64,000 bases of DNA from Winogradskyella echinorum (GTDB lineage Bacteria > Bacteroidota > Bacteroidia > Flavobacteriales > Flavobacteriaceae). The stretch covers positions 496,001-560,000 of the forward strand of contig NZ_JACOQD010000002.1 of NCBI RefSeq assembly GCF_014297365.1, read 5' to 3'. The notes beneath the pieces were generated by a model. That model saw only the letters and a program-made list of their open reading frames with translations. It did not search any database and had not been told where the DNA came from. Below, one piece after another: positions 1-64,000 of the stretch (positions are counted from its first letter, which is position 1; each line of letters opens with the position of its first letter). The position numbers were made by a program, and so were the translations under genes.

Positions 1-293
1 ATATTCATCTTTATAGCTTCGAGCATATGGTCTGGTGTTATTTCACCACTTTGAATGGCACGTTGTGGACCTACTCGTTCATCATTATCTGTACCCTTAA
101 CACCATCGCCATAATCATTGGCAAGATTAGATAATACTTGAAGACTTATAGTCGTTAAAATTGCCAATACTAAAACCCAAGGATTAAAGTGTCCGTTGTA
201 ATAGGCAAAACAAGTTCCAAGTATTATACCAGATACAGAAAGCGGCAAGGTTCTTAATCGCATGGCTGAGAGCCATGGTTTAACTTTTTTCAT
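1..293 (-). CDS. menA: MenA, 1,4-dihydroxy-2-naphthoate prenyltransferase (partial, C-terminus beyond window)
   Basis: Membrane prenyltransferase of menaquinone synthesis; it attaches the polyprenyl chain to dihydroxynaphthoate. The first 97 residues are readable from the ATG at 291-293. They show an N-terminal MRLRTLPLSVSG segment, two hydrophobic stretches (about residues 18-32 and 40-57) and the UbiA-family Asp-rich motif NDYGDGVKGTDNDE at residues 59-72, which binds Mg-prenyl diphosphate. The GVKGTDNDERVGP form is typical of MenA rather than UbiA. It starts 15 bp after the menB stop, so the two are probably cotranscribed. It is cut by the left window edge, not a pseudogene. menC and menE are not in this window and may lie further left (inference). 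Confidence 0.93.
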   Translation of the reverse strand, partial: MKKVKPWLSAMRLRTLPLSVSGIILGTCFAYYNGHFNPWVLVLAILTTISLQVLSNLANDYGDGVKGTDNDERVGPQRAIQSGEITPDHMLEAIKMN

Positions 294-308
294 TGAAACC
301 TAATTATA

Positions 309-1148
309 TTATGGAATCCATTTTTTAGGAAAGTTAGGTTTCCTTTTTTCTAAAAAGGCATCTCTTCCTTCTTTTGCTTCATCTGTCATGTAAGCTAATC
401 GCGTAGCTTCGCCAGCAAATACTTGTTGTCCAACCATACCATCATCTGTAAGGTTCATTGCAAACTTTAGCATTTTAATAGAAGTTGGTGATTTTGCTAA
501 TATTTCTTGTGCCCACTCATACGCAGTATCTTCTAATTCTGCATGAGGTATAACCGCATTTACCATACCCATTTCGTATGCTTCTTGAGCAGAATAATTT
601 CGACCTAAGAAAAAGATTTCACGTGCTTTTTTCTGTCCTACCATTTTTGCTAAATAGGCAGAGCCATAACCACCGTCAAAACTAGTTACATCAGCATCAG
701 TTTGTTTAAAAATGGCATGTTCTTTACTTGCTAATGTTAAATCACATACTACATGTAAACTATGACCACCACCTACTGCCCAACCAGGTACAACAGCAAT
801 AACTGCTTTTGGCATAAAACGAATAAGGCGTTGAACTTCTAGGATATTTAGACGATGATACCCATCTTCACCAACATAACCTTGGTGTCCTCTAGCCTTT
901 TGATCTCCACCCGAACAAAAACTCCATATGCCATCTTTTGTAGAAGGTCCTTCAGCACTTAAAAGCACAACTCCAATATTTACATCTTCTCCAGCATCAT
1001 AAAACGCATCGTAAAGTTCTGAAGTTGTTTTTGGACGAAAAGCATTCCTAACATTTGGTCTATTAAATGCTATTCTAGCAACCCCATTGCATTTGTGATA
1101 TGTTATATCTTCATAAGATTTGGCAACTTTCCAATCTATAGAACTCAT
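309..1148 (-). CDS. menB: MenB, 1,4-dihydroxy-2-naphthoyl-CoA synthase
   Basis: Crotonase-fold enzyme that cyclises o-succinylbenzoyl-CoA to DHNA-CoA in the menaquinone pathway. The 279 residues fit the family. Visible motifs: SGGDQ (79-83), the oxyanion-hole loop GWAVGGGHSLH (122-132), TSFDGGYGS (155-163) and the C-terminal KPNFPKKW segment. At 149-151 the sequence is Gln-Thr-Asp. MenB enzymes with Asp here (as in Mycobacterium) use the side chain where E. coli MenB, which has Gly, needs bicarbonate; this is therefore a type II MenB by family knowledge. It is followed after 15 bp by menA. It is separated from menD/menF by about 2.4 kb holding cvfB, DUF2853 and two plus-strand genes. Confidence 0.97.
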   Translation of the reverse strand: MSSIDWKVAKSYEDITYHKCNGVARIAFNRPNVRNAFRPKTTSELYDAFYDAGEDVNIGVVLLSAEGPSTKDGIWSFCSGGDQKARGHQGYVGEDGYHRLNILEVQRLIRFMPKAVIAVVPGWAVGGGHSLHVVCDLTLASKEHAIFKQTDADVTSFDGGYGSAYLAKMVGQKKAREIFFLGRNYSAQEAYEMGMVNAVIPHAELEDTAYEWAQEILAKSPTSIKMLKFAMNLTDDGMVGQQVFAGEATRLAYMTDEAKEGRDAFLEKRKPNFPKKWIP

Positions 1149-1210
1149 TTATCTATTATTTTAAAAGCAAAAATAAGGAATTAATAATAATGCACTAACT
1201 GCAATTTATA

Positions 1211-1241
1211 TTTGGTTTTCTCATGTTAAACAATATATTTG
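1211..1241 (+). promoter_or_regulatory. Bacteroidota-type promoter for the 1280 gene
   Basis: TTTG at 1211-1214, 19 bases, then TATATTTG at 1234-1241. This fits the TTTG / TAnnTTTG (-33/-7) pattern of Bacteroidota primary-sigma promoters. Transcription would begin near 1246, giving a leader of about 35 nt before the ATG at 1280. Confidence 0.7.
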
Positions 1242-1279
1242 CGCCCTTAAAAATTAACCCTAATCTAGCCTAACCTATA

Positions 1280-1681
1280 ATGAATAATAGCCTTAACCTT
1301 AAAAACAAAACTTTTTTAACTCGCTCAACTAATTTAGGAGAAGTCTATCTCTTTGATAATTATATAATTACTAATTTTAATGAAGGCGTTGATATTGATT
1401 ATGCTAATTTTAATGAAGTTAGAGATATAATAAAAAATCATTTTGAAGAAAGACCTTTTGGCTTTATCGCAGATAGAAAAAATTCATATTCCATAAATCT
1501 AAATGATGCCAATAGATTTAATATTTCATTTCCTAACTTAAAAGCATACGCTATTGTGGTGTACAATTCTTTAACAGAAAGAGTGTTTGAGATTGAAAAT
1601 CGTTTTTTTACATTTAATAGACAAGCATTTAAATCGATTGAAGATGCAATCGATTGGGTTGAGCAAAACTTACCTCATTAA
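1280..1681 (+). CDS. Small alpha/beta protein, possible STAS/SEC14-like; paralog of the next gene
   Basis: A 133-residue cytoplasmic protein with no signal peptide or membrane segment. I do not recognise a firm family. It shares a clear pattern with the 1838 gene: a FNEG segment near residue 36, PFGFIADR (57-64) followed at once by KNSYSINLND, then FPNLKAYAIVVYNS. Alternating hydrophobic strands and helices over about 120 residues resemble small SpoIIAA/STAS-like proteins that flavobacterial annotations sometimes call STAS/SEC14 domain-containing; that assignment is a guess. It has its own promoter and divides the minus-strand menaquinone cluster between cvfB and menB. The ATG at 1280 is the first start after the promoter. 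Confidence 0.75.
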   Translation: MNNSLNLKNKTFLTRSTNLGEVYLFDNYIITNFNEGVDIDYANFNEVRDIIKNHFEERPFGFIADRKNSYSINLNDANRFNISFPNLKAYAIVVYNSLTERVFEIENRFFTFNRQAFKSIEDAIDWVEQNLPH

Positions 1682-1837
1682 TATCTACTTTATTTCTACT
1701 TGTAAGATCTAAAACGTTTTGTCATTCGTATAACATATTAGTCTTCATTGTTTTAAGTGACTAGCATAAAATAGCTGTGTCTTATTAAAAACTCTGTTAA
1801 GTCACTAAAATTAGTAGTTTATAAAAATACAACTGTT

Positions 1838-2269
1838 ATGACAATTACAAATTCAAACGTTGCTTCGCAAATTGTAAAACAAACACAGTCTAAGGTAGGA
1901 ACTGTTCATTTTTTTAACCATATAGCTGTAATAGAATTTAATGAAGGTACTCATATAGATATAAATTCTGTGAAGAAAACACTTAAAGATATTCGCAACT
2001 ATTTTGGTGATTCTAAACCATTTGGTATCGTGGCAAATAGAGTTAACTCATATTCTATTTCTCTATTAGATGTAAAAGATGCTAGAAGGACGTTACCGAA
2101 TTTAGCAGCCTATGGTATTGTGAGTTACAACAGTGCTACAAGAATGAATGCAGAAATTGAAAGTAGTTTCTGTGAATGGAAAGATATCTGTTTTAATAAT
2201 TTATATGAAGGCTTAGACACCATTTACCATAGAGTTAATGGAAATCAGCTAATTTCCTCACTGAACTAG
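1838..2269 (+). CDS. Small alpha/beta protein, tandem paralog of the 1280 gene
   Basis: A 143-residue protein without export signals. It is colinear with the upstream gene: EFNEGTHIDI matches NFNEGVDIDY; PFGIVANRVNSYSISL matches PFGFIADRKNSYSINL; and LPNLAAYGIVSYNSAT matches the FPNLKAYAIVVYNSLT block. Sequence outside these blocks has drifted, so the duplication is not recent. The 156-bp spacer is AT-rich, holds a distant AGTGACT/AGTCACT inverted pair, and has no exact TAnnTTTG box. The stop codon overlaps the convergent cvfB end by 12 bp. Function unknown. Confidence 0.73.
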   Translation: MTITNSNVASQIVKQTQSKVGTVHFFNHIAVIEFNEGTHIDINSVKKTLKDIRNYFGDSKPFGIVANRVNSYSISLLDVKDARRTLPNLAAYGIVSYNSATRMNAEIESSFCEWKDICFNNLYEGLDTIYHRVNGNQLISSLN

Positions 2270-3091
2270 ACTAATTCCCTTATCGTCAATAGTTATTTGA
2301 CGCTCTTTATAAAGAGCTCCTATTGCTTTTTTAAAACTTTTTTTACTCATCTGAAGCATCTCCTTAATTGCTTCTGGATCTGACTTATCATTTAATGGTA
2401 AAAAACCACTATTATCTTGTAACTCATTTAAAATAAACTCTGCATTCGGTTCAATATTTCTATAACCTATTTGGTTTAAAGACACATCTAACTTGTTATC
2501 GTGACGTACTTTTTTTATGATACCTTTTAATCTATCACCTACACTAATATCTTTATAAATATCATCTTTAAACACAAGACCTAAATGTCTTTTGTTTACA
2601 ATAACATTCATGCCTAATTCTGATGGATGAGATACAATTAAATCAACTTCATCAAATTGATTAACAGTGAGTTCTTTATTATCTAAAAAACGATTGGTTT
2701 TACTAGAAGCAACTAAACGTTCAGTTTCTTCATCTAAATAGCAGTGCACCAAATACCAACCACCTGCTTTCATTTTAAACGCTTGTTCTTTAAACGGACA
2801 GAATAATTCCTTTACCAAACCCCAATCTAAAAATGCACCAAACTTAGTAACCTGATTACAACGTAATAATGCAAAATCACCATTTTTAATATAAGGTTTA
2901 TCTGTTGTGGCAACCGGTCGTTCTTCATTATCTAAATAGGCAAAAACTTCAATCTTATCGCCTATTTCAAATACTTCTGGTACATATCTATTGGGTAAAA
3001 GAATTTCATTATCATTTCCATCCCCTAAGAATAATCCTGGTTCTGTATCTCTTAAGATTTCAAGTGTATTATATTCGCCTAAATGTATCAT
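2258..3091 (-). CDS. cvfB: CvfB-family S1 RNA-binding protein
   Basis: A 277-residue protein of the CvfB/YitL family: tandem S1-type RNA-binding barrels followed by a C-terminal winged helix. Family members influence virulence and translation-related traits in Firmicutes; the exact role here is unknown. Recognisable segments are the N-terminal IHLGEYNTLEI, ILLPNRYVPE, the second barrel GAFLDWGLVKELFCPF, the third with SVGDRLKGIIKKVR, and the C-terminal MSKKSFKKAIGALYKERQI typical of the winged helix. An upstream ATG at 3118 would add nine residues, but a TAnnTTTG box lies inside that extension and family members begin at the M-I-x-x-G segment, so I chose 3091. Convergent with, and overlapping by 12 bp, the 1838 gene. 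Confidence 0.87.
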   Translation of the reverse strand: MIHLGEYNTLEILRDTEPGLFLGDGNDNEILLPNRYVPEVFEIGDKIEVFAYLDNEERPVATTDKPYIKNGDFALLRCNQVTKFGAFLDWGLVKELFCPFKEQAFKMKAGGWYLVHCYLDEETERLVASSKTNRFLDNKELTVNQFDEVDLIVSHPSELGMNVIVNKRHLGLVFKDDIYKDISVGDRLKGIIKKVRHDNKLDVSLNQIGYRNIEPNAEFILNELQDNSGFLPLNDKSDPEAIKEMLQMSKKSFKKAIGALYKERQITIDDKGISLVQ

Positions 3092-3095
3092 GTTG

Positions 3096-3103
3096 CAAAG
3101 GTA
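3096..3103 (-). promoter_or_regulatory. -7 promoter box directly before cvfB start
   Basis: Minus-strand TACCTTTG, an exact TAnnTTTG match, only four bases upstream of the chosen cvfB ATG. If active, transcription would begin at or next to the start codon, giving a leaderless or nearly leaderless mRNA. No clear TTG -33 element is seen. Confidence 0.45.
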
Positions 3104-3121
3104 TTCATATTCATACAAAGA

Positions 3122-3155
3122 AAAAGCGCTATAATTATTTAATTATAACGCTTTT
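3122..3155. terminator. Bidirectional hairpin between DUF2853 gene and cvfB
   Basis: Arms AAAAGCGCTATAATTA (3122-3137) and TAATTATAACGCTTTT (3140-3155) pair with one internal mismatch and end in A/T runs on both sides. It lies after the DUF2853 stop and before the cvfB promoter, as expected for an intrinsic terminator. Confidence 0.65.
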
Positions 3156-3178
3156 CATATTTTTTTGAATGCTTTCTA

Positions 3179-3517
3179 CTAGTAAACAGATTCTTTTTTG
3201 AAATGCTTACAAAGCATGTAATATACTACTGCTCTATATTTATTTCTATTAGATTGTCCGTAAGTATCCATTACTTTAGCAATAGCTTTATCTAAATCAG
3301 CACCATCTTTTAATCCTAATTTTTTGATTAAATAGTTGTTTTTTACTGTTGCTAATTCTTTTTCATCAGAACCAGAAACCGTAGAAGAATCTGCATTGTA
3401 AATTGAAGGACCTAAGCCAACAGTTACTTTAGTTAATAAGTCCATATCTGGTGTCATACCACATTTGTCTTTTAAATCTGCTGCATACTTCGCAATTAAA
3501 TCATCTCTTTTACTCAT
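3179..3517 (-). CDS. DUF2853 family protein
   Basis: A 112-residue soluble, mostly helical protein starting MSKRDDLIAKYAADL. The pattern fits the DUF2853 family: early DLKDKCGMTPDMDLL, a middle GLGPSIYNADSSTVSGSD, KNNYLIKKLGL, and a C-terminal NKYRAVVYYMLCKHF. Members are small proteins of unknown function found in flavobacteria and proteobacteria. It lies 94 bp downstream of menD on the same strand and is closed by the hairpin at 3122-3155, so it may be the last gene of the menaquinone transcript. A box TACCTTTA (one mismatch to TAnnTTTG) upstream could also drive it alone. Confidence 0.85.
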   Translation of the reverse strand: MSKRDDLIAKYAADLKDKCGMTPDMDLLTKVTVGLGPSIYNADSSTVSGSDEKELATVKNNYLIKKLGLKDGADLDKAIAKVMDTYGQSNRNKYRAVVYYMLCKHFKKESVY

Positions 3518-3611
3518 GTTTTATTGTTTTTAGGTTAAATAAATTGTCTCACTAAAGGTAAGTATTTTTTAGACACACAAAAAATAGAGAAGTCACTTCT
3601 TAACGGTTACT

Positions 3612-5372
3612 TTACTTTATAAACTCAAAATAATCTAAGAGTATTTTGTCATTTAAAGTAGAAGGCGTAAAAATCTCCAATAATTTTGGTTGGTTAGACG
3701 CATTGTAAAAACCTTCTAATTGACTTTTCAATACAGTTTCATCATCAGCTCTTAGATAATCAAATCCATACATATTACATAGTTGTTTAGCTGTAAGTTG
3801 ATGTTTGGTTTCAAAAAAGGTATTAAAATTATCTGTGTCTTTATGACCTGGTAGAATTCTAAAAATACCTCCACCATTATTGTTAACAACTATTATTCTA
3901 AAGTCTTTGGGTATATAATTATTCCATAGTGCATTACTATCATAGAAAAAGCTTAAATCTCCTGTTATAAAAGTTGTGGGTTCATTTGCGGCTACTGCTG
4001 CACCTATCGCAGTACTTGTACTGCCATCTATGCCACTTGTACCTCTATTACAAAAAATATTTATATGCTTTGGCATTTGAAATAATTGCGTATATCGGAT
4101 TGCAGAACTATTACTTATTTGCAATTGACCTTGAATTGGTAAACTTTTAATAATGGAATTAAAAACCGTAAAGTCTGAAAACGGTATCACTTTTAAATAC
4201 GCTTTATGTTTTTTACGTCGTAATTGTCGTGTTGCTAACCAAGTTGTTTTATAATTACTTTTTGTATGATGTGTTACTTGCGGTAAAAACGCACTTAAAA
4301 AAGTATTGGGTCTTAATTTTATATGCTTTTCTAAGCAAAAAAAGGTGTCATTTGCATGTTGCAAACTTACATGCCAATGATGGTCTGGTTTATACTTTCT
4401 TAGAAATTTCTTAATTTTTTTTGAGACAATTAAGCCACCAAATGTTAGCAGTATATCTGGTTGCAATGTTTTTAATTCTTCACCTTCTAATGGTGCAATG
4501 ATTTTATCTATTTCTGGGAAAAAATCTTGATGATGTAAATTAGATGTCGTTTCTGTAAACACTAAAATACTATCGTCGTCAGCTATTTCTTGTATCCATT
4601 TTTCTTCAATAGAATTGGGCTGTAAAACACCAACTAAAATCATTTTTCGTTTAGCATTATGCCAAACATCTAACAAACTTTTAATTTCAAAATCATCTAC
4701 TTTCTCAGTTCTACTTTCAATTTTAAAAATTTTTGGATTTACAGTTAGTTTTTCAACGGTTTCATATAGAGGTTCATCAAAAGGAATATTAATATGAGTT
4801 GGACCTAATTTTAAATTTGATATAGTAAGTGCATTATGTATTTCAGACTCATTAAATGACTGAATGTCTTTTTGCAGACCCAAGATACGTTCAAGCTTAT
4901 TTTCTAAGTTCTTAAAAATTGGTAATTCGTCTTCTTTACTTCTGCTGTCTTCCTCTTTTAGATCTAATTTTAAATTTGTGGAGTACAATACATGATCTCC
5001 ATAAACATTCTTTTGTTTTATAGTTTGTCCATCACCAATGCCTACCAAATGCTTTGGTCTATCTGCAGATAAAACAACTATAGGAATATTACTATAAAAG
5101 GCCTCAGCAACTGCAGGATAATAATTAAGCAGCGCACTACCAGACGTACATACTATAGCTACTGCTTCTTGCAATTGCTGTGCAATACCTAATGCAAAAA
5201 ACGCTGCACAGCGTTCATCAACAATGCTGTAACAATTAAAAAAATCGTCGTGAGTAAATCCAATTGTTAAAGGAGCATTTCTGCTTCCTGGAGAAATAAC
5301 AATATGCTTTACGTTATGAGCTTTACATAAGGTTACAACAGTTTGCGATAAGGGAATTTTGGAATGCTTCAT
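3612..5372 (-). CDS. menD: MenD, SEPHCHC synthase
   Basis: Thiamine-diphosphate enzyme joining isochorismate and 2-oxoglutarate to form SEPHCHC in menaquinone synthesis; 586 residues, slightly longer than E. coli MenD. Visible are SPGSRNAPLTIGF (27-39), the conserved Glu in VDERCAAFF (51-59) that activates the cofactor, TSGSALLNYYPAVAEA (76-91), GTSGIDGSTSTAIGAA (444-459) and the ThDP/Mg motif from GDLSFFYD (471-478) to NNNGGGIF (497-504). It follows menF after 32 bp on the same strand and is probably cotranscribed with it. Confidence 0.97.
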   Translation of the reverse strand: MKHSKIPLSQTVVTLCKAHNVKHIVISPGSRNAPLTIGFTHDDFFNCYSIVDERCAAFFALGIAQQLQEAVAIVCTSGSALLNYYPAVAEAFYSNIPIVVLSADRPKHLVGIGDGQTIKQKNVYGDHVLYSTNLKLDLKEEDSRSKEDELPIFKNLENKLERILGLQKDIQSFNESEIHNALTISNLKLGPTHINIPFDEPLYETVEKLTVNPKIFKIESRTEKVDDFEIKSLLDVWHNAKRKMILVGVLQPNSIEEKWIQEIADDDSILVFTETTSNLHHQDFFPEIDKIIAPLEGEELKTLQPDILLTFGGLIVSKKIKKFLRKYKPDHHWHVSLQHANDTFFCLEKHIKLRPNTFLSAFLPQVTHHTKSNYKTTWLATRQLRRKKHKAYLKVIPFSDFTVFNSIIKSLPIQGQLQISNSSAIRYTQLFQMPKHINIFCNRGTSGIDGSTSTAIGAAVAANEPTTFITGDLSFFYDSNALWNNYIPKDFRIIVVNNNGGGIFRILPGHKDTDNFNTFFETKHQLTAKQLCNMYGFDYLRADDETVLKSQLEGFYNASNQPKLLEIFTPSTLNDKILLDYFEFIK

Positions 5373-5404
5373 GTATATACAAATATAGAAAAATCTGTAG
5401 GTTC

Positions 5405-6523
5405 TTAGGTAAGTACATTACCAATAGTTTTGGTTTTATTTACAGTTTCTTCCCATTCCTTTTCTGGGTTAGAATCTTTAGTTATACCACCACCAACATA
5501 GATTAAAGCTTTGTCTTCTTTAATTTGCATACAACGTAAATTAACGTAGAAATTAGACTGTGTTTTTACAACTGCATAAGCATTATTTTCAACATTGCGT
5601 CTATTGGTATTTCTAGTTTTAGACTGCTTTAAATTAAGTTCGCCTAAAAAGCCTGTATAGTATTCGCGATTATAATTTTCATGTTGAAGAATAAAATCTT
5701 TAGCCTCCTGTCTAGGAAAGCCACAAACGGCTGGTGTAGGATGCAAGGCATCAATAATAGATTTTAAACTAGATGTATTTGCTATACGGCTTGTAATTCT
5801 TGTTTTGAGATGAAGCAAATTACCTGCTCTAACCGTTTCTACATTAGACACGTTAATTTGGCTCGTATAAGGTTGTATTTGATTGGTTATATAATCGGTA
5901 ACGATTTGCTGTTCTTCTAATTCTTTGTTAGTCCAGACAGGTTTAGATATTCTTCTGTAAGGTTGAGTTCCTGCCAAAGAAATGGTTGTTAATTGCTTGC
6001 CTTCAACTTTAAATAATAACTCTGGTGTTGCTCCTAACCAAAGACCTACTTTAGGGTGATACCAGCAATAAACCATAGCATTTTTGTACTTATGATAAAG
6101 TTTTTTGAAAATTGAAATTGGATTATTGTTAGTCAATTCTTGAGTTTCACAACGCGACAACACCACCTTTTTAAGTGACTCTTGCTGAATAGTGCTTATT
6201 CCTTTTGAAACTAAACTTATGTGAGAAGTTTTTTCATTCTCATTAATTACTAATTGTGTTTTAGAGATTTGAGATTCAATTTTAGATTCTACCTCAATAG
6301 AATATTGCTCACAATCCGTTTCTAATAAAAGAACACTTTGGTTTTTAAAGTCGAATGGTGCAAACACAAATCCACTTTCTGTAAACGTTTCCGTTTTATG
6401 TAATGTATCATCTTTTTGCAACCAACATTTAATAATAGAATTAATTGGTCTACTATAAACTACAAAAGGTAATTGATTAGCATATTGCGCTTTTAAAGCC
6501 TCAAAAAACGAATCTTCATTCAT
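5405..6523 (-). CDS. menF: Isochorismate synthase (MenF type)
   Basis: Chorismate-binding enzyme that isomerises chorismate to isochorismate, the first committed menaquinone step. At 372 residues it has a short, variable N-terminus and a conserved C-terminal catalytic domain. Visible: GATPELLFKVEGKQL, SLAGTQP, HPTPAVCGFPRQEA, YYTGFLGELN and the C-terminal YVGGGITKDSNPEKEWEET, which corresponds to the Mg-binding YxGxGI...EW.ET segment. EntC-type enzymes are similar, but no siderophore genes are nearby and the menI/menD neighbours support MenF. It begins 3 bp after the menI stop, indicating translational coupling. Confidence 0.94.
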   Translation of the reverse strand: MNEDSFFEALKAQYANQLPFVVYSRPINSIIKCWLQKDDTLHKTETFTESGFVFAPFDFKNQSVLLLETDCEQYSIEVESKIESQISKTQLVINENEKTSHISLVSKGISTIQQESLKKVVLSRCETQELTNNNPISIFKKLYHKYKNAMVYCWYHPKVGLWLGATPELLFKVEGKQLTTISLAGTQPYRRISKPVWTNKELEEQQIVTDYITNQIQPYTSQINVSNVETVRAGNLLHLKTRITSRIANTSSLKSIIDALHPTPAVCGFPRQEAKDFILQHENYNREYYTGFLGELNLKQSKTRNTNRRNVENNAYAVVKTQSNFYVNLRCMQIKEDKALIYVGGGITKDSNPEKEWEETVNKTKTIGNVLT

Positions 6524-6526
6524 TCG

Positions 6527-6952
6527 CTACTTTTTTTTGGGAAGTGAAATAGTAGATAATCTACAAATAGAAACTAAATTATCAGCTTCATCTGTTACTC
6601 TAATATCCAAAAGTTGTGTGGTTCTACCCTTATGTAAAAAAGTAGCTTTGGCATAGACATAACCATCAGTAACACTCTTTAAATGATTAGCTGTAATCTC
6701 TAATCCACGAACAAAATAATTTTCAATATCTGTAAATAAATGCGATGCAAAGCTCCCAACACTTTCTGCTAAAGCTGCCGTTGCTCCACCATGCAAAACA
6801 CCATCTGGCTGGTGTACTTTTGGTGATACTGGCATTCTTGCTACTAAAAAATTATCACCATAATCCACCATCTCAATTTCTAAGGTTTCCATTAACGTGT
6901 TTTTACTCACAGCATTAACTTTTGCTAAGAATTCTTCTTTAGATTGTTGCAT
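6527..6952 (-). CDS. menI: Hotdog thioesterase, probable DHNA-CoA thioesterase MenI
   Basis: A 141-residue PaaI/YdiI-type hotdog-fold thioesterase. The motif HQPDGVLHGGATAALAES (47-64) holds the HGG turn and a catalytic Glu at position 63, the same number as in E. coli YdiI (MenI), which hydrolyses DHNA-CoA in menaquinone synthesis. Genome context strongly favours that role: it is the first gene of a tight operon with menF (3-bp gap) and menD. A broader acyl-CoA thioesterase role cannot be excluded from sequence. A good promoter lies 30-57 bp upstream. Confidence 0.9.
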   Translation of the reverse strand: MQQSKEEFLAKVNAVSKNTLMETLEIEMVDYGDNFLVARMPVSPKVHQPDGVLHGGATAALAESVGSFASHLFTDIENYFVRGLEITANHLKSVTDGYVYAKATFLHKGRTTQLLDIRVTDEADNLVSICRLSTISLPKKK

Positions 6953-6981
6953 AGAAATACAGTATTTTTATCATCGAAAAG

Positions 6982-7009
6982 CAAAGATACCAAGAATAAT
7001 GAATTCCAA
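6982..7009 (-). promoter_or_regulatory. Promoter of the menI-menF-menD operon
   Basis: On the minus strand, TTG (7009-7007), 17 bases, then TATCTTTG (6989-6982), matching the Bacteroidota -33/-7 consensus. The leader to the menI ATG would be about 25 nt. The -33 element overlaps the first codons of the divergent hydrolase that starts at 6999. Confidence 0.75.
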
Positions 7010-7637
7010 CGAAAAAGAAATCACATATAAAACACGTAACTCCTACTCTACTTTAAATCAACTCACAGAACACACTAAAACGGTTTGGTTTGTATGCCAT
7101 GGCATGGGTTATTTAAGTCGCTATTTCCTTAAATATTTTAAGGGATTAAATGTAGAAGAGAATTATATTATCGCACCTCAGGCACCGAGTAAATATTACA
7201 TTCAACCAAAAATGCACGTTGGTGCCAATTGGTTAACACGAGATAACACTGATACTGGAATGGACAATATTTTGAATTATTTTGATTCTATTTTTGAAGT
7301 TGAAGATATCCCAACATCTGTTAACCTTATCATATTTGGATATTCTCAAGGTGTTAGCGTGGCTATGCGATATATTGCAAAAAGACAATTAAAATGTAAC
7401 CAATTGGTAATACATTCTGGTGGCATTCCTAAAGAATTAACTGCTAAAAATTTTGAGTACTTATCTAATAGCACAGAAGTAAAACTTATTTATGGTACTG
7501 AAGATGAATATTTAGACGAAGAAAGAATTCTACATGAAACTAAAAGATCACAAGAATTGTTTGGCGATAGAGTTTCAATTATGCCTTTTAACGGTAAACA
7601 TGTGGTTAATGTAGATTACATTAATAATTTGGTTTAA
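6999..7637 (+). CDS. Alpha/beta hydrolase, carboxylesterase/phospholipase-like
   Basis: A 212-residue serine hydrolase of the esterase/phospholipase (YpfH-like) group, cytoplasmic. The nucleophile elbow GYSQG places Ser at 116; the Asp is probably D169 in YGTEDEYLD and the His H201 in NGKHVV. FVCHGMGYLSRYF (31-43) forms the oxyanion region and IIAPQAPSKYY is typical of this group. The frame is open upstream to 6897, but that extension overlaps menI and the men promoter; the ATG at 6999 gives a normal N-terminus. The natural substrate is unknown; proximity to the men operon alone does not show a role in menaquinone synthesis. Confidence 0.88.
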   Translation: MNSNEKEITYKTRNSYSTLNQLTEHTKTVWFVCHGMGYLSRYFLKYFKGLNVEENYIIAPQAPSKYYIQPKMHVGANWLTRDNTDTGMDNILNYFDSIFEVEDIPTSVNLIIFGYSQGVSVAMRYIAKRQLKCNQLVIHSGGIPKELTAKNFEYLSNSTEVKLIYGTEDEYLDEERILHETKRSQELFGDRVSIMPFNGKHVVNVDYINNLV

Positions 7638-7670
7638 ACTACCAATAGTATGCAACTTAGTAACTATAGT

Positions 7671-9131
7671 TTATTTTAACCTTAAATACTTTTTAATCTG
7701 ACTAGATATGTCTTCAGAAACATTTAATTTATATAGTAAGCTAAAGTAGACTAAGCCTATTATCCCAGATTTTAAAACAATATTTACTATCGGGTGAAAC
7801 GGAAATTCCCAAAAATAGAATACTAAAATCAATACTATTAAAGTTAGTACAACCTTTAATGAAGCTAATGTAAATGGTTGCATGTTAAACTTCTTTTTAA
7901 CAAAAATGATCTTTATAGTGTTATAAACAAAAACAGCTAAAAATGTTGCAAATGCAGAACCTTCAATTCCATAAACAGGGATAAAAACAACATTTAGTAC
8001 TATCGCTATAATTGCTAATAATACTCCAAAAAACAAAACCATTTTATAATAATCGCTATTAAACAATATAGCATTGTTATTACCTAAACAATTATCATAG
8101 AGTTTAGCTAAACTTACAATAAGTACTACAAATAATCCGCCTGTAAATTCTTCTGGAAGGACTTTATAAAGCTGATTGATATTTAGGATAATTAATAAAA
8201 AAATAAAGCCGCTAATTACCAACAGTGTCATAGAACTCCGTTTGTACAAATCCTCTAAAGCTGGTATATCTTTATCATTAAGATATTTAGCTGTTAAAGG
8301 CATTAATATTTGGTGCATAGCACGCTGAGGTACAGCTATTACAGTAGCTATAAAAATGGCAACACTGTAATATGCTACTTGCTCTATATCTGGTAATATG
8401 AGACCAATCATAAACTTATCAATATCTAATATAAGCATGGCCACAGAACCCGCAATAATCATTAAACCTGCATACTTGAATATTGAATTTTGCTTTTCTA
8501 ATTTCTGAAATTTTAACTTCGGAAATCTTACAGAAAAAGCATATAGCTTCATAATTACCATACGCAATATATACACGCCAACTAAAGCTATTATAAATTG
8601 ATCAACAGTTAACCAATCTAAATACACAGCAAAAAGTAATAACATAATACAAACTCTATGAAATACTTCTTTCATAAGATTACCAAATACGGTTTGCATT
8701 TGTACTTTAGTCCAAGCGAAAAATATTTCGAAATAAGCCATGGCAATAGCCAAAACAAAAATGTGCCAAATATAATTTTCTACAATTGGGTTTTCGCTAG
8801 AAAGTAAACTAATAATAGCATCATAGGCAAAATAACCAATAATACCAACAGGAATTATAAACGCTAAAGGCAGAAATAACATCAATGTTAAAAAGCTATT
8901 AATGCTACTTTTAGATTTAAATGACGAATAGAATTTAACGATAGCATTATGAACTCCAAAAGCCATAAAAGGCATCATTATGTTTGCCGCAGATAATAGA
9001 AATGCAACTAAACCATAATATTCATCTGTTAAAAAATTAGTGTAAAGAAAAAGGGTATTAACAGCACCAATACCAAAACCTAAATAAGTTGTAATAGTAT
9101 TTTTAAAAGATTGATTTAATACAATTCCCAT
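7671..9131 (-). CDS. Polysaccharide flippase (Wzx-like, MOP superfamily)
   Basis: A 486-residue integral membrane protein with about 12-14 predicted membrane segments, of the oligosaccharide flippase group that moves lipid-linked glycans across the inner membrane. It shows an N-terminal FKNTITTYLGFGIGAVNTLF, the family's repeated six-helix halves and a C-terminal GIEGSAFATFLAVFVYN. It follows the glycosyltransferase after 53 bp on the same strand, which fits a surface-polysaccharide or lipid-linked glycan pathway. The two genes are not part of a large capsule cluster here, so the exported glycan is unknown. Convergent with the 6999 hydrolase, 33 bp apart. Confidence 0.9.
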   Translation of the reverse strand: MGIVLNQSFKNTITTYLGFGIGAVNTLFLYTNFLTDEYYGLVAFLLSAANIMMPFMAFGVHNAIVKFYSSFKSKSSINSFLTLMLFLPLAFIIPVGIIGYFAYDAIISLLSSENPIVENYIWHIFVLAIAMAYFEIFFAWTKVQMQTVFGNLMKEVFHRVCIMLLLFAVYLDWLTVDQFIIALVGVYILRMVIMKLYAFSVRFPKLKFQKLEKQNSIFKYAGLMIIAGSVAMLILDIDKFMIGLILPDIEQVAYYSVAIFIATVIAVPQRAMHQILMPLTAKYLNDKDIPALEDLYKRSSMTLLVISGFIFLLIILNINQLYKVLPEEFTGGLFVVLIVSLAKLYDNCLGNNNAILFNSDYYKMVLFFGVLLAIIAIVLNVVFIPVYGIEGSAFATFLAVFVYNTIKIIFVKKKFNMQPFTLASLKVVLTLIVLILVFYFWEFPFHPIVNIVLKSGIIGLVYFSLLYKLNVSEDISSQIKKYLRLK

Positions 9132-9184
9132 AGTGTTACAAATTACAACTATAAACTGTCAATTTCCAAAACCAGTTTTGAGAA

Positions 9185-10474
9185 TTAATTTTTCTTAAGA
9201 ATTTCACTTAATTTTTGTGTCAATGCCTTTCTACTATATGGTTGTAAACCAATAGCATTAACCTTTAACAATTCATTCTTAAAAGCATTAAAATAATCTA
9301 AGATTTTAGTTTTTAATTCAGTCTTTTGATTATAAGTATAATAGGTACCAGTATTTGTGGATTTAATAATATGTTCTACATCAGCATCCTTTGGGCCAAT
9401 CGCTAATATTGGTGTTTCAGAGATAAGGTATTCAAATACTTTCCCTGGTATTATCGCTTTGGTGTCTTCAGAATCAATTTCTATGAGTAGTAATAATTGT
9501 GATTTCATCTGAAATTTAATCGCATCCTCATGGTTTACATAACCTAATACATCTAAATGGTTTTTTAATCCATTTTGACGAATAGATTCTACAACATCAT
9601 CACTTACCACACCTATTAATTGCAATTTAAAGGCTTTAGAAAATTCATCATTTTCATTTGTTAATTCTGAAAGCACTTCCCATAAAACCATAGGATTTCT
9701 ATCAGATAATAACGATCCTATATGAGATAAAGTAAACATAATGTCCTTCTCTTCTACTCTAACATTATGAGAATCGTAACCGTTTGTGATTACTGAAATG
9801 GGTTGCTTAGTTTTAGCTTCAAACTCGTTTTTAGTATGATTACTTGTTACAATGATTTCATCTGCCGTATTTAAAACTTTACGCTCTAAATCTATATGTT
9901 TAGCTTTTGAAGCATCGGTTAGTTTTAAGGCTTTATGATAACCAATAGTTGTCCATGGATCTCTAAAATCTGCTAACCATTTTACACCTAATCTTGCTTT
10001 TAATTGCAAACCAATTAAATGCAAACTATGTGGTGGACCAGTAGTGATAATGGTTTCTATTTGATGATCACTTATATATTCTGAAAGAAAAGCAACAGAT
10101 GGTTTTACCCAATTTTTACGAGCATCTGGTATATAATAATTCCCTCGCACATATAGCATTGCTTTTTCAATCAAAGACTGCTTTTTTTCTTTAGGAATAA
10201 CACCAGTACTTATCTTTTTAGCACGACCCTTAGAAAATAAATTAGCCAAACCATAAGGCTCACTAATTGACTGTTTGAGAATAGTGATGTTTTCTGGTAT
10301 TTCATTTACTAAACTTTCATCTATTATAGGATAGTTCGGGTTTTCTGGACAATACACAATAGGCTCAATACCAAACTCAGGTAAGTATTTTACAAACTTT
10401 AACCAACGTTGCACACCAGGACCTCCTGCTGGTGGCCAATAATAAGTTATGATTAGTACTTTTTTTTTGCTCAT
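9185..10474 (-). CDS. Glycosyltransferase family 4-like
   Basis: A 429-residue GT-B glycosyltransferase. The N-terminal domain has VLIITYYWPPAGGPGVQRW, the typical GT4 nucleotide-sugar-side opening, then LADFRDPWT. The C-terminal half holds LSHIGSLLSDRNP, a DVLGYVNHEDAI segment and PGKVFEYLISETPILAIGP with the conserved Glu. It probably adds a sugar to a lipid- or protein-linked glycan that the adjacent flippase exports (inference). I chose the ATG at 10474 over 10483 because the upstream one lies inside a palindromic repeat and three extra residues (MTT) are not expected in the family. Confidence 0.9.
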   Translation of the reverse strand: MSKKKVLIITYYWPPAGGPGVQRWLKFVKYLPEFGIEPIVYCPENPNYPIIDESLVNEIPENITILKQSISEPYGLANLFSKGRAKKISTGVIPKEKKQSLIEKAMLYVRGNYYIPDARKNWVKPSVAFLSEYISDHQIETIITTGPPHSLHLIGLQLKARLGVKWLADFRDPWTTIGYHKALKLTDASKAKHIDLERKVLNTADEIIVTSNHTKNEFEAKTKQPISVITNGYDSHNVRVEEKDIMFTLSHIGSLLSDRNPMVLWEVLSELTNENDEFSKAFKLQLIGVVSDDVVESIRQNGLKNHLDVLGYVNHEDAIKFQMKSQLLLLIEIDSEDTKAIIPGKVFEYLISETPILAIGPKDADVEHIIKSTNTGTYYTYNQKTELKTKILDYFNAFKNELLKVNAIGLQPYSRKALTQKLSEILKKN

Positions 10475-10481
10475 TGTTGTC

Positions 10482-10501
10482 ATTCCTGTGAAGGCAGGAA
10501 T
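10482..10501. repeat. REP-like palindrome before the glycosyltransferase start
   Basis: ATTCCTG, six bases, CAGGAAT: a 7-bp perfect stem with a TGAAGG loop, preceded by GTC. This resembles the dispersed intergenic palindrome TCATTCCTGCGAAGGCAGGAAT seen widely in flavobacterial genomes (from memory). It ends 7 bp before the gene's ATG, so it would form a hairpin in the leader. Confidence 0.6.
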
Positions 10502-10522
10502 TTATTTAATAATTATAAGTGG

Positions 10523-11218
10523 TTACTTATTAGAATTTTTTATCAATTTATTAAAATCATCCTCTAATATAAATTCGGCTAATTCTAATTCTACAACAGT
10601 ACCATCTGGTAGATATCTTTGATATTCCACCATTCCAACTCCTTTAGCATAATACGTAAATTGATAGTACTCGTATTGCTGATTAGCATCTAATAATTTT
10701 ATAATATACTTATCCTTAAACATTAATGTAGAATACTCTTTCCCTCTAACATATATGTTTTCAAAACTGTTTTTGATTCTTTCTTTAGTAAAATGCGCAT
10801 TTCCATAATTTGGATTATTGTATTTTACAGAGTACTTATAACTATTGGTGTCTTTCCACTTAAATACATCCTTATCTATTACTTTTCCAACAATATTTAT
10901 AATTTCTTCTTTACTATCTTTTTCGAAATCTTCGTATCGGATTAATTCTGCTCCATCACTTTTCAACTCTTCTTCAAAATAATTATATAGTCGAAAATCT
11001 GTAGTATAGGATTCTGTTATAATTTTATTGAGATTAGGATTTGTAGTTACTTTCCAATATTCGTGACGACTTGGATTATTTTTATCTATGTATTTATAAA
11101 TTTTTATTTCTACTTTATTCGCAATCTGATAGTAATAATCTTTAAAGTTTTTTTCCGTAGTAAAACTTGAAAATGAAAATACTAAAACAACAAGTAAAAT
11201 ATTTTTGTTTATTCTCAT
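10523..11218 (-). CDS. Exported protein of unknown function
   Basis: A 231-residue protein that I do not recognise. It starts with a short signal peptide (MRINKNILLVVLVFSFSSF, then TTEKNF), so it is probably periplasmic. The mature part is rich in Tyr, Lys and Asn with alternating strands, for example YYQIANKVEIKIYKYID, YEYYQFTYYAKGVGMVEYQRYLPDGT and a final LELAEFILEDDF. The C-terminal YYAKGVGMVEY segment resembles the end of small periplasmic beta-rich domains in Bacteroidota, which is weak evidence. It lies between the YfhO-like gene (36 bp away) and the glycosyltransferase, all on the minus strand. No paralog in the window. Confidence 0.75.
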   Translation of the reverse strand: MRINKNILLVVLVFSFSSFTTEKNFKDYYYQIANKVEIKIYKYIDKNNPSRHEYWKVTTNPNLNKIITESYTTDFRLYNYFEEELKSDGAELIRYEDFEKDSKEEIINIVGKVIDKDVFKWKDTNSYKYSVKYNNPNYGNAHFTKERIKNSFENIYVRGKEYSTLMFKDKYIIKLLDANQQYEYYQFTYYAKGVGMVEYQRYLPDGTVVELELAEFILEDDFNKLIKNSNK

Positions 11219-11254
11219 TTTATCAACTTATTAAAAATTATCGAAATAGATATA

Positions 11255-13684
11255 TTAATCCTTCAACTTTTGTCTCTTGACCTCATAAAAAATCCCCAAA
11301 AGCAATAATATCCCGAAAACAGCCGAACTCGCTAAAGCAATACTACTTCCTGTTTTAACAACTTGTGGTTCAAACTTAAACTCTATAGTATGGTTGCCTT
11401 TAGGAATACCCATACCACGAAGCACATAATTGACGCAAATATGGTCTACTAATTCACCATCTAAATATGTTTTCCATCCATTACCATAATAGATTTCCGA
11501 AAAAACAGCAAAACCATCATTAAGATTGTTAGATACGTATTTAAGATAATTTGGCTTAAATTCTTTTAATTGAATATTTGCGGTAGAATCAACCTTAAAT
11601 GTTTGAGTTTTTAAGTCTCTATACATTCTTGATACGGCTTCGGTTTTAGTATTCAAACTATCTAAAGCCAATATTTCTTCCTCAGGATTTTTAACCTTTC
11701 GCAATTTTGAAACAAACCATGCATTACCGTTAGCGTCTGTATTTGTATATGGAAAAATCTGCCCTTGCTCTTCTGCGATAATGTACTTTGTATTTAGCAT
11801 ATTGAGTACATTCATGTTATTCTTATACACATGAAATTCTAATAAATCATTCACTCTACCTAATTTTGCAGCATGGTAACCAAATAGTGAATTATGAAAA
11901 TAAGCTGCACGTCCTGGTTTGCTCTGCCCTTCTGAAGACATGTCTAAAACTCTAAAGTGTCCTTTGTCTTTTAAAATTTCTTTATCCGCAGCATTAGCTT
12001 GATAAGGTTTATCAACACTTAATGCAGATGAAAAATTATCGTTGTTAACATATTGTCTATCTATACTTACCAAATCAAAAAGTAACAACACTGCAAATAC
12101 CACAACAGTTAAGTTTTCTGATAACTTTTTCTTCAGGAAGAAATAAACCGCTCCGGCAGAAAGCAATACTAATATTAAAGTTCTAATAGTATCTGTAGTA
12201 AACAAAGCCTTTCTATCTTCAATAACAGCATCCATAAAAGGTTGTCCATAAGCCTGAATATATTGATCGTCTCTTAATCCTTCAAAATCGAATAAAGTAG
12301 ATTTAAAAAGAAGAAATAGCAACGCTAAACCTGAAGTAATACCAACAGTATATTTTAATGCTTTTAATTTTTCTTCATCTTTCTGAAAGTCGTTAAACAA
12401 ACGGACCAAAGCAAAAATACCTAATACAGGAATACATAACTCTAGTATGACCTGAATTGAACTTACAGCTCTAAATTTATTATATAACGGTACATAGTCG
12501 ATAAAGAAATCAGTAAGAAAACCAAGATTTTTACCATAGGAAAGTAATAATGATAAAATTGTACCTCCAACTAACCACCATTTTAGTCGTCCTTTAACTA
12601 AGAATAAGCCTAAAACAAAAAGGAAAATTATAACAGCTCCAACATAAGCTGGTGCCTCTACAATAGGTTGTTGCCCCCAATACATTGGTGCATTTCGCGA
12701 CCCTTCTAGTGCATCAATAGGTGAAGCTCCTAGGTTAATGTATGCTTTATAAGTTTCAGAATCTTTACCAACATCTTCGGTATTTCCTCCACCCATAAAT
12801 TTTGGAATGTAGAGATTAAAAGTTTCTAAAATACCATAACTGTATTCTGTAATATAATCTTTATTTAAACCTGTAGTGACCTCTTTTGGTGAACCATCTG
12901 GATTAATCGTTAACTCACTTTTACCACGTGTACTTTCCTTTACATACTCTTGGGTTGCCATAATATTTGTGGCATTTAAACCAACAGCAAGTATGGCTGC
13001 AATAGACAATAAGCCTACAGATTTAAAGAAATGAGGTAACAACTTTTTTCTATAAGCATCTACTAAATAAGCAATGCCTAGTACTATAACTAACAACAGT
13101 AAATAGTAAGTCATCTGAAAATGGTTGGTTACAATCTCTAAGCCTAAGGCAACCGTTGTAAGTAAAAATCCAAGAATATATCTTTTCCGAAACGTGAGTA
13201 TAATACCTGCCAAAACCAAAGGCATATATGCTATGGCATGGGCTTTAGAATTATGACCAACTCCCAATATAATTATGAGATAGGTTGAAAACCCAAAAGC
13301 TAATGCTCCAAGTGCTGCAAGCTTAAAATCTACTTTTAAAGACAGCAATAAAATGTAAAAGCCAATAAAATATAAGAATAAATAATCTGCTGGCCTTGGC
13401 AGAAATCGCAATGCTAAATCTAACTTCTTAATGTAATTATGAGGATATTGAGCTCCTAACTGATATGTTGGCATACCACCAAAAGCACTATTGGTCCAAT
13501 AGGTTTCCTCACCAGTTGCTTTAGCAAATTCTTTTTGCTGTTGAGCCATGCCAATATAATGCATAATATCGCTCTGAAAAATCTTTTTACCTTGTAAAAC
13601 AGGACTAAAATAAGCTAAAGAAAGTACTACAAAACCTATTATTACTAGGATATGTGGTAAAAAGCGTTTAAAAGAAAATGACAT
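11255..13684 (-). CDS. YfhO-family membrane protein
   Basis: An 809-residue membrane protein of the YfhO family with around a dozen membrane helices, GT-C-like architecture and a large extracytoplasmic C-terminal domain, and a last helix at about 785-800. Key segments: FQSDIMHYIGMAQQQKEFA in the first loop, AFGFSTYLIIILGVGHNSKA, MYWGQQPIVEAPAYVGA, FRVLDMSSEG and the C-terminal YYGNGWKTYLDGELVDHI. YfhO homologs are linked to glycosylation of lipoteichoic acid in Firmicutes; in Bacteroidota the role is unestablished, though the neighbouring glycosyltransferase and flippase fit glycan assembly. The start is the first ATG; a box TACTTTTC (one mismatch) lies upstream. Confidence 0.9.
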   Translation of the reverse strand: MSFSFKRFLPHILVIIGFVVLSLAYFSPVLQGKKIFQSDIMHYIGMAQQQKEFAKATGEETYWTNSAFGGMPTYQLGAQYPHNYIKKLDLALRFLPRPADYLFLYFIGFYILLLSLKVDFKLAALGALAFGFSTYLIIILGVGHNSKAHAIAYMPLVLAGIILTFRKRYILGFLLTTVALGLEIVTNHFQMTYYLLLLVIVLGIAYLVDAYRKKLLPHFFKSVGLLSIAAILAVGLNATNIMATQEYVKESTRGKSELTINPDGSPKEVTTGLNKDYITEYSYGILETFNLYIPKFMGGGNTEDVGKDSETYKAYINLGASPIDALEGSRNAPMYWGQQPIVEAPAYVGAVIIFLFVLGLFLVKGRLKWWLVGGTILSLLLSYGKNLGFLTDFFIDYVPLYNKFRAVSSIQVILELCIPVLGIFALVRLFNDFQKDEEKLKALKYTVGITSGLALLFLLFKSTLFDFEGLRDDQYIQAYGQPFMDAVIEDRKALFTTDTIRTLILVLLSAGAVYFFLKKKLSENLTVVVFAVLLLFDLVSIDRQYVNNDNFSSALSVDKPYQANAADKEILKDKGHFRVLDMSSEGQSKPGRAAYFHNSLFGYHAAKLGRVNDLLEFHVYKNNMNVLNMLNTKYIIAEEQGQIFPYTNTDANGNAWFVSKLRKVKNPEEEILALDSLNTKTEAVSRMYRDLKTQTFKVDSTANIQLKEFKPNYLKYVSNNLNDGFAVFSEIYYGNGWKTYLDGELVDHICVNYVLRGMGIPKGNHTIEFKFEPQVVKTGSSIALASSAVFGILLLLGIFYEVKRQKLKD

Positions 13685-13769
13685 GAGTAAACTTTAAGTT
13701 GAATGATTCTGAAAAGTAGTTATTTTTTTTGAAACACAGATAGAGTTTCCTGTTTTCGCAAGAGCCACC

Positions 13770-14063
13770 TTAATCAATTTCTTCGTAATCTACATATTCA
13801 CCAACTTTTGAGTTAGATGATCTATTCTGATTTGGCATTTTGTCAATAACCGTTTCCCCTTCTTTATGCTTTTGTTGTTGTCTTTGATTTGTCTGATTTT
13901 GAAATCCACCAAATTGCTGACCAAATTTCTGTTCTGCTTTTTTAGCGACAAAACGCAAAAGCAAAGGAGCAAAAAGACGTGCTAATATCTTGAAACCGAA
14001 GTAAACAAGTAGTATAATTAAAACCGTTTTCAATAATCCCATAACGGAAGCTTCTTGTATCAT
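13770..14063 (-). CDS. DUF4834-like small membrane protein
   Basis: A 97-residue protein with one membrane helix (about residues 10-28, LLKTVLIILLVYFGFKILARL) and a hydrophilic Gln/Asn-rich cytoplasmic tail ending VGEYVDYEEID. The pattern fits DUF4834, a Bacteroidota family of unknown function. An internal Met at residue 8 could also be the start, but the promoter box 17 bp upstream of 14063 is compatible with the longer form. It precedes the yfhO gene on the same strand with an 85-bp gap. Confidence 0.82.
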   Translation of the reverse strand: MIQEASVMGLLKTVLIILLVYFGFKILARLFAPLLLRFVAKKAEQKFGQQFGGFQNQTNQRQQQKHKEGETVIDKMPNQNRSSNSKVGEYVDYEEID

Positions 14064-14079
14064 AAAAATAAATAATACT

Positions 14080-14087
14080 CAAAAATA
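14080..14087 (-). promoter_or_regulatory. -7 promoter box of the DUF4834 gene
   Basis: Minus-strand TATTTTTG, an exact TAnnTTTG match, 16 bp before the ATG at 14063. No TTG is seen at the expected -33 distance. Confidence 0.5.
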
Positions 14088-14141
14088 CAATTATACTCAT
14101 TTATAATCCGTTATTATTCCTTAAAAAAAGTATAAAATATA

Positions 14142-14149
14142 TATATTTG
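14142..14149 (+). promoter_or_regulatory. -7 promoter box of the 14168 gene
   Basis: TATATTTG, an exact TAnnTTTG match, 18 bp before the ATG at 14168. It argues against an upstream TTG start at 14147, which would fall inside the box. Confidence 0.55.
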
Positions 14150-14167
14150 ACTTTAAACCAAAGACAA

Positions 14168-15154
14168 ATGCGAGTACTCAAATCTATTTTCGTTTTATTA
14201 ATCACTTTGACTTTTAGCTCAGCCTACGGACAATACACAGAAGTCATTAACTCTAATCGTCCTGGTGTTTCTAAAAGTGCTTTTTCAGTTGGTACTGGAG
14301 TTGTGCAGTTTGAAGCTGGTGCCTTTACAGTAAAAGAAGAACATGTACCTTTAAAATATGAGGTTTCTGGTTTTGGCGCAGACTTCGCTATAAGATATGG
14401 AGTTTTGTTTGAACAATTAGAGTTTTCTTTAGATGGTGTTTATCAAAATGATAACATTACATTCAATAATGCAGCAATTCCTGTTAAGGATAAACGTTCT
14501 AACTTTAAAAATGTAACCTTAGGTGCTAAATACTTAGTTTACGATCCATACAAAAATGCTGAAGAAGCTAAACCGAATCTATATAGTTACCATGCTAATA
14601 GAACATTTCAATGGAAATCTTTAATACCAGCAGTTGCTGTATATGCTGGTGCAAACTTTGACACAAAGAATAATCCTTATACTGCGCCAGGAATTGAAGG
14701 TTTTAGCCCAAAAATTATGCTTGCTACCCAAAACAACTTTAATGGTGGTTGGGTATTTGTTACCAACTTTATACTAGATAGAATTGGTACTGATTATTCA
14801 GATTTTCAATATATACTTACGTTAACACATTCATTTACTCCGCAATGGGTTGTTTTTGGTGAAACGCAAGGTATTAGCAGTGATTTTTACGCAGATAATC
14901 TTCTAAGATTTGGAGGAGCTTATTTATGGACTCAAGATTTTCAATTAGATACCAATATCACTTTTAACACTAAAGATACACCTACCGTTTTCAATATTGC
15001 ACTTGGAGCCTCTTACCGATTAGATTTTCATAAGGATAAGAAAATAGACAATGGTAATGGTAATGATGGTAATTTCGAAAAGAAAAAGAAGAAGAAAAAG
15101 AAAAAGAAGAAAAAAGAAGACGATTTTGATGACTCTAATTCCGACAATCTATAA
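14168..15154 (+). CDS. Outer-membrane protein of the MetA/phenol-degradation transporter type, Lys-rich tail
   Basis: A 328-residue protein with a signal peptide (MRVLKSIFVLLITLTFSSAYG, then QYTE). The mature part is beta-rich with the opening EVINSNRPGVSKSAFSVGTG, typical of the outer-membrane family Phenol_MetA_deg (PF13557), probably a barrel; substrate unknown. The barrel ends at about residue 294 (GASYRLDF), followed by Asn/Gly repeats, a run of about a dozen lysines, and an acidic end EDDFDDSNSDNL. A basic run directly after an outer-membrane barrel is unusual. The frame could open at a TTG (14147), but the ATG gives a clean signal peptide. The next gene starts 8 bp after its stop. Confidence 0.85.
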   Translation: MRVLKSIFVLLITLTFSSAYGQYTEVINSNRPGVSKSAFSVGTGVVQFEAGAFTVKEEHVPLKYEVSGFGADFAIRYGVLFEQLEFSLDGVYQNDNITFNNAAIPVKDKRSNFKNVTLGAKYLVYDPYKNAEEAKPNLYSYHANRTFQWKSLIPAVAVYAGANFDTKNNPYTAPGIEGFSPKIMLATQNNFNGGWVFVTNFILDRIGTDYSDFQYILTLTHSFTPQWVVFGETQGISSDFYADNLLRFGGAYLWTQDFQLDTNITFNTKDTPTVFNIALGASYRLDFHKDKKIDNGNGNDGNFEKKKKKKKKKKKKEDDFDDSNSDNL

Positions 15155-15162
15155 GTCAATTT

Positions 15163-16284
15163 ATGATTACAATTAAAGAAGCCACATCAAAAAAGGATTT
15201 AAAAACATTTGTAAAGTTTCCGTTTCAACTTTACAAAGGATCTTCATCTTGGGTACCACCAATTATAGCAGAAGAAGTAAGAACTTTAGATAAAAACGTA
15301 AATCCTGTTTTTAAAGACGCAGAAGCGCGTTATTTCTTAGCCTATAAAGACAATAAAATTGTTGGTCGTATAGCAGCAATTATCAATTGGCTTGAGGTTA
15401 ATGGGCAAAACGAAATGAAAATGCGTTTTGGTTGGTTCGATGTTATTGATGATATTGAAGTTACTAAATTGCTACTAGAAAAAGTACACGAAATTGGTAA
15501 AGCAAAAGGCTTAAACTATGTAGAGGGCCCTGTTGGGTTTTCTAATTTAGATAAGGTTGGTATTTTAACTGAAGGCTTCGATGAATTAGGAAGCATGATA
15601 ACTTGGCACAATCATCCGTATTATGCGGATCATTTTAGAGCTTTAGGTTACGATGTTGGGAAAACCTATTCTGAAAATAAAATGGAGTTTAAAAATATAC
15701 ACCAAGAGTTTTTTACACGTGTACAAACTATGGTGAAGAAGCGTTACCAGCTAAGAGCTCTTAATTTTACAGATAATAATGAGATAATGAAATATGCTGA
15801 TGAGATGTTTGAAGTTTTTTCAGAATCGCATTCCGTACTATCCTCATTTGTAGAAATCAACAAAGAACAACGCGAATACTTTAAAAAGAAATTTATTGGT
15901 TTTCTTAACCCTGAATATGTAAAATTCGTTTTAGATAAAGACGACAAGTTAGTTGGCTTCGGAATTGTAACACCTTCTTACGCTAAAGCTTTGCAAAAAA
16001 TGAATGGTAAGTTATTTCCTTTTGGATTTATGCATTTATTAAAAGCAAAGAAGAAAGCAAAAACGGTAACATTTTACCTTATTGGTGTATTGCCAGAATA
16101 TCAAAATAAAGGAGTCACGGCTATAATTTTTGAAGAGTTTTGGCAAACCTTTAACGCCAAAGGTATTCAACTTTGTGTTAGAGGACCAGAGTTAGATGAT
16201 AATGAAGCTATTCAAAAACTTTGGAAGAATTTTAAACCTGTAACGCATAAACGACGTTGTACGTTTAAGAAAGCTATTATATAA
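15163..16284 (+). CDS. GNAT-superfamily N-acetyltransferase-like protein
   Basis: A 373-residue cytoplasmic protein resembling the flavobacterial GNAT-like family. It starts ITIKEATSKKDLKTFVKFPF, followed by LYKGSSSWVPP and a first GNAT-like half with YFLAYKDNKIVGRIAAIIN, then GWFDVIDD and VEGPVGFSNLDKVGIL. The C-terminal half has a clear acetyl-CoA site pattern, YLIGVLPEYQNKGVTAIIFEEFW. The double-domain layout matches a family often annotated only as GNAT; substrate unknown. It lies 8 bp after the outer-membrane gene and is closed by a strong terminator. Confidence 0.82.
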   Translation: MITIKEATSKKDLKTFVKFPFQLYKGSSSWVPPIIAEEVRTLDKNVNPVFKDAEARYFLAYKDNKIVGRIAAIINWLEVNGQNEMKMRFGWFDVIDDIEVTKLLLEKVHEIGKAKGLNYVEGPVGFSNLDKVGILTEGFDELGSMITWHNHPYYADHFRALGYDVGKTYSENKMEFKNIHQEFFTRVQTMVKKRYQLRALNFTDNNEIMKYADEMFEVFSESHSVLSSFVEINKEQREYFKKKFIGFLNPEYVKFVLDKDDKLVGFGIVTPSYAKALQKMNGKLFPFGFMHLLKAKKKAKTVTFYLIGVLPEYQNKGVTAIIFEEFWQTFNAKGIQLCVRGPELDDNEAIQKLWKNFKPVTHKRRCTFKKAII

Positions 16285-16285
16285 A

Positions 16286-16309
16286 AAAAGCCACTTTTCA
16301 GTGGCTTTT
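16286..16309. terminator. Bidirectional intrinsic terminator
   Basis: Arms AAAAGCCACT (16286-16295) and AGTGGCTTTT (16300-16309) with a TTTC loop, a perfect 10-bp stem flanked by A and T runs. It lies between the convergent 15163 gene and capB. Confidence 0.88.
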
Positions 16310-16330
16310 AATTTATAATTTAAAGAAAAT

Positions 16331-17590
16331 TTATTCTCCCATCGCAGCGATTAATGCCGCAGACATTCTTTTATAAGTTCCATTTTCTAAACGACTTCTA
16401 ATAGCATCAAAAGCATCTAAAGTTTCTCTAACATCCTCTAAAGTATGTGTCGCTGTAGGAATCATTCTTAATAAAATTAATCCTTTAGGTATCACAGGGT
16501 AAACCACTATAGAACAGAAGATTCCGTAATTTTCTCGTAAGTCTCTTACTAAAGCCATAGCTTCAGGAATACTACCCTTTAAATATACAGGAGTTACACA
16601 ACTTTGTGTTGTACCAATATCGAATCCACGCTCTTTTAAACCAGATTGTAATGCATCGACTATAGTCCAAAGATTCTTTTTAAGCTCTGGCATAGTACGT
16701 AACATATCTAAACGTTTTAATGCACCAACAACCAATTGCATTTGCAATGATTTAGCAAACATTTGAGAACGTAAATTGTATTTTAAATAATCTATAATTT
16801 CTTGATCTGCTGCAATAAAAGCACCAGTACTTGCTAAAGATTTAGCAAACGTTGCAAAATACACATCGATATCATCTTGTACACCTTGCTCCTCACCTGC
16901 TCCAGCACCAGTCTTTCCTAGAGTACCAAAACCATGAGCATCATCTACAAATAGTCTAAAGTTGAATTTCTTTTTAAGCGCAACGATTTCTTTAAGTCGT
17001 CCTTGTTCACCTCGCATACCAAACACACCTTCAGAAATCACTAAGATTCCACCACCAGTTTGCTCAGCCATTTTTGTAGCACGCTCAAGATTTTTTTCTA
17101 AACTCTCAATATCGTTATGTTTGTATGTAAAGCGCTTACCATGGTGTAGTCTCACACCATCTATAATACAAGCATGTGCATCTACATCATAAACAATAAT
17201 ATCATCTTTACTTACAAGAGCATCTACAGTAGATACCATACCTTGGTAACCAAAATTCAATAAGTATGCTGCTTCTTTTTGTACAAATGCAGCTAATTCA
17301 TTTTGTAATTGTTCGTGTAAATCTGTATGACCAGACATCATACGCGCTCCCATAGGATAAGCTGAACCATATTGTGCAGCAGCTTCAGCATCAACTTTTC
17401 TAACTTCTGGGTGATTTGCTAAACCAAGGTAATCGTTAATACTCCACGTAATAACATCTTTGCCTTGAAATTTCATTCTATTAGAAATCTCTCCTTCAAG
17501 TTTAGGAAACACAAAATAACCTTCTGCTTGCGCAGCCCATTTACCTAGAGGTCCTTTATCTCTATAAATCTTTTCAAATAAATCCTTCAT
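16331..17590 (-). CDS. capB: PLP-dependent acyltransferase, probable cysteate-C-fatty acyltransferase CapB
   Basis: A 419-residue alpha-oxoamine synthase-type enzyme (AONS/KBL/SPT fold). Motifs: NDYLGLANHP (52-61), GARMMSGHTDLHEQL (81-95), NFGYQGM, VDAHACIIDG with the PLP-stacking His at 139, DDAHGFGTLG (216-225) and TFAKS with the Schiff-base Lys at 250. Family knowledge: flavobacterial members condense cysteate with an acyl thioester to form 3-ketocapnine, the first lipid intermediate of sulfonolipids; the F. johnsoniae enzyme is linked to gliding motility. The adjacent cysteine-synthase-like gene supports this over serine palmitoyltransferase or biotin synthesis (no bio genes nearby). The cysteate specificity itself is inferred from context. 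A separate promoter lies upstream. Confidence 0.82.
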   Translation of the reverse strand: MKDLFEKIYRDKGPLGKWAAQAEGYFVFPKLEGEISNRMKFQGKDVITWSINDYLGLANHPEVRKVDAEAAAQYGSAYPMGARMMSGHTDLHEQLQNELAAFVQKEAAYLLNFGYQGMVSTVDALVSKDDIIVYDVDAHACIIDGVRLHHGKRFTYKHNDIESLEKNLERATKMAEQTGGGILVISEGVFGMRGEQGRLKEIVALKKKFNFRLFVDDAHGFGTLGKTGAGAGEEQGVQDDIDVYFATFAKSLASTGAFIAADQEIIDYLKYNLRSQMFAKSLQMQLVVGALKRLDMLRTMPELKKNLWTIVDALQSGLKERGFDIGTTQSCVTPVYLKGSIPEAMALVRDLRENYGIFCSIVVYPVIPKGLILLRMIPTATHTLEDVRETLDAFDAIRSRLENGTYKRMSAALIAAMGE

Positions 17591-17679
17591 GCGTCTTCTT
17601 TACTACTAATGCTCATTTCTATGTTTTTAGCGCATAGAATCAACGATTAATAATTGTTAATTAGTCTTGTTAGTGTCAG

Positions 17680-17687
17680 CAAAATTA
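17680..17687 (-). promoter_or_regulatory. -7 promoter box of capB
   Basis: Minus-strand TAATTTTG, an exact TAnnTTTG match, about 90 bp before the capB ATG. With a terminator between capA and this box, capB is probably transcribed separately with a leader of around 80 nt. No TTG at -33. Confidence 0.5.
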
Positions 17688-17747
17688 GTTAATAATATTA
17701 TGAATGCATAATTTATTTAATTGAACTATTAACTAAGTTTTGAACAT

Positions 17748-17778
17748 AAAAAAACCTACCATAATTTTATGATAGGTT
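17748..17778 (-). terminator. Intrinsic terminator of capA
   Basis: On the minus strand, a stem formed by the arms at 17778-17767 and 17764-17753 (AACCTA/TAGGTT plus CATAA/TTATG, one mismatch) followed by a seven-T run. It lies 20 bp after the capA stop. Confidence 0.75.
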
Positions 17779-17797
17779 ATATAAAGTATAAACTTTT

Positions 17798-18835
17798 CTA
17801 TTTTATATATTCTATGGTTGTATGCACCTCATTTTTGCTATCGAAAAAGCCTTGGTCTTCCATCCATTTATCGTTGTACACTTTGCTCATATAACGAGAA
17901 CCATGATCTGGAAAAACAACTACAATTTTATCAGTAGATTTAAATTCACCTTCTTCTTGTAATTGCTTTATGGCCTGCATAGCAGCACCACTTGTATATC
18001 CAACAAATAAGCCTTCTGTATTAGAAATTTCTCTTGCAGTATGCGCACTTTCCTCGTCAGTAACTTTTACAAATTTATCAATTACATCAAAATCTGTGGC
18101 TGTTGGTATTAGGTTTTTCCCTAAACCTTCAATTCGGTAAGGATAAATCTCTTTATCATCGAATTCGCGAGTTTCATGGTACTTCTTTAATACCGATCCG
18201 TATGCGTCTACACCAATTACTTTTACATCTGGGTTTTGCTCTTTTAAATACTTAGCAATACCAGAAATTGTACCACCAGTACCACTACAAGCTACTAAAT
18301 GTGTAATTTCACCTTCAGTTTGTTCCCATATTTCTGGACCTGTGGTATTATAATGTGCATCAATATTTAATTCGTTAAAATACTGATTGATATATATAGA
18401 ACCTTTATTCTCTTCGTGCAAGCGTTTTGCCACTTGGTAATAAGAACGTGGATCATCAGCCTTAACATGAGCAGGGCAAACATACACTTTAGCTCCCATA
18501 GACTTTAACATATCTATCTTATCAGCAGAAGATTTAGAACTTACTGCCAAAATACATTCGTAGCCTTTAATAATACTCACCATAGCAATACTAAATCCAG
18601 TATTACCAGAAGTAGTTTCAATAATAGTATCACCAGGAGTCAAAATTCCTTGACGCTCAGCTTCTTCAATAATGTGTAAAGCAATTCTATCTTTAGAAGA
18701 ATGACCTGGATTAAACGCTTCTACTTTGGCGTAGAAATCACCATCGAAGTCAGCAGTCATTCTGTTTAATTTGATTAGGGGAGTGTTACCGATTAATTGT
18801 AACACGTTATCAAATACATTTTTGTTGTTGTTCAT
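17798..18835 (-). CDS. capA: Cysteine synthase-family PLP enzyme, probable cysteate synthase CapA
   Basis: A 345-residue fold-type II PLP enzyme of the CysK/CBS family. The Schiff-base Lys is K48 in [11 protein letters not shown]; the substrate loop is TTSGNTGFS (74-82); the phosphate loop SGTGGT is 184-189; and SGAA (282-285) supplies the pyridine-N Ser. The active-site loop has [17 protein letters not shown] where CysK has MPxxMSxER. Family knowledge: in capnine-producing Bacteroidota a CysK/CBS-like enzyme makes L-cysteate from O-phosphoserine and sulfite. The link to capB next door supports cysteate synthase, but ordinary cysteine synthase or cystathionine beta-synthase cannot be excluded by eye. 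It has its own promoter and terminator. Confidence 0.77.
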
Positions 18836-18884
18836 AAATGAAATTTTTCGGTAGTCAATTATTTATTTGACACCTAAAACCTCG

Positions 18885-18892
18885 CAAAAGTA
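18885..18892 (-). promoter_or_regulatory. -7 promoter box of capA
   Basis: Minus-strand TACTTTTG, an exact TAnnTTTG match, 49 bp before the capA ATG in a 72-bp gap after the upstream peptidase gene. Confidence 0.55.
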
Positions 18893-18907
18893 ACATTTTT
18901 TTTTGAA

Positions 18908-20971
18908 TTAGCTCGAAATCCCTTCTAAATCTAACAGAAAAGCATACTCTTCAGCGTCTTCCTTTAAGCTTTCAAAACGACCAGAAGCACCGCCATGTCC
19001 AGCATCCATATTCGTTTTTAAGTAGAGTTGGTTAGTATCCGTTTTCATCTCACGTAACTTAGCTACCCATTTTGCCGGTTCCCAATATTGCACTTGCGAA
19101 TCGTTGAGACCCGTTGTGACTAGCATATTAGGATAATCTTTGGCTTCAATATTATCGTAAGGAGAATATGATTTTATATAATTGTAATATAAAATATCAT
19201 TAGGATTTCCCCATTCATCATATTCTCCAGTAGTTAAGGGAATAGAATCATCTAACATAGTAGTAATAACATCTACAAATGGTACCGCTGCAATAATACC
19301 GTTATACAATTCTGGCGCCTTGTTTATTATAGCACCCATTAATAGACCACCTGCACTTCCACCCATTGCGTATAAATGCATAGAAGATGTATAACGCTCT
19401 TTTATTAAATGAACCGAACAGGCAATAAAATCTGAAAACGTATTTTTTTTATTCAACAGTTTTCCATCTTCATACCATTGTCTTCCTAAGTATTCACCTC
19501 CACGAATATGTGCTATTACATAAATAAATCCTCTGTCTAAAAGACTTAATCTAATTGTAGAAAAATACGGATCTACAGTAGATCCATAACTTCCGTATGC
19601 ATATTGTAACAATGGATTTGTTCCATCTTTTTTAATTCCTTTTTTATAGACAACTGACATTGGTATTTGTATGCCATCTTCTGCCGTTGCCCAAATACGT
19701 TCAGATGTATAATTATCTTTATTAAATTTTCCACCTAAAACTTCTTGCTCCTTTAACACTGTTTTTGTTTTAGTGCGCATATTAAATTCGATTACAGAAG
19801 AAGGTGTCGTCATAGAATTATATCCATATCGCAATACTTCGGTATCAAAATCGACATTGGTACCAGTATAAGCTGTATACGTTTCGTTATCAAATGGCAA
19901 ATAATAGTCTTGTGTTTCGTCCCAGCGTTTAATTCTAATTTGGTTTAATCCATTGCTTCGTTCACTAATAACTAAATAATCTTTAAAAATATCTATTCCT
20001 TCAATAAGTACATCTTTTCTGTGCGCTATAACACCTTTCCAATTTTCGACTTTAGTATCAGTTTCTAAAGTTTTCATTAATTTAAAATTGGTGGATTTGT
20101 CTTTATTTGTAAGAATGTAGAAATGGTTATCATAGTGCGAAATACTATATTCTAAGCCTCTTATCCTAGGTTGAAATACTTTAAATTTCCCTTCAGGATT
20201 ATCCGCATCTAAAATATGATACTCATTAGTTAATGTACTATAACATGCTATAATGATATACTTTCTAGATTTAGACTTATATACAGCAACACCAAACGTA
20301 TCATCACCTTCTTGAAAAACAAGCTCATCTTCAGAATTATCACCTAAGCGATGTTTATAAATTTGAAAAGCTCTAAGTGTAATGGCATCTTTTTTGGTAT
20401 AAAACAAGGTTTCATTATCATTTGCCCAGCTAGAAGAACCTGTAGTATTTAAGACTCTATCCAAAGCGACTTCATTAGTTTCTAAATTCTTAACATGAAT
20501 GGTGTAATTTCTCCTTCCTGTCGTATCAATTCCATAAGACACCAATTTATTATCCGGACTTATGCTAATACCTGCTAATTTGAAGAAACTCTCACCTTCT
20601 GCCATTTCATTACAGTCAAATAACAATTCTTCAGGATTATCCAAAGTGTCTTTTTTACGTGTATAAATTGGGTAATCTTTTCCCTTTTCAAATTTTGTAA
20701 TGTACCAATACCCATTATATTTATAAGGCACTGAAGAGTCATCTTCTTTTATTCGGGCTTTCATTTCCTCAAACAAATCTTTCTGCAAATCTTTAGTGTG
20801 TGCCATTTTAGCATCACAGTACTCATTCTCTGAATTGAGGTAACCAATCACTTCAGGATGTTCTCTATCCTTCATCCAAAAATAATTGTCAACTCTCACA
20901 TCTCCATGCTTTTCTATTTGATGTGGAATCTTTTTTGCTACAGGAGGAATAATATCAGGATTTTTTATCAT
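18908..20971 (-). CDS. ptrB: Oligopeptidase B (S9A prolyl-oligopeptidase family)
   Basis: A 687-residue serine peptidase without a signal peptide, so cytoplasmic; it cleaves small peptides after basic residues. An N-terminal seven-blade propeller (about residues 75-410) precedes the hydrolase domain. The catalytic triad is readable: Ser539 in GGSAGG, Asp624 in GLNDSQV and His659 in DAGHGG. The opening PPVAKKIPHQIEKHGDVRVDNYFW and the segment YAYGSYGSTVDPYF are typical of oligopeptidase B rather than prolyl oligopeptidase. Divergent from ybaB with a 77-bp gap. Confidence 0.93.
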   Translation of the reverse strand: MIKNPDIIPPVAKKIPHQIEKHGDVRVDNYFWMKDREHPEVIGYLNSENEYCDAKMAHTKDLQKDLFEEMKARIKEDDSSVPYKYNGYWYITKFEKGKDYPIYTRKKDTLDNPEELLFDCNEMAEGESFFKLAGISISPDNKLVSYGIDTTGRRNYTIHVKNLETNEVALDRVLNTTGSSSWANDNETLFYTKKDAITLRAFQIYKHRLGDNSEDELVFQEGDDTFGVAVYKSKSRKYIIIACYSTLTNEYHILDADNPEGKFKVFQPRIRGLEYSISHYDNHFYILTNKDKSTNFKLMKTLETDTKVENWKGVIAHRKDVLIEGIDIFKDYLVISERSNGLNQIRIKRWDETQDYYLPFDNETYTAYTGTNVDFDTEVLRYGYNSMTTPSSVIEFNMRTKTKTVLKEQEVLGGKFNKDNYTSERIWATAEDGIQIPMSVVYKKGIKKDGTNPLLQYAYGSYGSTVDPYFSTIRLSLLDRGFIYVIAHIRGGEYLGRQWYEDGKLLNKKNTFSDFIACSVHLIKERYTSSMHLYAMGGSAGGLLMGAIINKAPELYNGIIAAVPFVDVITTMLDDSIPLTTGEYDEWGNPNDILYYNYIKSYSPYDNIEAKDYPNMLVTTGLNDSQVQYWEPAKWVAKLREMKTDTNQLYLKTNMDAGHGGASGRFESLKEDAEEYAFLLDLEGISS

Positions 20972-21048
20972 CTGTTTTAAGAAAATTTTAATCTAAAAAG
21001 TCGCGCAATTTACTAATTTTACAACGTAAAAATTTAAAAGACAAGAAT

Positions 21049-21372
21049 ATGTTTGGAGATATGATGGGAATGATGAGCAAATTAAAAGAAGCTCAAAAGA
21101 AAGTTGAAGAGACTAAAGAACGGTTAAATACGGTTTTAATTGATGAATCTAGCAATGACAATAAACTAAAAGTTACTATAACCGCAAATAGAACAATTAA
21201 GTCTATTGCTATAGATGACGAACTATTACAAGATAAAGATATGTTAGAGGATTATTTAATCCTTACACTTAATAAGGCTATTGAAAAAGCAACTAATGTA
21301 CACGAAACAGAAGTTGCAGCTGTAGCTAAAGAAGGCATGCCAAACATTCCTGGTATGGATATGTTTAAATAG
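21049..21372 (+). CDS. ybaB: YbaB/EbfC nucleoid-associated protein
   Basis: A 107-residue protein of the YbaB/EbfC family, which binds DNA as a dimer. It starts [26 protein letters not shown], with the long amphipathic helix typical of the family, then [19 protein letters not shown] and a C-terminal helix [21 protein letters not shown]. Usual neighbours dnaX and recR are absent, as is common in flavobacteria. A box TAATTTTA (one mismatch to TAnnTTTG) lies upstream. Confidence 0.93.
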
Positions 21373-21384
21373 TCTAATAAAGAT

Positions 21385-21420
21385 TAAAGACCGCTTCGCT
21401 GTTAGAACCAAGAATCAAGA
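21385..21420. repeat. Probable remnant of a dispersed intergenic repeat
   Basis: The 72-bp gap between ybaB and the threonine aldolase contains ACCGCTTCGCTGTTAG followed by AACCAAGAATCAAGA. From memory, this composition is like scattered intergenic repeats in flavobacteria that end in AGAATCAAGA. Only one copy is in the window, so the assignment is weak. Confidence 0.35.
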
Positions 21421-21444
21421 CGAATTACTAACAAGTCAATAAAC

Positions 21445-22464
21445 TTAAAAATCTTTTAACGAACTTAATAATTTATCATGCATTTGGTCTGTATAATCGA
21501 GGTGCGTAACCATACGTAGTTTATTACTGCCCATTACAATGATTTTAATATGTTTCTCATTAAGTTTATTCAGAAATTGAGTTTCATCGATATTATCATT
21601 TAATTCAAAAATAACAATGTTTGTTTCAATTGGCTCAACAACTTTTACAGCAGACATTTTAGATAGCTCCTCTCCTATTTCTTTTGCTTTCTTATGATCT
21701 TCTGCTAAGCGTTCTAAGTGATGGTCTAGAGCATATAAACCTGCAGCTGCTGCAAAACCAACTTGTCGCATACCACCTCCAAGAATCTTACGAATACGCA
21801 ATGCACCTTGCATTAATTCTTTATTACCAATAAGCACAGAACCCATTGGGCAACCCAAACCTTTACTTAAACACACAGAAATAGTATCGAACAATTCACC
21901 ATATTGCTTAGTGTTTTCGTCTTTTGCTATGAGCGCATTCCAAAGACGAGCTCCATCTAAATGATATCCTAACTGATGCTTATTAGCTACTTTTTTAATT
22001 TTCTTTAATTCTTGGAAATCCCAACACGCTCCACCTCCTTTGTTGGTTGTATTTTCAATAGCAATTAATGAGGTTAATGGACTATGGTAAAAATCAGGAG
22101 GATTTATAGAAGCTTCAGCTTGTTCTGCAGTAAACATACCTCTATGTCCATCTATAAGTTTACAAGAAATTCCGCTATTAAAAGATGCTCCACCACCTTC
22201 ATAATTATAGATATGCGCATACTTATCACAGATTACTTGTTCTCCAGGATTGGTATGCAATTTTAGAGCAGCTTGATTTGCCATACTTCCAGATGGAAAA
22301 AACAAAGCTTCATCCATGCCAAACATATCAGCCAAACGCTTTTCTAAAGCATTAATTGAAGGGTCTTCTTTATATACATCATCACCAACTTCAGCAGTCA
22401 ACATGGCCTCTAACATGCCTTTTGTAGGTTTGGTAACTGTATCGCTTCTTAAATCTATTATCAT
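21445..22464 (-). CDS. ltaE: Low-specificity L-threonine aldolase
   Basis: A 339-residue fold-type I PLP enzyme that cleaves threonine to glycine and acetaldehyde. Motifs: IDLRSDTVTKPTKGM at the N-terminus (typical of the family), PSGSMANQAAL (58-67), HIYNYEGGGA, HLDGARLWNA (168-177) and the PLP Lys201 in SVCLSKGLGCPMGS. It starts 3 bp after the metalloprotease stop, so the two are cotranscribed and possibly translationally coupled, though no functional link is obvious. Acetaldehyde from this reaction could feed the aldehyde dehydrogenase block further along (speculative). Confidence 0.93.
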   Translation of the reverse strand: MIIDLRSDTVTKPTKGMLEAMLTAEVGDDVYKEDPSINALEKRLADMFGMDEALFFPSGSMANQAALKLHTNPGEQVICDKYAHIYNYEGGGASFNSGISCKLIDGHRGMFTAEQAEASINPPDFYHSPLTSLIAIENTTNKGGGACWDFQELKKIKKVANKHQLGYHLDGARLWNALIAKDENTKQYGELFDTISVCLSKGLGCPMGSVLIGNKELMQGALRIRKILGGGMRQVGFAAAAGLYALDHHLERLAEDHKKAKEIGEELSKMSAVKVVEPIETNIVIFELNDNIDETQFLNKLNEKHIKIIVMGSNKLRMVTHLDYTDQMHDKLLSSLKDF

Positions 22465-22467
22465 TTT

Positions 22468-24870
22468 TTAATTTAGATTATAGTTACAAACATCACTGCC
22501 AATAGGTGAACCATCTGGTATTTTTGGAGATGCTTCTATTTTGAACTTTTCAGGATGTTTGTAAAATTCATTAATCATTAAATTATATTGGTATTGAATG
22601 GCTTCAAAACCAATATTTTTCTTTGCAATATCTCTTATTGTTTTATTCGCAATGGCCTTAACTTGAAAATACGACTGGTTATTTACAGCTAAGTTCATCA
22701 AGTATTTTAACACATTGACATTGATTTGCTGTTGAGTTTCATTAAGGTAAGCATCATTATGATTAACGTCAAAGGAATTTTTGATAAGCGTATCAATAAC
22801 ATCTTCTAAACTTAGTTGACTCTCATTTAAACTCTTCTGTAACACCAAGCGATTGGCACGCTGAGGATGTAATAAATATTTTAATGTCATATCACTAGCC
22901 GTATTAGCTGCACTTATTGGGTCAAATGCAACTCCAGTTTTTCCTTTAAAAGATTCTCGAGATCGATTATATCCAAAAGCTCTTGGTGGAAATAATGCTA
23001 ACTTATCTTTAGGAATGGCTAAAGTCTCTGCATTAAGTGTTTTAAGAATTACATCTAAAGTTTCTTTTTGCATATTAACATCTACTGACTTAGAGGTTAA
23101 TTGTTCATCACCTTTTACAGCATAATTATAATCTAAGCCACCTATCACTTTAGTTGCTGCTTCCACTTGGAAACGATGGTAAAAATATAATGGTACAAAA
23201 ACATCTTCTAAAACCGAATAAGGTTCGTAACTCTTAATATTATCCTCAGAAAAATTAGATATGGCTTGTTGGCGTAATGCTAAAACTGCATTCAATTCCT
23301 CAGCAGGCGTCTTTCCATTATCCCATAAATGTGCTAAAGCATGGGCACCACCAGCAGCCCTAGCATCAGAATCGGTTATAAATCGTAAACCATCATCTTG
23401 TGCTTTCTTTAAAATTTTATTTAAAGCTTTTTGTTCGTCAGTCTTCTTATCAAATTCAGAATAGCTGTAGGCTACAGTGACTTTATCCCAATCTCCAATT
23501 CCTGTAGCGTATGCATTACTAAAATCAATGTATCCGTTGGTTACAGAAATTTGTGGATGCGGATAATCCATTACTGATGCTCTATCGTTAGTACTTGCGG
23601 CAAAATTGTGAGCAAAACCAATAGTATGACCAACCTCGTGCGCACTTAATTGTCTAATTCTGGCTAGAGCCATTTCTAACATAGGTTTGTAATTATCATC
23701 ACGCTCAGCGAATGGTTCGTTCATTAAAGCCTGCGCAATCATAAAATCTTGTCTTATCCTTAAACTTCCCAAACTTACATGCCCTTTAATAATTTCACCT
23801 GTTCTTGGATCTACTACACTACCTCCATAACTCCAACCTCTAGTACTGCGATGCACCCATTGAATAACATTGTAACGACAATCCATTGGGTCTGCATTTT
23901 TAGGCAACATTTTTACTTGAAAAGCATCCTTATAACCAATGGCCTCATAAGCCTCATTCCACCATCTTGCTCCTTCTAATAAAGCGGAACGAACTGGTTC
24001 TGGCGTACCCGGATCTAAATAGTAAATAATTGGCTCTTTAGCTTCACTCGTTTTACGATTTGGATATTTCTTCTCTAAACGATGACGAATAATAAAACGC
24101 TTTTTAATGTCTTCTTGTATTGGTGTGGCATAATCTAAATAAGACATAGAAATTGCACCACTGCGTGTATCAAAAACTCGCGGTTTGTATTTGCTATCTG
24201 GTAATTTAATAAATGAATGATGTTGCACCACAGTTACCAAAGAAGCCGTTGGAGTTACACTGCGTAAGTTTCTACCTGTTGGTTGCCCTTTAAAAGTTAA
24301 TAAAGCTTCAAACTCTACATTTTTAGGAAATGCTTTTGTACGCTCTAAAGCCAATGCACTTTTGGAAGCATCAATTTTATAAGTACCTTCTTTACCTCCT
24401 TTTAATCTATTGGCAACACCATGCGCATCTTGCATTAAAAAAGGCGTGAAATCGACAATATATTCTCCTTCTTTTTTAGACAAAATCTTAAAACCAAATA
24501 AAACGGATTTTGCAAAAGCTTGTTCTATACTCTTTTTCTCAAGTTCGTTATCTGTATTTGCTCTATACTTTAAGTTTGGCTGAATAAGTAACAACTTATT
24601 ACCAGCTTTTTTGAAATAAACTAAGCGTTCATTACCTAGCTGCCCTCGATCTAAACCAATATCATTACTACCAACACCAGAGGCTAAAGAATTTACATAT
24701 AGAAAATCCTTATTAAGATTTTTAACTTTTAGGTAGATTTTATCGGTACTTTCTTCATAATAAAAGTCAAAAAAACCTTCATAAGATTTAAGGTCTTTTT
24801 TATCTAAGACTTGCGCCTGAAGTTGAATACTAATGCATACAAAACAAAAAAGGTTAGCTAATTTTTTCAT
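22468..24870 (-). CDS. Exported zinc-dependent metalloprotease (DUF5117/DUF4953 type)
   Basis: An 800-residue exported protein with signal peptide MKKLANLFCFVCISIQLQAQ. The zincin motif AHEVGHTIGFAHN lies at about residues 410-422, giving the HExxHxxGxxH metzincin pattern. Flanking blocks include YLDPGTPEPVRSALLEGA, FNAWNEAYEAIGYKDAF-like helix WWNEAYEAIG, CRYNVIQW, ASVMDYPHP (the Met-turn) and the C-terminal region LLHPQRANRL. This matches the large Bacteroidota metalloprotease family with DUF5117 and DUF5118 domains; probably periplasmic or surface, substrate unknown. An upstream ATG (24921) is rejected because the signal peptide starts at 24870 and the promoter lies in between. Confidence 0.88.
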   Translation of the reverse strand: MKKLANLFCFVCISIQLQAQVLDKKDLKSYEGFFDFYYEESTDKIYLKVKNLNKDFLYVNSLASGVGSNDIGLDRGQLGNERLVYFKKAGNKLLLIQPNLKYRANTDNELEKKSIEQAFAKSVLFGFKILSKKEGEYIVDFTPFLMQDAHGVANRLKGGKEGTYKIDASKSALALERTKAFPKNVEFEALLTFKGQPTGRNLRSVTPTASLVTVVQHHSFIKLPDSKYKPRVFDTRSGAISMSYLDYATPIQEDIKKRFIIRHRLEKKYPNRKTSEAKEPIIYYLDPGTPEPVRSALLEGARWWNEAYEAIGYKDAFQVKMLPKNADPMDCRYNVIQWVHRSTRGWSYGGSVVDPRTGEIIKGHVSLGSLRIRQDFMIAQALMNEPFAERDDNYKPMLEMALARIRQLSAHEVGHTIGFAHNFAASTNDRASVMDYPHPQISVTNGYIDFSNAYATGIGDWDKVTVAYSYSEFDKKTDEQKALNKILKKAQDDGLRFITDSDARAAGGAHALAHLWDNGKTPAEELNAVLALRQQAISNFSEDNIKSYEPYSVLEDVFVPLYFYHRFQVEAATKVIGGLDYNYAVKGDEQLTSKSVDVNMQKETLDVILKTLNAETLAIPKDKLALFPPRAFGYNRSRESFKGKTGVAFDPISAANTASDMTLKYLLHPQRANRLVLQKSLNESQLSLEDVIDTLIKNSFDVNHNDAYLNETQQQINVNVLKYLMNLAVNNQSYFQVKAIANKTIRDIAKKNIGFEAIQYQYNLMINEFYKHPEKFKIEASPKIPDGSPIGSDVCNYNLN

Positions 24871-24918
24871 GGCTGATATATTGAATGATAAAACTACGGA
24901 ATTTCTAAAAAACCATTT

Positions 24919-24926
24919 CAAAATTA
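24919..24926 (-). promoter_or_regulatory. -7 promoter box of the metalloprotease gene
   Basis: Minus-strand TAATTTTG (24926-24919), exact TAnnTTTG, with a TTG 16 bases upstream. It gives a leader of about 45 nt and sits back-to-back with the prfB promoter. Confidence 0.6.
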
Positions 24927-24947
24927 TGGCACTTTAAATCAGCAACC

Positions 24948-24955
24948 TATATTTG
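24948..24955 (+). promoter_or_regulatory. -7 promoter box of prfB
   Basis: TATATTTG, exact TAnnTTTG, 18 bp before the prfB ATG at 24974. Confidence 0.6.
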
Positions 24956-24973
24956 CAGAAATTACTATTATTT

Positions 24974-26081
24974 ATGATAACATCAGATCAAATAAAAGAT
25001 CTTAATTCCCGTCTAGACGCACTTAGACAGTATCTTTGACTTAGATGCTAAGCTTATAGAAATTGCCAACGAAGAAGAGCAAACATTCAACCCAAACTTT
25101 TGGAACGACTCTAAAGCTGCAGAGCTTGTAATGAAATCTATTAGAGAAAAGAAGAGTTGGGTTAATGATTTTAATGCCGCAAAAACATTATTTGAAGATT
25201 TAGAAGTTATTTACGAATTCTACAAAGAAGACGAAGCTACAATGGAAAATGTTGAGACTCGTTTTGAAGCAGCTGTGAATGCTATTGAAAAATTAGAGTT
25301 TAAAAATATGCTCTCTGAGGAAGGTGATAGTTTAGGTGCTATTTTAGAAATTAATTCTGGAGCTGGTGGAACAGAAGCAGACGATTGGGCAAATATGCTA
25401 CTGCGTATGTATTTAATGTATGCCGAAAAGAATAACTTTAAAATAAAAGAATTAGATCGTCAAGATGGAACCGTTGCGGGTATAAAAAGTGTAACCTTAG
25501 AAATTGAAGGTGATTTTGCATTCGGCTGGCTCAAAGGTGAAAACGGAGTGCACCGTTTAGTGCGTATTTCCCCTTTTGATAGTAATGCCAAGCGACATAC
25601 AAGTTTTGCTTCTGTTTATGTTTACCCGCTTGTCGATGATTCTATTGAGATAGAAATTAATCCAGCAGATATTGAAATTACTACAGCACGTTCTAGTGGT
25701 GCTGGTGGACAAAATGTAAATAAGGTTGAAACTAAAGTACAGCTCGTACACAAACCTACTGGTATACAAATTCAGTGTTCTGAAACGCGATCGCAACACG
25801 ATAACAGAGCAAGAGCTATGTTGATGCTAAAATCGCAATTGTACGAAATAGAATTGCAGAAACAAATGGCACAACGTGAAGATATTGAAGCCGGTAAGAT
25901 GAAAAATGAATGGGGAAGCCAAATTAGAAACTACGTAATGCATCCTTATAAATTGGTTAAGGATGTGCGCACAGCCCACGAAACTGGCAATGTAGATGCA
26001 GTAATGGATGGAGATATAGAGCCTTTCTTAAAAGCTTATTTAATGATGATGGGACAAAAAGAAGACTCTTCGGCATTATAA
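24974..26081 (+). CDS. prfB: Peptide chain release factor 2 (programmed +1 frameshift)
   Basis: RF2 terminates translation at UGA and UAA. The gene is two frames: ATG at 24974 with 21 sense codons to an in-frame TGA at 25037-25039, then the +1 frame from 25038 to the stop at 26081. Joined at TAT CTT TGA C, the product is 368 residues, normal for RF2. The second frame has the UGA-specific tripeptide Ser-Pro-Phe ([15 protein letters not shown]) and the peptidyl-hydrolysis motif GGQ in [14 protein letters not shown]. An internal ATG at 25131 would delete the N-terminal helices and is not the true start. The spacing to arsC is 41 bp. Confidence 0.95.
25025..25040 (+). promoter_or_regulatory. prfB programmed +1 frameshift site lacking a Shine-Dalgarno spur
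   Basis: AGA CAG TAT CTT TGA C. The slippery CTT and the TGA-C stop context match the conserved RF2 autoregulatory site, but AGGGGG of E. coli is replaced by AGACAG, leaving no Shine-Dalgarno-like match. RF2 shortage would favour slippage by slow recognition of TGA. Confidence 0.92.
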
Positions 26082-26100
26082 TTGCAATCAATTAAAACGT

Positions 26101-26122
26101 ACTGAACAAAATTCAGCATAAA
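26101..26122. repeat. Palindrome directly before the arsC start codon
   Basis: Stem CTGAA (26102-26106), loop CAAAA, stem TTCAG (26112-26116), then CATAAA and the ATG. The same layout occurs before ftsK (47285). It resembles the flavobacterial dispersed palindrome GCTGAA-TAAA-TTCAGC (from memory). Confidence 0.6.
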
Positions 26123-26464
26123 ATGATAAAGATTTACCACAATCCAAGATGCTCAAAATCTAGAGAAGGTTTAGCAATTTTAGAAGAATCTAAAAAGGAT
26201 TTTGAAGTTATTAAATACTTAGAAAACACCTTTACAATTAAGGATTTAAAAGCTCTAATTTCTAAATTAGGGATAAAACCCATAAATTTGGTACGCAGAA
26301 ACGAAGCAATTTGGAAATCTGAGTATAAGGATAAAACGCTTACAGATGAGCAAATTATCGAAGCTATGGTAGCTAATCCTAAGTTAATTGAACGACCAAT
26401 TGTGGTTAACAATGATAAAGCAGTGATTGGAAGACCACCACAAAACATTATAAATATTATTTAA
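26123..26464 (+). CDS. arsC: ArsC/Spx-family arsenate reductase-like protein
   Basis: A 113-residue thioredoxin-fold protein of the ArsC family. It has the catalytic Cys at position 10 in HNPRCSKSR, the NTFTIKDLKALISKLG helix typical of ArsC, and NPKLIERPIVV with the conserved Arg that helps bind arsenate. Spx-like regulators share the fold but have a CxxC or different N-terminus, so arsenate reductase (glutaredoxin-dependent) is the better match. There is no arsB or arsR nearby, so it may be a constitutive or repurposed member. The palindrome at 26101 ends 7 bp before the ATG. Confidence 0.87.
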   Translation: MIKIYHNPRCSKSREGLAILEESKKDFEVIKYLENTFTIKDLKALISKLGIKPINLVRRNEAIWKSEYKDKTLTDEQIIEAMVANPKLIERPIVVNNDKAVIGRPPQNIINII

Positions 26465-26466
26465 AA

Positions 26467-26946
26467 ATGAAAAAGTCAATTTTAATTGTTTTCGCAATAT
26501 TGTTAGGCTTAAATGTGTATAGTCAAATAGGAAGAAATATGAATGATCGTATTCCTAGAACCACTAGAGAGCCTACAGAAAAAGATATTGCTAAACGCGA
26601 CAGAATGGTAAAAGAGCGTAAAGATAAATTTATAGCTAATTTTTTAACCACACTTGAAGCGGATGACTTTCAAAAAGAAATCATAAAACAATATTTAAAC
26701 AGTTTTTCAGATGCCAAAATTGCCATTTTTAAAACAAAGTTTGAACATACTTTAGATAGAGAAGCAGCAATCAAAAAACTTGAAGAAACACATTTTGTTG
26801 AGTTGAAAGAATTAATTTCAGAAGGCGACATGGACAAAATAAAAGTAATGATTACTGGTGGGTTTGATGAAAAAGAAGTTGAAAAGGAAAACAAAAAGAA
26901 GAAAAAAAGAAAGAAGAAAAAGAAATCAAAAAAAGATGAAGGTTAA
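26467..26946 (+). CDS. Exported protein with Lys/Arg-rich C-terminal tail
   Basis: A 159-residue protein of unknown function starting 2 bp after arsC. The signal peptide is MKKSILIVFAILLGLNVYSQ. The mature part is helical and charged (KDIAKRDRMVKERKDKFIANF, LTTLEADDFQKEIIKQYL, THFVELKELISEGD), resembling small periplasmic helical proteins of the Spy/Zn-resistance kind, which is only a suggestion. It ends in about 20 residues that are almost all Lys or Arg, then KKDEG. A similar basic tail is on the exported 14168 protein, so this may be a recurring feature. Confidence 0.8.
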   Translation: MKKSILIVFAILLGLNVYSQIGRNMNDRIPRTTREPTEKDIAKRDRMVKERKDKFIANFLTTLEADDFQKEIIKQYLNSFSDAKIAIFKTKFEHTLDREAAIKKLEETHFVELKELISEGDMDKIKVMITGGFDEKEVEKENKKKKKRKKKKKSKKDEG

Positions 26947-27004
26947 TACTTTACAACCTTTAATATTCTGTACATATTATCTAAATTTTTCTTTAACATA
27001 AGAT

Positions 27005-27012
27005 TAACTTTG
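27005..27012 (+). promoter_or_regulatory. -7 promoter box of the TonB-family receptor gene
   Basis: TAACTTTG, exact TAnnTTTG, 58 bp before the ATG at 27071. No TTG at the -33 distance. Confidence 0.5.
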
Positions 27013-27070
27013 ACTGATTAAACTAAACATATTTTTACGGGTCTTAAATAAAACCATAAAAATATATACT

Positions 27071-29500
27071 ATGCAATTAAAAATGCTCGCGCAATTTTTA
27101 GTCTTTTTTTCATTTTCATTAGTTATTGCCCAAAAAGAAATCAAAGTAGAAGGAACCGTTGTAGAAGATGGTACAAACATTCCTCTAGAATACGCAACAA
27201 TCACCTTTAAATCTAAACCAGACAATAAAATCGTCACAGGAGGTATTACAGACTCTGAAGGTAAATTTAGTGTAGAAGTGCCAACCGGAACCTATACTAT
27301 TTCTGTAGAATACATCTCTTACAAAACCAAAACTTATACAGACAAAACTATTTCTAAAGATATTAACCTAGGAACTGTAAGTTTAGCAGTTGATATGGAG
27401 TCTTTAGGTGAAGTTACCATTATTGCAGAGCGTACAACTGTAGAAATAAAGCTCGACAAAAAAATATATAATGTTGGTAAAGACCTAACCGTTAGAGGTG
27501 GAACAGTAAGCGATGTTTTAGACAATGTCCCTTCCGTTTCTGTAGATGTTGAAGGTAACGTTGCGCTTCGTGGAAACGATGATGTTAGAATTTTAATTAA
27601 TGGTAAACCTTCTGGTTTAGTAGGATTAAACTCAACTGAGGCTTTACGTCAGTTACCTGCAGATGCGATTGAGCGTGTAGAAGTTATTACATCACCATCG
27701 GCACGATACGATGCCGAAGGAACAGCCGGAATATTAAATATAATTCTTAGACGAAGTAAGCTCGAAGGCATGAATGGTGCCATAACAGTAAATGCAGGTC
27801 ATCCAACACAAGCAGGTATTTCTGGAAATATTAATTACAGAACTGGTGACGTTAATTTTTTCAATACTACTAGTTATAATTATAGAGAGATTCCTGGTAA
27901 TTCTTATACTAATACAGAGTATCTAACAAGCAACAATTCTTTAATAGAAAATCGTGATTTTGATCGTATTAGAAAAGGCCTAACTACAAATTTTGGTGTA
28001 GAATGGTATATAAATGATTCTGCATCATTAACAACTTCTATTCAGTATAGAGATAGTGATAACGAACAAGAAACAACAAATATCTTAAGAGAGTTTGACA
28101 CTAATAACACTTTATTAAACACTACAACACGTTTTGATCCTGAATTTGAGGAAGACAAAACGATACAATACTCTGTAAATTTTGATAAGCAATTTAATGG
28201 AGATTCTAATCATAAATTTACAGCTAACTTTCAATATGAAGATAGTTCAGAACTAGAACAATCTCTTATTAATCAAGATAATGTCGATGTAGAAGATGTA
28301 ACAACCGACGAAACTCAAGAACGTATTTTTTTACAAGCAGATTACGTGAAACCTATTGGTGAAGTTAGCCAGTTAGAATTAGGTTACCAAGGTCGTTTTA
28401 CTACTTTAGACACTGATTATGCTGTTGCTTTTAATGATGGAACAGGAAACTTTGACTTAGATGAAGATTTAAGTAACAACCTTGTATATAAAGAATATGT
28501 AAATGCATTTTACACACAATTTGGAAGCAAAATAAAAGAGAAATTTAGCTATCTTCTTGGTTTACGAATGGAAGAATCTCGTATAACTGTCGATCAAGTA
28601 ACAAGTGGAGATTTTAATAAGAAAAACTATCTCGGCTTTTTCCCAACCATTAATCTTGCATACGAGTTAAATGAAGATGAAAACCTAACCTTAGGATATA
28701 ACCGACGAATTAGAAGACCACGTTCACGTTTTATTAACCCCTTCCCTTCTCGTAGTTCTGCTACTAACCTATTTCAAGGAAATCCGGATATAGATCCTAG
28801 TTATTCTAATACGATAGATTTAGGCTATTATAATAAATTTGGAAAACTCTCTTTAAATACATCTCTATACGTAACAAATTCTACTGATGTTTTTGTTTTT
28901 ATTACTGAAGACACTGGTGAAACTGCTATCGTTGGAGGAACTGAAGTGCCAGTAATCAGAAGAACTCCTATAAACCTTGCGTCTAACGATAGATATGGAT
29001 TTGAATTTACATTAACTTATAGACCTACAAGAAAATGGAATATGAATGGTAATTTCAACTTATTCCGTTCTAAAACTGAAGGCTTTTATGAAGGTACAGA
29101 CTTTGGTGCAGAAAACACGAGTTGGTTTATTCGATTCAATAATAAATACACTTTACCAGGAAACGTAGATTGGCAAACAAGAATGGATTATAGAGGTCCA
29201 AGTGAAGATGCTCAAAATAAAAACAAAGGAATCTTCTCTATGAATTTAGCATTCAGTAAAGACTTATTTAACGACAAAGCCTCTGTAGCACTCAATGTTA
29301 GTGATGTCTTTAATTCTAGAAAGCGAATTACGGAAACCACTACTCCAACTTTTAATTCGGAAAGCGAATTCCAATGGAGACAAAGAACTTTTAACTTATC
29401 GTTTACCTATAGATTTAACCAACAACCTAAACGCGAACGTTCTGGTGATCGTGGTGGTGACGGAAATGGTGGTGGTGACGACTTCGATTTTGAAGGATAG
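27071..29500 (+). CDS. TonB-dependent receptor-like outer-membrane protein
   Basis: An 809-residue outer-membrane protein. A signal peptide (MQLKMLAQFLVFFSFSLVIAQ) is followed by a carboxypeptidase-regulatory-like domain at about residues 22-110 (VEGTVVEDGTNIPLEYATI), a plug domain near 115-230 (DVLDNVPSVSVDVEGNVALR, INGKPSGL, EVITSPSARYDAEGTAGILN) and a barrel typical of the OMP_b-brl_3 family (LGYNRRIRRPRSRFINPFPS, NPDIDPSYSNTIDLGYY). There is no SusD partner, so the ligand is unknown; this family is not tied to polysaccharide loci. It ends with a Gly/Asp-rich tail after the last strand (RSGDRGGDGNGGGDDFDFEG). A strong terminator follows. Confidence 0.9.
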   Translation: MQLKMLAQFLVFFSFSLVIAQKEIKVEGTVVEDGTNIPLEYATITFKSKPDNKIVTGGITDSEGKFSVEVPTGTYTISVEYISYKTKTYTDKTISKDINLGTVSLAVDMESLGEVTIIAERTTVEIKLDKKIYNVGKDLTVRGGTVSDVLDNVPSVSVDVEGNVALRGNDDVRILINGKPSGLVGLNSTEALRQLPADAIERVEVITSPSARYDAEGTAGILNIILRRSKLEGMNGAITVNAGHPTQAGISGNINYRTGDVNFFNTTSYNYREIPGNSYTNTEYLTSNNSLIENRDFDRIRKGLTTNFGVEWYINDSASLTTSIQYRDSDNEQETTNILREFDTNNTLLNTTTRFDPEFEEDKTIQYSVNFDKQFNGDSNHKFTANFQYEDSSELEQSLINQDNVDVEDVTTDETQERIFLQADYVKPIGEVSQLELGYQGRFTTLDTDYAVAFNDGTGNFDLDEDLSNNLVYKEYVNAFYTQFGSKIKEKFSYLLGLRMEESRITVDQVTSGDFNKKNYLGFFPTINLAYELNEDENLTLGYNRRIRRPRSRFINPFPSRSSATNLFQGNPDIDPSYSNTIDLGYYNKFGKLSLNTSLYVTNSTDVFVFITEDTGETAIVGGTEVPVIRRTPINLASNDRYGFEFTLTYRPTRKWNMNGNFNLFRSKTEGFYEGTDFGAENTSWFIRFNNKYTLPGNVDWQTRMDYRGPSEDAQNKNKGIFSMNLAFSKDLFNDKASVALNVSDVFNSRKRITETTTPTFNSESEFQWRQRTFNLSFTYRFNQQPKRERSGDRGGDGNGGGDDFDFEG

Positions 29501-29523
29501 TTGACATTATAACTATGATTAAT

Positions 29524-29553
29524 AAAAAAAGCAGCGTTTAAGCTGCTTTTTTT
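29524..29553. terminator. Bidirectional intrinsic terminator
   Basis: AAAAAAAGCAGC / GCTGCTTTTTTT around a short loop, between the receptor gene and the convergent 29555 gene, ending 1 bp before that gene's stop codon. Confidence 0.9.
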
Positions 29554-29554
29554 A

Positions 29555-30346
29555 TTAATCATTTTCTTCATTATTATCGCATTCGGCTAGTTGTTTCATA
29601 TAATCGGATGTCAATTCTTTAATAACATCAATAACTGTAATTTTTATATCATCTATAGATTTAGACTTTAGCTTTTCTTTTTCTATTGATGCTTTTAAAG
29701 TTTTTACACTACAATCACAAGCTTGCAATGCAGAATTAAAAGTTTTTACATTATCCGAAACTGTTAATTCCATTTTTAAAATTAGCCCCTCTTTTTTTAG
29801 GTCTAGCTCTTCTTGTTTCTTTTTCGCTATTTTTTCTTCTAATTCTGCTTGTTTTCGTTTTAATTCTAGCTGTTGCTGCTCTAATTGATTTTGTTCATCT
29901 TCAATAGACGATAATTCGTTCACTTCACTATTTGTAGCAGGTGTGTCTTCAATAATGCTTTCATCAACATTGGTTAAACTAGATGTACATACATCTAATT
30001 TTTCAATAGTAGATTCTGCTAGGAGTTTGCCTTTATTAGCATAATAATATGCATCGTCTAATTTTTCTGCGGTTTTAGATTTGGCTAGATAATTAATTGC
30101 ATCGTATACTAAATCATCAACACCTTCACAATCACAATTTTGTAAGGATACTTGCACACGCTCAAAGGCTTCTTTTGATCTTTCTGCAAAATGTTTTGCA
30201 TGGGTAACATTATTCGCCTCTAGAGCAGAATCTGCATGAGACAAAGCATATACGATGTTAGAATAAGCTTCAGAGCAGTTAGCTTGAGCAGATAAATTTA
30301 AATAGGAGACACAAAGAAATAGTAGAAAAATGTAGGCTTTTTTCAT
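29555..30346 (-). CDS. Exported coiled-coil protein with paired CDC motifs
   Basis: A 263-residue protein I do not recognise. Signal peptide MKKAYIFLLFLCVSYLNLSAQ. The first mature domain (about 22-115) is helical, with NCDCEGVDDLVYDAINYL and YYANKGKLLAESTIEKLDVC. An E/Q/K-rich coiled coil spans about 148-190 (QLEQQQLELKRKQAELEEK). The C-terminal part (195-263) has ACDCSVKTL and a final AECDNN. The CDC motifs in both halves could form disulfides in the periplasm, or bind metal; both are inferences. It stands alone with its own terminator. Confidence 0.8.
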   Translation of the reverse strand: MKKAYIFLLFLCVSYLNLSAQANCSEAYSNIVYALSHADSALEANNVTHAKHFAERSKEAFERVQVSLQNCDCEGVDDLVYDAINYLAKSKTAEKLDDAYYYANKGKLLAESTIEKLDVCTSSLTNVDESIIEDTPATNSEVNELSSIEDEQNQLEQQQLELKRKQAELEEKIAKKKQEELDLKKEGLILKMELTVSDNVKTFNSALQACDCSVKTLKASIEKEKLKSKSIDDIKITVIDVIKELTSDYMKQLAECDNNEEND

Positions 30347-30426
30347 TTTGATTTGGGTTTAGTTTAACAAGTAGGTGTGCTAAAATTAATTAAATTTTTA
30401 AATTTTGCACTATTTTTTGAAACTTA

Positions 30427-31089
30427 TTAGTTTTTAAAAAAATCCTTTTGCTTATTAAAAGTGATCTCATCAAAGCTCGAAACAACCATATTAGCCAGAC
30501 TATAATCTTGGCCAGATGAGTGCTCACTTCTAAAAGCTGTGCAGAATATACCAGCGCCATTAGCGGCTTTAATACCATTTGTTGAATCTTCAATGACCAT
30601 ACATTCCGATTTTTCAAAACCAGTAGATTCAGCAGCTTTAATAAAGATTTCTGGATGTGGCTTAGATTTTTCTAAATCAGCTCCACTAAACTTAGCGCTG
30701 AAGTATTGATTGAGATCAAAGCGCTCAAAAATTTGGTTAATGCCATGCATTGACGCAGATGAAGCAACTACCAATGTGACTCCATTAGCATAATAGTCTT
30801 TGATTAAATCTAAAACACCATCAATTAAAGCTAGTTCATCATCATGCGTAAATAAATATTTATAGTGTTTACGCTTTAGACGCATTAAGTATTCTGGTGT
30901 TTCTCTCAATGTAAAGTGATCCACTAAACGTTTGCATATATTTATAGTTGATTGCCCTGTAAAGGATTCATATAAAGCTGCATCTACTTTTATATTAACA
31001 TCATCAAACATTTGGTGGTAAGCTTTACGATGCAATGGTTCTGTATCTACAATAACACCATCCATGTCGAATAAAACAGCTTTGAGCAT
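30427..31089 (-). CDS. HAD-superfamily hydrolase, beta-phosphoglucomutase-like
   Basis: A 220-residue HAD phosphatase with a helical cap of the beta-PGM/Gph type. Motif I FDMDGVIVDTEPLH has the nucleophile D8 and acid D10; motif II is VVASSAS; motif III is KSKPHPEIF with the catalytic Lys; motif IV is MVIEDSTNGIKAANGAG. The substrate (sugar phosphate, phosphoglycolate or other) cannot be told from sequence. No sugar-related genes are adjacent. Confidence 0.92.
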   Translation of the reverse strand: MLKAVLFDMDGVIVDTEPLHRKAYHQMFDDVNIKVDAALYESFTGQSTINICKRLVDHFTLRETPEYLMRLKRKHYKYLFTHDDELALIDGVLDLIKDYYANGVTLVVASSASMHGINQIFERFDLNQYFSAKFSGADLEKSKPHPEIFIKAAESTGFEKSECMVIEDSTNGIKAANGAGIFCTAFRSEHSSGQDYSLANMVVSSFDEITFNKQKDFFKN

Positions 31090-31121
31090 ATTTTTCTTAG
31101 TTTAGCTGCGAAGATAATAAA

Positions 31122-31148
31122 GTGTCATTTCGAGTACAACGAGAAATC
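31122..31148. repeat. REP-like dispersed element
   Basis: GTGTCATTTCGAG, TACAA, CGAGAAATCT. The GTCATTTCGAG...CGAGAAATC layout matches a very common flavobacterial dispersed repeat (from memory). It lies between the HAD gene start and the small plus-strand gene at 31171. Confidence 0.6.
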
Positions 31149-31170
31149 TAAATATTAATTTTAACATAAC

Positions 31171-31320
31171 ATGCCAAAAAAAGGACGCGAAAAAAACACA
31201 GCTAACAAAGCCAAACATAGTAAACTTATTGCTCAGAAAAAGAATAAGATAAAAACTAAGGAAGCTGAACGTAAAGCACGTTTAAAGGCAATTGTTGAAA
31301 AGTCAAAAACCAAAAAATAA
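31171..31320 (+). CDS. 49-residue Lys-rich basic protein
   Basis: ATG CCA AAA AAA GGA CGC, ending AAA TAA at 31318-31320: MPKKGREKNTANKAKHSK..., then IAQKKNKIKTKEAERKARLK and a C-terminal KSKTKK. About 40% Lys/Arg with a helical middle and no hydrophobic stretch, so a nucleic-acid- or ribosome-associated role is possible but unproven. It has a normal A-rich start context, fills an otherwise empty gap and is followed by a terminator-like hairpin. I recognise no family. Confidence 0.62.
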   Translation: MPKKGREKNTANKAKHSKLIAQKKNKIKTKEAERKARLKAIVEKSKTKK

Positions 31321-31322
31321 AC

Positions 31323-31362
31323 TCCAAATCCCAAAAGTTAACGTTACTTTTTGGAATTTGGA
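31323..31362. terminator. Hairpin shared by the small basic gene and acs
   Basis: Arms TCCAAATCCCAAAA (31323-31336) and TTTTTGGAATTTGGA (about 31348-31362) pair with one bulge, followed by T-rich sequence both ways. It starts 3 bp after the small-gene stop and lies 26 bp beyond the acs stop; it also looks like a dispersed TTCCAAATTCC repeat. Confidence 0.55.
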
Positions 31363-31387
31363 ATTTTTCTATTTTGGAATTTTCAAT

Positions 31388-33295
31388 TTATACAACATTA
31401 CTAATAATTTCCTCAACAACTTCAGGATTCAATAACGTACTGGTATCACCTAATTGATCTGTTTCATTACAAGCTATTTTTCTTAAAATTCTTCGCATTA
31501 TTTTACCGCTTCGGGTTTTTGGTAATCCTACGGTAAATTGAATTTTGTCGAGTTTAGCTATGGGTCCTATTCGGTCTGTTATAAGTTGATTGATTTCTTT
31601 TCTAAGATTATCATGGTTTCTGCTTTCTCCTGAATCCTTCAGAGTTATATAACCATACAATGCATTGCCTTTAACATCATGCGGAAAACCAACAATAGCA
31701 GATTCTGCAACTGCTTGGTGCTCATTAATAGCATCTTCAATTGGTGCTGTACCTAAATTATGGCCAGACACAATAATAACATCATCCACTCTACCGGTAA
31801 TTCTGTAATAACCAACTTCGTCTCGCAAAGCGCCATCACCTGTAAAATACATATTTTCAAATACTGAAAAATAGGTATCTTTATAACGCTGATGATTCCC
31901 CCAAATCGTTCTAGCTATACTTGGCCAAGGATATTTAATACATAGTCGACCTTCTACTTGGTTGCCCTTAAGCTCATCACCATTTTCATCCATAATAGCA
32001 GGTTGAATACCTATAAATGGTAATGTTGCATATGTTGGTTTTGTTGGTGTTACATAAGGTATAGGTGTAATCATAATACCACCTGTTTCTGTTTGCCACC
32101 AAGAATCTATGATCGGACTTTTGCGCTTACCAACATTATCATTATACCAATGCCAAGCTTCTTCGTTTATTGGCTCTCCTACACTTCCTAAAACTTTTAA
32201 TGATGATAAATCATATTTTTCAACCAATTCCACTCCTTGTTTTGCCAAAGCTCTAATGGCTGTAGGTGCAGTGTAAAACTGATTGACTTTATGTTTTTCT
32301 ATGATTTGCCAAAAACGTCCGAAATCAGGATAGCTTGGCACGCCTTCGTACATTAAAGTAGTTGCACCATTTGCTAAAGGCCCATAAACTATATAACTAT
32401 GTCCTGTTATCCACCCAATATCAGCGGTACACCAATACACATCTTGTTCTCTATACTGAAATACATTTTTAAAAGTATAAGCTGTATAAACCATATAGCC
32501 AGCTGTTGTATGCACCATACCCTTAGGTTTACCTGTTGAACCCGATGTATATAATATAAATAATGGATCTTCTGCATCCATAATTTCTGGAACACAATCA
32601 TGATATGCTTCATCTAGCAGAGGCTGTAACCACTTATCGCGACCATCCTTCATATTAATATCTGTATTGATACGTTTTGCGACCAAAACAGTATCTACAC
32701 AATCACATTCTTCTAATGCATCGTCTACAATCCCTTTTAAATCTATTGTTTTTGCCCCACGATAAGACCCATCTGATGTAATTACCATGTTACAATCGCT
32801 ATCATTAATACGTGTTGATAATGCTGTTGCTGAGAAACCTGCAAAAACAACAGAATGAATGGCACCTATGCGAGCACATGCTAATACAGAAATTGCTAAT
32901 TCTGGAATCATAGGTAAGTATATACAAACCCTATCACCCTTTCCTATGCCATTTTCTTTTAAAACGTTAGCAAACCTACATACTTTTTCGTGTAACTGTC
33001 TGTAACTAATATGTTGCGCTTCTTCGTCTGGACTATTAGGCTCAAAAATAATTGCAGTTTTATCACCTTGCGCTCTAAGATGTCGGTCTAAGCAATTCTC
33101 GGTGATATTTAATTTGGCGTCTTCAAACCATTTAATTTCAGGCTTTTTAAAATCCCAACTTAAAACATTCGTCCATTTTTTTCTCCAAACAAAATGCTCT
33201 TCTGCTATTTCTTCCCAAAATTGCTCTGGATTTCTTATTGATTTTCTATATACTTGAAAGTATTCTTCAAACTGTTTTATGTGGTAATTACTCAT
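31388..33295 (-). CDS. acs: Acetyl-CoA synthetase (AMP-forming)
   Basis: A 635-residue adenylate-forming enzyme turning acetate, ATP and CoA into acetyl-CoA. The A3 motif is YTSGSTGKPKGMVHT; SWWQTETGGIMITP holds the Trp and Gly of the acetate pocket (WWQTETG); YFTGDGALRD and GRVDDVIIVSGHNLGTAPIE are the hinge region; and PKTRSGKIMRRILRKIA near residue 600 carries the catalytic Lys that acetyltransferases (Pat/Gcn5) regulate in other bacteria. The neighbouring DUF779 gene lies 35 bp upstream on the same strand, with the aldehyde dehydrogenase beyond it. Confidence 0.97.
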   Translation of the reverse strand: MSNYHIKQFEEYFQVYRKSIRNPEQFWEEIAEEHFVWRKKWTNVLSWDFKKPEIKWFEDAKLNITENCLDRHLRAQGDKTAIIFEPNSPDEEAQHISYRQLHEKVCRFANVLKENGIGKGDRVCIYLPMIPELAISVLACARIGAIHSVVFAGFSATALSTRINDSDCNMVITSDGSYRGAKTIDLKGIVDDALEECDCVDTVLVAKRINTDINMKDGRDKWLQPLLDEAYHDCVPEIMDAEDPLFILYTSGSTGKPKGMVHTTAGYMVYTAYTFKNVFQYREQDVYWCTADIGWITGHSYIVYGPLANGATTLMYEGVPSYPDFGRFWQIIEKHKVNQFYTAPTAIRALAKQGVELVEKYDLSSLKVLGSVGEPINEEAWHWYNDNVGKRKSPIIDSWWQTETGGIMITPIPYVTPTKPTYATLPFIGIQPAIMDENGDELKGNQVEGRLCIKYPWPSIARTIWGNHQRYKDTYFSVFENMYFTGDGALRDEVGYYRITGRVDDVIIVSGHNLGTAPIEDAINEHQAVAESAIVGFPHDVKGNALYGYITLKDSGESRNHDNLRKEINQLITDRIGPIAKLDKIQFTVGLPKTRSGKIMRRILRKIACNETDQLGDTSTLLNPEVVEEIISNVV

Positions 33296-33330
33296 TTTTT
33301 TGCTTAGTTATTTTCAGTTTAAAAAGGTAG

Positions 33331-33687
33331 TTATTTTGAATTAAAAAAAGAAGATTCTGCTTCAGTTAATAAACGAGAATGAATCAAAAATCGAAGACCT
33401 AAAGGTATTTCTAAAGAAAAACTTGCACCACGACCTTCTGTAACATCTACGGTTAGGTGCGTATGTTTCCAATATTCAAATTGATCTTGGTTCATATAAA
33501 AGTTAACACCTTCAACTTCACCTAAAAGAATATCACTTTCATCTAAATACATATCATCTTTTTCAAATATCATTGGGGCAGAACCATCACAGCAACCGCC
33601 ACTTTGATGAAAAATTAAATCACCATGTTTAGCTTTTAGTTGTTTCACAACTTTTGCTGCTCTTTCTGTAATATCTACTCGTGTCAT
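33331..33687 (-). CDS. DUF779 family protein
   Basis: A 118-residue protein with HQSGGCCDGSAPMIF (about 27-41), LLGEVEGVNFYMNQDQFEYW and LTVDVTEGRGASFSLE, matching DUF779. Family members regularly sit next to aldehyde dehydrogenases of the ExaC group, as here. The conserved CC and following residues suggest metal or thiol chemistry, which is inference. It lies between aldehyde dehydrogenase and acs on the same strand. Promoter or read-through is through the partial terminator at 33701. Confidence 0.92.
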   Translation of the reverse strand: MTRVDITERAAKVVKQLKAKHGDLIFHQSGGCCDGSAPMIFEKDDMYLDESDILLGEVEGVNFYMNQDQFEYWKHTHLTVDVTEGRGASFSLEIPLGLRFLIHSRLLTEAESSFFNSK

Positions 33688-33700
33688 AATTTAAATATAT

Positions 33701-33737
33701 TAAAAAGGCTGAACTATTTACACCAATAATTCAGCCT
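33701..33737 (-). terminator. Partial terminator between aldehyde dehydrogenase and DUF779
   Basis: Arms AGGCTGAA (33706-33713) and TTCAGCCT (33730-33737), a perfect 8-bp stem with a 16-base loop, followed on the minus strand by five Ts. It may reduce read-through into DUF779 and acs instead of stopping it. Confidence 0.55.
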
Positions 33738-33756
33738 AACTGCTAATAATAAATTC

Positions 33757-35256
33757 TTAAAAGAACCCTAACTTATTCTTATCGTAAGAAATTAGCATGT
33801 TTTTTGTTTGTCTGTAATGGCTCATCATCATTAGATGATTTTCTCTACCAAATCCAGATTTTTTATAGCCTCCAAAAGGTGCATGTGCAGGATAAGCATG
33901 GTAACAGTTAACCCAAACGCGACCTGCTTTTATTGCTCTTGGTATTTGATAGAGTTGATGAGCATCTCTTGTCCAAACACCTGCTCCTAAACCATATAAA
34001 GTATCGTTTGCAATTTCTAGTGCTTCAGCTTCATCTTTAAATTTAGTGACACATGCTACTGGTCCAAAAATTTCTTCTTGAAACACTCTCATCTTATTAT
34101 GACCTTCTAATAAAGTTGGTTTTATGTAATAACCATTAGCTAAATCGCCATCTAATTTATTTGCCGATCCTCCAGTTAAAACTTTTGCTCCTTCTTCTTT
34201 ACCAATTTTAAAATAGGACTGAATTTTTTCATATTGGTCGTTTGATGCTTGCGCTCCCACCATACAACTACTATCGTAAGGACTTGTTTGCACTATAGCT
34301 TCAGTTCTTGCTATAACGCGCTCCATAAATTTATCATATATATCTTCTTGTACTAAAATTCTTGACGGACAAGTACAAACTTCACCTTGATTAAAAGCAA
34401 ATAAAACAGCACCTTCAATTGCTTTATCTAAAAACGCATCATCCTCATCCATAACACTATTAAAGAAAATATTTGGAGATTTACCACCTAATTCCATTGT
34501 CACCGGATTAAGGTTCTTTGAGGCATATTGCATAATGAGTTGACCAGTTGTTGTTTCACCAGTAAAGGCAACTTTATCTACTTTAGAACTCGATGCTAAC
34601 GGTTTACCAGCTTCTGGTCCAAATCCATGGACAATATTAATAACACCTGGAGGGAAAACATCTGCAATTTTTTCCATTAATAAGGTCGCTGTAGATGGTG
34701 TTTGTTCTGCTGGCTTTAGCACCACACAATTACCTGTTGCAAGTGCTGGAGGTAATTTCCACGATAGCATTAATAAAGGAAAATTCCACGGTATAATTTG
34801 TCCGACCACACCAAGCGGTTCTTTAATATTCATGGATAAAGTGTTCTGGTCTAGTTCAGTTGCACTACCCTCTTCTGCTCTAATACATGCCGCAAAATAA
34901 CGCCAATGATCTACACTTAATGGTATATCTGCATTAAGTGTCTCTCTAATAGGCTTACCATTATCACAAGTTTCAACTAGTGCAAACTCTTCTAAATTAG
35001 CCTCAATAATATCTGCAACTTTATTTAATAATGTTGCACGTTCTGTTGCAGATGTATTTCCCCAAGCTTCTTTTGCTGCGTTTGCTGCATCAACTGCATT
35101 TTCTACATCTTCCTTTTGAGATCGAGGATACTTTGCAATAATACTTCCATCAACTGGCGATGTGTTATCAAAATAATCTCCACCTACTGGAGGTACAAAT
35201 TTTCCGTTTATAAAATTGGAATATTTTTCTTTAAATTGTGGCTTAGAATAACTCAT
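33757..35256 (-). CDS. Aldehyde dehydrogenase (ExaC/acetaldehyde type)
   Basis: A 499-residue NAD(P)-dependent aldehyde dehydrogenase. Motifs: [34 protein letters not shown] with the general-base Glu, the catalytic Cys in [13 protein letters not shown], and [19 protein letters not shown] (two Cys close together) is characteristic of the ExaC/AldB group acting on acetaldehyde and similar short aldehydes. Context: DUF779 and acs downstream (acetaldehyde to acetate to acetyl-CoA) and a divergent AraC regulator upstream. The minus-strand promoter-like box TAACTTTA is at 35322-35315, with direct repeats just upstream of it. Confidence 0.94.
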
Positions 35257-35343
35257 AATAAATTGCTATTTATTTAATTAATTAGTATAAATTTTATGCA
35301 TTAGATAATTTTGATAAAGTTATTTTATCGAATCCCGAATTAA

Positions 35344-35374
35344 TTGAACATATTTATTATACTTTTGAACATAT
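35344..35374. promoter_or_regulatory. Probable AraC-family operator (direct repeats with 21-bp period)
   Basis: TTGAACATAT at 35344-35353 and again at 35365-35374, identical over ten bases and exactly 21 bp (two DNA turns) apart. The proximal copy lies 22 bp upstream of TAACTTTA, the aldehyde dehydrogenase -7-like box. AraC-type activators commonly bind such direct repeats next to the promoter. Confidence 0.72.
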
Positions 35375-35418
35375 CTCTTATATTAAATTTTTAATATTAT
35401 TTTTTTGTAATATTGAGT

Positions 35419-36330
35419 ATGAATGGATTATTAAGCAATCATAAAAGCAATAGAAAACTTACTACATTAGTTGAAAATAGAACAACTTATAGTGCTGAGT
35501 ATGCTGAACTTAATATTTATGAAACTCATGCCTTTGCTGAACAAGTATCCTTAACTTTCGATTTTCCTATTATAGCAAGTATGCTTACAGGTAAAAAAAT
35601 AATGCATATCGATGGTTTTGATGCTTTTGATTTTTTTCCTGGTGAATCTGTTGTAATGCCAACCAATAAAGAAATGGTTATTGATTTTCCCTTAGCAACA
35701 AAAGATCAACCAACGCAATGCCTAGCCTTAGGAATAGATGCTTTTAAAATTGAAGAAGTGGTTGAAAAATTTAACCATAATGTTGCTATAGAATATGAAA
35801 ACAACAATTGGGATTTAGACCAAAACGCATCACATCTCATTAACAATGTTGATGTTAATCATTTAATTGAACGTTTAACGCATACCTTCACTAATAGCAA
35901 TAAGTCTAAGGATGTTTTACTCGATTTAATGATACAAGAATTGATTGTTAGATTATTACAAACCAAAGCAAAATCTTTAATTGTAAATGACACTCATATT
36001 TTTAATGATACTAGAATCGGTACAGTTATTAAGTACATAAAGGACAACTTAACCAATAAAGATATTTCTGTAGATTTATTAGCAAAGAAAGCTTACATGA
36101 GCACTTCTCATTTCCATAAGCAGTTTAAAAACACATTAGGAATCTCACCTATTGATTATATAAATTCTGAAAAAATTAAGTTTTCCAAAAAGTTAATTAA
36201 AGAATGTAAAAACTTGAGAATGTCTGAAATTGCCTATAAATCTGGTTTCAATAATACCAGTTATTTCAATAGACAATTTAAAAAAATGGAAATGATAACT
36301 CCTCAACAATTTAAAGCTTCACTTGCTTAA
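35419..36330 (+). CDS. AraC-family transcriptional regulator
   Basis: A 303-residue regulator: an N-terminal sensing region (AraC-type N-terminal domain, about 20-190, with LTFDFPIIASMLTGKKIMH) and a C-terminal double helix-turn-helix (about 205-300) with VDLLAKKAYMSTSHFHKQFKNTLG and MSEIAYKSGFNNTSYFNRQFKK. Divergent from the aldehyde dehydrogenase, so it probably activates that gene in response to an aldehyde or alcohol. An upstream TTG (35413) gives only two extra residues and is less likely. Its own promoter is not clear. Confidence 0.92.
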   Translation: MNGLLSNHKSNRKLTTLVENRTTYSAEYAELNIYETHAFAEQVSLTFDFPIIASMLTGKKIMHIDGFDAFDFFPGESVVMPTNKEMVIDFPLATKDQPTQCLALGIDAFKIEEVVEKFNHNVAIEYENNNWDLDQNASHLINNVDVNHLIERLTHTFTNSNKSKDVLLDLMIQELIVRLLQTKAKSLIVNDTHIFNDTRIGTVIKYIKDNLTNKDISVDLLAKKAYMSTSHFHKQFKNTLGISPIDYINSEKIKFSKKLIKECKNLRMSEIAYKSGFNNTSYFNRQFKKMEMITPQQFKASLA

Positions 36331-36345
36331 AGCTTAGCTCTAAAT

Positions 36346-38082
36346 TTAATGCTGAACAGCTTCACCTGCTCCACTAGGAATTCTTATATGCTCAACTATA
36401 TCCTGAACCTCTTGAGGTGGCGCTTTTGTGAACTTCATTATGGTTATCGATACAATGAAATTAAGTAGCATCGCTATAGTACCAAAACCTTCTGGTGAAA
36501 TTCCGAACCACCATTGACTTTTATCTGGTAATACGTCGTCAAACCAACCTAGCTTATATTTCATCATATATAGTAGCATACTCACTATTCCAACAATCAT
36601 TCCGGCAATAGCACCTTCTTTATTCATACGCTTATAAAAAATGCCTAAAATAATTGCTGGGAAGAACGATGCAGCTGCTAAACCAAATGCCAAAGCGACA
36701 ACAGCAGCGACAAATCCTGGAGGATTAATACCAAAATAACCTGCAACACATACTGCACCAACAGCAGACAAACGTGCAGCCACTAATTCTCCCTTTTCAG
36801 AAATTGAAGGTTTTAAAATTTTCTTGATTAAATCGTGAGATACAGATGAAGAAATCACCAACAACAATCCAGCTGCTGTTGATAATGCTGCAGCTAATCC
36901 ACCTGCTGCAACCAAAGCAATAACCCAATTGGGCAATTTAGCAATTTCAGGATTGGCTAATACCATTATATCTCTATCTACTGTCAATTCATTTTTAGCT
37001 TCATCAGCAACATAACTGATTAGTCCATCATTATTCTTGTCTTCGAACTTTATTAAACCTGTTGTTTCCCATTTCTTAAACCATTCTGGCACATTGGCAT
37101 AAGATTGGTTAGAAACCGTTTCAATCATATTTGTTCTAGCAAAAGCTGCAACTGCAGGTGCAGTGGTATATAAAATAACGATAAGTAGCAAGGCTATTCC
37201 TGCAGATTTTCTGGCATCCTTTACACGCTTCACCGTAAAAAATCTAACAATAACATGAGGCAAACCTGCTGTACCAACCATTAATGCCAAGGTTATTGCA
37301 AATACATCAATGGTAGATTTAGAACCTTCGGTATACTCAGAAAAACCAAGTTCTGTACTTAAACCATCTAGTTTATCTAATAAATAAGTGCCCGAACCAT
37401 CACTCAACTCAGCACCAAAACCTAATTGTGGAATTGGATTGCCTGTCATTTGAATTGAAATAAAAATAGCAGGTACCATAAAGGCAAATATTAAAACGCA
37501 ATATTGTGCTACCTGCGTGTATGTAATGCCTTTCATTCCGCCAAGAACTGCATAAAAAAGTACAATTAACATTCCTATAATAACACCTGTATTGATATCA
37601 ACTTCGAGAAATCGAGAAAATACGATACCAACTCCACGCATTTGACCTGCGACATAAGTAAAGGACACTAGCAATGCACAAAACACAGCAACGATTCTTG
37701 CCGTTTTAGAATAATAACGATCACCTATAAAATCTGGAACTGTAAACTTTCCAAACTTACGTAAGTATGGAGCTAACAATAATGCGAGTAATACATAGCC
37801 ACCAGTCCATCCCATTAGATAAACGGCTCCATCATAACCAGCAAAAGAAATAATACCAGCCATAGAAATAAACGATGCAGCACTCATCCAATCTGCAGCC
37901 GTTGCCATACCATTAGCTAATGGTGACACTCCACCACCAGCAACGTAAAAATCTTTGGTTGAGCCTGCTCTAGACCAAATGGCAATACCAATATAAATCG
38001 TGAAAGTAATTCCGACTAAAATGTAGGTCCATGTTTGCACATCTAACTGTGCTAAAAAGAATATTTTATTCATCATAGCCAT
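36346..38082 (-). CDS. Sodium:solute symporter, acetate-type (VC_2705 group, large subunit)
   Basis: A 578-residue membrane protein with about 13 helices of the SSS (LeuT-fold) family. TIYIGIAIWSRAG, FYVAGGGVSPLANGMATAADWMS, GGMKGITYTQVAQYCVL and AALSTAAGLLLVISSSVSHD are conserved. It belongs to the VC_2705 (TIGR03648) group, which pairs with a DUF4212 small subunit. Acetate transport is plausible from acs and ALDH nearby, but the substrate is not proven. Start: 38082, with overlaps to the DUF4212 stop at 38066; ATGs at 38076 and 38073 are alternatives. Confidence 0.9.
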   Translation of the reverse strand: MAMMNKIFFLAQLDVQTWTYILVGITFTIYIGIAIWSRAGSTKDFYVAGGGVSPLANGMATAADWMSAASFISMAGIISFAGYDGAVYLMGWTGGYVLLALLLAPYLRKFGKFTVPDFIGDRYYSKTARIVAVFCALLVSFTYVAGQMRGVGIVFSRFLEVDINTGVIIGMLIVLFYAVLGGMKGITYTQVAQYCVLIFAFMVPAIFISIQMTGNPIPQLGFGAELSDGSGTYLLDKLDGLSTELGFSEYTEGSKSTIDVFAITLALMVGTAGLPHVIVRFFTVKRVKDARKSAGIALLLIVILYTTAPAVAAFARTNMIETVSNQSYANVPEWFKKWETTGLIKFEDKNNDGLISYVADEAKNELTVDRDIMVLANPEIAKLPNWVIALVAAGGLAAALSTAAGLLLVISSSVSHDLIKKILKPSISEKGELVAARLSAVGAVCVAGYFGINPPGFVAAVVALAFGLAAASFFPAIILGIFYKRMNKEGAIAGMIVGIVSMLLYMMKYKLGWFDDVLPDKSQWWFGISPEGFGTIAMLLNFIVSITIMKFTKAPPQEVQDIVEHIRIPSGAGEAVQH

Positions 38083-38320
38083 ATTTTTTGTCTAGATTAT
38101 TCATCAACTTTACATAAACAAATATGAGAATTACAAACACATACATAGAGCCTTGTTGTGCAAACCAGAACCCTAATTTAAAACCACCTATTTTAATGGC
38201 ATTTAATTCTTCTTTAAGCAATATACCTGCACCATAAGAGACTAAAAACCATATAGCTAATAAAATTAGAACATACTTTATATTCTCTCGCCAATAGGCT
38301 TTTGCGTTATTAGTTGTCAT
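38066..38320 (-). CDS. DUF4212 symporter small subunit
   Basis: An 84-residue protein with two membrane helices (about 13-33 and 47-67). AYWRENIKYVLILLAIWFLVS and FWFAQQGSMYVFVILIFVYV are typical of DUF4212 (TIGR03647). It is the small partner of the VC_2705-type symporter that follows. It overlaps the upstream AGCS gene by 11 bp and the downstream symporter by up to 17 bp, so the three are translationally coupled. Confidence 0.93.
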   Translation of the reverse strand: MTTNNAKAYWRENIKYVLILLAIWFLVSYGAGILLKEELNAIKIGGFKLGFWFAQQGSMYVFVILIFVYVKLMNNLDKKYGYDE

Positions 38321-39698
38321 TTTTACTAAGTTTTTGTCGTTTTGAGTAAGCTTTTAATTCTTTAATAACTTTAGGTGCTAAAATTATGGTTGCAAACATT
38401 GTAGGTATTGCCATTAAAGCAAATACACCATCAATAAGATTAATCATCATGCTTAAGCTTGTTGTAGCACCAATTAATATACTTAAGATATAGAAGTAAT
38501 TGTAATAATGTTTTTTGTCTGCTCCAAATAGGAATGACATACATTTTGTACCGTAATACGAATATGAAAACAACGAACTCATACTAAATACGGCAATACA
38601 TACTAGTAATGCATATTTACCATAATTTGGCATCACATCTGCAAAAGCCGAAGCTGTAAGACTCACACCATTATTAGATGTTGTTTCCCAAACACCTGTA
38701 ACTAAAATAGCCAAAGCTGTTAGAGTACAAACTACAAGTGTATCTATTGCAGGTCCTAACATAGCCACTAAACCTTCTCTTATAGGCTCGTCTGTTTTTG
38801 CTGCTCCATGTGCCATTGGGGCAGTACCAATACCTGCTTCGTTTGAAAATGCTCCACGCTTTATACCATGTAAAATAAGAGCTCCTAAAACTCCACCTAA
38901 AAAGGTGTCATCTTTTGGATAATAATTAGCTGCAAAAGCATCTGTAAAAATGAGTTTTAAATAATAAGGTAACACATCGCTATGCGCAAACAGAATAATA
39001 ATCACTAAAATAAAATATAACACTACCATACTTGGCACTAAACGCGATGCAACATTACTTATACGTTTAATGCCGCCAAGAATAACTAAGGCTGTTATAC
39101 TCACTAAAAGAATTCCTATAATAAGATTACTATACAACCCAACTTCTACTCCATTAGGAATTAATAAAATATCATTTAAAGCTTGTGTTAGTTGATTGAC
39201 GTTAAACACTGGTAATGCACCTATAAGGCCACAAAAACTAAAAAATATAGCTAAAGGTTTCCAAGATTTCCCTAATCCTTCAGTTATAAAATACATAGGT
39301 CCACCCTGTATTTCGCCAGCACTATCTTTTCCACGATAAAGAATGGCAAGCGTACAGGTGAAAAATTTAGTAGACATACCTATTACGGCACTCACCCACA
39401 TCCAAAATACAGCACCAGGACCACCAATGGATATGGCCACGGCAACACCAGCAATATTGCCCATACCAACGGTTGAAGATAATGCAGTCATCAATGCTTG
39501 AAAATGTGAGATCTGACCAGGATCATTTGGATCGTCGTATTTACCTCTCAATACACTTATAGCATGGCCAATATGTCTAAATGGTAAAAACTGAGAACGA
39601 ATTAATAAATATAAGCCACCTCCAATTAATAATATGAGTAAGGGTAAACCCCAAGCAAGATTTGAAAAATCACTGAGTAGTTGGTTGAGTGTATCCAT
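38310..39698 (-). CDS. Alanine/glycine:cation symporter (AGCS family)
   Basis: A 462-residue membrane protein with about 11 helices. The AGCS signature is visible: GLPLLILLIGGGLYLLIRS near the start, SSTVGMGNIAGVAVAI, GAVFWMWVSAVIGMSTKF, FSNEAGIGTAPMAHGAAKT and GPAIDTLVVCTLTALAIL. It probably takes up alanine or glycine with Na+. It is the first gene of the coupled AGCS/DUF4212/symporter operon, an unusual pairing of an amino-acid and a carboxylate carrier. Confidence 0.92.
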   Translation of the reverse strand: MDTLNQLLSDFSNLAWGLPLLILLIGGGLYLLIRSQFLPFRHIGHAISVLRGKYDDPNDPGQISHFQALMTALSSTVGMGNIAGVAVAISIGGPGAVFWMWVSAVIGMSTKFFTCTLAILYRGKDSAGEIQGGPMYFITEGLGKSWKPLAIFFSFCGLIGALPVFNVNQLTQALNDILLIPNGVEVGLYSNLIIGILLVSITALVILGGIKRISNVASRLVPSMVVLYFILVIIILFAHSDVLPYYLKLIFTDAFAANYYPKDDTFLGGVLGALILHGIKRGAFSNEAGIGTAPMAHGAAKTDEPIREGLVAMLGPAIDTLVVCTLTALAILVTGVWETTSNNGVSLTASAFADVMPNYGKYALLVCIAVFSMSSLFSYSYYGTKCMSFLFGADKKHYYNYFYILSILIGATTSLSMMINLIDGVFALMAIPTMFATIILAPKVIKELKAYSKRQKLSKNDN

Positions 39699-39925
39699 AG
39701 ATTATAAATGTACTAAACCAAATAAACTTATGGTAGGATGTTTACAAATAATTTAAGATGTATTAATTTATAATTCTAATCAACTCAGCTATGCACTTAG
39801 TTAAGTAACATAATTATAACCACTATATTTCAACACTTTAAAAATTTATTTAGCGTCAAAATAAGTTTTAAAAAGCATTACATCTACAAAACTCTCTATT
39901 GTTTAGGAATACATCTACTTATAAA

Positions 39926-39957
39926 CAAAAAAAGACGAAAACGGTCTAGTTTTCGCC
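39926..39957 (-). terminator. Terminator overlapping the end of the 39946 gene
   Basis: Minus-strand GGCGAAAAC (39957-39949), loop TAGACC, GTTTTCGTC (39942-39934), then seven Ts. The 5' arm encodes the last three codons (Gly-Glu-Asn) and the TAG stop lies in the loop. Confidence 0.8.
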
Positions 39958-40434
39958 TTTGGGATTCTTAAATTCTAACTGATATTTTTCTAGGAATTTT
40001 TTCTGTCTGTCAATCATTTGTTGCCTCATCTTATCGATATTCATAAAATCTTTTCCAAAAGGACTTCCAAAAAAATCATTGTTAAAGAAGCGATTACTAA
40101 ACAATGAATCTTTAGAAAAAACATCTTCAAATCCATCATTTTCAAACTTTGAGAAATTTGTAAAAAATCTTGACTTAAAAGATTGCATTACACTATCCCT
40201 TTGCATGGATGAAAGGTGATCATACTTGCCACTAGATGACCAAGAATAAATACTATCGTATCTAATTAAATTGCCTTCTTCATCAAATTCTTTATCAACT
40301 TTCCAAGATCCTTTTGGTTTTTCAACAACATTTTTTTCGGGTTCTTTAGCTTTTTTTTCATTCGCTTGTTTTTCTTGGCCTTTACAGCCGATACTTAAAA
40401 AAAATAACATTAATAATAAAATATACTTTTTCAT
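39946..40434 (-). CDS. Lipoprotein of unknown function
   Basis: A 162-residue lipoprotein starting MKKYILLLMLFFLSIGC, with the lipobox ending at Cys17 followed by KGQEKQ. The rest is charged and Phe/Asp-rich (FFTNFSKFENDGFEDVF, FGKDFMNIDKMRQQMIDRQKK), with a region KGSWKVDKEFDEEGNLIRYDS typical of small Bacteroidota lipoproteins. Function unknown. An upstream ATG (40458) would add residues before the signal and was rejected. The previous gene on this strand is DUF2158, 33 bp upstream. Confidence 0.8.
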   Translation of the reverse strand: MKKYILLLMLFFLSIGCKGQEKQANEKKAKEPEKNVVEKPKGSWKVDKEFDEEGNLIRYDSIYSWSSSGKYDHLSSMQRDSVMQSFKSRFFTNFSKFENDGFEDVFSKDSLFSNRFFNNDFFGSPFGKDFMNIDKMRQQMIDRQKKFLEKYQLEFKNPKGEN

Positions 40435-40467
40435 TATCTTGAAATTTAAATTATACATCTAAAGAGT

Positions 40468-40698
40468 TTATATCTTATATAAACCTCCAGGTTCAGTCAC
40501 TTTAATCAATCTGTTTTGGTGAAAAACTTCAGAAATTCGTTCACCATTTTTGTACCAAATACACTCTAAATAATTATTATTATCTACCAATCCAAAAAAT
40601 GAATCTTTCTTTGTAATATATTTTAATACTTCCATTTTTGGTGCTAACGCTTTTCCTTTTAATTTAACCCAATCACCAGATTTAAATTTTCTAGTCAT
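40468..40698 (-). CDS. DUF2158/YodC-like small protein
   Basis: A 76-residue protein starting MTRKFKSGDWVKLKGKALAP and containing LVDNNNYLECIWYKNGERISEVFHQNRL. This matches the short beta-barrel YodC/DUF2158 family: an opening (F)xxGDxVxLKSGxPxM, then CxWF, and a final F(x)xxxL. Function unknown. It is separated from hsp20 by the terminator at 40735-40761. Confidence 0.82.
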   Translation of the reverse strand: MTRKFKSGDWVKLKGKALAPKMEVLKYITKKDSFFGLVDNNNYLECIWYKNGERISEVFHQNRLIKVTEPGGLYKI

Positions 40699-40734
40699 AA
40701 TAAACTGAATTAAATAATTACACGAAATTATTAA

Positions 40735-40761
40735 AATGAGGTTGAAAGCATCAACCTCATT
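40735..40761. terminator. Intrinsic terminator after hsp20
   Basis: AATGAGGTTGA (40735-40745), AAGCA loop, TCAACCTCATT (40751-40761): a perfect 11-bp stem, with a short T-rich stretch on the minus side. It lies between hsp20 and the DUF2158 gene. Confidence 0.72.
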
Positions 40762-40792
40762 CTAAACAATAGCCTATAAAATAATAATACGA

Positions 40793-41269
40793 TTATGAAA
40801 TTTTAATGGTTCTTGGTGGCTTTTGCTTAGCCTCTTCTTTTTTAGGTAAAAGAATGCCTAAAATTCCATCTTTATACGTTGCATTAATCTGATCTTCATT
40901 TACACTTTCCGGTAAACTAAAAGTTCTTTTAAACGAAGAATAACCAAACTCTCTGCGCGTAAAATTGCCTTCTTGTTGTTCATTCTCTTTTTTCATTTCG
41001 GTAGAAATAGATAAGACTTGATTTTCGAGATCGACTTGAAAATCTGATTTTTTTAAACCAGGAATAGCCATTTCTACCAAAAAAGCATCAGCAGTTTCTT
41101 TAATATTTACTTTAGGTAAAGTAATTCCTGTATTAAAATTTGAAGTAAATACTGATGGTAGATCTCTGTTAAAAATATCATCCAACCAATTAGAAAAAAG
41201 AGGGAAGTTTGAATTTGAATTAGTGTTTGTCAAACTTCCGTTTTTAGGAACATTAACTAAATTGCTCAT
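40793..41269 (-). CDS. Hsp20/alpha-crystallin small heat-shock protein
   Basis: A 158-residue ATP-independent chaperone. The alpha-crystallin domain runs from about residue 48: GITLPKVNIKETADAFLVEMAIPG, FQVDLENQVLSIS, FKRTFSLPESVN and the final strand DGILGILLPKKE. The C-terminal tail PPRTIKIS carries the I-x-I motif used in oligomer assembly. The long AT-rich upstream region (41270-41562) holds several palindromes and a -7 box, pointing to dedicated stress control. Confidence 0.94.
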   Translation of the reverse strand: MSNLVNVPKNGSLTNTNSNSNFPLFSNWLDDIFNRDLPSVFTSNFNTGITLPKVNIKETADAFLVEMAIPGLKKSDFQVDLENQVLSISTEMKKENEQQEGNFTRREFGYSSFKRTFSLPESVNEDQINATYKDGILGILLPKKEEAKQKPPRTIKIS

Positions 41270-41295
41270 AATTACAAAATTTTAAATTAAACATT

Positions 41296-41311
41296 ATTTC
41301 AAATTTGAAAT
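41296..41311. promoter_or_regulatory. 16-bp perfect palindrome in the hsp20 leader
   Basis: ATTTCAAATTTGAAAT, a perfect palindrome 27 bp before the hsp20 ATG. It could be an operator or a leader hairpin. Confidence 0.45.
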
Positions 41312-41363
41312 CAATTGACTTCACTATACCTGTAACAAAAAAAATACCAGTTTAAATTAATCG

Positions 41364-41371
41364 CAAACTTA
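41364..41371 (-). promoter_or_regulatory. -7 promoter box of hsp20
   Basis: Minus-strand TAAGTTTG (41371-41364), exact TAnnTTTG, about 95 bp before the ATG. A TTG lies 22 bases upstream. Confidence 0.5.
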
Positions 41372-41400
41372 TGTGGATATTTCATAAAAATCACAAGGTG

Positions 41401-41462
41401 AAATGTCAATTATTCAGCGTAATTGTCATTTTTTCATTTAAATAAATGTCAAATTGACATTT
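41401..41462. promoter_or_regulatory. Two inverted repeats upstream of the hsp20 promoter
   Basis: AAATGTCAA-A-TTGACATTT at 41444-41462 is a perfect 9-bp inverted repeat. AAATGTCAATTA (41401-41412) and TAATTGTCATTT (41420-41431) form a second one with one mismatch per arm. They share the AAATGTCAA core and lie 30-90 bp upstream of the -7 box, as expected of an activator or repressor site. Confidence 0.55.
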
Positions 41463-41562
41463 TTCAACACAATAAACTACACAAATGAATATCAAGCTGT
41501 TAGCAACAAATGAATCAGTATAAAATAAAAATTATATTCTTTACAGATGAGCATAAACAACA

Positions 41563-42777
41563 TTATTCCACTAGCAACTCCGCTACAAACGCTTCAAATT
41601 CTTGTTTAAATTCAACATACTTTTCACCAGTAGCAGGTCCATTAAAACCTGTATGAATTTTACGTACTTTTCCTGATTTATCTATAAATATTGAAGTTGG
41701 ATAAGACAATACATGGTTGAGCATTGGCAACTTTTCTTGTGCTTTTGCTTTATCTGAAGTTCCGTATTGTGCTAATAAAACTGGATATTCAATATTTAGT
41801 TTTTCTTTTAATCTAGTGATGCTTTTAAACGCTTTTTCCTCTGTTTTAGCATACTCAAAAGCTAAGGCTACAATTTCTAAGTCCTTTTTTTTATTTATGC
41901 TATAGAATTTGGTGTAGTATTTACTTTCATCTAAACAATTTGGGCACCAAGTCCCCATAATCTGTACTATAACCACCTTATTTTTAAATCGTTCATCATT
42001 TAAAGACACTAGATTTCCTTCTATATCTGGAAAAGAAAAGGCTAACCTATCATATCCTTCTTTTAAAAAAGTGAGAACGTTTGCACTAGGTAATTCGTAA
42101 ATTTCATTTCGTTTAGCAACAAAAGGTTCTTTAAAGTGGTTACCTGAGTAAAATGTTCCTTCTAAAGTAGAATCAGATACTTTTGCTGTGAACAAAAAAG
42201 CATGCGCGCCATCGAAAGTTGAGAGCTTCATAATGTCCCCTTTCATAACACCTTCAAGATAACGATAATCACCTGTTGTTGTTCTAAAGGTTCCTGTAAC
42301 CTTGTTTCCTTCTTGTTTAAAAATACCTTTAGCTATATATTCATCACCTTCAATTCCTTTGCTAAAAACTGTCTCCCAAATACCATCAACACGCTTCGAC
42401 GGTTTTTTAGATTTAGGAAACCTAGTTTTATTACCAAACTCTGCTGTAAACGGTACAATTCTGTCTAAGCTTTCTTTAATAAAGCTGCCCTTTAGGTTAT
42501 CACCTTCAAATGTAGCAGCAATGTAACCTTCAAACACTGGTGCTTTAATAAAAATAGAATCGTTTCTGTACTCAACTTCATTTACTTCAATCACTTCTTC
42601 AGCATTAAAAATTTTAAGTTCTGTAGGTGAAACAACTTCAAAAATAAAAGGTAATTGTTCATTGTCTTGCACATTTAAAACTGCTCTGTAAGTTCCTGCT
42701 TTTAATTCCTGTTGTTTGGTTTCTTTCTCGCAAGAAACTATTAAAATTATTGCTATCAATCCTATTAAAAATCGCAT
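41563..42777 (-). CDS. TlpA-family thioredoxin-like lipoprotein
   Basis: A 404-residue lipoprotein: lipobox with Cys16 in LIVSC. The N-terminal part (25-230) holds two beta-rich repeats with a similar pattern, each with a 'GIWETVFS...GTFRTTTGDYRYLEGVMKG' style ligand-binding look, in keeping with DUF4369-like domains. The C-terminal thioredoxin-fold domain (about 240-400) has a redox motif CPNC at 278-281 in QIMGTWCPNCLDES and the typical LNHVLSYPTSIFIDKSGKVRKIHTGF. It is probably periplasmic or outer-membrane-anchored and works in disulfide reduction or cytochrome maturation; the exact partner is unknown. Confidence 0.9.
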   Translation of the reverse strand: MRFLIGLIAIILIVSCEKETKQQELKAGTYRAVLNVQDNEQLPFIFEVVSPTELKIFNAEEVIEVNEVEYRNDSIFIKAPVFEGYIAATFEGDNLKGSFIKESLDRIVPFTAEFGNKTRFPKSKKPSKRVDGIWETVFSKGIEGDEYIAKGIFKQEGNKVTGTFRTTTGDYRYLEGVMKGDIMKLSTFDGAHAFLFTAKVSDSTLEGTFYSGNHFKEPFVAKRNEIYELPSANVLTFLKEGYDRLAFSFPDIEGNLVSLNDERFKNKVVIVQIMGTWCPNCLDESKYYTKFYSINKKKDLEIVALAFEYAKTEEKAFKSITRLKEKLNIEYPVLLAQYGTSDKAKAQEKLPMLNHVLSYPTSIFIDKSGKVRKIHTGFNGPATGEKYVEFKQEFEAFVAELLVE

Positions 42778-42868
42778 AATAAATAAGGGTTTTTATAAAG
42801 TTCGAAATAACAACAAATACCTTACATAAAAAAGGCTAAATCAAATTTCACTGCATACTAGGAATTAC

Positions 42869-42876
42869 TATCTTTG
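42869..42876 (+). promoter_or_regulatory. -7 promoter box of pheT
   Basis: TATCTTTG, exact TAnnTTTG, 21 bp before the ATG at 42898. Confidence 0.6.
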
Positions 42877-42897
42877 CACCTTGATTAAAATAACCAC

Positions 42898-45324
42898 ATG
42901 AAAATATCATACAACTGGCTTAAACAGTTTATAAATATAGATTGGGATGCTGAGAAAACAGGTGAATTATTAACCGATCTTGGCTTAGAAATTGAAGGTA
43001 TAGAACAATACGAATCTGTAAAAGGCGGTTTAAAAGGTATTGTTGTTGGAGAGGTTTTAACCTGCGAACAACATCCTAACGCAGACCGATTAAAAGTAAC
43101 CACCGTAAATATTGGTACAGATTCACCTGTGCAAATTGTTTGTGGTGCACCAAATGTTGCTGCCGGACAAAAAGTACCTGTTGCTACTATAGGAACAACT
43201 TTATACACTACTGAAGGAGAAGCTTGGAAAATTAAAAAAGGAAAGATACGTGGAGAAGAAAGTCATGGAATGATTTGCGCTGAGGACGAGCTTGGACTTG
43301 GCGAATCGCATGATGGTATTATGATACTCGACGAAAAAATAAAAGTGGGATCGCCTGCTTCTCTTGTTTTTAAGGTTGAAAATGATCAGGTTTTTGAAAT
43401 TGGCTTAACACCAAACCGAGCAGATGCTATGAGTCATTACGGTGTTGCGCGCGATCTTAAAGCGGGTCTATTACAAAAAGAAGTGGCTTTAGAGTTAATT
43501 ACTCCTTCTGTAAGTTCTTACCATGTAGATGCACGATCACTTAAGATTGATGTTGATGTGCAAGACAAAGAAAAAGCTCCACGTTATTGTGGTGTTACCA
43601 TCTCTGGTGTAAAAGTTGAAGCTTCACCAAGTTGGTTACAACATCGTTTAAAGTCCATAGGCTTATCTCCTATAAATAATATTGTAGATGCTACTAACTA
43701 TGTATTGCATGAGTTAGGGCAACCGCTTCATGCATTTGACGCTCATAAAATTTCTGGTAATAAGATTGAAGTTAAAACCTGTAAAGCAGGTACAAAATTT
43801 ACAACTTTAGATGGCGTTGTGCGCGAATTGCATGAAGACGATTTAATGATTTGCGATGCTGAAAAACCAATGTGTATTGCTGGTGTTTTTGGTGGCATTG
43901 ATTCTGGTGTTACAGAAAGTACATCAAATATATTTTTAGAAAGTGCTTATTTTGATCCGGTTAGTATTCGTAAAACAGCTAAACGTCATGGTCTAAATAC
44001 AGATGCGTCTTTTAGATTTGAAAGAGGTATAGATCCTAATATTACAGAATATGCCTTAAAGCGCGCGGCACTATTAATTACCGATATTGCTGGAGGTGAA
44101 ATTTCGAGTGATATCTCTGATGCTTACCAAAATAAAATCAAGGATTTTGAGGTTCGTCTAAGTTTTGAAAATGCAAAAAAACTTATTGGTGAAGAAATTC
44201 CGAAGGAAACTATAAAAAGTATACTTAGCTCATTAGAGATTAAAGTTAATAATGTAACCGAAGCTGGCTTGGGTCTTACAGTACCAGCATACAGAAATGA
44301 TGTACAGCGCGAAGCGGATATTATTGAAGAAATCTTAAGAGTTTACGGTTATAACAATATACGAACAACCGAAAAGTTAAATGCTTCTATTTCTAATTCA
44401 TCTAGATTTGAAGATTATAAACTTCAAAACATTATTGGTAATCAATTAGCGTCTCAAGGGTTCTATGAGATTATGGCAAATTCATTAACTTCACCTAAAT
44501 ATGTGGAATTAAGTGATCAATTAAACCCTGAGCATAATGTAAAAATGCTAAATCCTTTGAGTAACGATTTAGAAGTGATGCGTCAGTCTTTATTGTTTTC
44601 TGGATTAGAAGCTGTGTCTCATAACATTAATAGAAAGCGTGAAAATTTAAAATTATTTGAGTTTGGTAAAACCTATCATCAATACGCAGATGCTAGAGAA
44701 GAAAATAAACATCTTTCACTATTTGCTACAGGAAATAAAACTGAAGAACGATGGAATTCTGCATCAAGTCCAAGTGATTTCTTTTACTTAAAAGGAACTA
44801 TTGAAACGGTTTTACAACGTTTAGGATTAAATAAGCTTAAATCTGCACCTACCAAAACAGATGTATTTAGTGAAGGTGTAAGTTTATCTTTAGGTAAAAA
44901 GAAACTCGTTGATTTTGGTTTAGTAAAAAAATCTATTTTAAAACATTTTGGCATTTCTCAAAATGTATTATTCGCAGATTTTAACTGGGACAATGTCTTA
45001 GAAATGGCTCAACACAACAAAATTAAGTTTAGTGAAATACCTAAATACCCAGAAGTGCGACGAGATTTTGCTTTACTCCTAGATAACAATGTTACTTTTG
45101 ATGATATTAACACCATAGCCAAGCAAACTGAAAAGCAATTGCTAAAAAATGTGAATTTGTTTGATGTCTATGAAGGTAAAAATTTACCTACTGGCAAAAA
45201 AAGTTATGCCGTCAGTTTTACGCTTCAAGATGAAAATAGAACATTGACAGATAAGCAGATTGATAAAATTATGTCTAAACTTCAGTCTAATTTTGAGACG
45301 AAGCTTGGGGCAGAGTTGCGATAA
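42898..45324 (+). CDS. pheT: Phenylalanyl-tRNA synthetase beta subunit
   Basis: An 808-residue class II synthetase subunit that forms an alpha2-beta2 enzyme with PheS. Domains in order: N-terminal MKISYNWLKQFINID, the tRNA-binding EMAP-like domain (about 40-150, VGEVLTCEQHPNADRLKV), B3/B4 (about 210-400, GLSPINNIVDATNYVLHE), B5 (about 405-475), a catalytic-like core (IIGNQLASQGFYEIMANSL) and a C-terminal anticodon-binding FDX-ACB domain (EIPKYPEVRRDFALLLD). pheS is not adjacent, so the two subunits are unlinked, as is usual in Bacteroidota. A strong terminator follows. Confidence 0.97.
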   Translation: MKISYNWLKQFINIDWDAEKTGELLTDLGLEIEGIEQYESVKGGLKGIVVGEVLTCEQHPNADRLKVTTVNIGTDSPVQIVCGAPNVAAGQKVPVATIGTTLYTTEGEAWKIKKGKIRGEESHGMICAEDELGLGESHDGIMILDEKIKVGSPASLVFKVENDQVFEIGLTPNRADAMSHYGVARDLKAGLLQKEVALELITPSVSSYHVDARSLKIDVDVQDKEKAPRYCGVTISGVKVEASPSWLQHRLKSIGLSPINNIVDATNYVLHELGQPLHAFDAHKISGNKIEVKTCKAGTKFTTLDGVVRELHEDDLMICDAEKPMCIAGVFGGIDSGVTESTSNIFLESAYFDPVSIRKTAKRHGLNTDASFRFERGIDPNITEYALKRAALLITDIAGGEISSDISDAYQNKIKDFEVRLSFENAKKLIGEEIPKETIKSILSSLEIKVNNVTEAGLGLTVPAYRNDVQREADIIEEILRVYGYNNIRTTEKLNASISNSSRFEDYKLQNIIGNQLASQGFYEIMANSLTSPKYVELSDQLNPEHNVKMLNPLSNDLEVMRQSLLFSGLEAVSHNINRKRENLKLFEFGKTYHQYADAREENKHLSLFATGNKTEERWNSASSPSDFFYLKGTIETVLQRLGLNKLKSAPTKTDVFSEGVSLSLGKKKLVDFGLVKKSILKHFGISQNVLFADFNWDNVLEMAQHNKIKFSEIPKYPEVRRDFALLLDNNVTFDDINTIAKQTEKQLLKNVNLFDVYEGKNLPTGKKSYAVSFTLQDENRTLTDKQIDKIMSKLQSNFETKLGAELR

Positions 45325-45342
45325 TAAATACTCATATATTAT

Positions 45343-45372
45343 AAAAGCCCTTAAAAATTTTTAAGGGCTTTT
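45343..45372. terminator. Intrinsic terminator after pheT
   Basis: AAAAGCCCTTAAAAA and TTTTTAAGGGCTTTT, a perfect 15-bp inverted repeat with a T-rich 3' side. Confidence 0.9.
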
Positions 45373-45475
45373 ACATTTTAAAAAACAAAGATAAATTCAT
45401 GTAAAGTATTATGCTTTATTTAATAAGATTGCGCTTAAAAGTTATTATTTTTAACACAACAAAATTTATATTAAA

Positions 45476-45976
45476 ATGGCAAACGTAACATTAGGTGGAA
45501 CACCTGTAGAAACAATAGGAAATTTACCAACAGTTGGTAGTAAAGCACCAAACTTTAATTTAACTGGAACAGATTTATCGGAAAAATCTAACGACGATTA
45601 TAAAAACACTAGATTGGTTTTAAATATATTTCCTAGTGTAGATACTGGGACTTGTGCTCAATCTATTAGAACATTCAACGAAAAGGCTAGTCAATTAGAA
45701 AATACAAATGTATTGTGTATTTCTAAAGATTTACCATTTGCCATGGCTCGTTTTTGTGGTGCAGAAGGTATAGAAAATGTAGAAAGTCTTTCAGATTACA
45801 AAACTGGTGACTTTGGTAAAAACTATGGTTTAGCTTTTACAACTGGAGCTTTTGAAACACTTTTGTCGCGTTGTATTGTAGTTATTGATACAGATGGTAC
45901 TGTTTTGCATACAGAACAAGTTTCTGAAATTGCAGACGAACCTAATTACCAAGCTGCTTTAGACGCGTTAAAATAA
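45476..45976 (+). CDS. tpx: Thiol peroxidase (Tpx)
   Basis: A 166-residue atypical 2-Cys peroxiredoxin reducing peroxides with thioredoxin. The peroxidatic Cys60 is in PSVDTGTCAQSIRTF and the resolving Cys94 is in MARFCGAEG, matching Tpx. The start VTLGGTPVETIGNLPTVGSKAPNF is the typical Tpx N-terminus. It is a single gene with an A-rich start context. The downstream dgkA is 38 bp away on the same strand. Confidence 0.96.
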   Translation: MANVTLGGTPVETIGNLPTVGSKAPNFNLTGTDLSEKSNDDYKNTRLVLNIFPSVDTGTCAQSIRTFNEKASQLENTNVLCISKDLPFAMARFCGAEGIENVESLSDYKTGDFGKNYGLAFTTGAFETLLSRCIVVIDTDGTVLHTEQVSEIADEPNYQAALDALK

Positions 45977-46014
45977 TTACGGTAAATACTCAGCTCTAGT
46001 CTAGCATAATTTCT

Positions 46015-46383
46015 ATGCAAAAAAAAGAATCTTTCATTGTAAACAGACTTAAAAGTGTTGGTTATGCTTTTAAAGGCATGTTGATACTCATAAAAACCGA
46101 AGCGAGCATAAAAATTCAAGTCTTTATAGCTATAGCAGTTACAATTGCTGGTTTTTATTTTGAAATTTCTAAAACCGAATGGATAGCACAATTGGCAATG
46201 ATTGGTTTAGTGATGAGTATAGAGGGCATAAACACAGCGATTGAATATATTGCAGACTTCATTCACCCAGAGTATCATAAAAAAATCGGATTAATTAAAG
46301 ACATATCAGCAGGTGCTGTTTTTATAGCATCTATAGTTGCAGTAATTGTTGCAGGTATTATATACATTCCTAAGTTTCTTTAA
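46015..46383 (+). CDS. dgkA: Diacylglycerol/undecaprenol kinase family (DgkA)
   Basis: A 122-residue membrane protein with three helices (about 40-56, 61-76 and 97-119). It starts with FIVNRLKSVGYAFKGMLILIKTE and has the conserved EGINTAIEYIADF motif with the catalytic Glu and KKIGLIKDISAGAVFIASIVA. It phosphorylates undecaprenol or diacylglycerol. Cytoplasmic membrane. Confidence 0.93.
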   Translation: MQKKESFIVNRLKSVGYAFKGMLILIKTEASIKIQVFIAIAVTIAGFYFEISKTEWIAQLAMIGLVMSIEGINTAIEYIADFIHPEYHKKIGLIKDISAGAVFIASIVAVIVAGIIYIPKFL

Positions 46384-46413
46384 TACCAAAACCAATAGGA
46401 TAAACGTTACATA

Positions 46414-46441
46414 TTTGTATTTTTGTTCAACTCTAAATTTG
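46414..46441 (+). promoter_or_regulatory. Promoter of the M15 peptidase gene
   Basis: TTTG (46414-46417), 16 bases, then TAAATTTG (46434-46441), both consensus. A second box TATTTTTG lies at 46418-46425. The leader would be about 15-20 nt. Confidence 0.55.
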
Positions 46442-46461
46442 CAACTCCTTAAAGCATAAAA

Positions 46462-47250
46462 ATGAAACATATATTGTTAATGTTTATCTATATTCTTTTT
46501 ATGTGTAGTTGTAATACTAATGATAAGAAAATCGCTGATACAGAATTAAAAAAAACTTCTATTGATACGATTATGCAACATTCAACTAGAGCAATAGTAA
46601 AAAGCAACCTCAATATTACTAAAGATTTTGTTCTAGGTAAGTTTGATTATAGAAGTGATTCTTCATTTGTAAAAGTAGATTCTGAGCATTCAACAAAGTC
46701 TTTATTTCTAAAAAAAGAAACTTACAAAGCCTTTTTAGATATGGTTGATTCTGCTAAGTCATCTGGAATTGAATTAAAAATAATTTCAGGCACACGAAAC
46801 TTTGATGAGCAAAAAGCTATTTGGGAACGCAAATGGAAAAAGTACGAAAATCTTGAACCTTTGCAACGTGCACTAAAAATATTAGAGTATAGTTCTATGC
46901 CTAGTTCATCGAGACATCATTGGGGAACAGACATGGATATTAATAGTTTAAATAATTCGTATTTTAACACCGGAAAAGGGTTAAAAGAATATGAGTGGCT
47001 AACTACATATGCCAATAACTTTGGTTTCTATCAGGTGTATACTGAAAAAGATCAAGGCAGAACTGGCTATAATTTAGAAAAATGGCATTGGTCCTTTTTA
47101 CCGTTAGCAAGCCATTATTTAGAATTTTATAACCAAAAAATTGTTAATGAGGATATTAATGCATTTAATGGTTTTGAACAAGCTGAAAAAGTGAATATTA
47201 TTAAGGATTATGTTAATGGTATTTCTAAAGAAGCAAAAGATTACAAATAA
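46462..47250 (+). CDS. M15-family D-alanyl-D-alanine carboxypeptidase lipoprotein (VanY-like)
   Basis: A 262-residue lipoprotein (Cys17 after LFMCS). The zinc-binding pattern is SSRHHWGTDMDIN (His and Asp) with a second GYNLEKWHWSFLP, as in M15B peptidases (VanY/LdcB). It would trim peptidoglycan peptides in the periplasm. The LEFYNQK and VNIIKDYVNGISKEAKDYK ends extend past the domain. It stands alone, 56 bp before ftsK. Confidence 0.9.
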   Translation: MKHILLMFIYILFMCSCNTNDKKIADTELKKTSIDTIMQHSTRAIVKSNLNITKDFVLGKFDYRSDSSFVKVDSEHSTKSLFLKKETYKAFLDMVDSAKSSGIELKIISGTRNFDEQKAIWERKWKKYENLEPLQRALKILEYSSMPSSSRHHWGTDMDINSLNNSYFNTGKGLKEYEWLTTYANNFGFYQVYTEKDQGRTGYNLEKWHWSFLPLASHYLEFYNQKIVNEDINAFNGFEQAEKVNIIKDYVNGISKEAKDYK

Positions 47251-47284
47251 CTAAAAATTGATTTCCTATAATTTGGAATACGTT

Positions 47285-47306
47285 ACCGAAATAAATTCGG
47301 CATAAA
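47285..47306. repeat. Palindrome directly before the ftsK start codon
   Basis: CCGAA (47286-47290), loop ATAAA, TTCGG (47296-47300), then CATAAA and the ATG. Same layout and length as the arsC element at 26101. Confidence 0.6.
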
Positions 47307-49727
47307 ATGGCAAAAAAAACAACTAAAAAGAAAACAACCACCAAAAAGGCAAAACCAAAAGCTAAACCAAAAAAGCTTTCGTTTAAATTATCGAGCCAAC
47401 AAAAACTTATTTTTGGCAGCTTGTTGATTATACTTGGTGTACTTCTTTTTATATCATTTTTATCTTTTGTGTTTACTGGTAAAGAAGACCAAAGCGTCCT
47501 CAGTACTTTCCCAGAGCGCTCAGAAGAATACAAAAATTGGGCAAGTCAACTTGGCGCTTGGGTCAGCGAGTTATTTATTACAAAAGGTTTCGGCATACCT
47601 TCTTTTATTTTTTCTGGCTTATTGTTCTTATCTGGTGTTTATGTTACCTTAAATTTAAAGAAAGCCAAACTAAGAAAACATTGGATATGGGGAACACTTA
47701 TCGTTATTTGGTTATCTATTTTATTCGGCTTTTTCACACATAAATATGACCTTCTTGGAGGAACTATTGGTTATGAAATGAATCATTTCTTTCAAGATTA
47801 CATAGGTAAAATTGGTACTGCTCTACTTCTATTATTTGGTCTTATCGCCTATCTCGCCATAAGATTTAAGCTTACAGGAGATACGTTTGTAACTATTTTT
47901 AATAGAGCAAAAAGCAATATTAAAGACGATTTAAAATCTGAAACATCAGAGACAGAACCAACTGTCGTTTTTGATAACAGTCTCACCGAAGAAGCTGAAG
48001 CAATTAAAAGTGCTTTCGAAATTCCTTTGGATCAACCAGAACCTACTATCAGTAACCATTCAAAACCTGATACTAAAGTTGAAAATCTAAAAATGGAGGT
48101 CGCTGAAAAACCAATTGAAGAAACAGTTGAAGAGCCAGCATTGAAAATTGAAGTTGAAACGGTTGAAGAAGAAAAGTCTGAATCAGATAATTTATCTGAT
48201 AAATTGGTTGAAGATTTCGGACAGTTTGATCCTACACTAGAATTATCAAAATACCAGTTCCCTCCTTTAGATTTATTAAAAAAATACGATAACGAGGGCA
48301 TATCAATAGACCAAGAAGAACTTGAAGAAAACAAAAATAGAATTGTTGAAACCTTAAGTAATTATAAAATAGGTATCAGTAGCATTAAAGCTACAATCGG
48401 ACCAACTGTTACACTATACGAAATTGTACCAGAAGCTGGTATTAGAATTTCTAAAATAAAAAACTTAGAAGATGATATTGCCTTATCGCTTGCTGCATTA
48501 GGTATTAGAATCATTGCACCTATTCCTGGAAAAGGTACAATTGGTATAGAAGTACCAAATAAAAACTCAACTATAGTATCGATGCGTTCGGTAATTGCGT
48601 CGCAGAAGTTTCAAAAATCCGAAATGCAATTACCTATAGCCTTTGGTAAAACTATTAGTAATGAAACCTTTGTTGTAGATTTAGCTAAAATGCCACACAT
48701 GCTTATGGCTGGTGCTACAGGCCAAGGTAAATCCGTTGGTTTAAATGCGGTATTAACTTCGCTACTATATAAAAAACATCCGGCGGAAGTAAAATTTGTA
48801 TTGGTAGATCCTAAGAAAGTAGAATTAACACTGTTTAATAAAATAGAACGTCACTATTTAGCGAAACTACCAGACAGTGAAGATGCTATTATTACAGATA
48901 ACACTAAGGTTATTAATACATTAAACTCGCTTTGTATTGAAATGGATAACCGATACGAAATGCTAAAAAATGCATTTTGTAGAAATATTGCTGAGTATAA
49001 TGCCAAATTTAAAGCTAGAAAACTAAACCCTAATGATGGGCATGCTTTTCTACCATATATTGTTTTAGTCGTTGATGAATTCGCGGATTTAATAATGACA
49101 GCGGGTAAAGAAGTAGAAACACCTATTGCACGTTTAGCACAATTAGCTCGTGCTATTGGAATTCACTTAATTATTGCCACTCAGCGTCCATCTGTAAATG
49201 TAATTACAGGTATAATAAAAGCAAATTTCCCAGCGCGAATTGCATTTAGAGTAACTAGTAAAATAGATTCGCGAACCATTTTAGATGGTTCTGGGGCAGA
49301 CCAGTTAATAGGTCGAGGAGATATGTTATATACACAAGGTAATGACTTAATAAGAATTCAGTGTGCATTTGTGGATACACCAGAAGTAGAAAAAATTACG
49401 GAATTTATTGGCTCTCAAAAGGCCTATCCAGATGCGCATTTATTGCCAGAATATGTTGGTGAAGAAGGTGGCACAAATCTTGATATAGATATTTCAGACA
49501 GAGATAAGTTGTTTAGAGATGCAGCAGAAATCATTGTTACAGCACAACAAGGTTCAGCTTCATTATTACAACGAAAACTAAAACTTGGCTATAATAGAGC
49601 TGGTAGAATTATTGATCAATTAGAAGCGGCAGGTATCGTTGGTTCATTTGAAGGTAGTAAAGCAAGACAAGTATTAGTGCCAGATTTAGTAGCTCTGAAT
49701 CAATTATTAGATAACGAAAAACAATAA
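47307..49727 (+). CDS. ftsK: FtsK/SpoIIIE-family DNA translocase
   Basis: An 806-residue divisome protein that pumps DNA during chromosome segregation. A Lys-rich N-terminus (about 27 residues) leads into four membrane helices (about 30-185), an acidic linker with Glu/Pro repeats (195-305), then the alpha/beta motor with Walker A GATGQGKSVGLN (near 475) and the VVDEFADLIMT Walker B. The C-terminal gamma domain (KLFRDAAEIIVTAQQGSASLLQRKLKLGYNRAGRIID) recognises orienting DNA motifs. The following lolA starts 20 bp downstream. Confidence 0.96.
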   Translation: MAKKTTKKKTTTKKAKPKAKPKKLSFKLSSQQKLIFGSLLIILGVLLFISFLSFVFTGKEDQSVLSTFPERSEEYKNWASQLGAWVSELFITKGFGIPSFIFSGLLFLSGVYVTLNLKKAKLRKHWIWGTLIVIWLSILFGFFTHKYDLLGGTIGYEMNHFFQDYIGKIGTALLLLFGLIAYLAIRFKLTGDTFVTIFNRAKSNIKDDLKSETSETEPTVVFDNSLTEEAEAIKSAFEIPLDQPEPTISNHSKPDTKVENLKMEVAEKPIEETVEEPALKIEVETVEEEKSESDNLSDKLVEDFGQFDPTLELSKYQFPPLDLLKKYDNEGISIDQEELEENKNRIVETLSNYKIGISSIKATIGPTVTLYEIVPEAGIRISKIKNLEDDIALSLAALGIRIIAPIPGKGTIGIEVPNKNSTIVSMRSVIASQKFQKSEMQLPIAFGKTISNETFVVDLAKMPHMLMAGATGQGKSVGLNAVLTSLLYKKHPAEVKFVLVDPKKVELTLFNKIERHYLAKLPDSEDAIITDNTKVINTLNSLCIEMDNRYEMLKNAFCRNIAEYNAKFKARKLNPNDGHAFLPYIVLVVDEFADLIMTAGKEVETPIARLAQLARAIGIHLIIATQRPSVNVITGIIKANFPARIAFRVTSKIDSRTILDGSGADQLIGRGDMLYTQGNDLIRIQCAFVDTPEVEKITEFIGSQKAYPDAHLLPEYVGEEGGTNLDIDISDRDKLFRDAAEIIVTAQQGSASLLQRKLKLGYNRAGRIIDQLEAAGIVGSFEGSKARQVLVPDLVALNQLLDNEKQ

Positions 49728-49747
49728 AAGATTATAATTAAAATAAG

Positions 49748-50389
49748 ATGAAAAAATTAATCGTATTAGCATTTGTAACATTAGGATTTACGGCGTTTGC
49801 TCAAAATAGTGACAAAGCTGAAGCATTACTAAATGAAGTAAGTACAAAAATTAAAGCGTACAAAAACATTAGTTTAGATTTTAAGTACGAACTGAACAAC
49901 CTAAGTGAAAACATTAAACAAGAAACACGAGGTGATGTTGTCATTGAAGGAGAAAAGTATAAACTAAACATATTAGGTGTTACTCGTATATACGATGGTA
50001 AAACACTATATACTATTAGTCCAGAAGACGAGGAAGTAACGATTTCTTCAGACAACACCGAGGATGAAGGAACGATTACACCTAGCAAGATGTTATCATT
50101 TTATGAAGACGGTTACACATATAAAATGGATATCATTCAAAATGTAAAAGGCAGAAAAATTCAGTATGTAAAATTGAGTCCAATAGATACTAATTCTGAA
50201 ATTAAGCAAGTATTATTAGGCATAGATGCCACGACTAAGCATATTTACAATCTTATAGAAGTTGGTAAAAACGGAACAAAAACCACATTAACCGTTAATT
50301 CTTTTAAAACAAATGAGCCTATCTCAAAAACCTTATTTACTTTTGACGAAAGTAAGTATAGTGATTACTTTATCAACAAAATTGATTAG
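49748..50389 (+). CDS. lolA: LolA-like outer-membrane lipoprotein carrier
   Basis: A 213-residue periplasmic chaperone that takes lipoproteins from the inner membrane to the outer membrane. Signal peptide MKKLIVLAFVTLGFTAFAQ; then an 11-strand half-barrel as in LolA with KAYKNISLDFKYELNN, RGDVVIEGEKYKLNILGVTRIYDGKTLYTISPED, ETTKHIYNLIEVGKNGT-like segment and SFKTNEPISKTLFTFDE. Position between ftsK and lptF/G matches the usual flavobacterial order. Confidence 0.92.
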   Translation: MKKLIVLAFVTLGFTAFAQNSDKAEALLNEVSTKIKAYKNISLDFKYELNNLSENIKQETRGDVVIEGEKYKLNILGVTRIYDGKTLYTISPEDEEVTISSDNTEDEGTITPSKMLSFYEDGYTYKMDIIQNVKGRKIQYVKLSPIDTNSEIKQVLLGIDATTKHIYNLIEVGKNGTKTTLTVNSFKTNEPISKTLFTFDESKYSDYFINKID

Positions 50390-50395
50390 GTTTAA

Positions 50396-52378
50396 ATGAA
50401 AATATTAGATAGGTACATACTTATCACATTCTTAAAGACGTTTTTTAGCGTCTTTATTATATTTATGTTCATCTTTGTTTTACAAGGAGTATGGCTCTAC
50501 ATAGCCGAACTTGCTGGTAAAGATTTAGACTTATCAGTAACCATAAAATTTATATTGTATTACATGCCAAAGCTTATTCCTTTGGTTGTGCCTTTAACTG
50601 TTTTATTATCTTCAATCATGGTATTTGGCAACTTTGCCGAAAACTATGAATTCGCTGCAATGAAATCAACAGGTATTTCATTACAACGTGCCATGCGAAG
50701 TCTAAGTGTTTTTATTGTTGCATTAGGTATTGGTTGTTTCTTTTTTGCAAACAATGTAATTCCTTGGGGAGAATATAATTTTTACAATCTTAGGCGAAAC
50801 ATTGCCAAGAAAAAACCTGCCCTTGCTATTGCTGAAGGTCAGTTTAACGAAATTGGTAATATAAATATTAAAGTAGAAGAAAAAAGTGGTGATAATGGTC
50901 AGTTTTTAAAAAATGTAATTATTCACCAAAAAACCAGTACACGTAACGCAAACTATACAGTAATAGCATCAGAAAAAGGAGAGTTAAAAAGTAGTCCAGA
51001 TTCTAACATCCTTCAACTCGAATTAGTAAACGGAAATCGTTATCAAGAAGTTGTTAATAAAGATATGCGTAAAAATCAAAATAAGCCACATGCAAAAAGT
51101 TATTTTGATAAGTACATAATCAATGTAGATTTAGAAATATTAAGTTCTGATGACTTAGATGAAAAAAATAATACAGATAGATGGACGATGCTAGATGTTA
51201 ATCAGTTAGTAAAACGAATTGACACCTTAGAAAATAATAGAAAGGATGATTATTTAAATTTAGCTAAAACCCTTTATAATAGAACTAACTTTTCCGTTTT
51301 AAATCTAAATATTAACACTACAAAACCCGATTCATTATATGCTGGTAATATTCTAGATTTATTTAGTAATAATAAAAAAATTCAGATTGTAAACTTAGCC
51401 ATTAATTCTGCTAATAGAGCACAACAAGTTTTAGATGGTAATAAAAAATCATTTGAAAAAAAGGACATATTAATTAACAAACATATTATTGTTTTGCACG
51501 ATAAATTTGTTTTGGCTTTTGCTTGTATTATCCTCTTTTTTGTTGGAGCACCACTTGGAGCTTTAATTAGAAAAGGTGGACTTGGGTTACCAATGGTAAT
51601 AGCCATTGTTTTATTTTTAACTTATTATTTCTTCGGAATTTTTGCTAAAAACAGTGCAGAGAAAGGTAGTTTTAGTCCAATTATAGGCTCATGGCTTTCT
51701 ACAGCGATTATGCTTCCTTTAAGTATCTATTTAACCACAAGAGCAACAAATGATAAAGGTGTTTTTCAGTTTGATGCAATAATAGTTCCATTAAAACAAC
51801 TATTTAGACCTAAGAGTAACGTTCAACTCTCAGAAACAGACACAAAATCGTACAATTATTACAAAAAGTATTCAGTAGAAGAGTTAGTAGCGATTATAAA
51901 AAAACAAGATGAGTTTGATTTAGATAAAAAGCCAAAAGAAATAGCGCTTCATAATTTGCTGAATCGAAACATCCCTTTAGAAAATTTAAAATCTGAAGGC
52001 TTAGATATACCAGATAAGCTTGTAAAAGCTAAATCATTACTTAAAGATTATAACGACTATTCTAAAACAAGTTTAATTAGTTTTTGTATTGGAGGTATAT
52101 TATTAGGGCTTCACTTTGTGTTTAAAAATAACAAACTGCCAGAGCTTGCAGAAGCGTCCTTAAGTCTCAGTATTATCGCCTATATCTTTTTAGCTATTTA
52201 TGTTGTAGTAGACGCAGTAATGTATTCAAAGTTTTACAAAACGATTAATAAAAAGGACAAGAGTAGCAATCCTTTTTTAGTATTAATAACGCTTCCACTC
52301 TACCCTTTTAAATATATTATTAAAAGAAATAAGATTGCTCAAGACTTCTATCAGAGTTGTCTTCGAAATATAAAATAA
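50396..52378 (+). CDS. LptF/LptG-family permease
   Basis: A 660-residue membrane permease of the Lpt lipopolysaccharide exporter. It has an N-terminal half typical of LptF/G (LDRYILITFLKTFFSVFIIFMFIFV, KSTGISLQRAMRSL) and a jellyroll periplasmic domain (about 110-330), three more helices (FACIILFFVGAPLGALIRKGG, MVIAIVLFLTYYFFGIFAKN), and an extra C-terminal region (450-660) with two further helices. The length exceeds E. coli LptF (about 366) and is normal for Bacteroidota. It starts 6 bp after lolA. It forms a complex with LptB and LptG/C. Confidence 0.93.
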   Translation: MKILDRYILITFLKTFFSVFIIFMFIFVLQGVWLYIAELAGKDLDLSVTIKFILYYMPKLIPLVVPLTVLLSSIMVFGNFAENYEFAAMKSTGISLQRAMRSLSVFIVALGIGCFFFANNVIPWGEYNFYNLRRNIAKKKPALAIAEGQFNEIGNINIKVEEKSGDNGQFLKNVIIHQKTSTRNANYTVIASEKGELKSSPDSNILQLELVNGNRYQEVVNKDMRKNQNKPHAKSYFDKYIINVDLEILSSDDLDEKNNTDRWTMLDVNQLVKRIDTLENNRKDDYLNLAKTLYNRTNFSVLNLNINTTKPDSLYAGNILDLFSNNKKIQIVNLAINSANRAQQVLDGNKKSFEKKDILINKHIIVLHDKFVLAFACIILFFVGAPLGALIRKGGLGLPMVIAIVLFLTYYFFGIFAKNSAEKGSFSPIIGSWLSTAIMLPLSIYLTTRATNDKGVFQFDAIIVPLKQLFRPKSNVQLSETDTKSYNYYKKYSVEELVAIIKKQDEFDLDKKPKEIALHNLLNRNIPLENLKSEGLDIPDKLVKAKSLLKDYNDYSKTSLISFCIGGILLGLHFVFKNNKLPELAEASLSLSIIAYIFLAIYVVVDAVMYSKFYKTINKKDKSSNPFLVLITLPLYPFKYIIKRNKIAQDFYQSCLRNIK

Positions 52379-52381
52379 ACG

Positions 52382-52389
52382 TACCTTTG
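52382..52389 (+). promoter_or_regulatory. -7 promoter box of ribB
   Basis: TACCTTTG, exact TAnnTTTG, 17 bp before the ribB ATG at 52407, immediately after the preceding stop. It suggests ribB can be transcribed independently of ftsK-lolA-lptF/G. TTG lies about 22 bases upstream. Confidence 0.55.
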
Positions 52390-52406
52390 TATAGTAAAGT
52401 AGTACT

Positions 52407-53555
52407 ATGAAACCCAACACCGTGAATACAAAAACAAGTCTAAACACTATAGAAGAAGCTATTGAAGATATTCGACAAGGCAAAGTTATAATTGTTGTTG
52501 ATGATGAAAACCGAGAAAATGAAGGTGATTTTTTAGCTGCAGCCGAAAAAGTTACGCCCGAAATGATTAATTTCATGGCAACGCATGGTCGTGGATTAAT
52601 TTGTGCACCTCTAACTGAACATCGATGTGAAGAATTAGAGCTTAACATGATGGTTAGAAACAATACTGACCCAATGGAAACGGCTTTTACAATTTCTGTG
52701 GATCTAAGAGGAAATGGTGTAAGTACTGGAATTTCCGCAAGTGATAGATCTAAAACTGTTAAAGCTTTAGTCAATAACAACACAAAACCATTTGAATTAG
52801 CTAGACCTGGACATATCTTTCCTTTAGTAGCTAAAGAAGGTGGTGTATTAAGGAGAACTGGCCATACAGAAGCTGCCATAGATTTTGCGCGTTTAGCAGG
52901 TTATGAACCAGCTGGTGTTATTGTAGAAATTATGAACGAAGATGGTTCAATGGCACGTTTACCACAACTTTTTGAGGTGGCGAAGAAGTTTGGTTTAAAA
53001 ATCGTATCTATTGAAGATTTAGTGGCTTATCGTATGGAGCACGACTCTTTAATAGATAAGAAAGAAGATTTTAATATCGAAACACGTTTTGGTAAGTTTA
53101 GACTAAGAGCCTATCAACAAACAACTAACGATCAAGTACATATCGCTTTAACTAAGGGTTCGTGGAAGTCTGATGAATCTATATTAACTCGTGTTAATAA
53201 CACATTAGTTAATAATGATATTCTAGGTACATTAACTAATAATGCAGATCAAAAATTAGATGACATGTTCAATGTTATTAATAAAGAAGGTAAAGGAGCA
53301 ATTATATTTATTAATCAGCAACCTGAGTCTATAAATTTATTGACACGTCTATCTATTTTAAAAGAAAGCCAAGTTGAAGGTCGACTAGTTAAAGCACCTA
53401 GTTTGGGAATGGATTCTAAAGATTTCGGTATTGGAGCTCAAATATTACACGATCTTAAAATTAGTAAACTAAAGCTTATCTCAAATAGTCTCCAAACCAA
53501 ACGTGTGGGTATGATTGGGTATGGCTTAGAGATTGTTGATTATGTGGAGTATTAG
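52407..53555 (+). CDS. ribB: 3,4-dihydroxy-2-butanone-4-phosphate synthase with degenerate GTP cyclohydrolase II domain
   Basis: A 382-residue RibBA-like enzyme of riboflavin synthesis. The DHBP synthase domain (about 11-215) is intact, with VVDDENRENEGDF (30-42), GRGLICAPLTEHRC, RPGHIFPL and RRTGHTEAAIDFARLAGYEPAG. The C-terminal domain (about 225-382) has the GTP cyclohydrolase II fold pattern, but the zinc-ligand Cys cluster (GSLRCDCGPQL in active enzymes) reads LGTLTNNADQKL here, so GTP cyclohydrolase activity is not expected. A separate ribA must exist elsewhere. The stop overlaps the convergent lipoprotein gene by 4 bp. Confidence 0.93.
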   Translation: MKPNTVNTKTSLNTIEEAIEDIRQGKVIIVVDDENRENEGDFLAAAEKVTPEMINFMATHGRGLICAPLTEHRCEELELNMMVRNNTDPMETAFTISVDLRGNGVSTGISASDRSKTVKALVNNNTKPFELARPGHIFPLVAKEGGVLRRTGHTEAAIDFARLAGYEPAGVIVEIMNEDGSMARLPQLFEVAKKFGLKIVSIEDLVAYRMEHDSLIDKKEDFNIETRFGKFRLRAYQQTTNDQVHIALTKGSWKSDESILTRVNNTLVNNDILGTLTNNADQKLDDMFNVINKEGKGAIIFINQQPESINLLTRLSILKESQVEGRLVKAPSLGMDSKDFGIGAQILHDLKISKLKLISNSLQTKRVGMIGYGLEIVDYVEY

Positions 53556-54517
53556 TCCGTTACTTCAAAAATCTTAAATAGCCCTTTACTTCTTGACATA
53601 GGCACCTCAGATATAAGTGCATATTTACCTGGTGTTAAATCCGCATAGAAATAGCCAGAACTACCAGCTGGCATATCATTAACACCTCCTAAAAAGGTTA
53701 TACCATTAGGAACAGGAGTAATTAATCCTTTCGGATCTGACCAATCCATCCAAGCTTCAAGTTCATCTTCGTTAGCATTATCTTCTAGTTTTACCAGGTT
53801 AACATCATGCCATATAAAATTCTCATGTGGTTTTTGGTCTTTTACAAATACAGAAAAAATTTGATTCCCTTTAGTTATTACTTTATCATAGGTAATCCCT
53901 TCTTCACCTGATAGAATAATATTCACTGTCGGTTCAGGAGGTGAGTTTCCACTATCCTTTTTAAGTACAATTATTGGTTTTGCCATTCCCATTAAAGTAT
54001 GAAACATCCCATTTGGCATTTTCACATAACATTCCATAATGTAATAGCCAGGATCTAATTTAATTGTTGTAATAGCTTTGCGTTTCGGGGCAATAAGCCC
54101 TGTTCCACCAGAAAAGACAATATCAAAATACCATTTAGGAAGTTTATTAAATTCAGCAAATCCTTCTTCAGATTTCCCTTTATTAATCAAATCCATTCCT
54201 TCAGCAAAAACAGGTGCGACATCGGTTAATGTGTTTTCAATAGTTTTTCCATCAGGATATTTATCTAGTAGAAAGAAATGCGTTTCGTTTGAAAGGTTTT
54301 CATATTTAAACGTATTCCAACCTGATGGAATGGTATCTACCGATTGAAAATTCATTCCTATTGATACCACATCGATAACATTTTCAGGCATTTTGAAAAC
54401 TTCCTCGGCTTCTTTTAAAACTTCATCGATGATCTTTGGTTTTTTTTCAGTTTTGCAATTAAAAAACATAGTTAACGCTAGCAGTGCTAAACACATAGGT
54501 TGATTTATAGTTTTCAT
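53552..54517 (-). CDS. Lipoprotein with two possible cupredoxin-like repeats
   Basis: A 321-residue lipoprotein (Cys21 after LTMFFN). I do not recognise a firm family. Two halves show a similar beta-sandwich pattern: first IPSGWNTFKYENLSNETHFFL then LDPGYYIMECYVKMPNGMFHTLMGM; second FIWHDVNLVKLE then MPAGSSGYFYADLTPGKYALI. The phrases 'xPAGxxxF', 'LxPGxYxxxCxV' and 'H...MGM' resemble plastocyanin-type domains. A copper site is possible in the first half only (His, Cys, His, Met present). Function unknown. It is followed after 90 bp by a T9SS gene on the same strand. Confidence 0.78.
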   Translation of the reverse strand: MKTINQPMCLALLALTMFFNCKTEKKPKIIDEVLKEAEEVFKMPENVIDVVSIGMNFQSVDTIPSGWNTFKYENLSNETHFFLLDKYPDGKTIENTLTDVAPVFAEGMDLINKGKSEEGFAEFNKLPKWYFDIVFSGGTGLIAPKRKAITTIKLDPGYYIMECYVKMPNGMFHTLMGMAKPIIVLKKDSGNSPPEPTVNIILSGEEGITYDKVITKGNQIFSVFVKDQKPHENFIWHDVNLVKLEDNANEDELEAWMDWSDPKGLITPVPNGITFLGGVNDMPAGSSGYFYADLTPGKYALISEVPMSRSKGLFKIFEVTD

Positions 54518-54546
54518 AATTTATAGTTTAAATTACTGATCTCAGA

Positions 54547-57153
54547 CTAGTTGATTATTATTTTTTGAGTAAAATCTCCTCGATTAGTTTCTACTTTGAG
54601 CACATAAATTCCTGCTTGATAAGCACTAACATCAATTTGATTCCTATTTTGCTCAGATGTATATAATTTTTTTCCAAAAAGATCATATATAATTGTATTT
54701 CTAAGCATATTTGCTGTTGAAATATGTAAGGTCTCTGAAACTGGGTTTAGATACACCACAAATTTGTTTTCTTCAAAATTATTAGTAGATAATTTATTTC
54801 TATTTAAAACCACCAAAGAGGTGGTTACAGGTAATCTTCCATTTTGAGAATTAAAATCAACTGTTTTTGTAAATGTCAAGTTTTGTGGATTGAATTCGAA
54901 TACTGTTCCTAAATTATATGTACCACCTTCAGAAGTCACTCCATAAAGTTTATTATTGAGAAGTGTTAGACTCCCAAGTGGATTAGCACCTGTTAGAGTA
55001 TCATTAAAATCGAAAACCTTAGTAAAAGTGTTCGTCTGAATATCAAACTTAAAAATAACACCATCACCATTTGCTCCTCCTTCAGAAGTCATTCCGTAAA
55101 GCGTATTAGTATCAAACTGAAGTAAATTACCATAAGGTCGAGAACCATTTACTCCATCATATTCAAATTCATGTAGCTTGTTAAAACCTGTTGTAAAATC
55201 GTATTCAAAAACCACACCTCCTCCTTGCAGTCCGCCATCAGAAGTCATTCCATAGAGTTTTCCATTTAAGGCTTCAATTAAACCTCCATTTGGAAATGCA
55301 CCGCTTTCTAAATTAAAATCGTGAATTTTAGTATATTGATCGGTATTTATATCATATTCAAAAATAGTACCTGCAGGTGCATCGATTTCCATAAAGACAC
55401 CTTCACCACCAACAGAGGTCATTCCGTAAATTTTATTATTAGAAGCTTGTAATAAATCACCCAAAGGCGTACCTCCTAGCTCATCACTAAAATTATGTTT
55501 TTTAGAATATGTATTTGAAGATAAATCAAACTCAAAAAACACACCTAAATTATTATTTCCACCTCGATATGCTGTACCATATAATTTTCCGTTTGAGGCT
55601 TCTAATAAGCTGGCTCTTGGCGCAATACCAAGTTCATTATTATTAACCTCATCAAAGCTATACAATCTTGTATAAAGGTTATTTACTGGATTGAATTCAA
55701 AAATTGCACCTGTATCGTTAATTCCACCACGATATGTTAGTCCGTAAAATTTTTGTTGATTTCCAGAAAAAATCAAGCTACCATCTGGTCCACCACCATC
55801 TTCTGAACTATTAAATTTAAAAATAGGATTATACGAGTTAGTCGTTACATCAAAACTGTAAAACATACCATTAGTTGTGTCAACATTGCCATATACAGTT
55901 TTGTTAGTTATACCATATAGTTTACCATCTGATGCTTCCAAAAGGCTTCCATAAGGATAATGACCTGAAGTGTAATTAAAACCATAAAGCACACTAGATA
56001 TATTGCTCATAGGATCATATTCAAACAAAGAGCCAATGTCACTAGCACCTCCATACCTAGTAACACCATAAAGTTTGTTATTGGATGCTAATGTAAGATT
56101 AGAACTAGGTACATAACCTAAATTGTTAGCATCCCCAAAATCGACCAAAGTTGTAAATGTGCTCGTTGTGATATTGTATTTAAAAAGGATACCATAACCA
56201 TTCAAACCACCGTCGTCAGTTGTACCAAAGAGTTCTAAGGAATTATTAGGACCTTCAATTAATGTACCTAAAGGATATTTTCCTGAGGTCTCAGTAGATC
56301 CAAAATTATACAAACTTGTTAGTGCGTTGGTAATAAAATCATATTGAAATAATACACCAAAACCATAATCACCACCTCCACTAGTGAGACCATATAACTT
56401 TGCATCACTGGCTTCAAACAAAGATCCGTAAGGTATTGCACCTGGATTTAATACATCATCGTCAAAATCTATTTTTTTGGTATATGTATTTGTGTTGATG
56501 TCAAATTCGAAAATTACGCCATTTCCATAATCTCCTCCAACAGAAGTCATTCCATATAGTTTTCCATTAGAAGCATATGTAAGTTCTCCTTCTGGTGCTC
56601 TACCATTTGAATCATTAAAATCATGAATCTTTGTAAAAACATCTTGCATGTAATCATATTCAAAAATGACTCCATCACCATGAATCCCTCCTTCTCTAGT
56701 CATACCATAAAGTTTGTTATTAACTTCAATGAGCGATCCTTCAGGACGATGTCCGTTTGCTGAATATGAAGCTCCAAACTCGTCAACCCCAAATTTAAAC
56801 TTGGTTTCATATACATTAGTTACAGGATCATACTCATATAAAACTCCACTTGCGTTATCACTGTCATAGTATAGACCACTTAAATAATGCCCAGAATAAG
56901 GTGCTAAACCATAAAACTTTCCGTTGGAAGCTTCTATAACTCCACTTTTAATTTCAACACCATCCGTTTTAAAAAAATCATATTGGAGTTCTAGATTTTC
57001 AGCATTTTCATCGGTTTTAAAGATGGTTCCTATATCAGATTTTCCTCCTCTAAAGGTCATTCCCCACAATTCAAAACCTTCTTGAGATAGAATCATATTA
57101 GGCAATAAAATTATTATTAATGCCAGTACTTTATTGAGTATTTTTATTTTCAT
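54547..57153 (-). CDS. T9SS-exported GloVer tandem-repeat protein
   Basis: An 868-residue exported protein. Signal peptide MKIKILNKVLALIIILLPNMILSQ, then about 14 tandem units of about 55 residues, each with a core like KLYGMTSEGGANGDGVIFKFD (full variants at residues near 50, 110, 170, 220, 280 and onward). This matches the 'GloVer' choice-of-anchor repeat (TIGR03803), predicted beta-propeller-like. The C-terminus (NPVSETLHISTANM...) is a type A T9SS sorting domain ending in VLKVETNRGDFTQKIIIN. It is therefore secreted or cell-surface. The upstream ATG (57192) is rejected because the signal peptide begins at 57153. Probable cotranscription with the lipoprotein 87 bp upstream. Confidence 0.9.
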   Translation of the reverse strand: MKIKILNKVLALIIILLPNMILSQEGFELWGMTFRGGKSDIGTIFKTDENAENLELQYDFFKTDGVEIKSGVIEASNGKFYGLAPYSGHYLSGLYYDSDNASGVLYEYDPVTNVYETKFKFGVDEFGASYSANGHRPEGSLIEVNNKLYGMTREGGIHGDGVIFEYDYMQDVFTKIHDFNDSNGRAPEGELTYASNGKLYGMTSVGGDYGNGVIFEFDINTNTYTKKIDFDDDVLNPGAIPYGSLFEASDAKLYGLTSGGGDYGFGVLFQYDFITNALTSLYNFGSTETSGKYPLGTLIEGPNNSLELFGTTDDGGLNGYGILFKYNITTSTFTTLVDFGDANNLGYVPSSNLTLASNNKLYGVTRYGGASDIGSLFEYDPMSNISSVLYGFNYTSGHYPYGSLLEASDGKLYGITNKTVYGNVDTTNGMFYSFDVTTNSYNPIFKFNSSEDGGGPDGSLIFSGNQQKFYGLTYRGGINDTGAIFEFNPVNNLYTRLYSFDEVNNNELGIAPRASLLEASNGKLYGTAYRGGNNNLGVFFEFDLSSNTYSKKHNFSDELGGTPLGDLLQASNNKIYGMTSVGGEGVFMEIDAPAGTIFEYDINTDQYTKIHDFNLESGAFPNGGLIEALNGKLYGMTSDGGLQGGGVVFEYDFTTGFNKLHEFEYDGVNGSRPYGNLLQFDTNTLYGMTSEGGANGDGVIFKFDIQTNTFTKVFDFNDTLTGANPLGSLTLLNNKLYGVTSEGGTYNLGTVFEFNPQNLTFTKTVDFNSQNGRLPVTTSLVVLNRNKLSTNNFEENKFVVYLNPVSETLHISTANMLRNTIIYDLFGKKLYTSEQNRNQIDVSAYQAGIYVLKVETNRGDFTQKIIIN

Positions 57154-57240
57154 AATAGTTATTTGAATTATAATAGAACTTCTCTCAGCCAAAAATTGCT
57201 GTTCTTTAAGTGTTACTTGTGTTTTCTGTTTTTTTTCTAT

Positions 57241-57912
57241 TTATTCAGTAGGCAAATGGTATTCAAACGTTGCGTTCACTGTATGATGCAGCTCTTGTGG
57301 ATCTGTAGTTGGACTCGTAAACGCTTTGTAAATTGCGCCACCAATCAGAGTACCTTTTACATATTTTAAAACCGTAAGTCCTTCAATTTCTACTGTTTCT
57401 AACTCTAGAATTTGTACAGTAATTGATTGAGATAGTAAATCTGTTAATACATCATTATCCATATCATTATCACTGTCGTAAAATGCATCATCAAAAGCAA
57501 AAATCGTATAGTAATCTGGTAAATCTGTAATGATTCCTGTATTGGTTGTTTGTATTTCTCCTACAGGATGCGAACCCACACTTGCAGGCGCTTGAATAGT
57601 AACTTGTTTAAAATTATCATTTAAGCCAAATCCAGAAGAAAATGTTAAATTCAAAATACCTTGAAATCCAACTGGATTAATAGCTCCTGCTATAATTACG
57701 TTTGAAAGATTTGTTTCATTGTTTGCTGGAATTCTAAAGTCTATACCATTTATTGCATTTCCTATTACATCGTAAGAAATAAAAGACGTATCGGATTGCG
57801 GGTTCTGTTCTTCAGAATTATTAGTATCATCACTCGCGCATGAAGTAAAGTTTATAAAGATGGTAATAGTTATTATGGCATATATTACTTTTAATACAAT
57901 TTTTGTTTTCAT
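57241..57912 (-). CDS. Lipoprotein of unknown function, probably in the HTCS regulon
   Basis: A 223-residue lipoprotein with MKTKIVLKVIYAIITITIFINFTSC and lipobox Cys25 followed by ASDDTNNSEEQNP. The rest is beta-rich with SFISYDVIGNAINGIDFRIP, GFQGILNLTFSSGFGLN and a C-terminal YKAFTSPTTDPQELHHTVNATFEYHLP. I recognise no family. Its promoter region carries the AraC-type direct repeat that follows the HTCS gene, so it and the GloVer gene are likely targets of the HTCS. Confidence 0.8.
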   Translation of the reverse strand: MKTKIVLKVIYAIITITIFINFTSCASDDTNNSEEQNPQSDTSFISYDVIGNAINGIDFRIPANNETNLSNVIIAGAINPVGFQGILNLTFSSGFGLNDNFKQVTIQAPASVGSHPVGEIQTTNTGIITDLPDYYTIFAFDDAFYDSDNDMDNDVLTDLLSQSITVQILELETVEIEGLTVLKYVKGTLIGGAIYKAFTSPTTDPQELHHTVNATFEYHLPTE

Positions 57913-58119
57913 GATTATTTAAAGATTTTGATTAATAGCTTATTCTCTGAAATAAAAATAAAGGTGTATTTCCCTTTTTTTAAATGCTCTATATTTAAAT
58001 AAATATGCTGGCTGTCGGCTTGTTTTTTTTATCACTTTTACTCATTTGTAATTGATTTTATTATTTAACTCTACTATCAATTAAATGAGAATTTTATTGT
58101 TAAATAAAACTTTCTGAAA

Positions 58120-58127
58120 CAAAAATA
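58120..58127 (-). promoter_or_regulatory. -7 promoter box of the lipoprotein/GloVer operon
   Basis: Minus-strand TATTTTTG (58127-58120), exact TAnnTTTG. Transcription would begin near 58115, giving an AT-rich leader of about 200 nt. The operator at 58153 lies 26 bp upstream. Confidence 0.55.
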
Positions 58128-58152
58128 TGCTGTAATTAAGAAGGTGGCTTTC

Positions 58153-58185
58153 AATTATGTAACAAAGCCTTCAAATTATGTAACA
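58153..58185. promoter_or_regulatory. Probable HTCS operator (direct repeats with 21-bp period)
   Basis: AATTATGTAACA at 58153-58164 and again at 58174-58185: twelve identical bases exactly 21 bp apart. It sits 21 bp beyond the HTCS stop and immediately upstream of the -7 box at 58127. The AraC-type domain at the HTCS C-terminus is expected to bind such repeats. Confidence 0.75.
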
Positions 58186-58205
58186 CGTGCTTTTAAGGAC
58201 TGTGT

Positions 58206-61200
58206 TTATTGAGATGAGCGATACTCATCTGGTGAAGTATTGTAATGTTTTTTAAAACATGTACTGAAATAAGATGGTGAATTAAAACCAACCTCATAAG
58301 TAATTTCAGAGATTGATGCATCTGATTTTTTAAGAAGTGGTAGTGATAATTTTAATCGTTCTTTAGTAATGAATTCTGTAGTTGATAATCCCGTTAAGGC
58401 TTTCATCTTTCTGTGAAGTTGCATACGACTCATTAGCATTTTTTTGCTAAGCATTTCGGCACTAAACTCGCTTTTAGAAATATTTTCATTTAATACTATA
58501 TAGAGTTTCTCTAAAAACTGCTGCTCTACGCTAGTTACCGCAAGATCTTTTAATTTAAAATCCTTACTATAGCGCTTTTGAAGTTGTGCTCTTATTTTTA
58601 ACAGATTTTCAATTTGTGCCATCAACTTCCCTCTATTAAATGGCTTGGTTACATAAGCATCTGCGCCTACTTGTAACCCTTCTATCTCATGTTCATTATC
58701 ACTTTTGGCGGTTAATAATATAATAGGGATATGACAAGTTCTTTCGTCTTGCTTTAAAGTATTGCAAAGTCCTATTCCATTTTCTATAGGCATCATCACG
58801 TCGCTAATAATTAAATCTGGAATAGTTACTAATGCTTTTTCAATTCCTTGCTGACCATTTACTGCTTCGATAATTTTATAGCTATCTTGCAAAAATGATT
58901 TTACATAAAGCCTAATATCTTCATCATCTTCTACTAAAAGAACTATATGTTTATTTTTTGATTTTACTTTTTGAGATGCTAAAGAATTTTCTACATCAAC
59001 GTCTTTCTCTATATTTTCAACTTTCTGAATAGATGTGGAACCAATTTCTGAAGATTTATAATACGCACGTGCAATAGGTAAATTGACAGTAAACTGAATT
59101 TCGTTTGTGTTTAGCATATGTGCAACTATGTTTCCATGAGATAAAATGGTCAGTTCTTTCACCAAAGCTAATCCGATACCTGCTCCATCATTAGTCTTAT
59201 CCCCTTGATAATATCTTTTAAATAGTTTTTGCAGATCTTCATTTGAATAGTGTACACCATTATTAGTAACGCTCATAACTAAATGGTCCTCTTGAATATG
59301 AGCTTCAAAATGTACAAAACCATTTTCTGGTGCATATTTCATTGCATTTGATAATAGGTTTACCACTATTTTTTCCACTACATCTTTATCAAACCAAACG
59401 TTTTCGGTTTTGTCAATACTGTAGGTAAAATCAATTTGTTTGTTTTGTGCCTTAAACTTAAAAGGTGTAACGAGTTGCTTTAATAAGAGTTCGAGATTAT
59501 CATGAGATACTGAAAGCTTTAAATTACCAGTTTCTAGCTTAGAAATATCTAGTATTTGATTGACTAAATTCAATAATCTTCCAGCATTTCTCTTTACCAT
59601 AGCTAATTCTTCTCTATCCTCGTCTTTTAGATAAGATTTTGAAAGTTGATTTTCTATTGGGTCTGAAATAAGGGTTAATGGTGTTCTGAATTCATGAGAA
59701 ATATTAGTAAATAAACGATTTTTAAATTCGTCTAGTTTTTTGAGTCTTTCGGCCTCTTTATGTTCAAACTCTAATTCGTTTTTAATTTGCAAACGCCATT
59801 GTAGATATTTATAGAATAGATATAAGGCGGTAATAATTAATAATCCATAGATAATATATGCCAAATTAGTAGCGTACCATGGCTTATTAATTCTAAAACT
59901 GTAAATGGCTGGTGTTTCGTTCCAAACATCATCATAGTTACTTGAGATAACATGAAACTCATATTCATTGGGTGGTAAATTGGTATAACGAACAAAATTG
60001 TTGTGTTTAGCGTCTTGCCAGTTATCATCATAATTTACAAGCTTATACCTGAAATTATTTTTGCTTGGAGAGGAAAAGTGCAGGCTATTGAAAGTGAAGT
60101 TTATCGTATTTTCAGTATGCTTAAAACGCTTTGGTTTAAAAACGGATTGAGGCTCTTCATTGACTTCTACCCTAGTAATAATTGTGCTAGTTAATGAAGT
60201 GTTCTGTTTAATATTATTTGGATTAAACCAATTAACCCCTTTAGTACCTCCAAAATAAAATAGATTACGTTTTGAATCTTTCACCGCTGATCTTGTTACA
60301 AAATAAGGAGACTGCAACCCATCAAACTTATCATAATTTTCTGCTTCTAAATTTTTAGTATTGAATTTTATAATACCTTGATTTGAGCTTAACCAAAGAT
60401 TATCGGCTTCTGGCAAAATTGCACATATAGTAGCACTTGTTATTCCAAAGGATTTGTCATATGATATTGTTTCTCTTGTTTTAGAGTTGAATTTAATTAA
60501 CCCATTGGTATTGGTAGCAATCCAGATTATGTCTTCTGAATCTATATAAAGATATCTAGCTAAACCATCAAATTCATTAAATCTTTGAATTTTATCTGTC
60601 TCTGGATTAATTCTACAAAGCCCTTTGTATTTAGTACCGATCCATATACAATTCTTACTATCTTCAGCAATTGAATAAATTAAATCACTCGATATAGAAT
60701 TAACATTCTTGGAATTGTACCTATATTGTTTTACGATACCTAATTCTTCATCAAATTGAATTAAACCACTATCTGAAGTAGATAGCCACACCCTATCTTT
60801 GGAATCTTGAAATATATTGTAAATGTAGCCAACATCTAATCTAGGATTAGAACTACTATTGAAAGTAGATATGCGCCCATCAGGTTTTAAAATTTGGATT
60901 TCGGGAGTTTCATTTGCTATCCATAAATCTTTTCCAATAAATTTTAAATAGGCAATTTTGTTAGAACTTAAATCTGAATTCTGTTTGTTATAAACCTTAA
61001 ATTTAGTCTTAGTACTATCTGCATGTACTATACCATAATTATGTGTACCCATCCATAAACTGCCATCATAATCAATATCCAAACTTTTAATTAGACTTAG
61101 ATTTATGTTTATTGGTAACCGTTCATTATTAAGTAGGTTAAATTTTTGAAGTTTTTCATCGTATAGACATATACCACCTCCATCAGTTCCTATCCATATA

Positions 61201-62129
61201 TTGTTAGTTCGATCTTCATAAATTGCAGTGATACAATCATAAGGAATGGAATTAGGGTTTTGTTTATTTTGTTTAAAATTTAAAATAGTTTGATTATTAA
61301 AATCAACCAAATACACACCTTGACCATAGCTTCCTATCCATAAACGATCTTTACTATCAAAAAACAGATTATGCACATATATATCTTCTAACAAGGGATA
61401 ATTTGGAAATCCTTTAAAAATTTCAAATTTATCCGTAGTACTATTGTATTTGAAAACCTGATCGAAATAAGTACCGACAAAAACCCCATGTTTCTCAGAA
61501 GCAGCAACTACTGTCGTATGAATCTGATCCTCTATAGGTAATACATATTTTATATACTTTTTATCTGAAGAAATTTTATAAACTCCTGAAGTTGTAGCTG
61601 CCCAAAGATGGTTTTGCATATCTGCAAATTCGTTGACATTAGCAGGAAAATCCTTCTTGTTAAGTATTTGTAAAGTGTCATTAGTTTTAGCATTTATTTT
61701 GAATATGCCATTGTCGGATGTTCCTACATAAAAATTAAGGTTTAGGTCTTGATATATTACTTTCGGTAAGGGTATATTGCCCACAGCTTTAAAAGAGTTT
61801 TGCTTAGAATTTAATTTCTCTATGCTTCTTTCGCCAGTAATGATCCACGTGTTTAGTTCACGATCGGTATATAATTTTTTATCATAAATAATAATATCAC
61901 TTTCACTTACAAAATTTTTAGGAAAAAATTCAATGGTTTTACCGTCATACTTACTTAAACCATTAACACCTGCTATCCAAATATAGCCTATGCTGTCTTG
62001 TACAATTCCAAGCGCTCCAGATGGCATATCTTCATTTTCGTCTGAGAGTTGTTTAAAGCTAAATGAGTTATCTGCTTGCGAGTATCCTAATAAAATATTT
62101 AAAATAAAAAATATAGTAAATAAACGCAT
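58206..62129 (-). CDS. Hybrid two-component system (propeller sensor, kinase, receiver, AraC output)
   Basis: A 1307-residue inner-membrane hybrid regulator. Signal peptide (MRLFTIFFILNILLGYSQ), about 14 two-component-regulator propeller repeats with WIGTxxxGL patterns (e.g. NIWIGTDGGGICLYDE, CIWIGTKYKGLC), a Y_Y_Y domain near 690-745 and a membrane helix at about 755-777. In the cytoplasm: HisKA with His812 in ISHEFRTPL, an HATPase with N-box VNLLSNAMKYAPEN and GAGIGLAL, a receiver (1060-1175) with phospho-acceptor Asp1110 in LIISDVMMP, and an AraC HTH (about 1225-1305). HTCSs usually control polysaccharide loci, but there is no SusC/SusD pair here. The likely targets are the downstream lipoprotein/GloVer genes. 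Confidence 0.95.
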   Translation of the reverse strand: MRLFTIFFILNILLGYSQADNSFSFKQLSDENEDMPSGALGIVQDSIGYIWIAGVNGLSKYDGKTIEFFPKNFVSESDIIIYDKKLYTDRELNTWIITGERSIEKLNSKQNSFKAVGNIPLPKVIYQDLNLNFYVGTSDNGIFKINAKTNDTLQILNKKDFPANVNEFADMQNHLWAATTSGVYKISSDKKYIKYVLPIEDQIHTTVVAASEKHGVFVGTYFDQVFKYNSTTDKFEIFKGFPNYPLLEDIYVHNLFFDSKDRLWIGSYGQGVYLVDFNNQTILNFKQNKQNPNSIPYDCITAIYEDRTNNIWIGTDGGGICLYDEKLQKFNLLNNERLPININLSLIKSLDIDYDGSLWMGTHNYGIVHADSTKTKFKVYNKQNSDLSSNKIAYLKFIGKDLWIANETPEIQILKPDGRISTFNSSSNPRLDVGYIYNIFQDSKDRVWLSTSDSGLIQFDEELGIVKQYRYNSKNVNSISSDLIYSIAEDSKNCIWIGTKYKGLCRINPETDKIQRFNEFDGLARYLYIDSEDIIWIATNTNGLIKFNSKTRETISYDKSFGITSATICAILPEADNLWLSSNQGIIKFNTKNLEAENYDKFDGLQSPYFVTRSAVKDSKRNLFYFGGTKGVNWFNPNNIKQNTSLTSTIITRVEVNEEPQSVFKPKRFKHTENTINFTFNSLHFSSPSKNNFRYKLVNYDDNWQDAKHNNFVRYTNLPPNEYEFHVISSNYDDVWNETPAIYSFRINKPWYATNLAYIIYGLLIITALYLFYKYLQWRLQIKNELEFEHKEAERLKKLDEFKNRLFTNISHEFRTPLTLISDPIENQLSKSYLKDEDREELAMVKRNAGRLLNLVNQILDISKLETGNLKLSVSHDNLELLLKQLVTPFKFKAQNKQIDFTYSIDKTENVWFDKDVVEKIVVNLLSNAMKYAPENGFVHFEAHIQEDHLVMSVTNNGVHYSNEDLQKLFKRYYQGDKTNDGAGIGLALVKELTILSHGNIVAHMLNTNEIQFTVNLPIARAYYKSSEIGSTSIQKVENIEKDVDVENSLASQKVKSKNKHIVLLVEDDEDIRLYVKSFLQDSYKIIEAVNGQQGIEKALVTIPDLIISDVMMPIENGIGLCNTLKQDERTCHIPIILLTAKSDNEHEIEGLQVGADAYVTKPFNRGKLMAQIENLLKIRAQLQKRYSKDFKLKDLAVTSVEQQFLEKLYIVLNENISKSEFSAEMLSKKMLMSRMQLHRKMKALTGLSTTEFITKERLKLSLPLLKKSDASISEITYEVGFNSPSYFSTCFKKHYNTSPDEYRSSQ

Positions 62130-62215
62130 ATAAGTAATTGATAATTATAGATATAATTTAACAATAAATTTACTAAAACAACTATACTTATGTGAAATTT
62201 GAGAATTTTGTGTAA

Positions 62216-63409
62216 TTATAGTACAGCTTTCACTAACATAACCATCTTCTCAGCGCGTTCTCTTACCTCATCTTCCGTCCACGATAGTTTAATCAAGCAA
62301 GAAATGTTACGGGCTATCCAATGATCGGATTGCTCATAGGATTTGGTTTTTAGATACTCTAAACCATCTTTTACTTCCTTTGAAATTGGAAACAAAGATT
62401 TCAACTCTTTAAGATGATCCCATTTTCTTATGTAATGCCAATTGTTATGGTAGTAATTCCAACACACATCAACGCCATTTGCTTTAAATGCTTCTGCAAC
62501 CTTTTGACCAGATACAGCATTTGGCATAAAGAAGTTTAAAAAAGCATAGCTTTCTTCACCGCCTTCAGGCACAGTTCTAAATGTAACTCCAGGCAATTTA
62601 GCCAATGCGTTTCTTAAAATTGTATAGTTACGTTTTTGAATTTTAATAAATTCTGGTAATCGTCTCACTTGCGCCAAACCAACAGCAGCATGTAATTCTG
62701 AAATTCTAAAATTATATCCTAAAAAAGGATGTGTTTCTGCACCTCTGTCATTACCAATATGATCGTGACCATGATCGCTGTAATGATCTGCCTTGATATA
62801 ATAGTCTTTATTATTGGTTACGACTGCTCCGCCTTCGCCACAAGTAATTGTTTTTACAAAATCAAATGAAAAACAACCCAGATCAGCAATGCTTCCTAAT
62901 GGTTTTCCTTTATATGATCCACCAATGGCTTGGCATGCATCTTCAATAAATATTAAATTATGTGTCTGACAAACCGTTCTTAATGTATCCATATCTGCCA
63001 TACTTCCACACATTTGTACAACCATAACTGCCTTAGTTTTTGGTGTTATTGCAGCGTCAACAGCTTTTGGGTCTAAGGTTAAGGTATCGTCAATATCTAC
63101 CATTATTGGGATAGCTCCTAGCATCATTATGGCTTCAAAACTTGCAACAAATGTAAAAGTTGGCATTATCACCTCATCACCTGCTCCTACTCCTGCAGAA
63201 GCCAATGCAACAGAAACAGCAGCTGTGCCGCTAGATACTAACTGTACATAATTAGATTGAAATGTTTTTGCTAATTCGGTTTCTAGTTCTTTAGCTTTCC
63301 AGTGGCCATTTCTCATACCATCAAAACCATACCGCATTAACACTCCATTTTCTAGTACATCGTTAACTTCTTTACGTTCTAAATCACTAAATAATTCGAA
63401 TCCTGGCAT
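62216..63409 (-). CDS. DegT/DnrJ/EryC1/StrS-family aminotransferase
   Basis: A 397-residue fold-type I PLP enzyme, like sugar aminotransferases that put an amino group on nucleotide-linked keto-sugars. It has SSGTAAVSVALASAGVGAGDEV (59-80), PTFTFVASFEAIMMLG, FIEDACQAIGGSYKGKPLG (154-172) and the PLP Lys186 in SFDFVKTITCGEGGAV. The C-terminal segment LKSLFPISKEVKDGLEYL is longer than average. No sugar-nucleotide genes are adjacent, so the substrate is unknown; a glutamine-dependent scyllo-inosose aminotransferase or similar role is another option. Upstream on the same strand is the nitroreductase, 77 bp away. Confidence 0.9.
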   Translation of the reverse strand: MPGFELFSDLERKEVNDVLENGVLMRYGFDGMRNGHWKAKELETELAKTFQSNYVQLVSSGTAAVSVALASAGVGAGDEVIMPTFTFVASFEAIMMLGAIPIMVDIDDTLTLDPKAVDAAITPKTKAVMVVQMCGSMADMDTLRTVCQTHNLIFIEDACQAIGGSYKGKPLGSIADLGCFSFDFVKTITCGEGGAVVTNNKDYYIKADHYSDHGHDHIGNDRGAETHPFLGYNFRISELHAAVGLAQVRRLPEFIKIQKRNYTILRNALAKLPGVTFRTVPEGGEESYAFLNFFMPNAVSGQKVAEAFKANGVDVCWNYYHNNWHYIRKWDHLKELKSLFPISKEVKDGLEYLKTKSYEQSDHWIARNISCLIKLSWTEDEVRERAEKMVMLVKAVL

Positions 63410-63486
63410 ATAATTGGGAGAAAATTAAAATTGAATTTACTTTTGAAACTATACTCTTTTGAGTTTTTTATCAATTATATCAAAAC

Positions 63487-64000
63487 CTATAATTCTATAA
63501 TGGTTTCTGATAATTGTTTCCTTACTTTTTTAAAGTCTGCAAACATGTCGTCTTTAGCTCTATAACCAACTGGCAATAACAACACCGATTTTAAACCATG
63601 TGCTTCTAGACCTAAAGCTTTATCTAAATCAGCTGGCATAAAACCTTCCATCGGACAACTATCAATCTCTTCAATGGCACAAACCGTCATCAAATTGCCT
63701 AAAGCAATATAGGCTTGTTTTGTTGCCCAACCTATTTTCTTGTCTAATGGCATACCTTCAATAGTAGATTTCATCTGCGCTTTAAAAGGATCTAAAATAT
63801 TGTCTGGTGTATTCCTAATAGCTTTAATTGTATCAAAATGCTTATTTACATCTTCTTCGTCTATAATTGTCTGAATGCAAAGTACCAATAAATGAGACGA
63901 ATCTACCACTTGTCGTTGTCCATAAGATACTTTTACTAAATGCTCTCTAATCTGCTTATCTCCTACAACGACTAGCTTTAATGTTTGAAGTCCATATGAT
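63487..64000 (-). CDS. NfsB-like nitroreductase family protein (partial, N-terminus beyond window)
   Basis: An FMN-dependent NAD(P)H nitroreductase/dihydropteridine reductase-like protein cut by the right edge. The open frame runs past any start to base 64000, encoding SYGLQTLKLVVVGDK, then IREHLVKVSYGQRQVVDSSH. Internal features are the family's MKSTIEGMPLDKKIGWATKQAYIALGNLM, CAIEEIDSCPMEGFMPADLDKALGL and LLPVGYRAKDDMFADFKKVRK. A GTG at 63909 looks like a start but leaves out conserved N-terminal sequence. The gene probably begins beyond the window. Confidence 0.92.
   Translation of the reverse strand, partial: SYGLQTLKLVVVGDKQIREHLVKVSYGQRQVVDSSHLLVLCIQTIIDEEDVNKHFDTIKAIRNTPDNILDPFKAQMKSTIEGMPLDKKIGWATKQAYIALGNLMTVCAIEEIDSCPMEGFMPADLDKALGLEAHGLKSVLLLPVGYRAKDDMFADFKKVRKQLSETIIEL

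Follow-up and report, generated by a model that had tools for sequence, protein, structure and literature searches.

The window, by which we mean the whole 64,000-nt stretch of DNA analysed here, carries on its minus strand a gene for a hybrid two-component protein (HTCS), a double direct repeat behind the end of that gene, a promoter box, and an operon encoding a lipoprotein, a GloVer tandem-repeat protein and a second, putative lipoprotein (Table 1). A first-pass annotation of the same DNA had described the regulator as a hybrid two-component protein with an AraC output domain. Pfam bears this out, placing a sensor, HisKA, HATPase_c, a receiver and an AraC HTH in one chain. Among solved structures, the best sequence match to the HTH domain is 12aw_A (E 3.8e-19), a chain labelled as a hybrid two-component system protein. 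The recognition helix of HTH1 in this HTCS (L072 in our locus set) reads SRMQLHRK, with the methionine at about residue 1236. The receiver carries CHIP (DERTCHIPIILL in the ORF), which fits the S/CHIP receiver motif and is part of the motif tied to REC-DBD inhibition, the inhibition of the HTH domain, in Bacteroides HTCSs (PMC11253607).

Table 1. Features of the locus in window coordinates
Feature	Coordinates	Strand	Evidence or remarks
HTCS, 1307 aa	58206..62129	-	Reg_prop propeller, Y_Y_Y, HisKA, HATPase_c, Response_reg, HTH_18 (Pfam)
Putative operator unit 1, TGTTACATAATTTGAAGGCTT	58165..58185	-	sequence
Putative operator unit 2, promoter-proximal, TGTTACATAATTGAAAGCCAC	58144..58164	-	sequence
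16-nt spacer, operator to -7 box	58128..58143	-	equal length in 32/33 genus-set sites
-7 box TATTTTTG, TAnnTTTG, sigma-A type of Flavobacteriaceae	58120..58127	-	sequence; consensus PMC9723704
Frameshifted microprotein gene copy	57933..58045	-	profile E 7.5e-10, internal stops
223-aa lipoprotein (family 2)	57241..57912	-	matches in five other same-genus genomes; family member in L032
GloVer tandem-repeat protein, T9SS type A tail	54547..57192	-	TIGR03803, TIGR04183
321-aa putative lipoprotein (family 4)	53552..54517	-	family members in operons of L044, L046, L048, L050

As the first-pass annotation reported, the 12-mer AATTATGTAACA occurs twice at a spacing of 21 bp (58153-58164 and 58174-58185), and a TAnnTTTG box lies on the minus strand at 58127-58120. 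TAnnTTTG is the sigma-A type -7 consensus in Flavobacteriaceae (PMC9723704). Read 5' to 3' toward the target operon, the element consists of TGTTACATAATTTGAAGGCTT, TGTTACATAATTGAAAGCCAC, 16 nt and TATTTTTG, so that the target is preceded by a direct repeat with a period of about 21 bp. Because the HTCS ORF ends at 58206, the gap between its stop and the repeat is 20 nt (58186-58205). The 12-mer alone is unremarkable, with 28 matches in the window at two or fewer mismatches against 26.7 expected. The pair TGTTACATAATT-N9-TGTTACATAATT, at three or fewer mismatches, is found at one place in the 3.78-Mb genome to which the window belongs, and the same pattern read backwards has no match in that genome. 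Autoregulation through this operator is unsupported, as the window yielded no further complete TGTTACA pair. An Rfam scan of 57800-58300 returned a single, sub-threshold CRISPR-repeat match, which we took as chance.

Genes behind the repeat

HTCSs are best known for regulating polysaccharide loci. The first-pass annotation put this as HTCSs normally controlling SusC/SusD, which holds insofar as the linkage is common; it is not obligatory, and 11 of 36 B. theta HTCSs are not linked to susC/D (PMC3878776). At the present locus the linkage is absent, as the annotation said: none of the genome's 11 SusD_RagB matches falls in the window, and the one SusD_RagB match on the window's contig, at C3:431466, lies outside it. 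The target that the annotation named, a lipoprotein plus a GloVer protein, is present in the window but is not a constant part of such loci; relatives usually have a microprotein first, and the GloVer protein is without counterpart, none of the 15 partial loci in the comparison having a protein that clusters with it by blastp. Its identification as a GloVer/T9SS protein was correct, with 13 TIGR03803 stretches and a TIGR04183 T9SS tail. Both lipoprotein families recur in relatives' loci, the family 2 relatives having an internal stop in one genome and being weak and broken in another. A single-sequence AlphaFold model of the 321-aa protein (pLDDT 34) was set aside.

A wider view comes from 110 proteins encoded downstream of 47 site-linked family HTCSs (up to three per locus, and none from some loci). 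Among the matches listed were OmpA (11), Peptidase_S74 (11), Por_Secre_tail (11), DUF4412 (6) and YadA_head (5), with SusD and Plug once each. The matches listed for 92 neighbours of 44 other HTCSs include Plug 12 times and Por_Secre_tail three times, a contrast that is rough because these neighbours come from both sides of the HTCS and the 110 only from downstream. The targets of the operator thus appear often to be OmpA, S74 and T9SS proteins and rarely SusCD.

Conserved geometry and a residue-to-base correspondence

The first-pass annotation proposed looking for the repeat in relatives that keep the gene order. It is conserved there, which supports the operator interpretation. Seven same-genus HTCSs (L003-L009, 43-47% identical) and L032 (54% identical in the best segment) are followed by a 21-bp double repeat, either directly or after a tandem HTCS. 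The repeat is TGTTACA-type in seven of these eight, unit 1 being CGTTACA in two, and AAACAT-type in the genome G026. The latter shares the window's synteny, its HTCS has an SRTQ helix, and both sites behind that HTCS are AAACAT-type.

Neither the spacing nor the distance to the promoter varies much. In a motif-free spacing scan of 19 HTCS 3' regions, 21 bp was the best spacing alone in eight and tied for best in six, three of those six ties falling off the site, and another spacing led in the remaining five. With the half-site given, TGWWACA pairs behind 39 SRMQ/SRTQ HTCSs numbered 29 at a spacing of 21 bp, and no other spacing had more than two. In 32 of 33 genus-set sites, which had been picked without promoter information, a TAnnTTT box begins exactly 16 nt after the double unit; a reversed-box control on the same sites reached a maximum of four at one offset.

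Pattern searches extended this picture. A box-free pattern matched 26 places in 17 of 68 genus genomes, against one control match. The composite TGWWACA-N14-TGWWACA-N30/31-TANNTTT matched 117 places (by our own count) in 74 of 299 family genomes, and the reversed pattern had no match in any control column across the same 299. From the 117 places, 100 of 103 chosen ones were retrieved; L033 and L054 are one contig. Although this search was blind to protein information, 77 of the 103 distinct family sites have the end of an ORF in the same orientation no more than 350 nt upstream, and in 48 that ORF is an AraC-domain HTCS. The other 55 have no AraC HTCS directly upstream; some are likely to be remote members of a regulon, others to serve stand-alone AraC regulators or to be chance matches. 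A class-wide scan of 395 genomes with TGNNACA matched 38 places in 20 of them, the control giving three matches, and its TGTTACA-unit sites added four SRMQ HTCSs, two from another family (L304, L305) and two from the window's own (L308, L321).

A different class of HTCS, with the helix SDSQLYRK, has TGACAAAATA-like units (at least 8 of 12 bases matching), and in 11 of 11 cases these keep to the identical spacings of 21 bp and 16 nt. Because this class keeps the geometry with other units, the operator geometry looks general and its sequence class-specific. The double units of these loci (L015, L018, L019, L020, L027, L028, L107, L111, L112, L114 and L116) lie about 60 nt behind the stop.

Several further sites are worth recording. 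At L060, L061, L069, L220 and L280, TGTTACA-type double repeats adjoin genes for stand-alone AraC-type regulators of about 340-360 aa. L071 and L289 (G345:C4:324570) have a TGATACA/TGTTACA site and a -7 box before a repeat-protein gene, with no HTCS directly upstream; the gene presumably encodes curlin-like repeats. A second double repeat, TGTTACA/TGATACA, occurs within the operon of G008 (L049, 13854).

We compared recognition helices with half-sites in 83 distinct HTCSs, 36 from the genus and 47 from the family. When the first recognition helix carries Met (SRMQLHRK, once SRMQLNRK), the fourth base of unit 2 is T in 63 of 63 cases (59 TGTTACA, 4 TGATACA). When it does not, that base is A in 20 of 20, comprising 18 Thr helices, one Ser helix of the SDSQ class and one Val helix in the degraded HTH domain of L286. 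In the genus part we chose the pair closest to TGTTACA or TGAAACA, and in the family part the pattern restricts the two positions to A or T. The 83 include only HTCSs that have a TGWWACA-like pair no further than 350 nt away, so the rule is conditional on such a site. This helix column had the highest mutual information with the site of those tested, 0.80 of 0.80 bits against 0.55 for the next (computed on the 78 of 83 that are TT or AA cases). The position presumably corresponds to a base-contacting residue of MarA.

On a kinase-receiver tree of 81 of the 83 HTCSs (L244 and L152 being too short), the helix label changes three times and the site changes concordantly three times. The covariation amounts to two or three independent switches, including L286 with its degraded HTH, and because the switch events are few a sign test gives only p 0.25. 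Two further cases, both from the class-wide scan, bear on the rule. L299 (G830:C1:4212), outside the family, pairs the helix SRVHFHRR with a TGATACA/TGTTACA site and is a misfit to the strict non-Met rule. L295 has a Ser helix and TGCAACA at a distance of 409 nt, its A agreeing with the rule.

The two helix classes also occur in series. In G052, G002 and G034, an SRTQ propeller HTCS is followed by a TGAAACA-type site, a 7TMR HTCS gene (SRMQ) and the TGTTACA site of an operon, an arrangement that has the apparent form of a two-step regulatory cascade. In G006, G008 and G018, an SRMQ propeller HTCS stands directly before the TGTTACA operon that lies downstream of the 7TMR HTCS in the other three. 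Tandem pairs of a propeller SRTQ HTCS and a second HTCS with an SRMQ helix, again an apparent cascade, are found at L044 (10317-16892), L045 (2353-8930) and L050 (10752-17327); each HTCS of these tandems has its own site and its own microprotein behind it, and the second is 7TMR-DISM by Pfam in L044.

An HTCS-linked microprotein

The first-pass annotation missed a conserved microprotein gene, present in the window as a frameshifted copy ahead of the lipoprotein, at about 57933-58045. From the ATG at 58045 the copy reads MSKSDKKNKPTASIFI and then a stop, with the conserved body in another frame. Since it leaves the frame near an A-run, we take it to be a pseudogene or a sequencing error. Compared with the leader of L032, the window is identical at 241 of 305 aligned bases with 32 gap columns, made up of 86 of 99 across operator and promoter, 32 of 54 in the next part and 94 of 103 in the block that follows. 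In L032 this last block codes for a 47-aa protein, and a leader scan found the same family behind most sites. In relatives, the microprotein is 43-55 aa long from the chosen ATG and lies between promoter and lipoprotein, short enough to escape the usual ORF cut-off (it is missed at 60-80 aa). Judged by its substitutions, the microprotein is under purifying selection: dN was lower than dS in nine of nine pairs measured, at a ratio of about 0.08-0.24, a tenth pair being unequal in length.

Of 82 HTCS-linked sites, 62 have the microprotein behind them according to a profile built from 25 members (a count that takes in the broken copy of the window), and profile matches fell in frames of at most 120 aa in 115 of 115 cases. 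It is present at 33 of 48 HTCS-adjacent sites versus 4 of 55 other family sites (Fisher p 3e-11, the related sequences not being independent). In the genus set it lies behind 30 of 37 SRMQ/SRTQ HTCSs, the frameshifted window copy again counted, versus 0 of 44 others. Of the seven SRMQ/SRTQ HTCSs without it, four come first in a tandem pair of TPR type and two belong to a clade of their own; the last is that of G006, where the microprotein is displaced further downstream. Among HTCSs with a site, it accompanies 25 of 29 of TPR size and 21 of 37 of propeller size (16 of 37 lack it), and it also occurs behind 7TMR-type HTCSs.

Scanning the 68 genus genomes directly gave 30 intact strong profile matches (E <=1.5e-11), of which 22 had a locus of their own, seven fell in loci already in the set and one lay at G063:C8:130257. 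Of the 22, 21 stand behind an SRMQ/SRTQ HTCS with a site and one is the displaced G006 copy. Fifteen weak matches (E 1.7e-5 to 9.9e-4) were mostly in long frames.

Five microproteins tested against Pfam and NCBIfam matched no model above cut-off. The commonest likeness is a weak one, between the last ~30 residues (L..G.Y.L.I....K) and the T9SS type A sorting domain (PF18962 / TIGR04183), whose C-terminal half they match: Por_Secre_tail matched 36 of 57 members at E <=0.1 (best 1.4e-5), and hhalign against six T9SS tails from these loci gave a probability of 76% (E 2.3e-5, 27 columns). Unlike that domain, the microprotein is free-standing, lacks the N-terminal YPNP half and stays below the 27-bit Pfam cut-off, with 15-23 bits in the members shown and 22.9 as the best of five. 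Nor, by eye, is it the C-terminal end of a secreted protein with a signal peptide; we saw no signal peptide in it, and its N-terminus is polar and lysine-rich. A structural model built from four sequences (pLDDT 70, pTM 0.42) had no PDB match at E <=0.001.

The tail likeness, in operons rich in T9SS cargo, could mean that the microprotein serves the type IX secretion system, as an adaptor or decoy in the cytosol, and is not a partner of the HTCS. We consider this a possible but rather unlikely reading. The likeness is below cut-off wherever scores are shown, and because DUF3244 and Y_Y_Y match 29 and 8 of the same 57 microproteins, it may be a likeness to beta-sandwich ends generally. We prefer a partnership with the HTCS because the presence of the microprotein correlates better with the HTCS than with the type of promoter, and because it accompanies sensors of propeller, TPR and 7TMR type alike. 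This pattern suggests that the microprotein is an unrecognised partner of these sensors.

Proposed mechanism and relation to known systems

Combining these observations, we propose that the repeat is the operator through which the adjacent HTCS activates the operon behind it, that the Met/Thr position sets its specificity, and that the microprotein feeds back on the HTCS. We regard this joint explanation as highly likely. On receipt of its presumed signal, two AraC-type domains of the phosphorylated HTCS would bind head-to-tail, one per 21-bp unit. Each unit comprises TGTTACA and a T..TA block some ten bases on, and both would be bound on one face of the DNA. Lying 16 nt from the -7 box, the promoter-proximal unit would stand in for the -33 element of the promoter, giving class II activation. 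The HTCS would thereby switch on the operon behind it, which in relatives usually starts with the microprotein and goes on to lipoproteins and to surface proteins of T9SS or outer-membrane type; in the window, where the microprotein frame is broken, the operon would consist of the lipoprotein, the GloVer protein and the further lipoprotein. Specificity would come largely from one residue of the first recognition helix, with Met favouring TGTTACA and Thr TGAAACA. The microprotein would most likely act on the cytosolic kinase-receiver-HTH part that its various HTCSs share, as a cis-encoded feedback.

Could the repeat instead belong to a stand-alone AraC-family regulator or a distant HTCS, its adjacency to this HTCS being incidental? 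The TGTTACA-type sites that adjoin stand-alone AraC genes would fit such a reading, as would the window's own genome, where contig C4 holds further SRMQ HTCSs and TGTTACA sites, so that the pairing of the repeat with the window HTCS rests on adjacency. Yet among the HTCSs that have a TGWWACA-like site, the half-site suits the helix class of its neighbour in 83 of 83 (L299, outside the family, misfits), and in the tandems each HTCS has its matching site, SRTQ with a TGAAACA-type site before the second HTCS and SRMQ with TGTTACA behind it. We therefore consider an incidental neighbour improbable. That the repeat is a chance or structural, regulator-free feature of AT-rich intergenic DNA, such as part of a terminator, is more improbable still, for although the 12-mer alone at two mismatches is at chance frequency, 74 of 299 genomes contain the composite pattern and none its reverse, and the geometry is rigid at both 21 bp and 16 nt. 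The regulatory reading of the repeat is well supported by these sequence comparisons, and the repeat is very probably the own switch site of the adjacent HTCS.

More tentatively, and with somewhat less than even confidence, we suggest that the SRMQ/SRTQ HTCSs in Flavobacteriaceae have largely left polysaccharide use. They would form a module of a sensor, a 21-bp operator and a cis-encoded cytosolic microprotein that resembles the last half of a T9SS tail and modulates the HTCS, in control of exchangeable surface proteins. Duplicate modules would be insulated from one another, or placed in series as in G052, G002 and G034, through the Met/Thr residue and the TT/AA bases.

A Flavobacteriaceae HTCS subfamily that stands before genes for surface proteins and T9SS cargo instead calls for a change in how such genes are annotated. 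The arrangement of two 21-bp units, 16 nt and a -7 box is rigid enough for a pattern-based search for regulon members. The Met/Thr rule offers a directly testable specificity switch of one residue and two bases.

The closest known counterparts of the operator are those predicted for the HTCSs of Bacteroides thetaiotaomicron, direct repeats at an average distance of 21 bp (Ravcheev et al. 2013, PMC3878776). The BT4111/BT4124 sites, two 12-bp sites with a 9-bp spacer, have the layout seen in the window (PMC3878776). Direct repeats at this average distance had thus already been predicted, and HTCSs without susC/D were already known (PMC3878776). That study chose its B. theta regulons for SusC/SusD and polysaccharide use, whereas the targets here are mostly not SusCD; the available part of its text gives no fixed -7 box distance, residue-to-base rule or microprotein (PMC3878776). 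In the open-access literature searched, we found neither a residue-to-base rule for HTCSs nor an HTCS-linked microprotein in print. Within the scope of these searches, the Flavobacteriaceae loci add four things to the HTCS operators predicted before: a -7 box at a rigid distance, the Met/Thr rule, operons for surface proteins, and the HTCS-linked microprotein.
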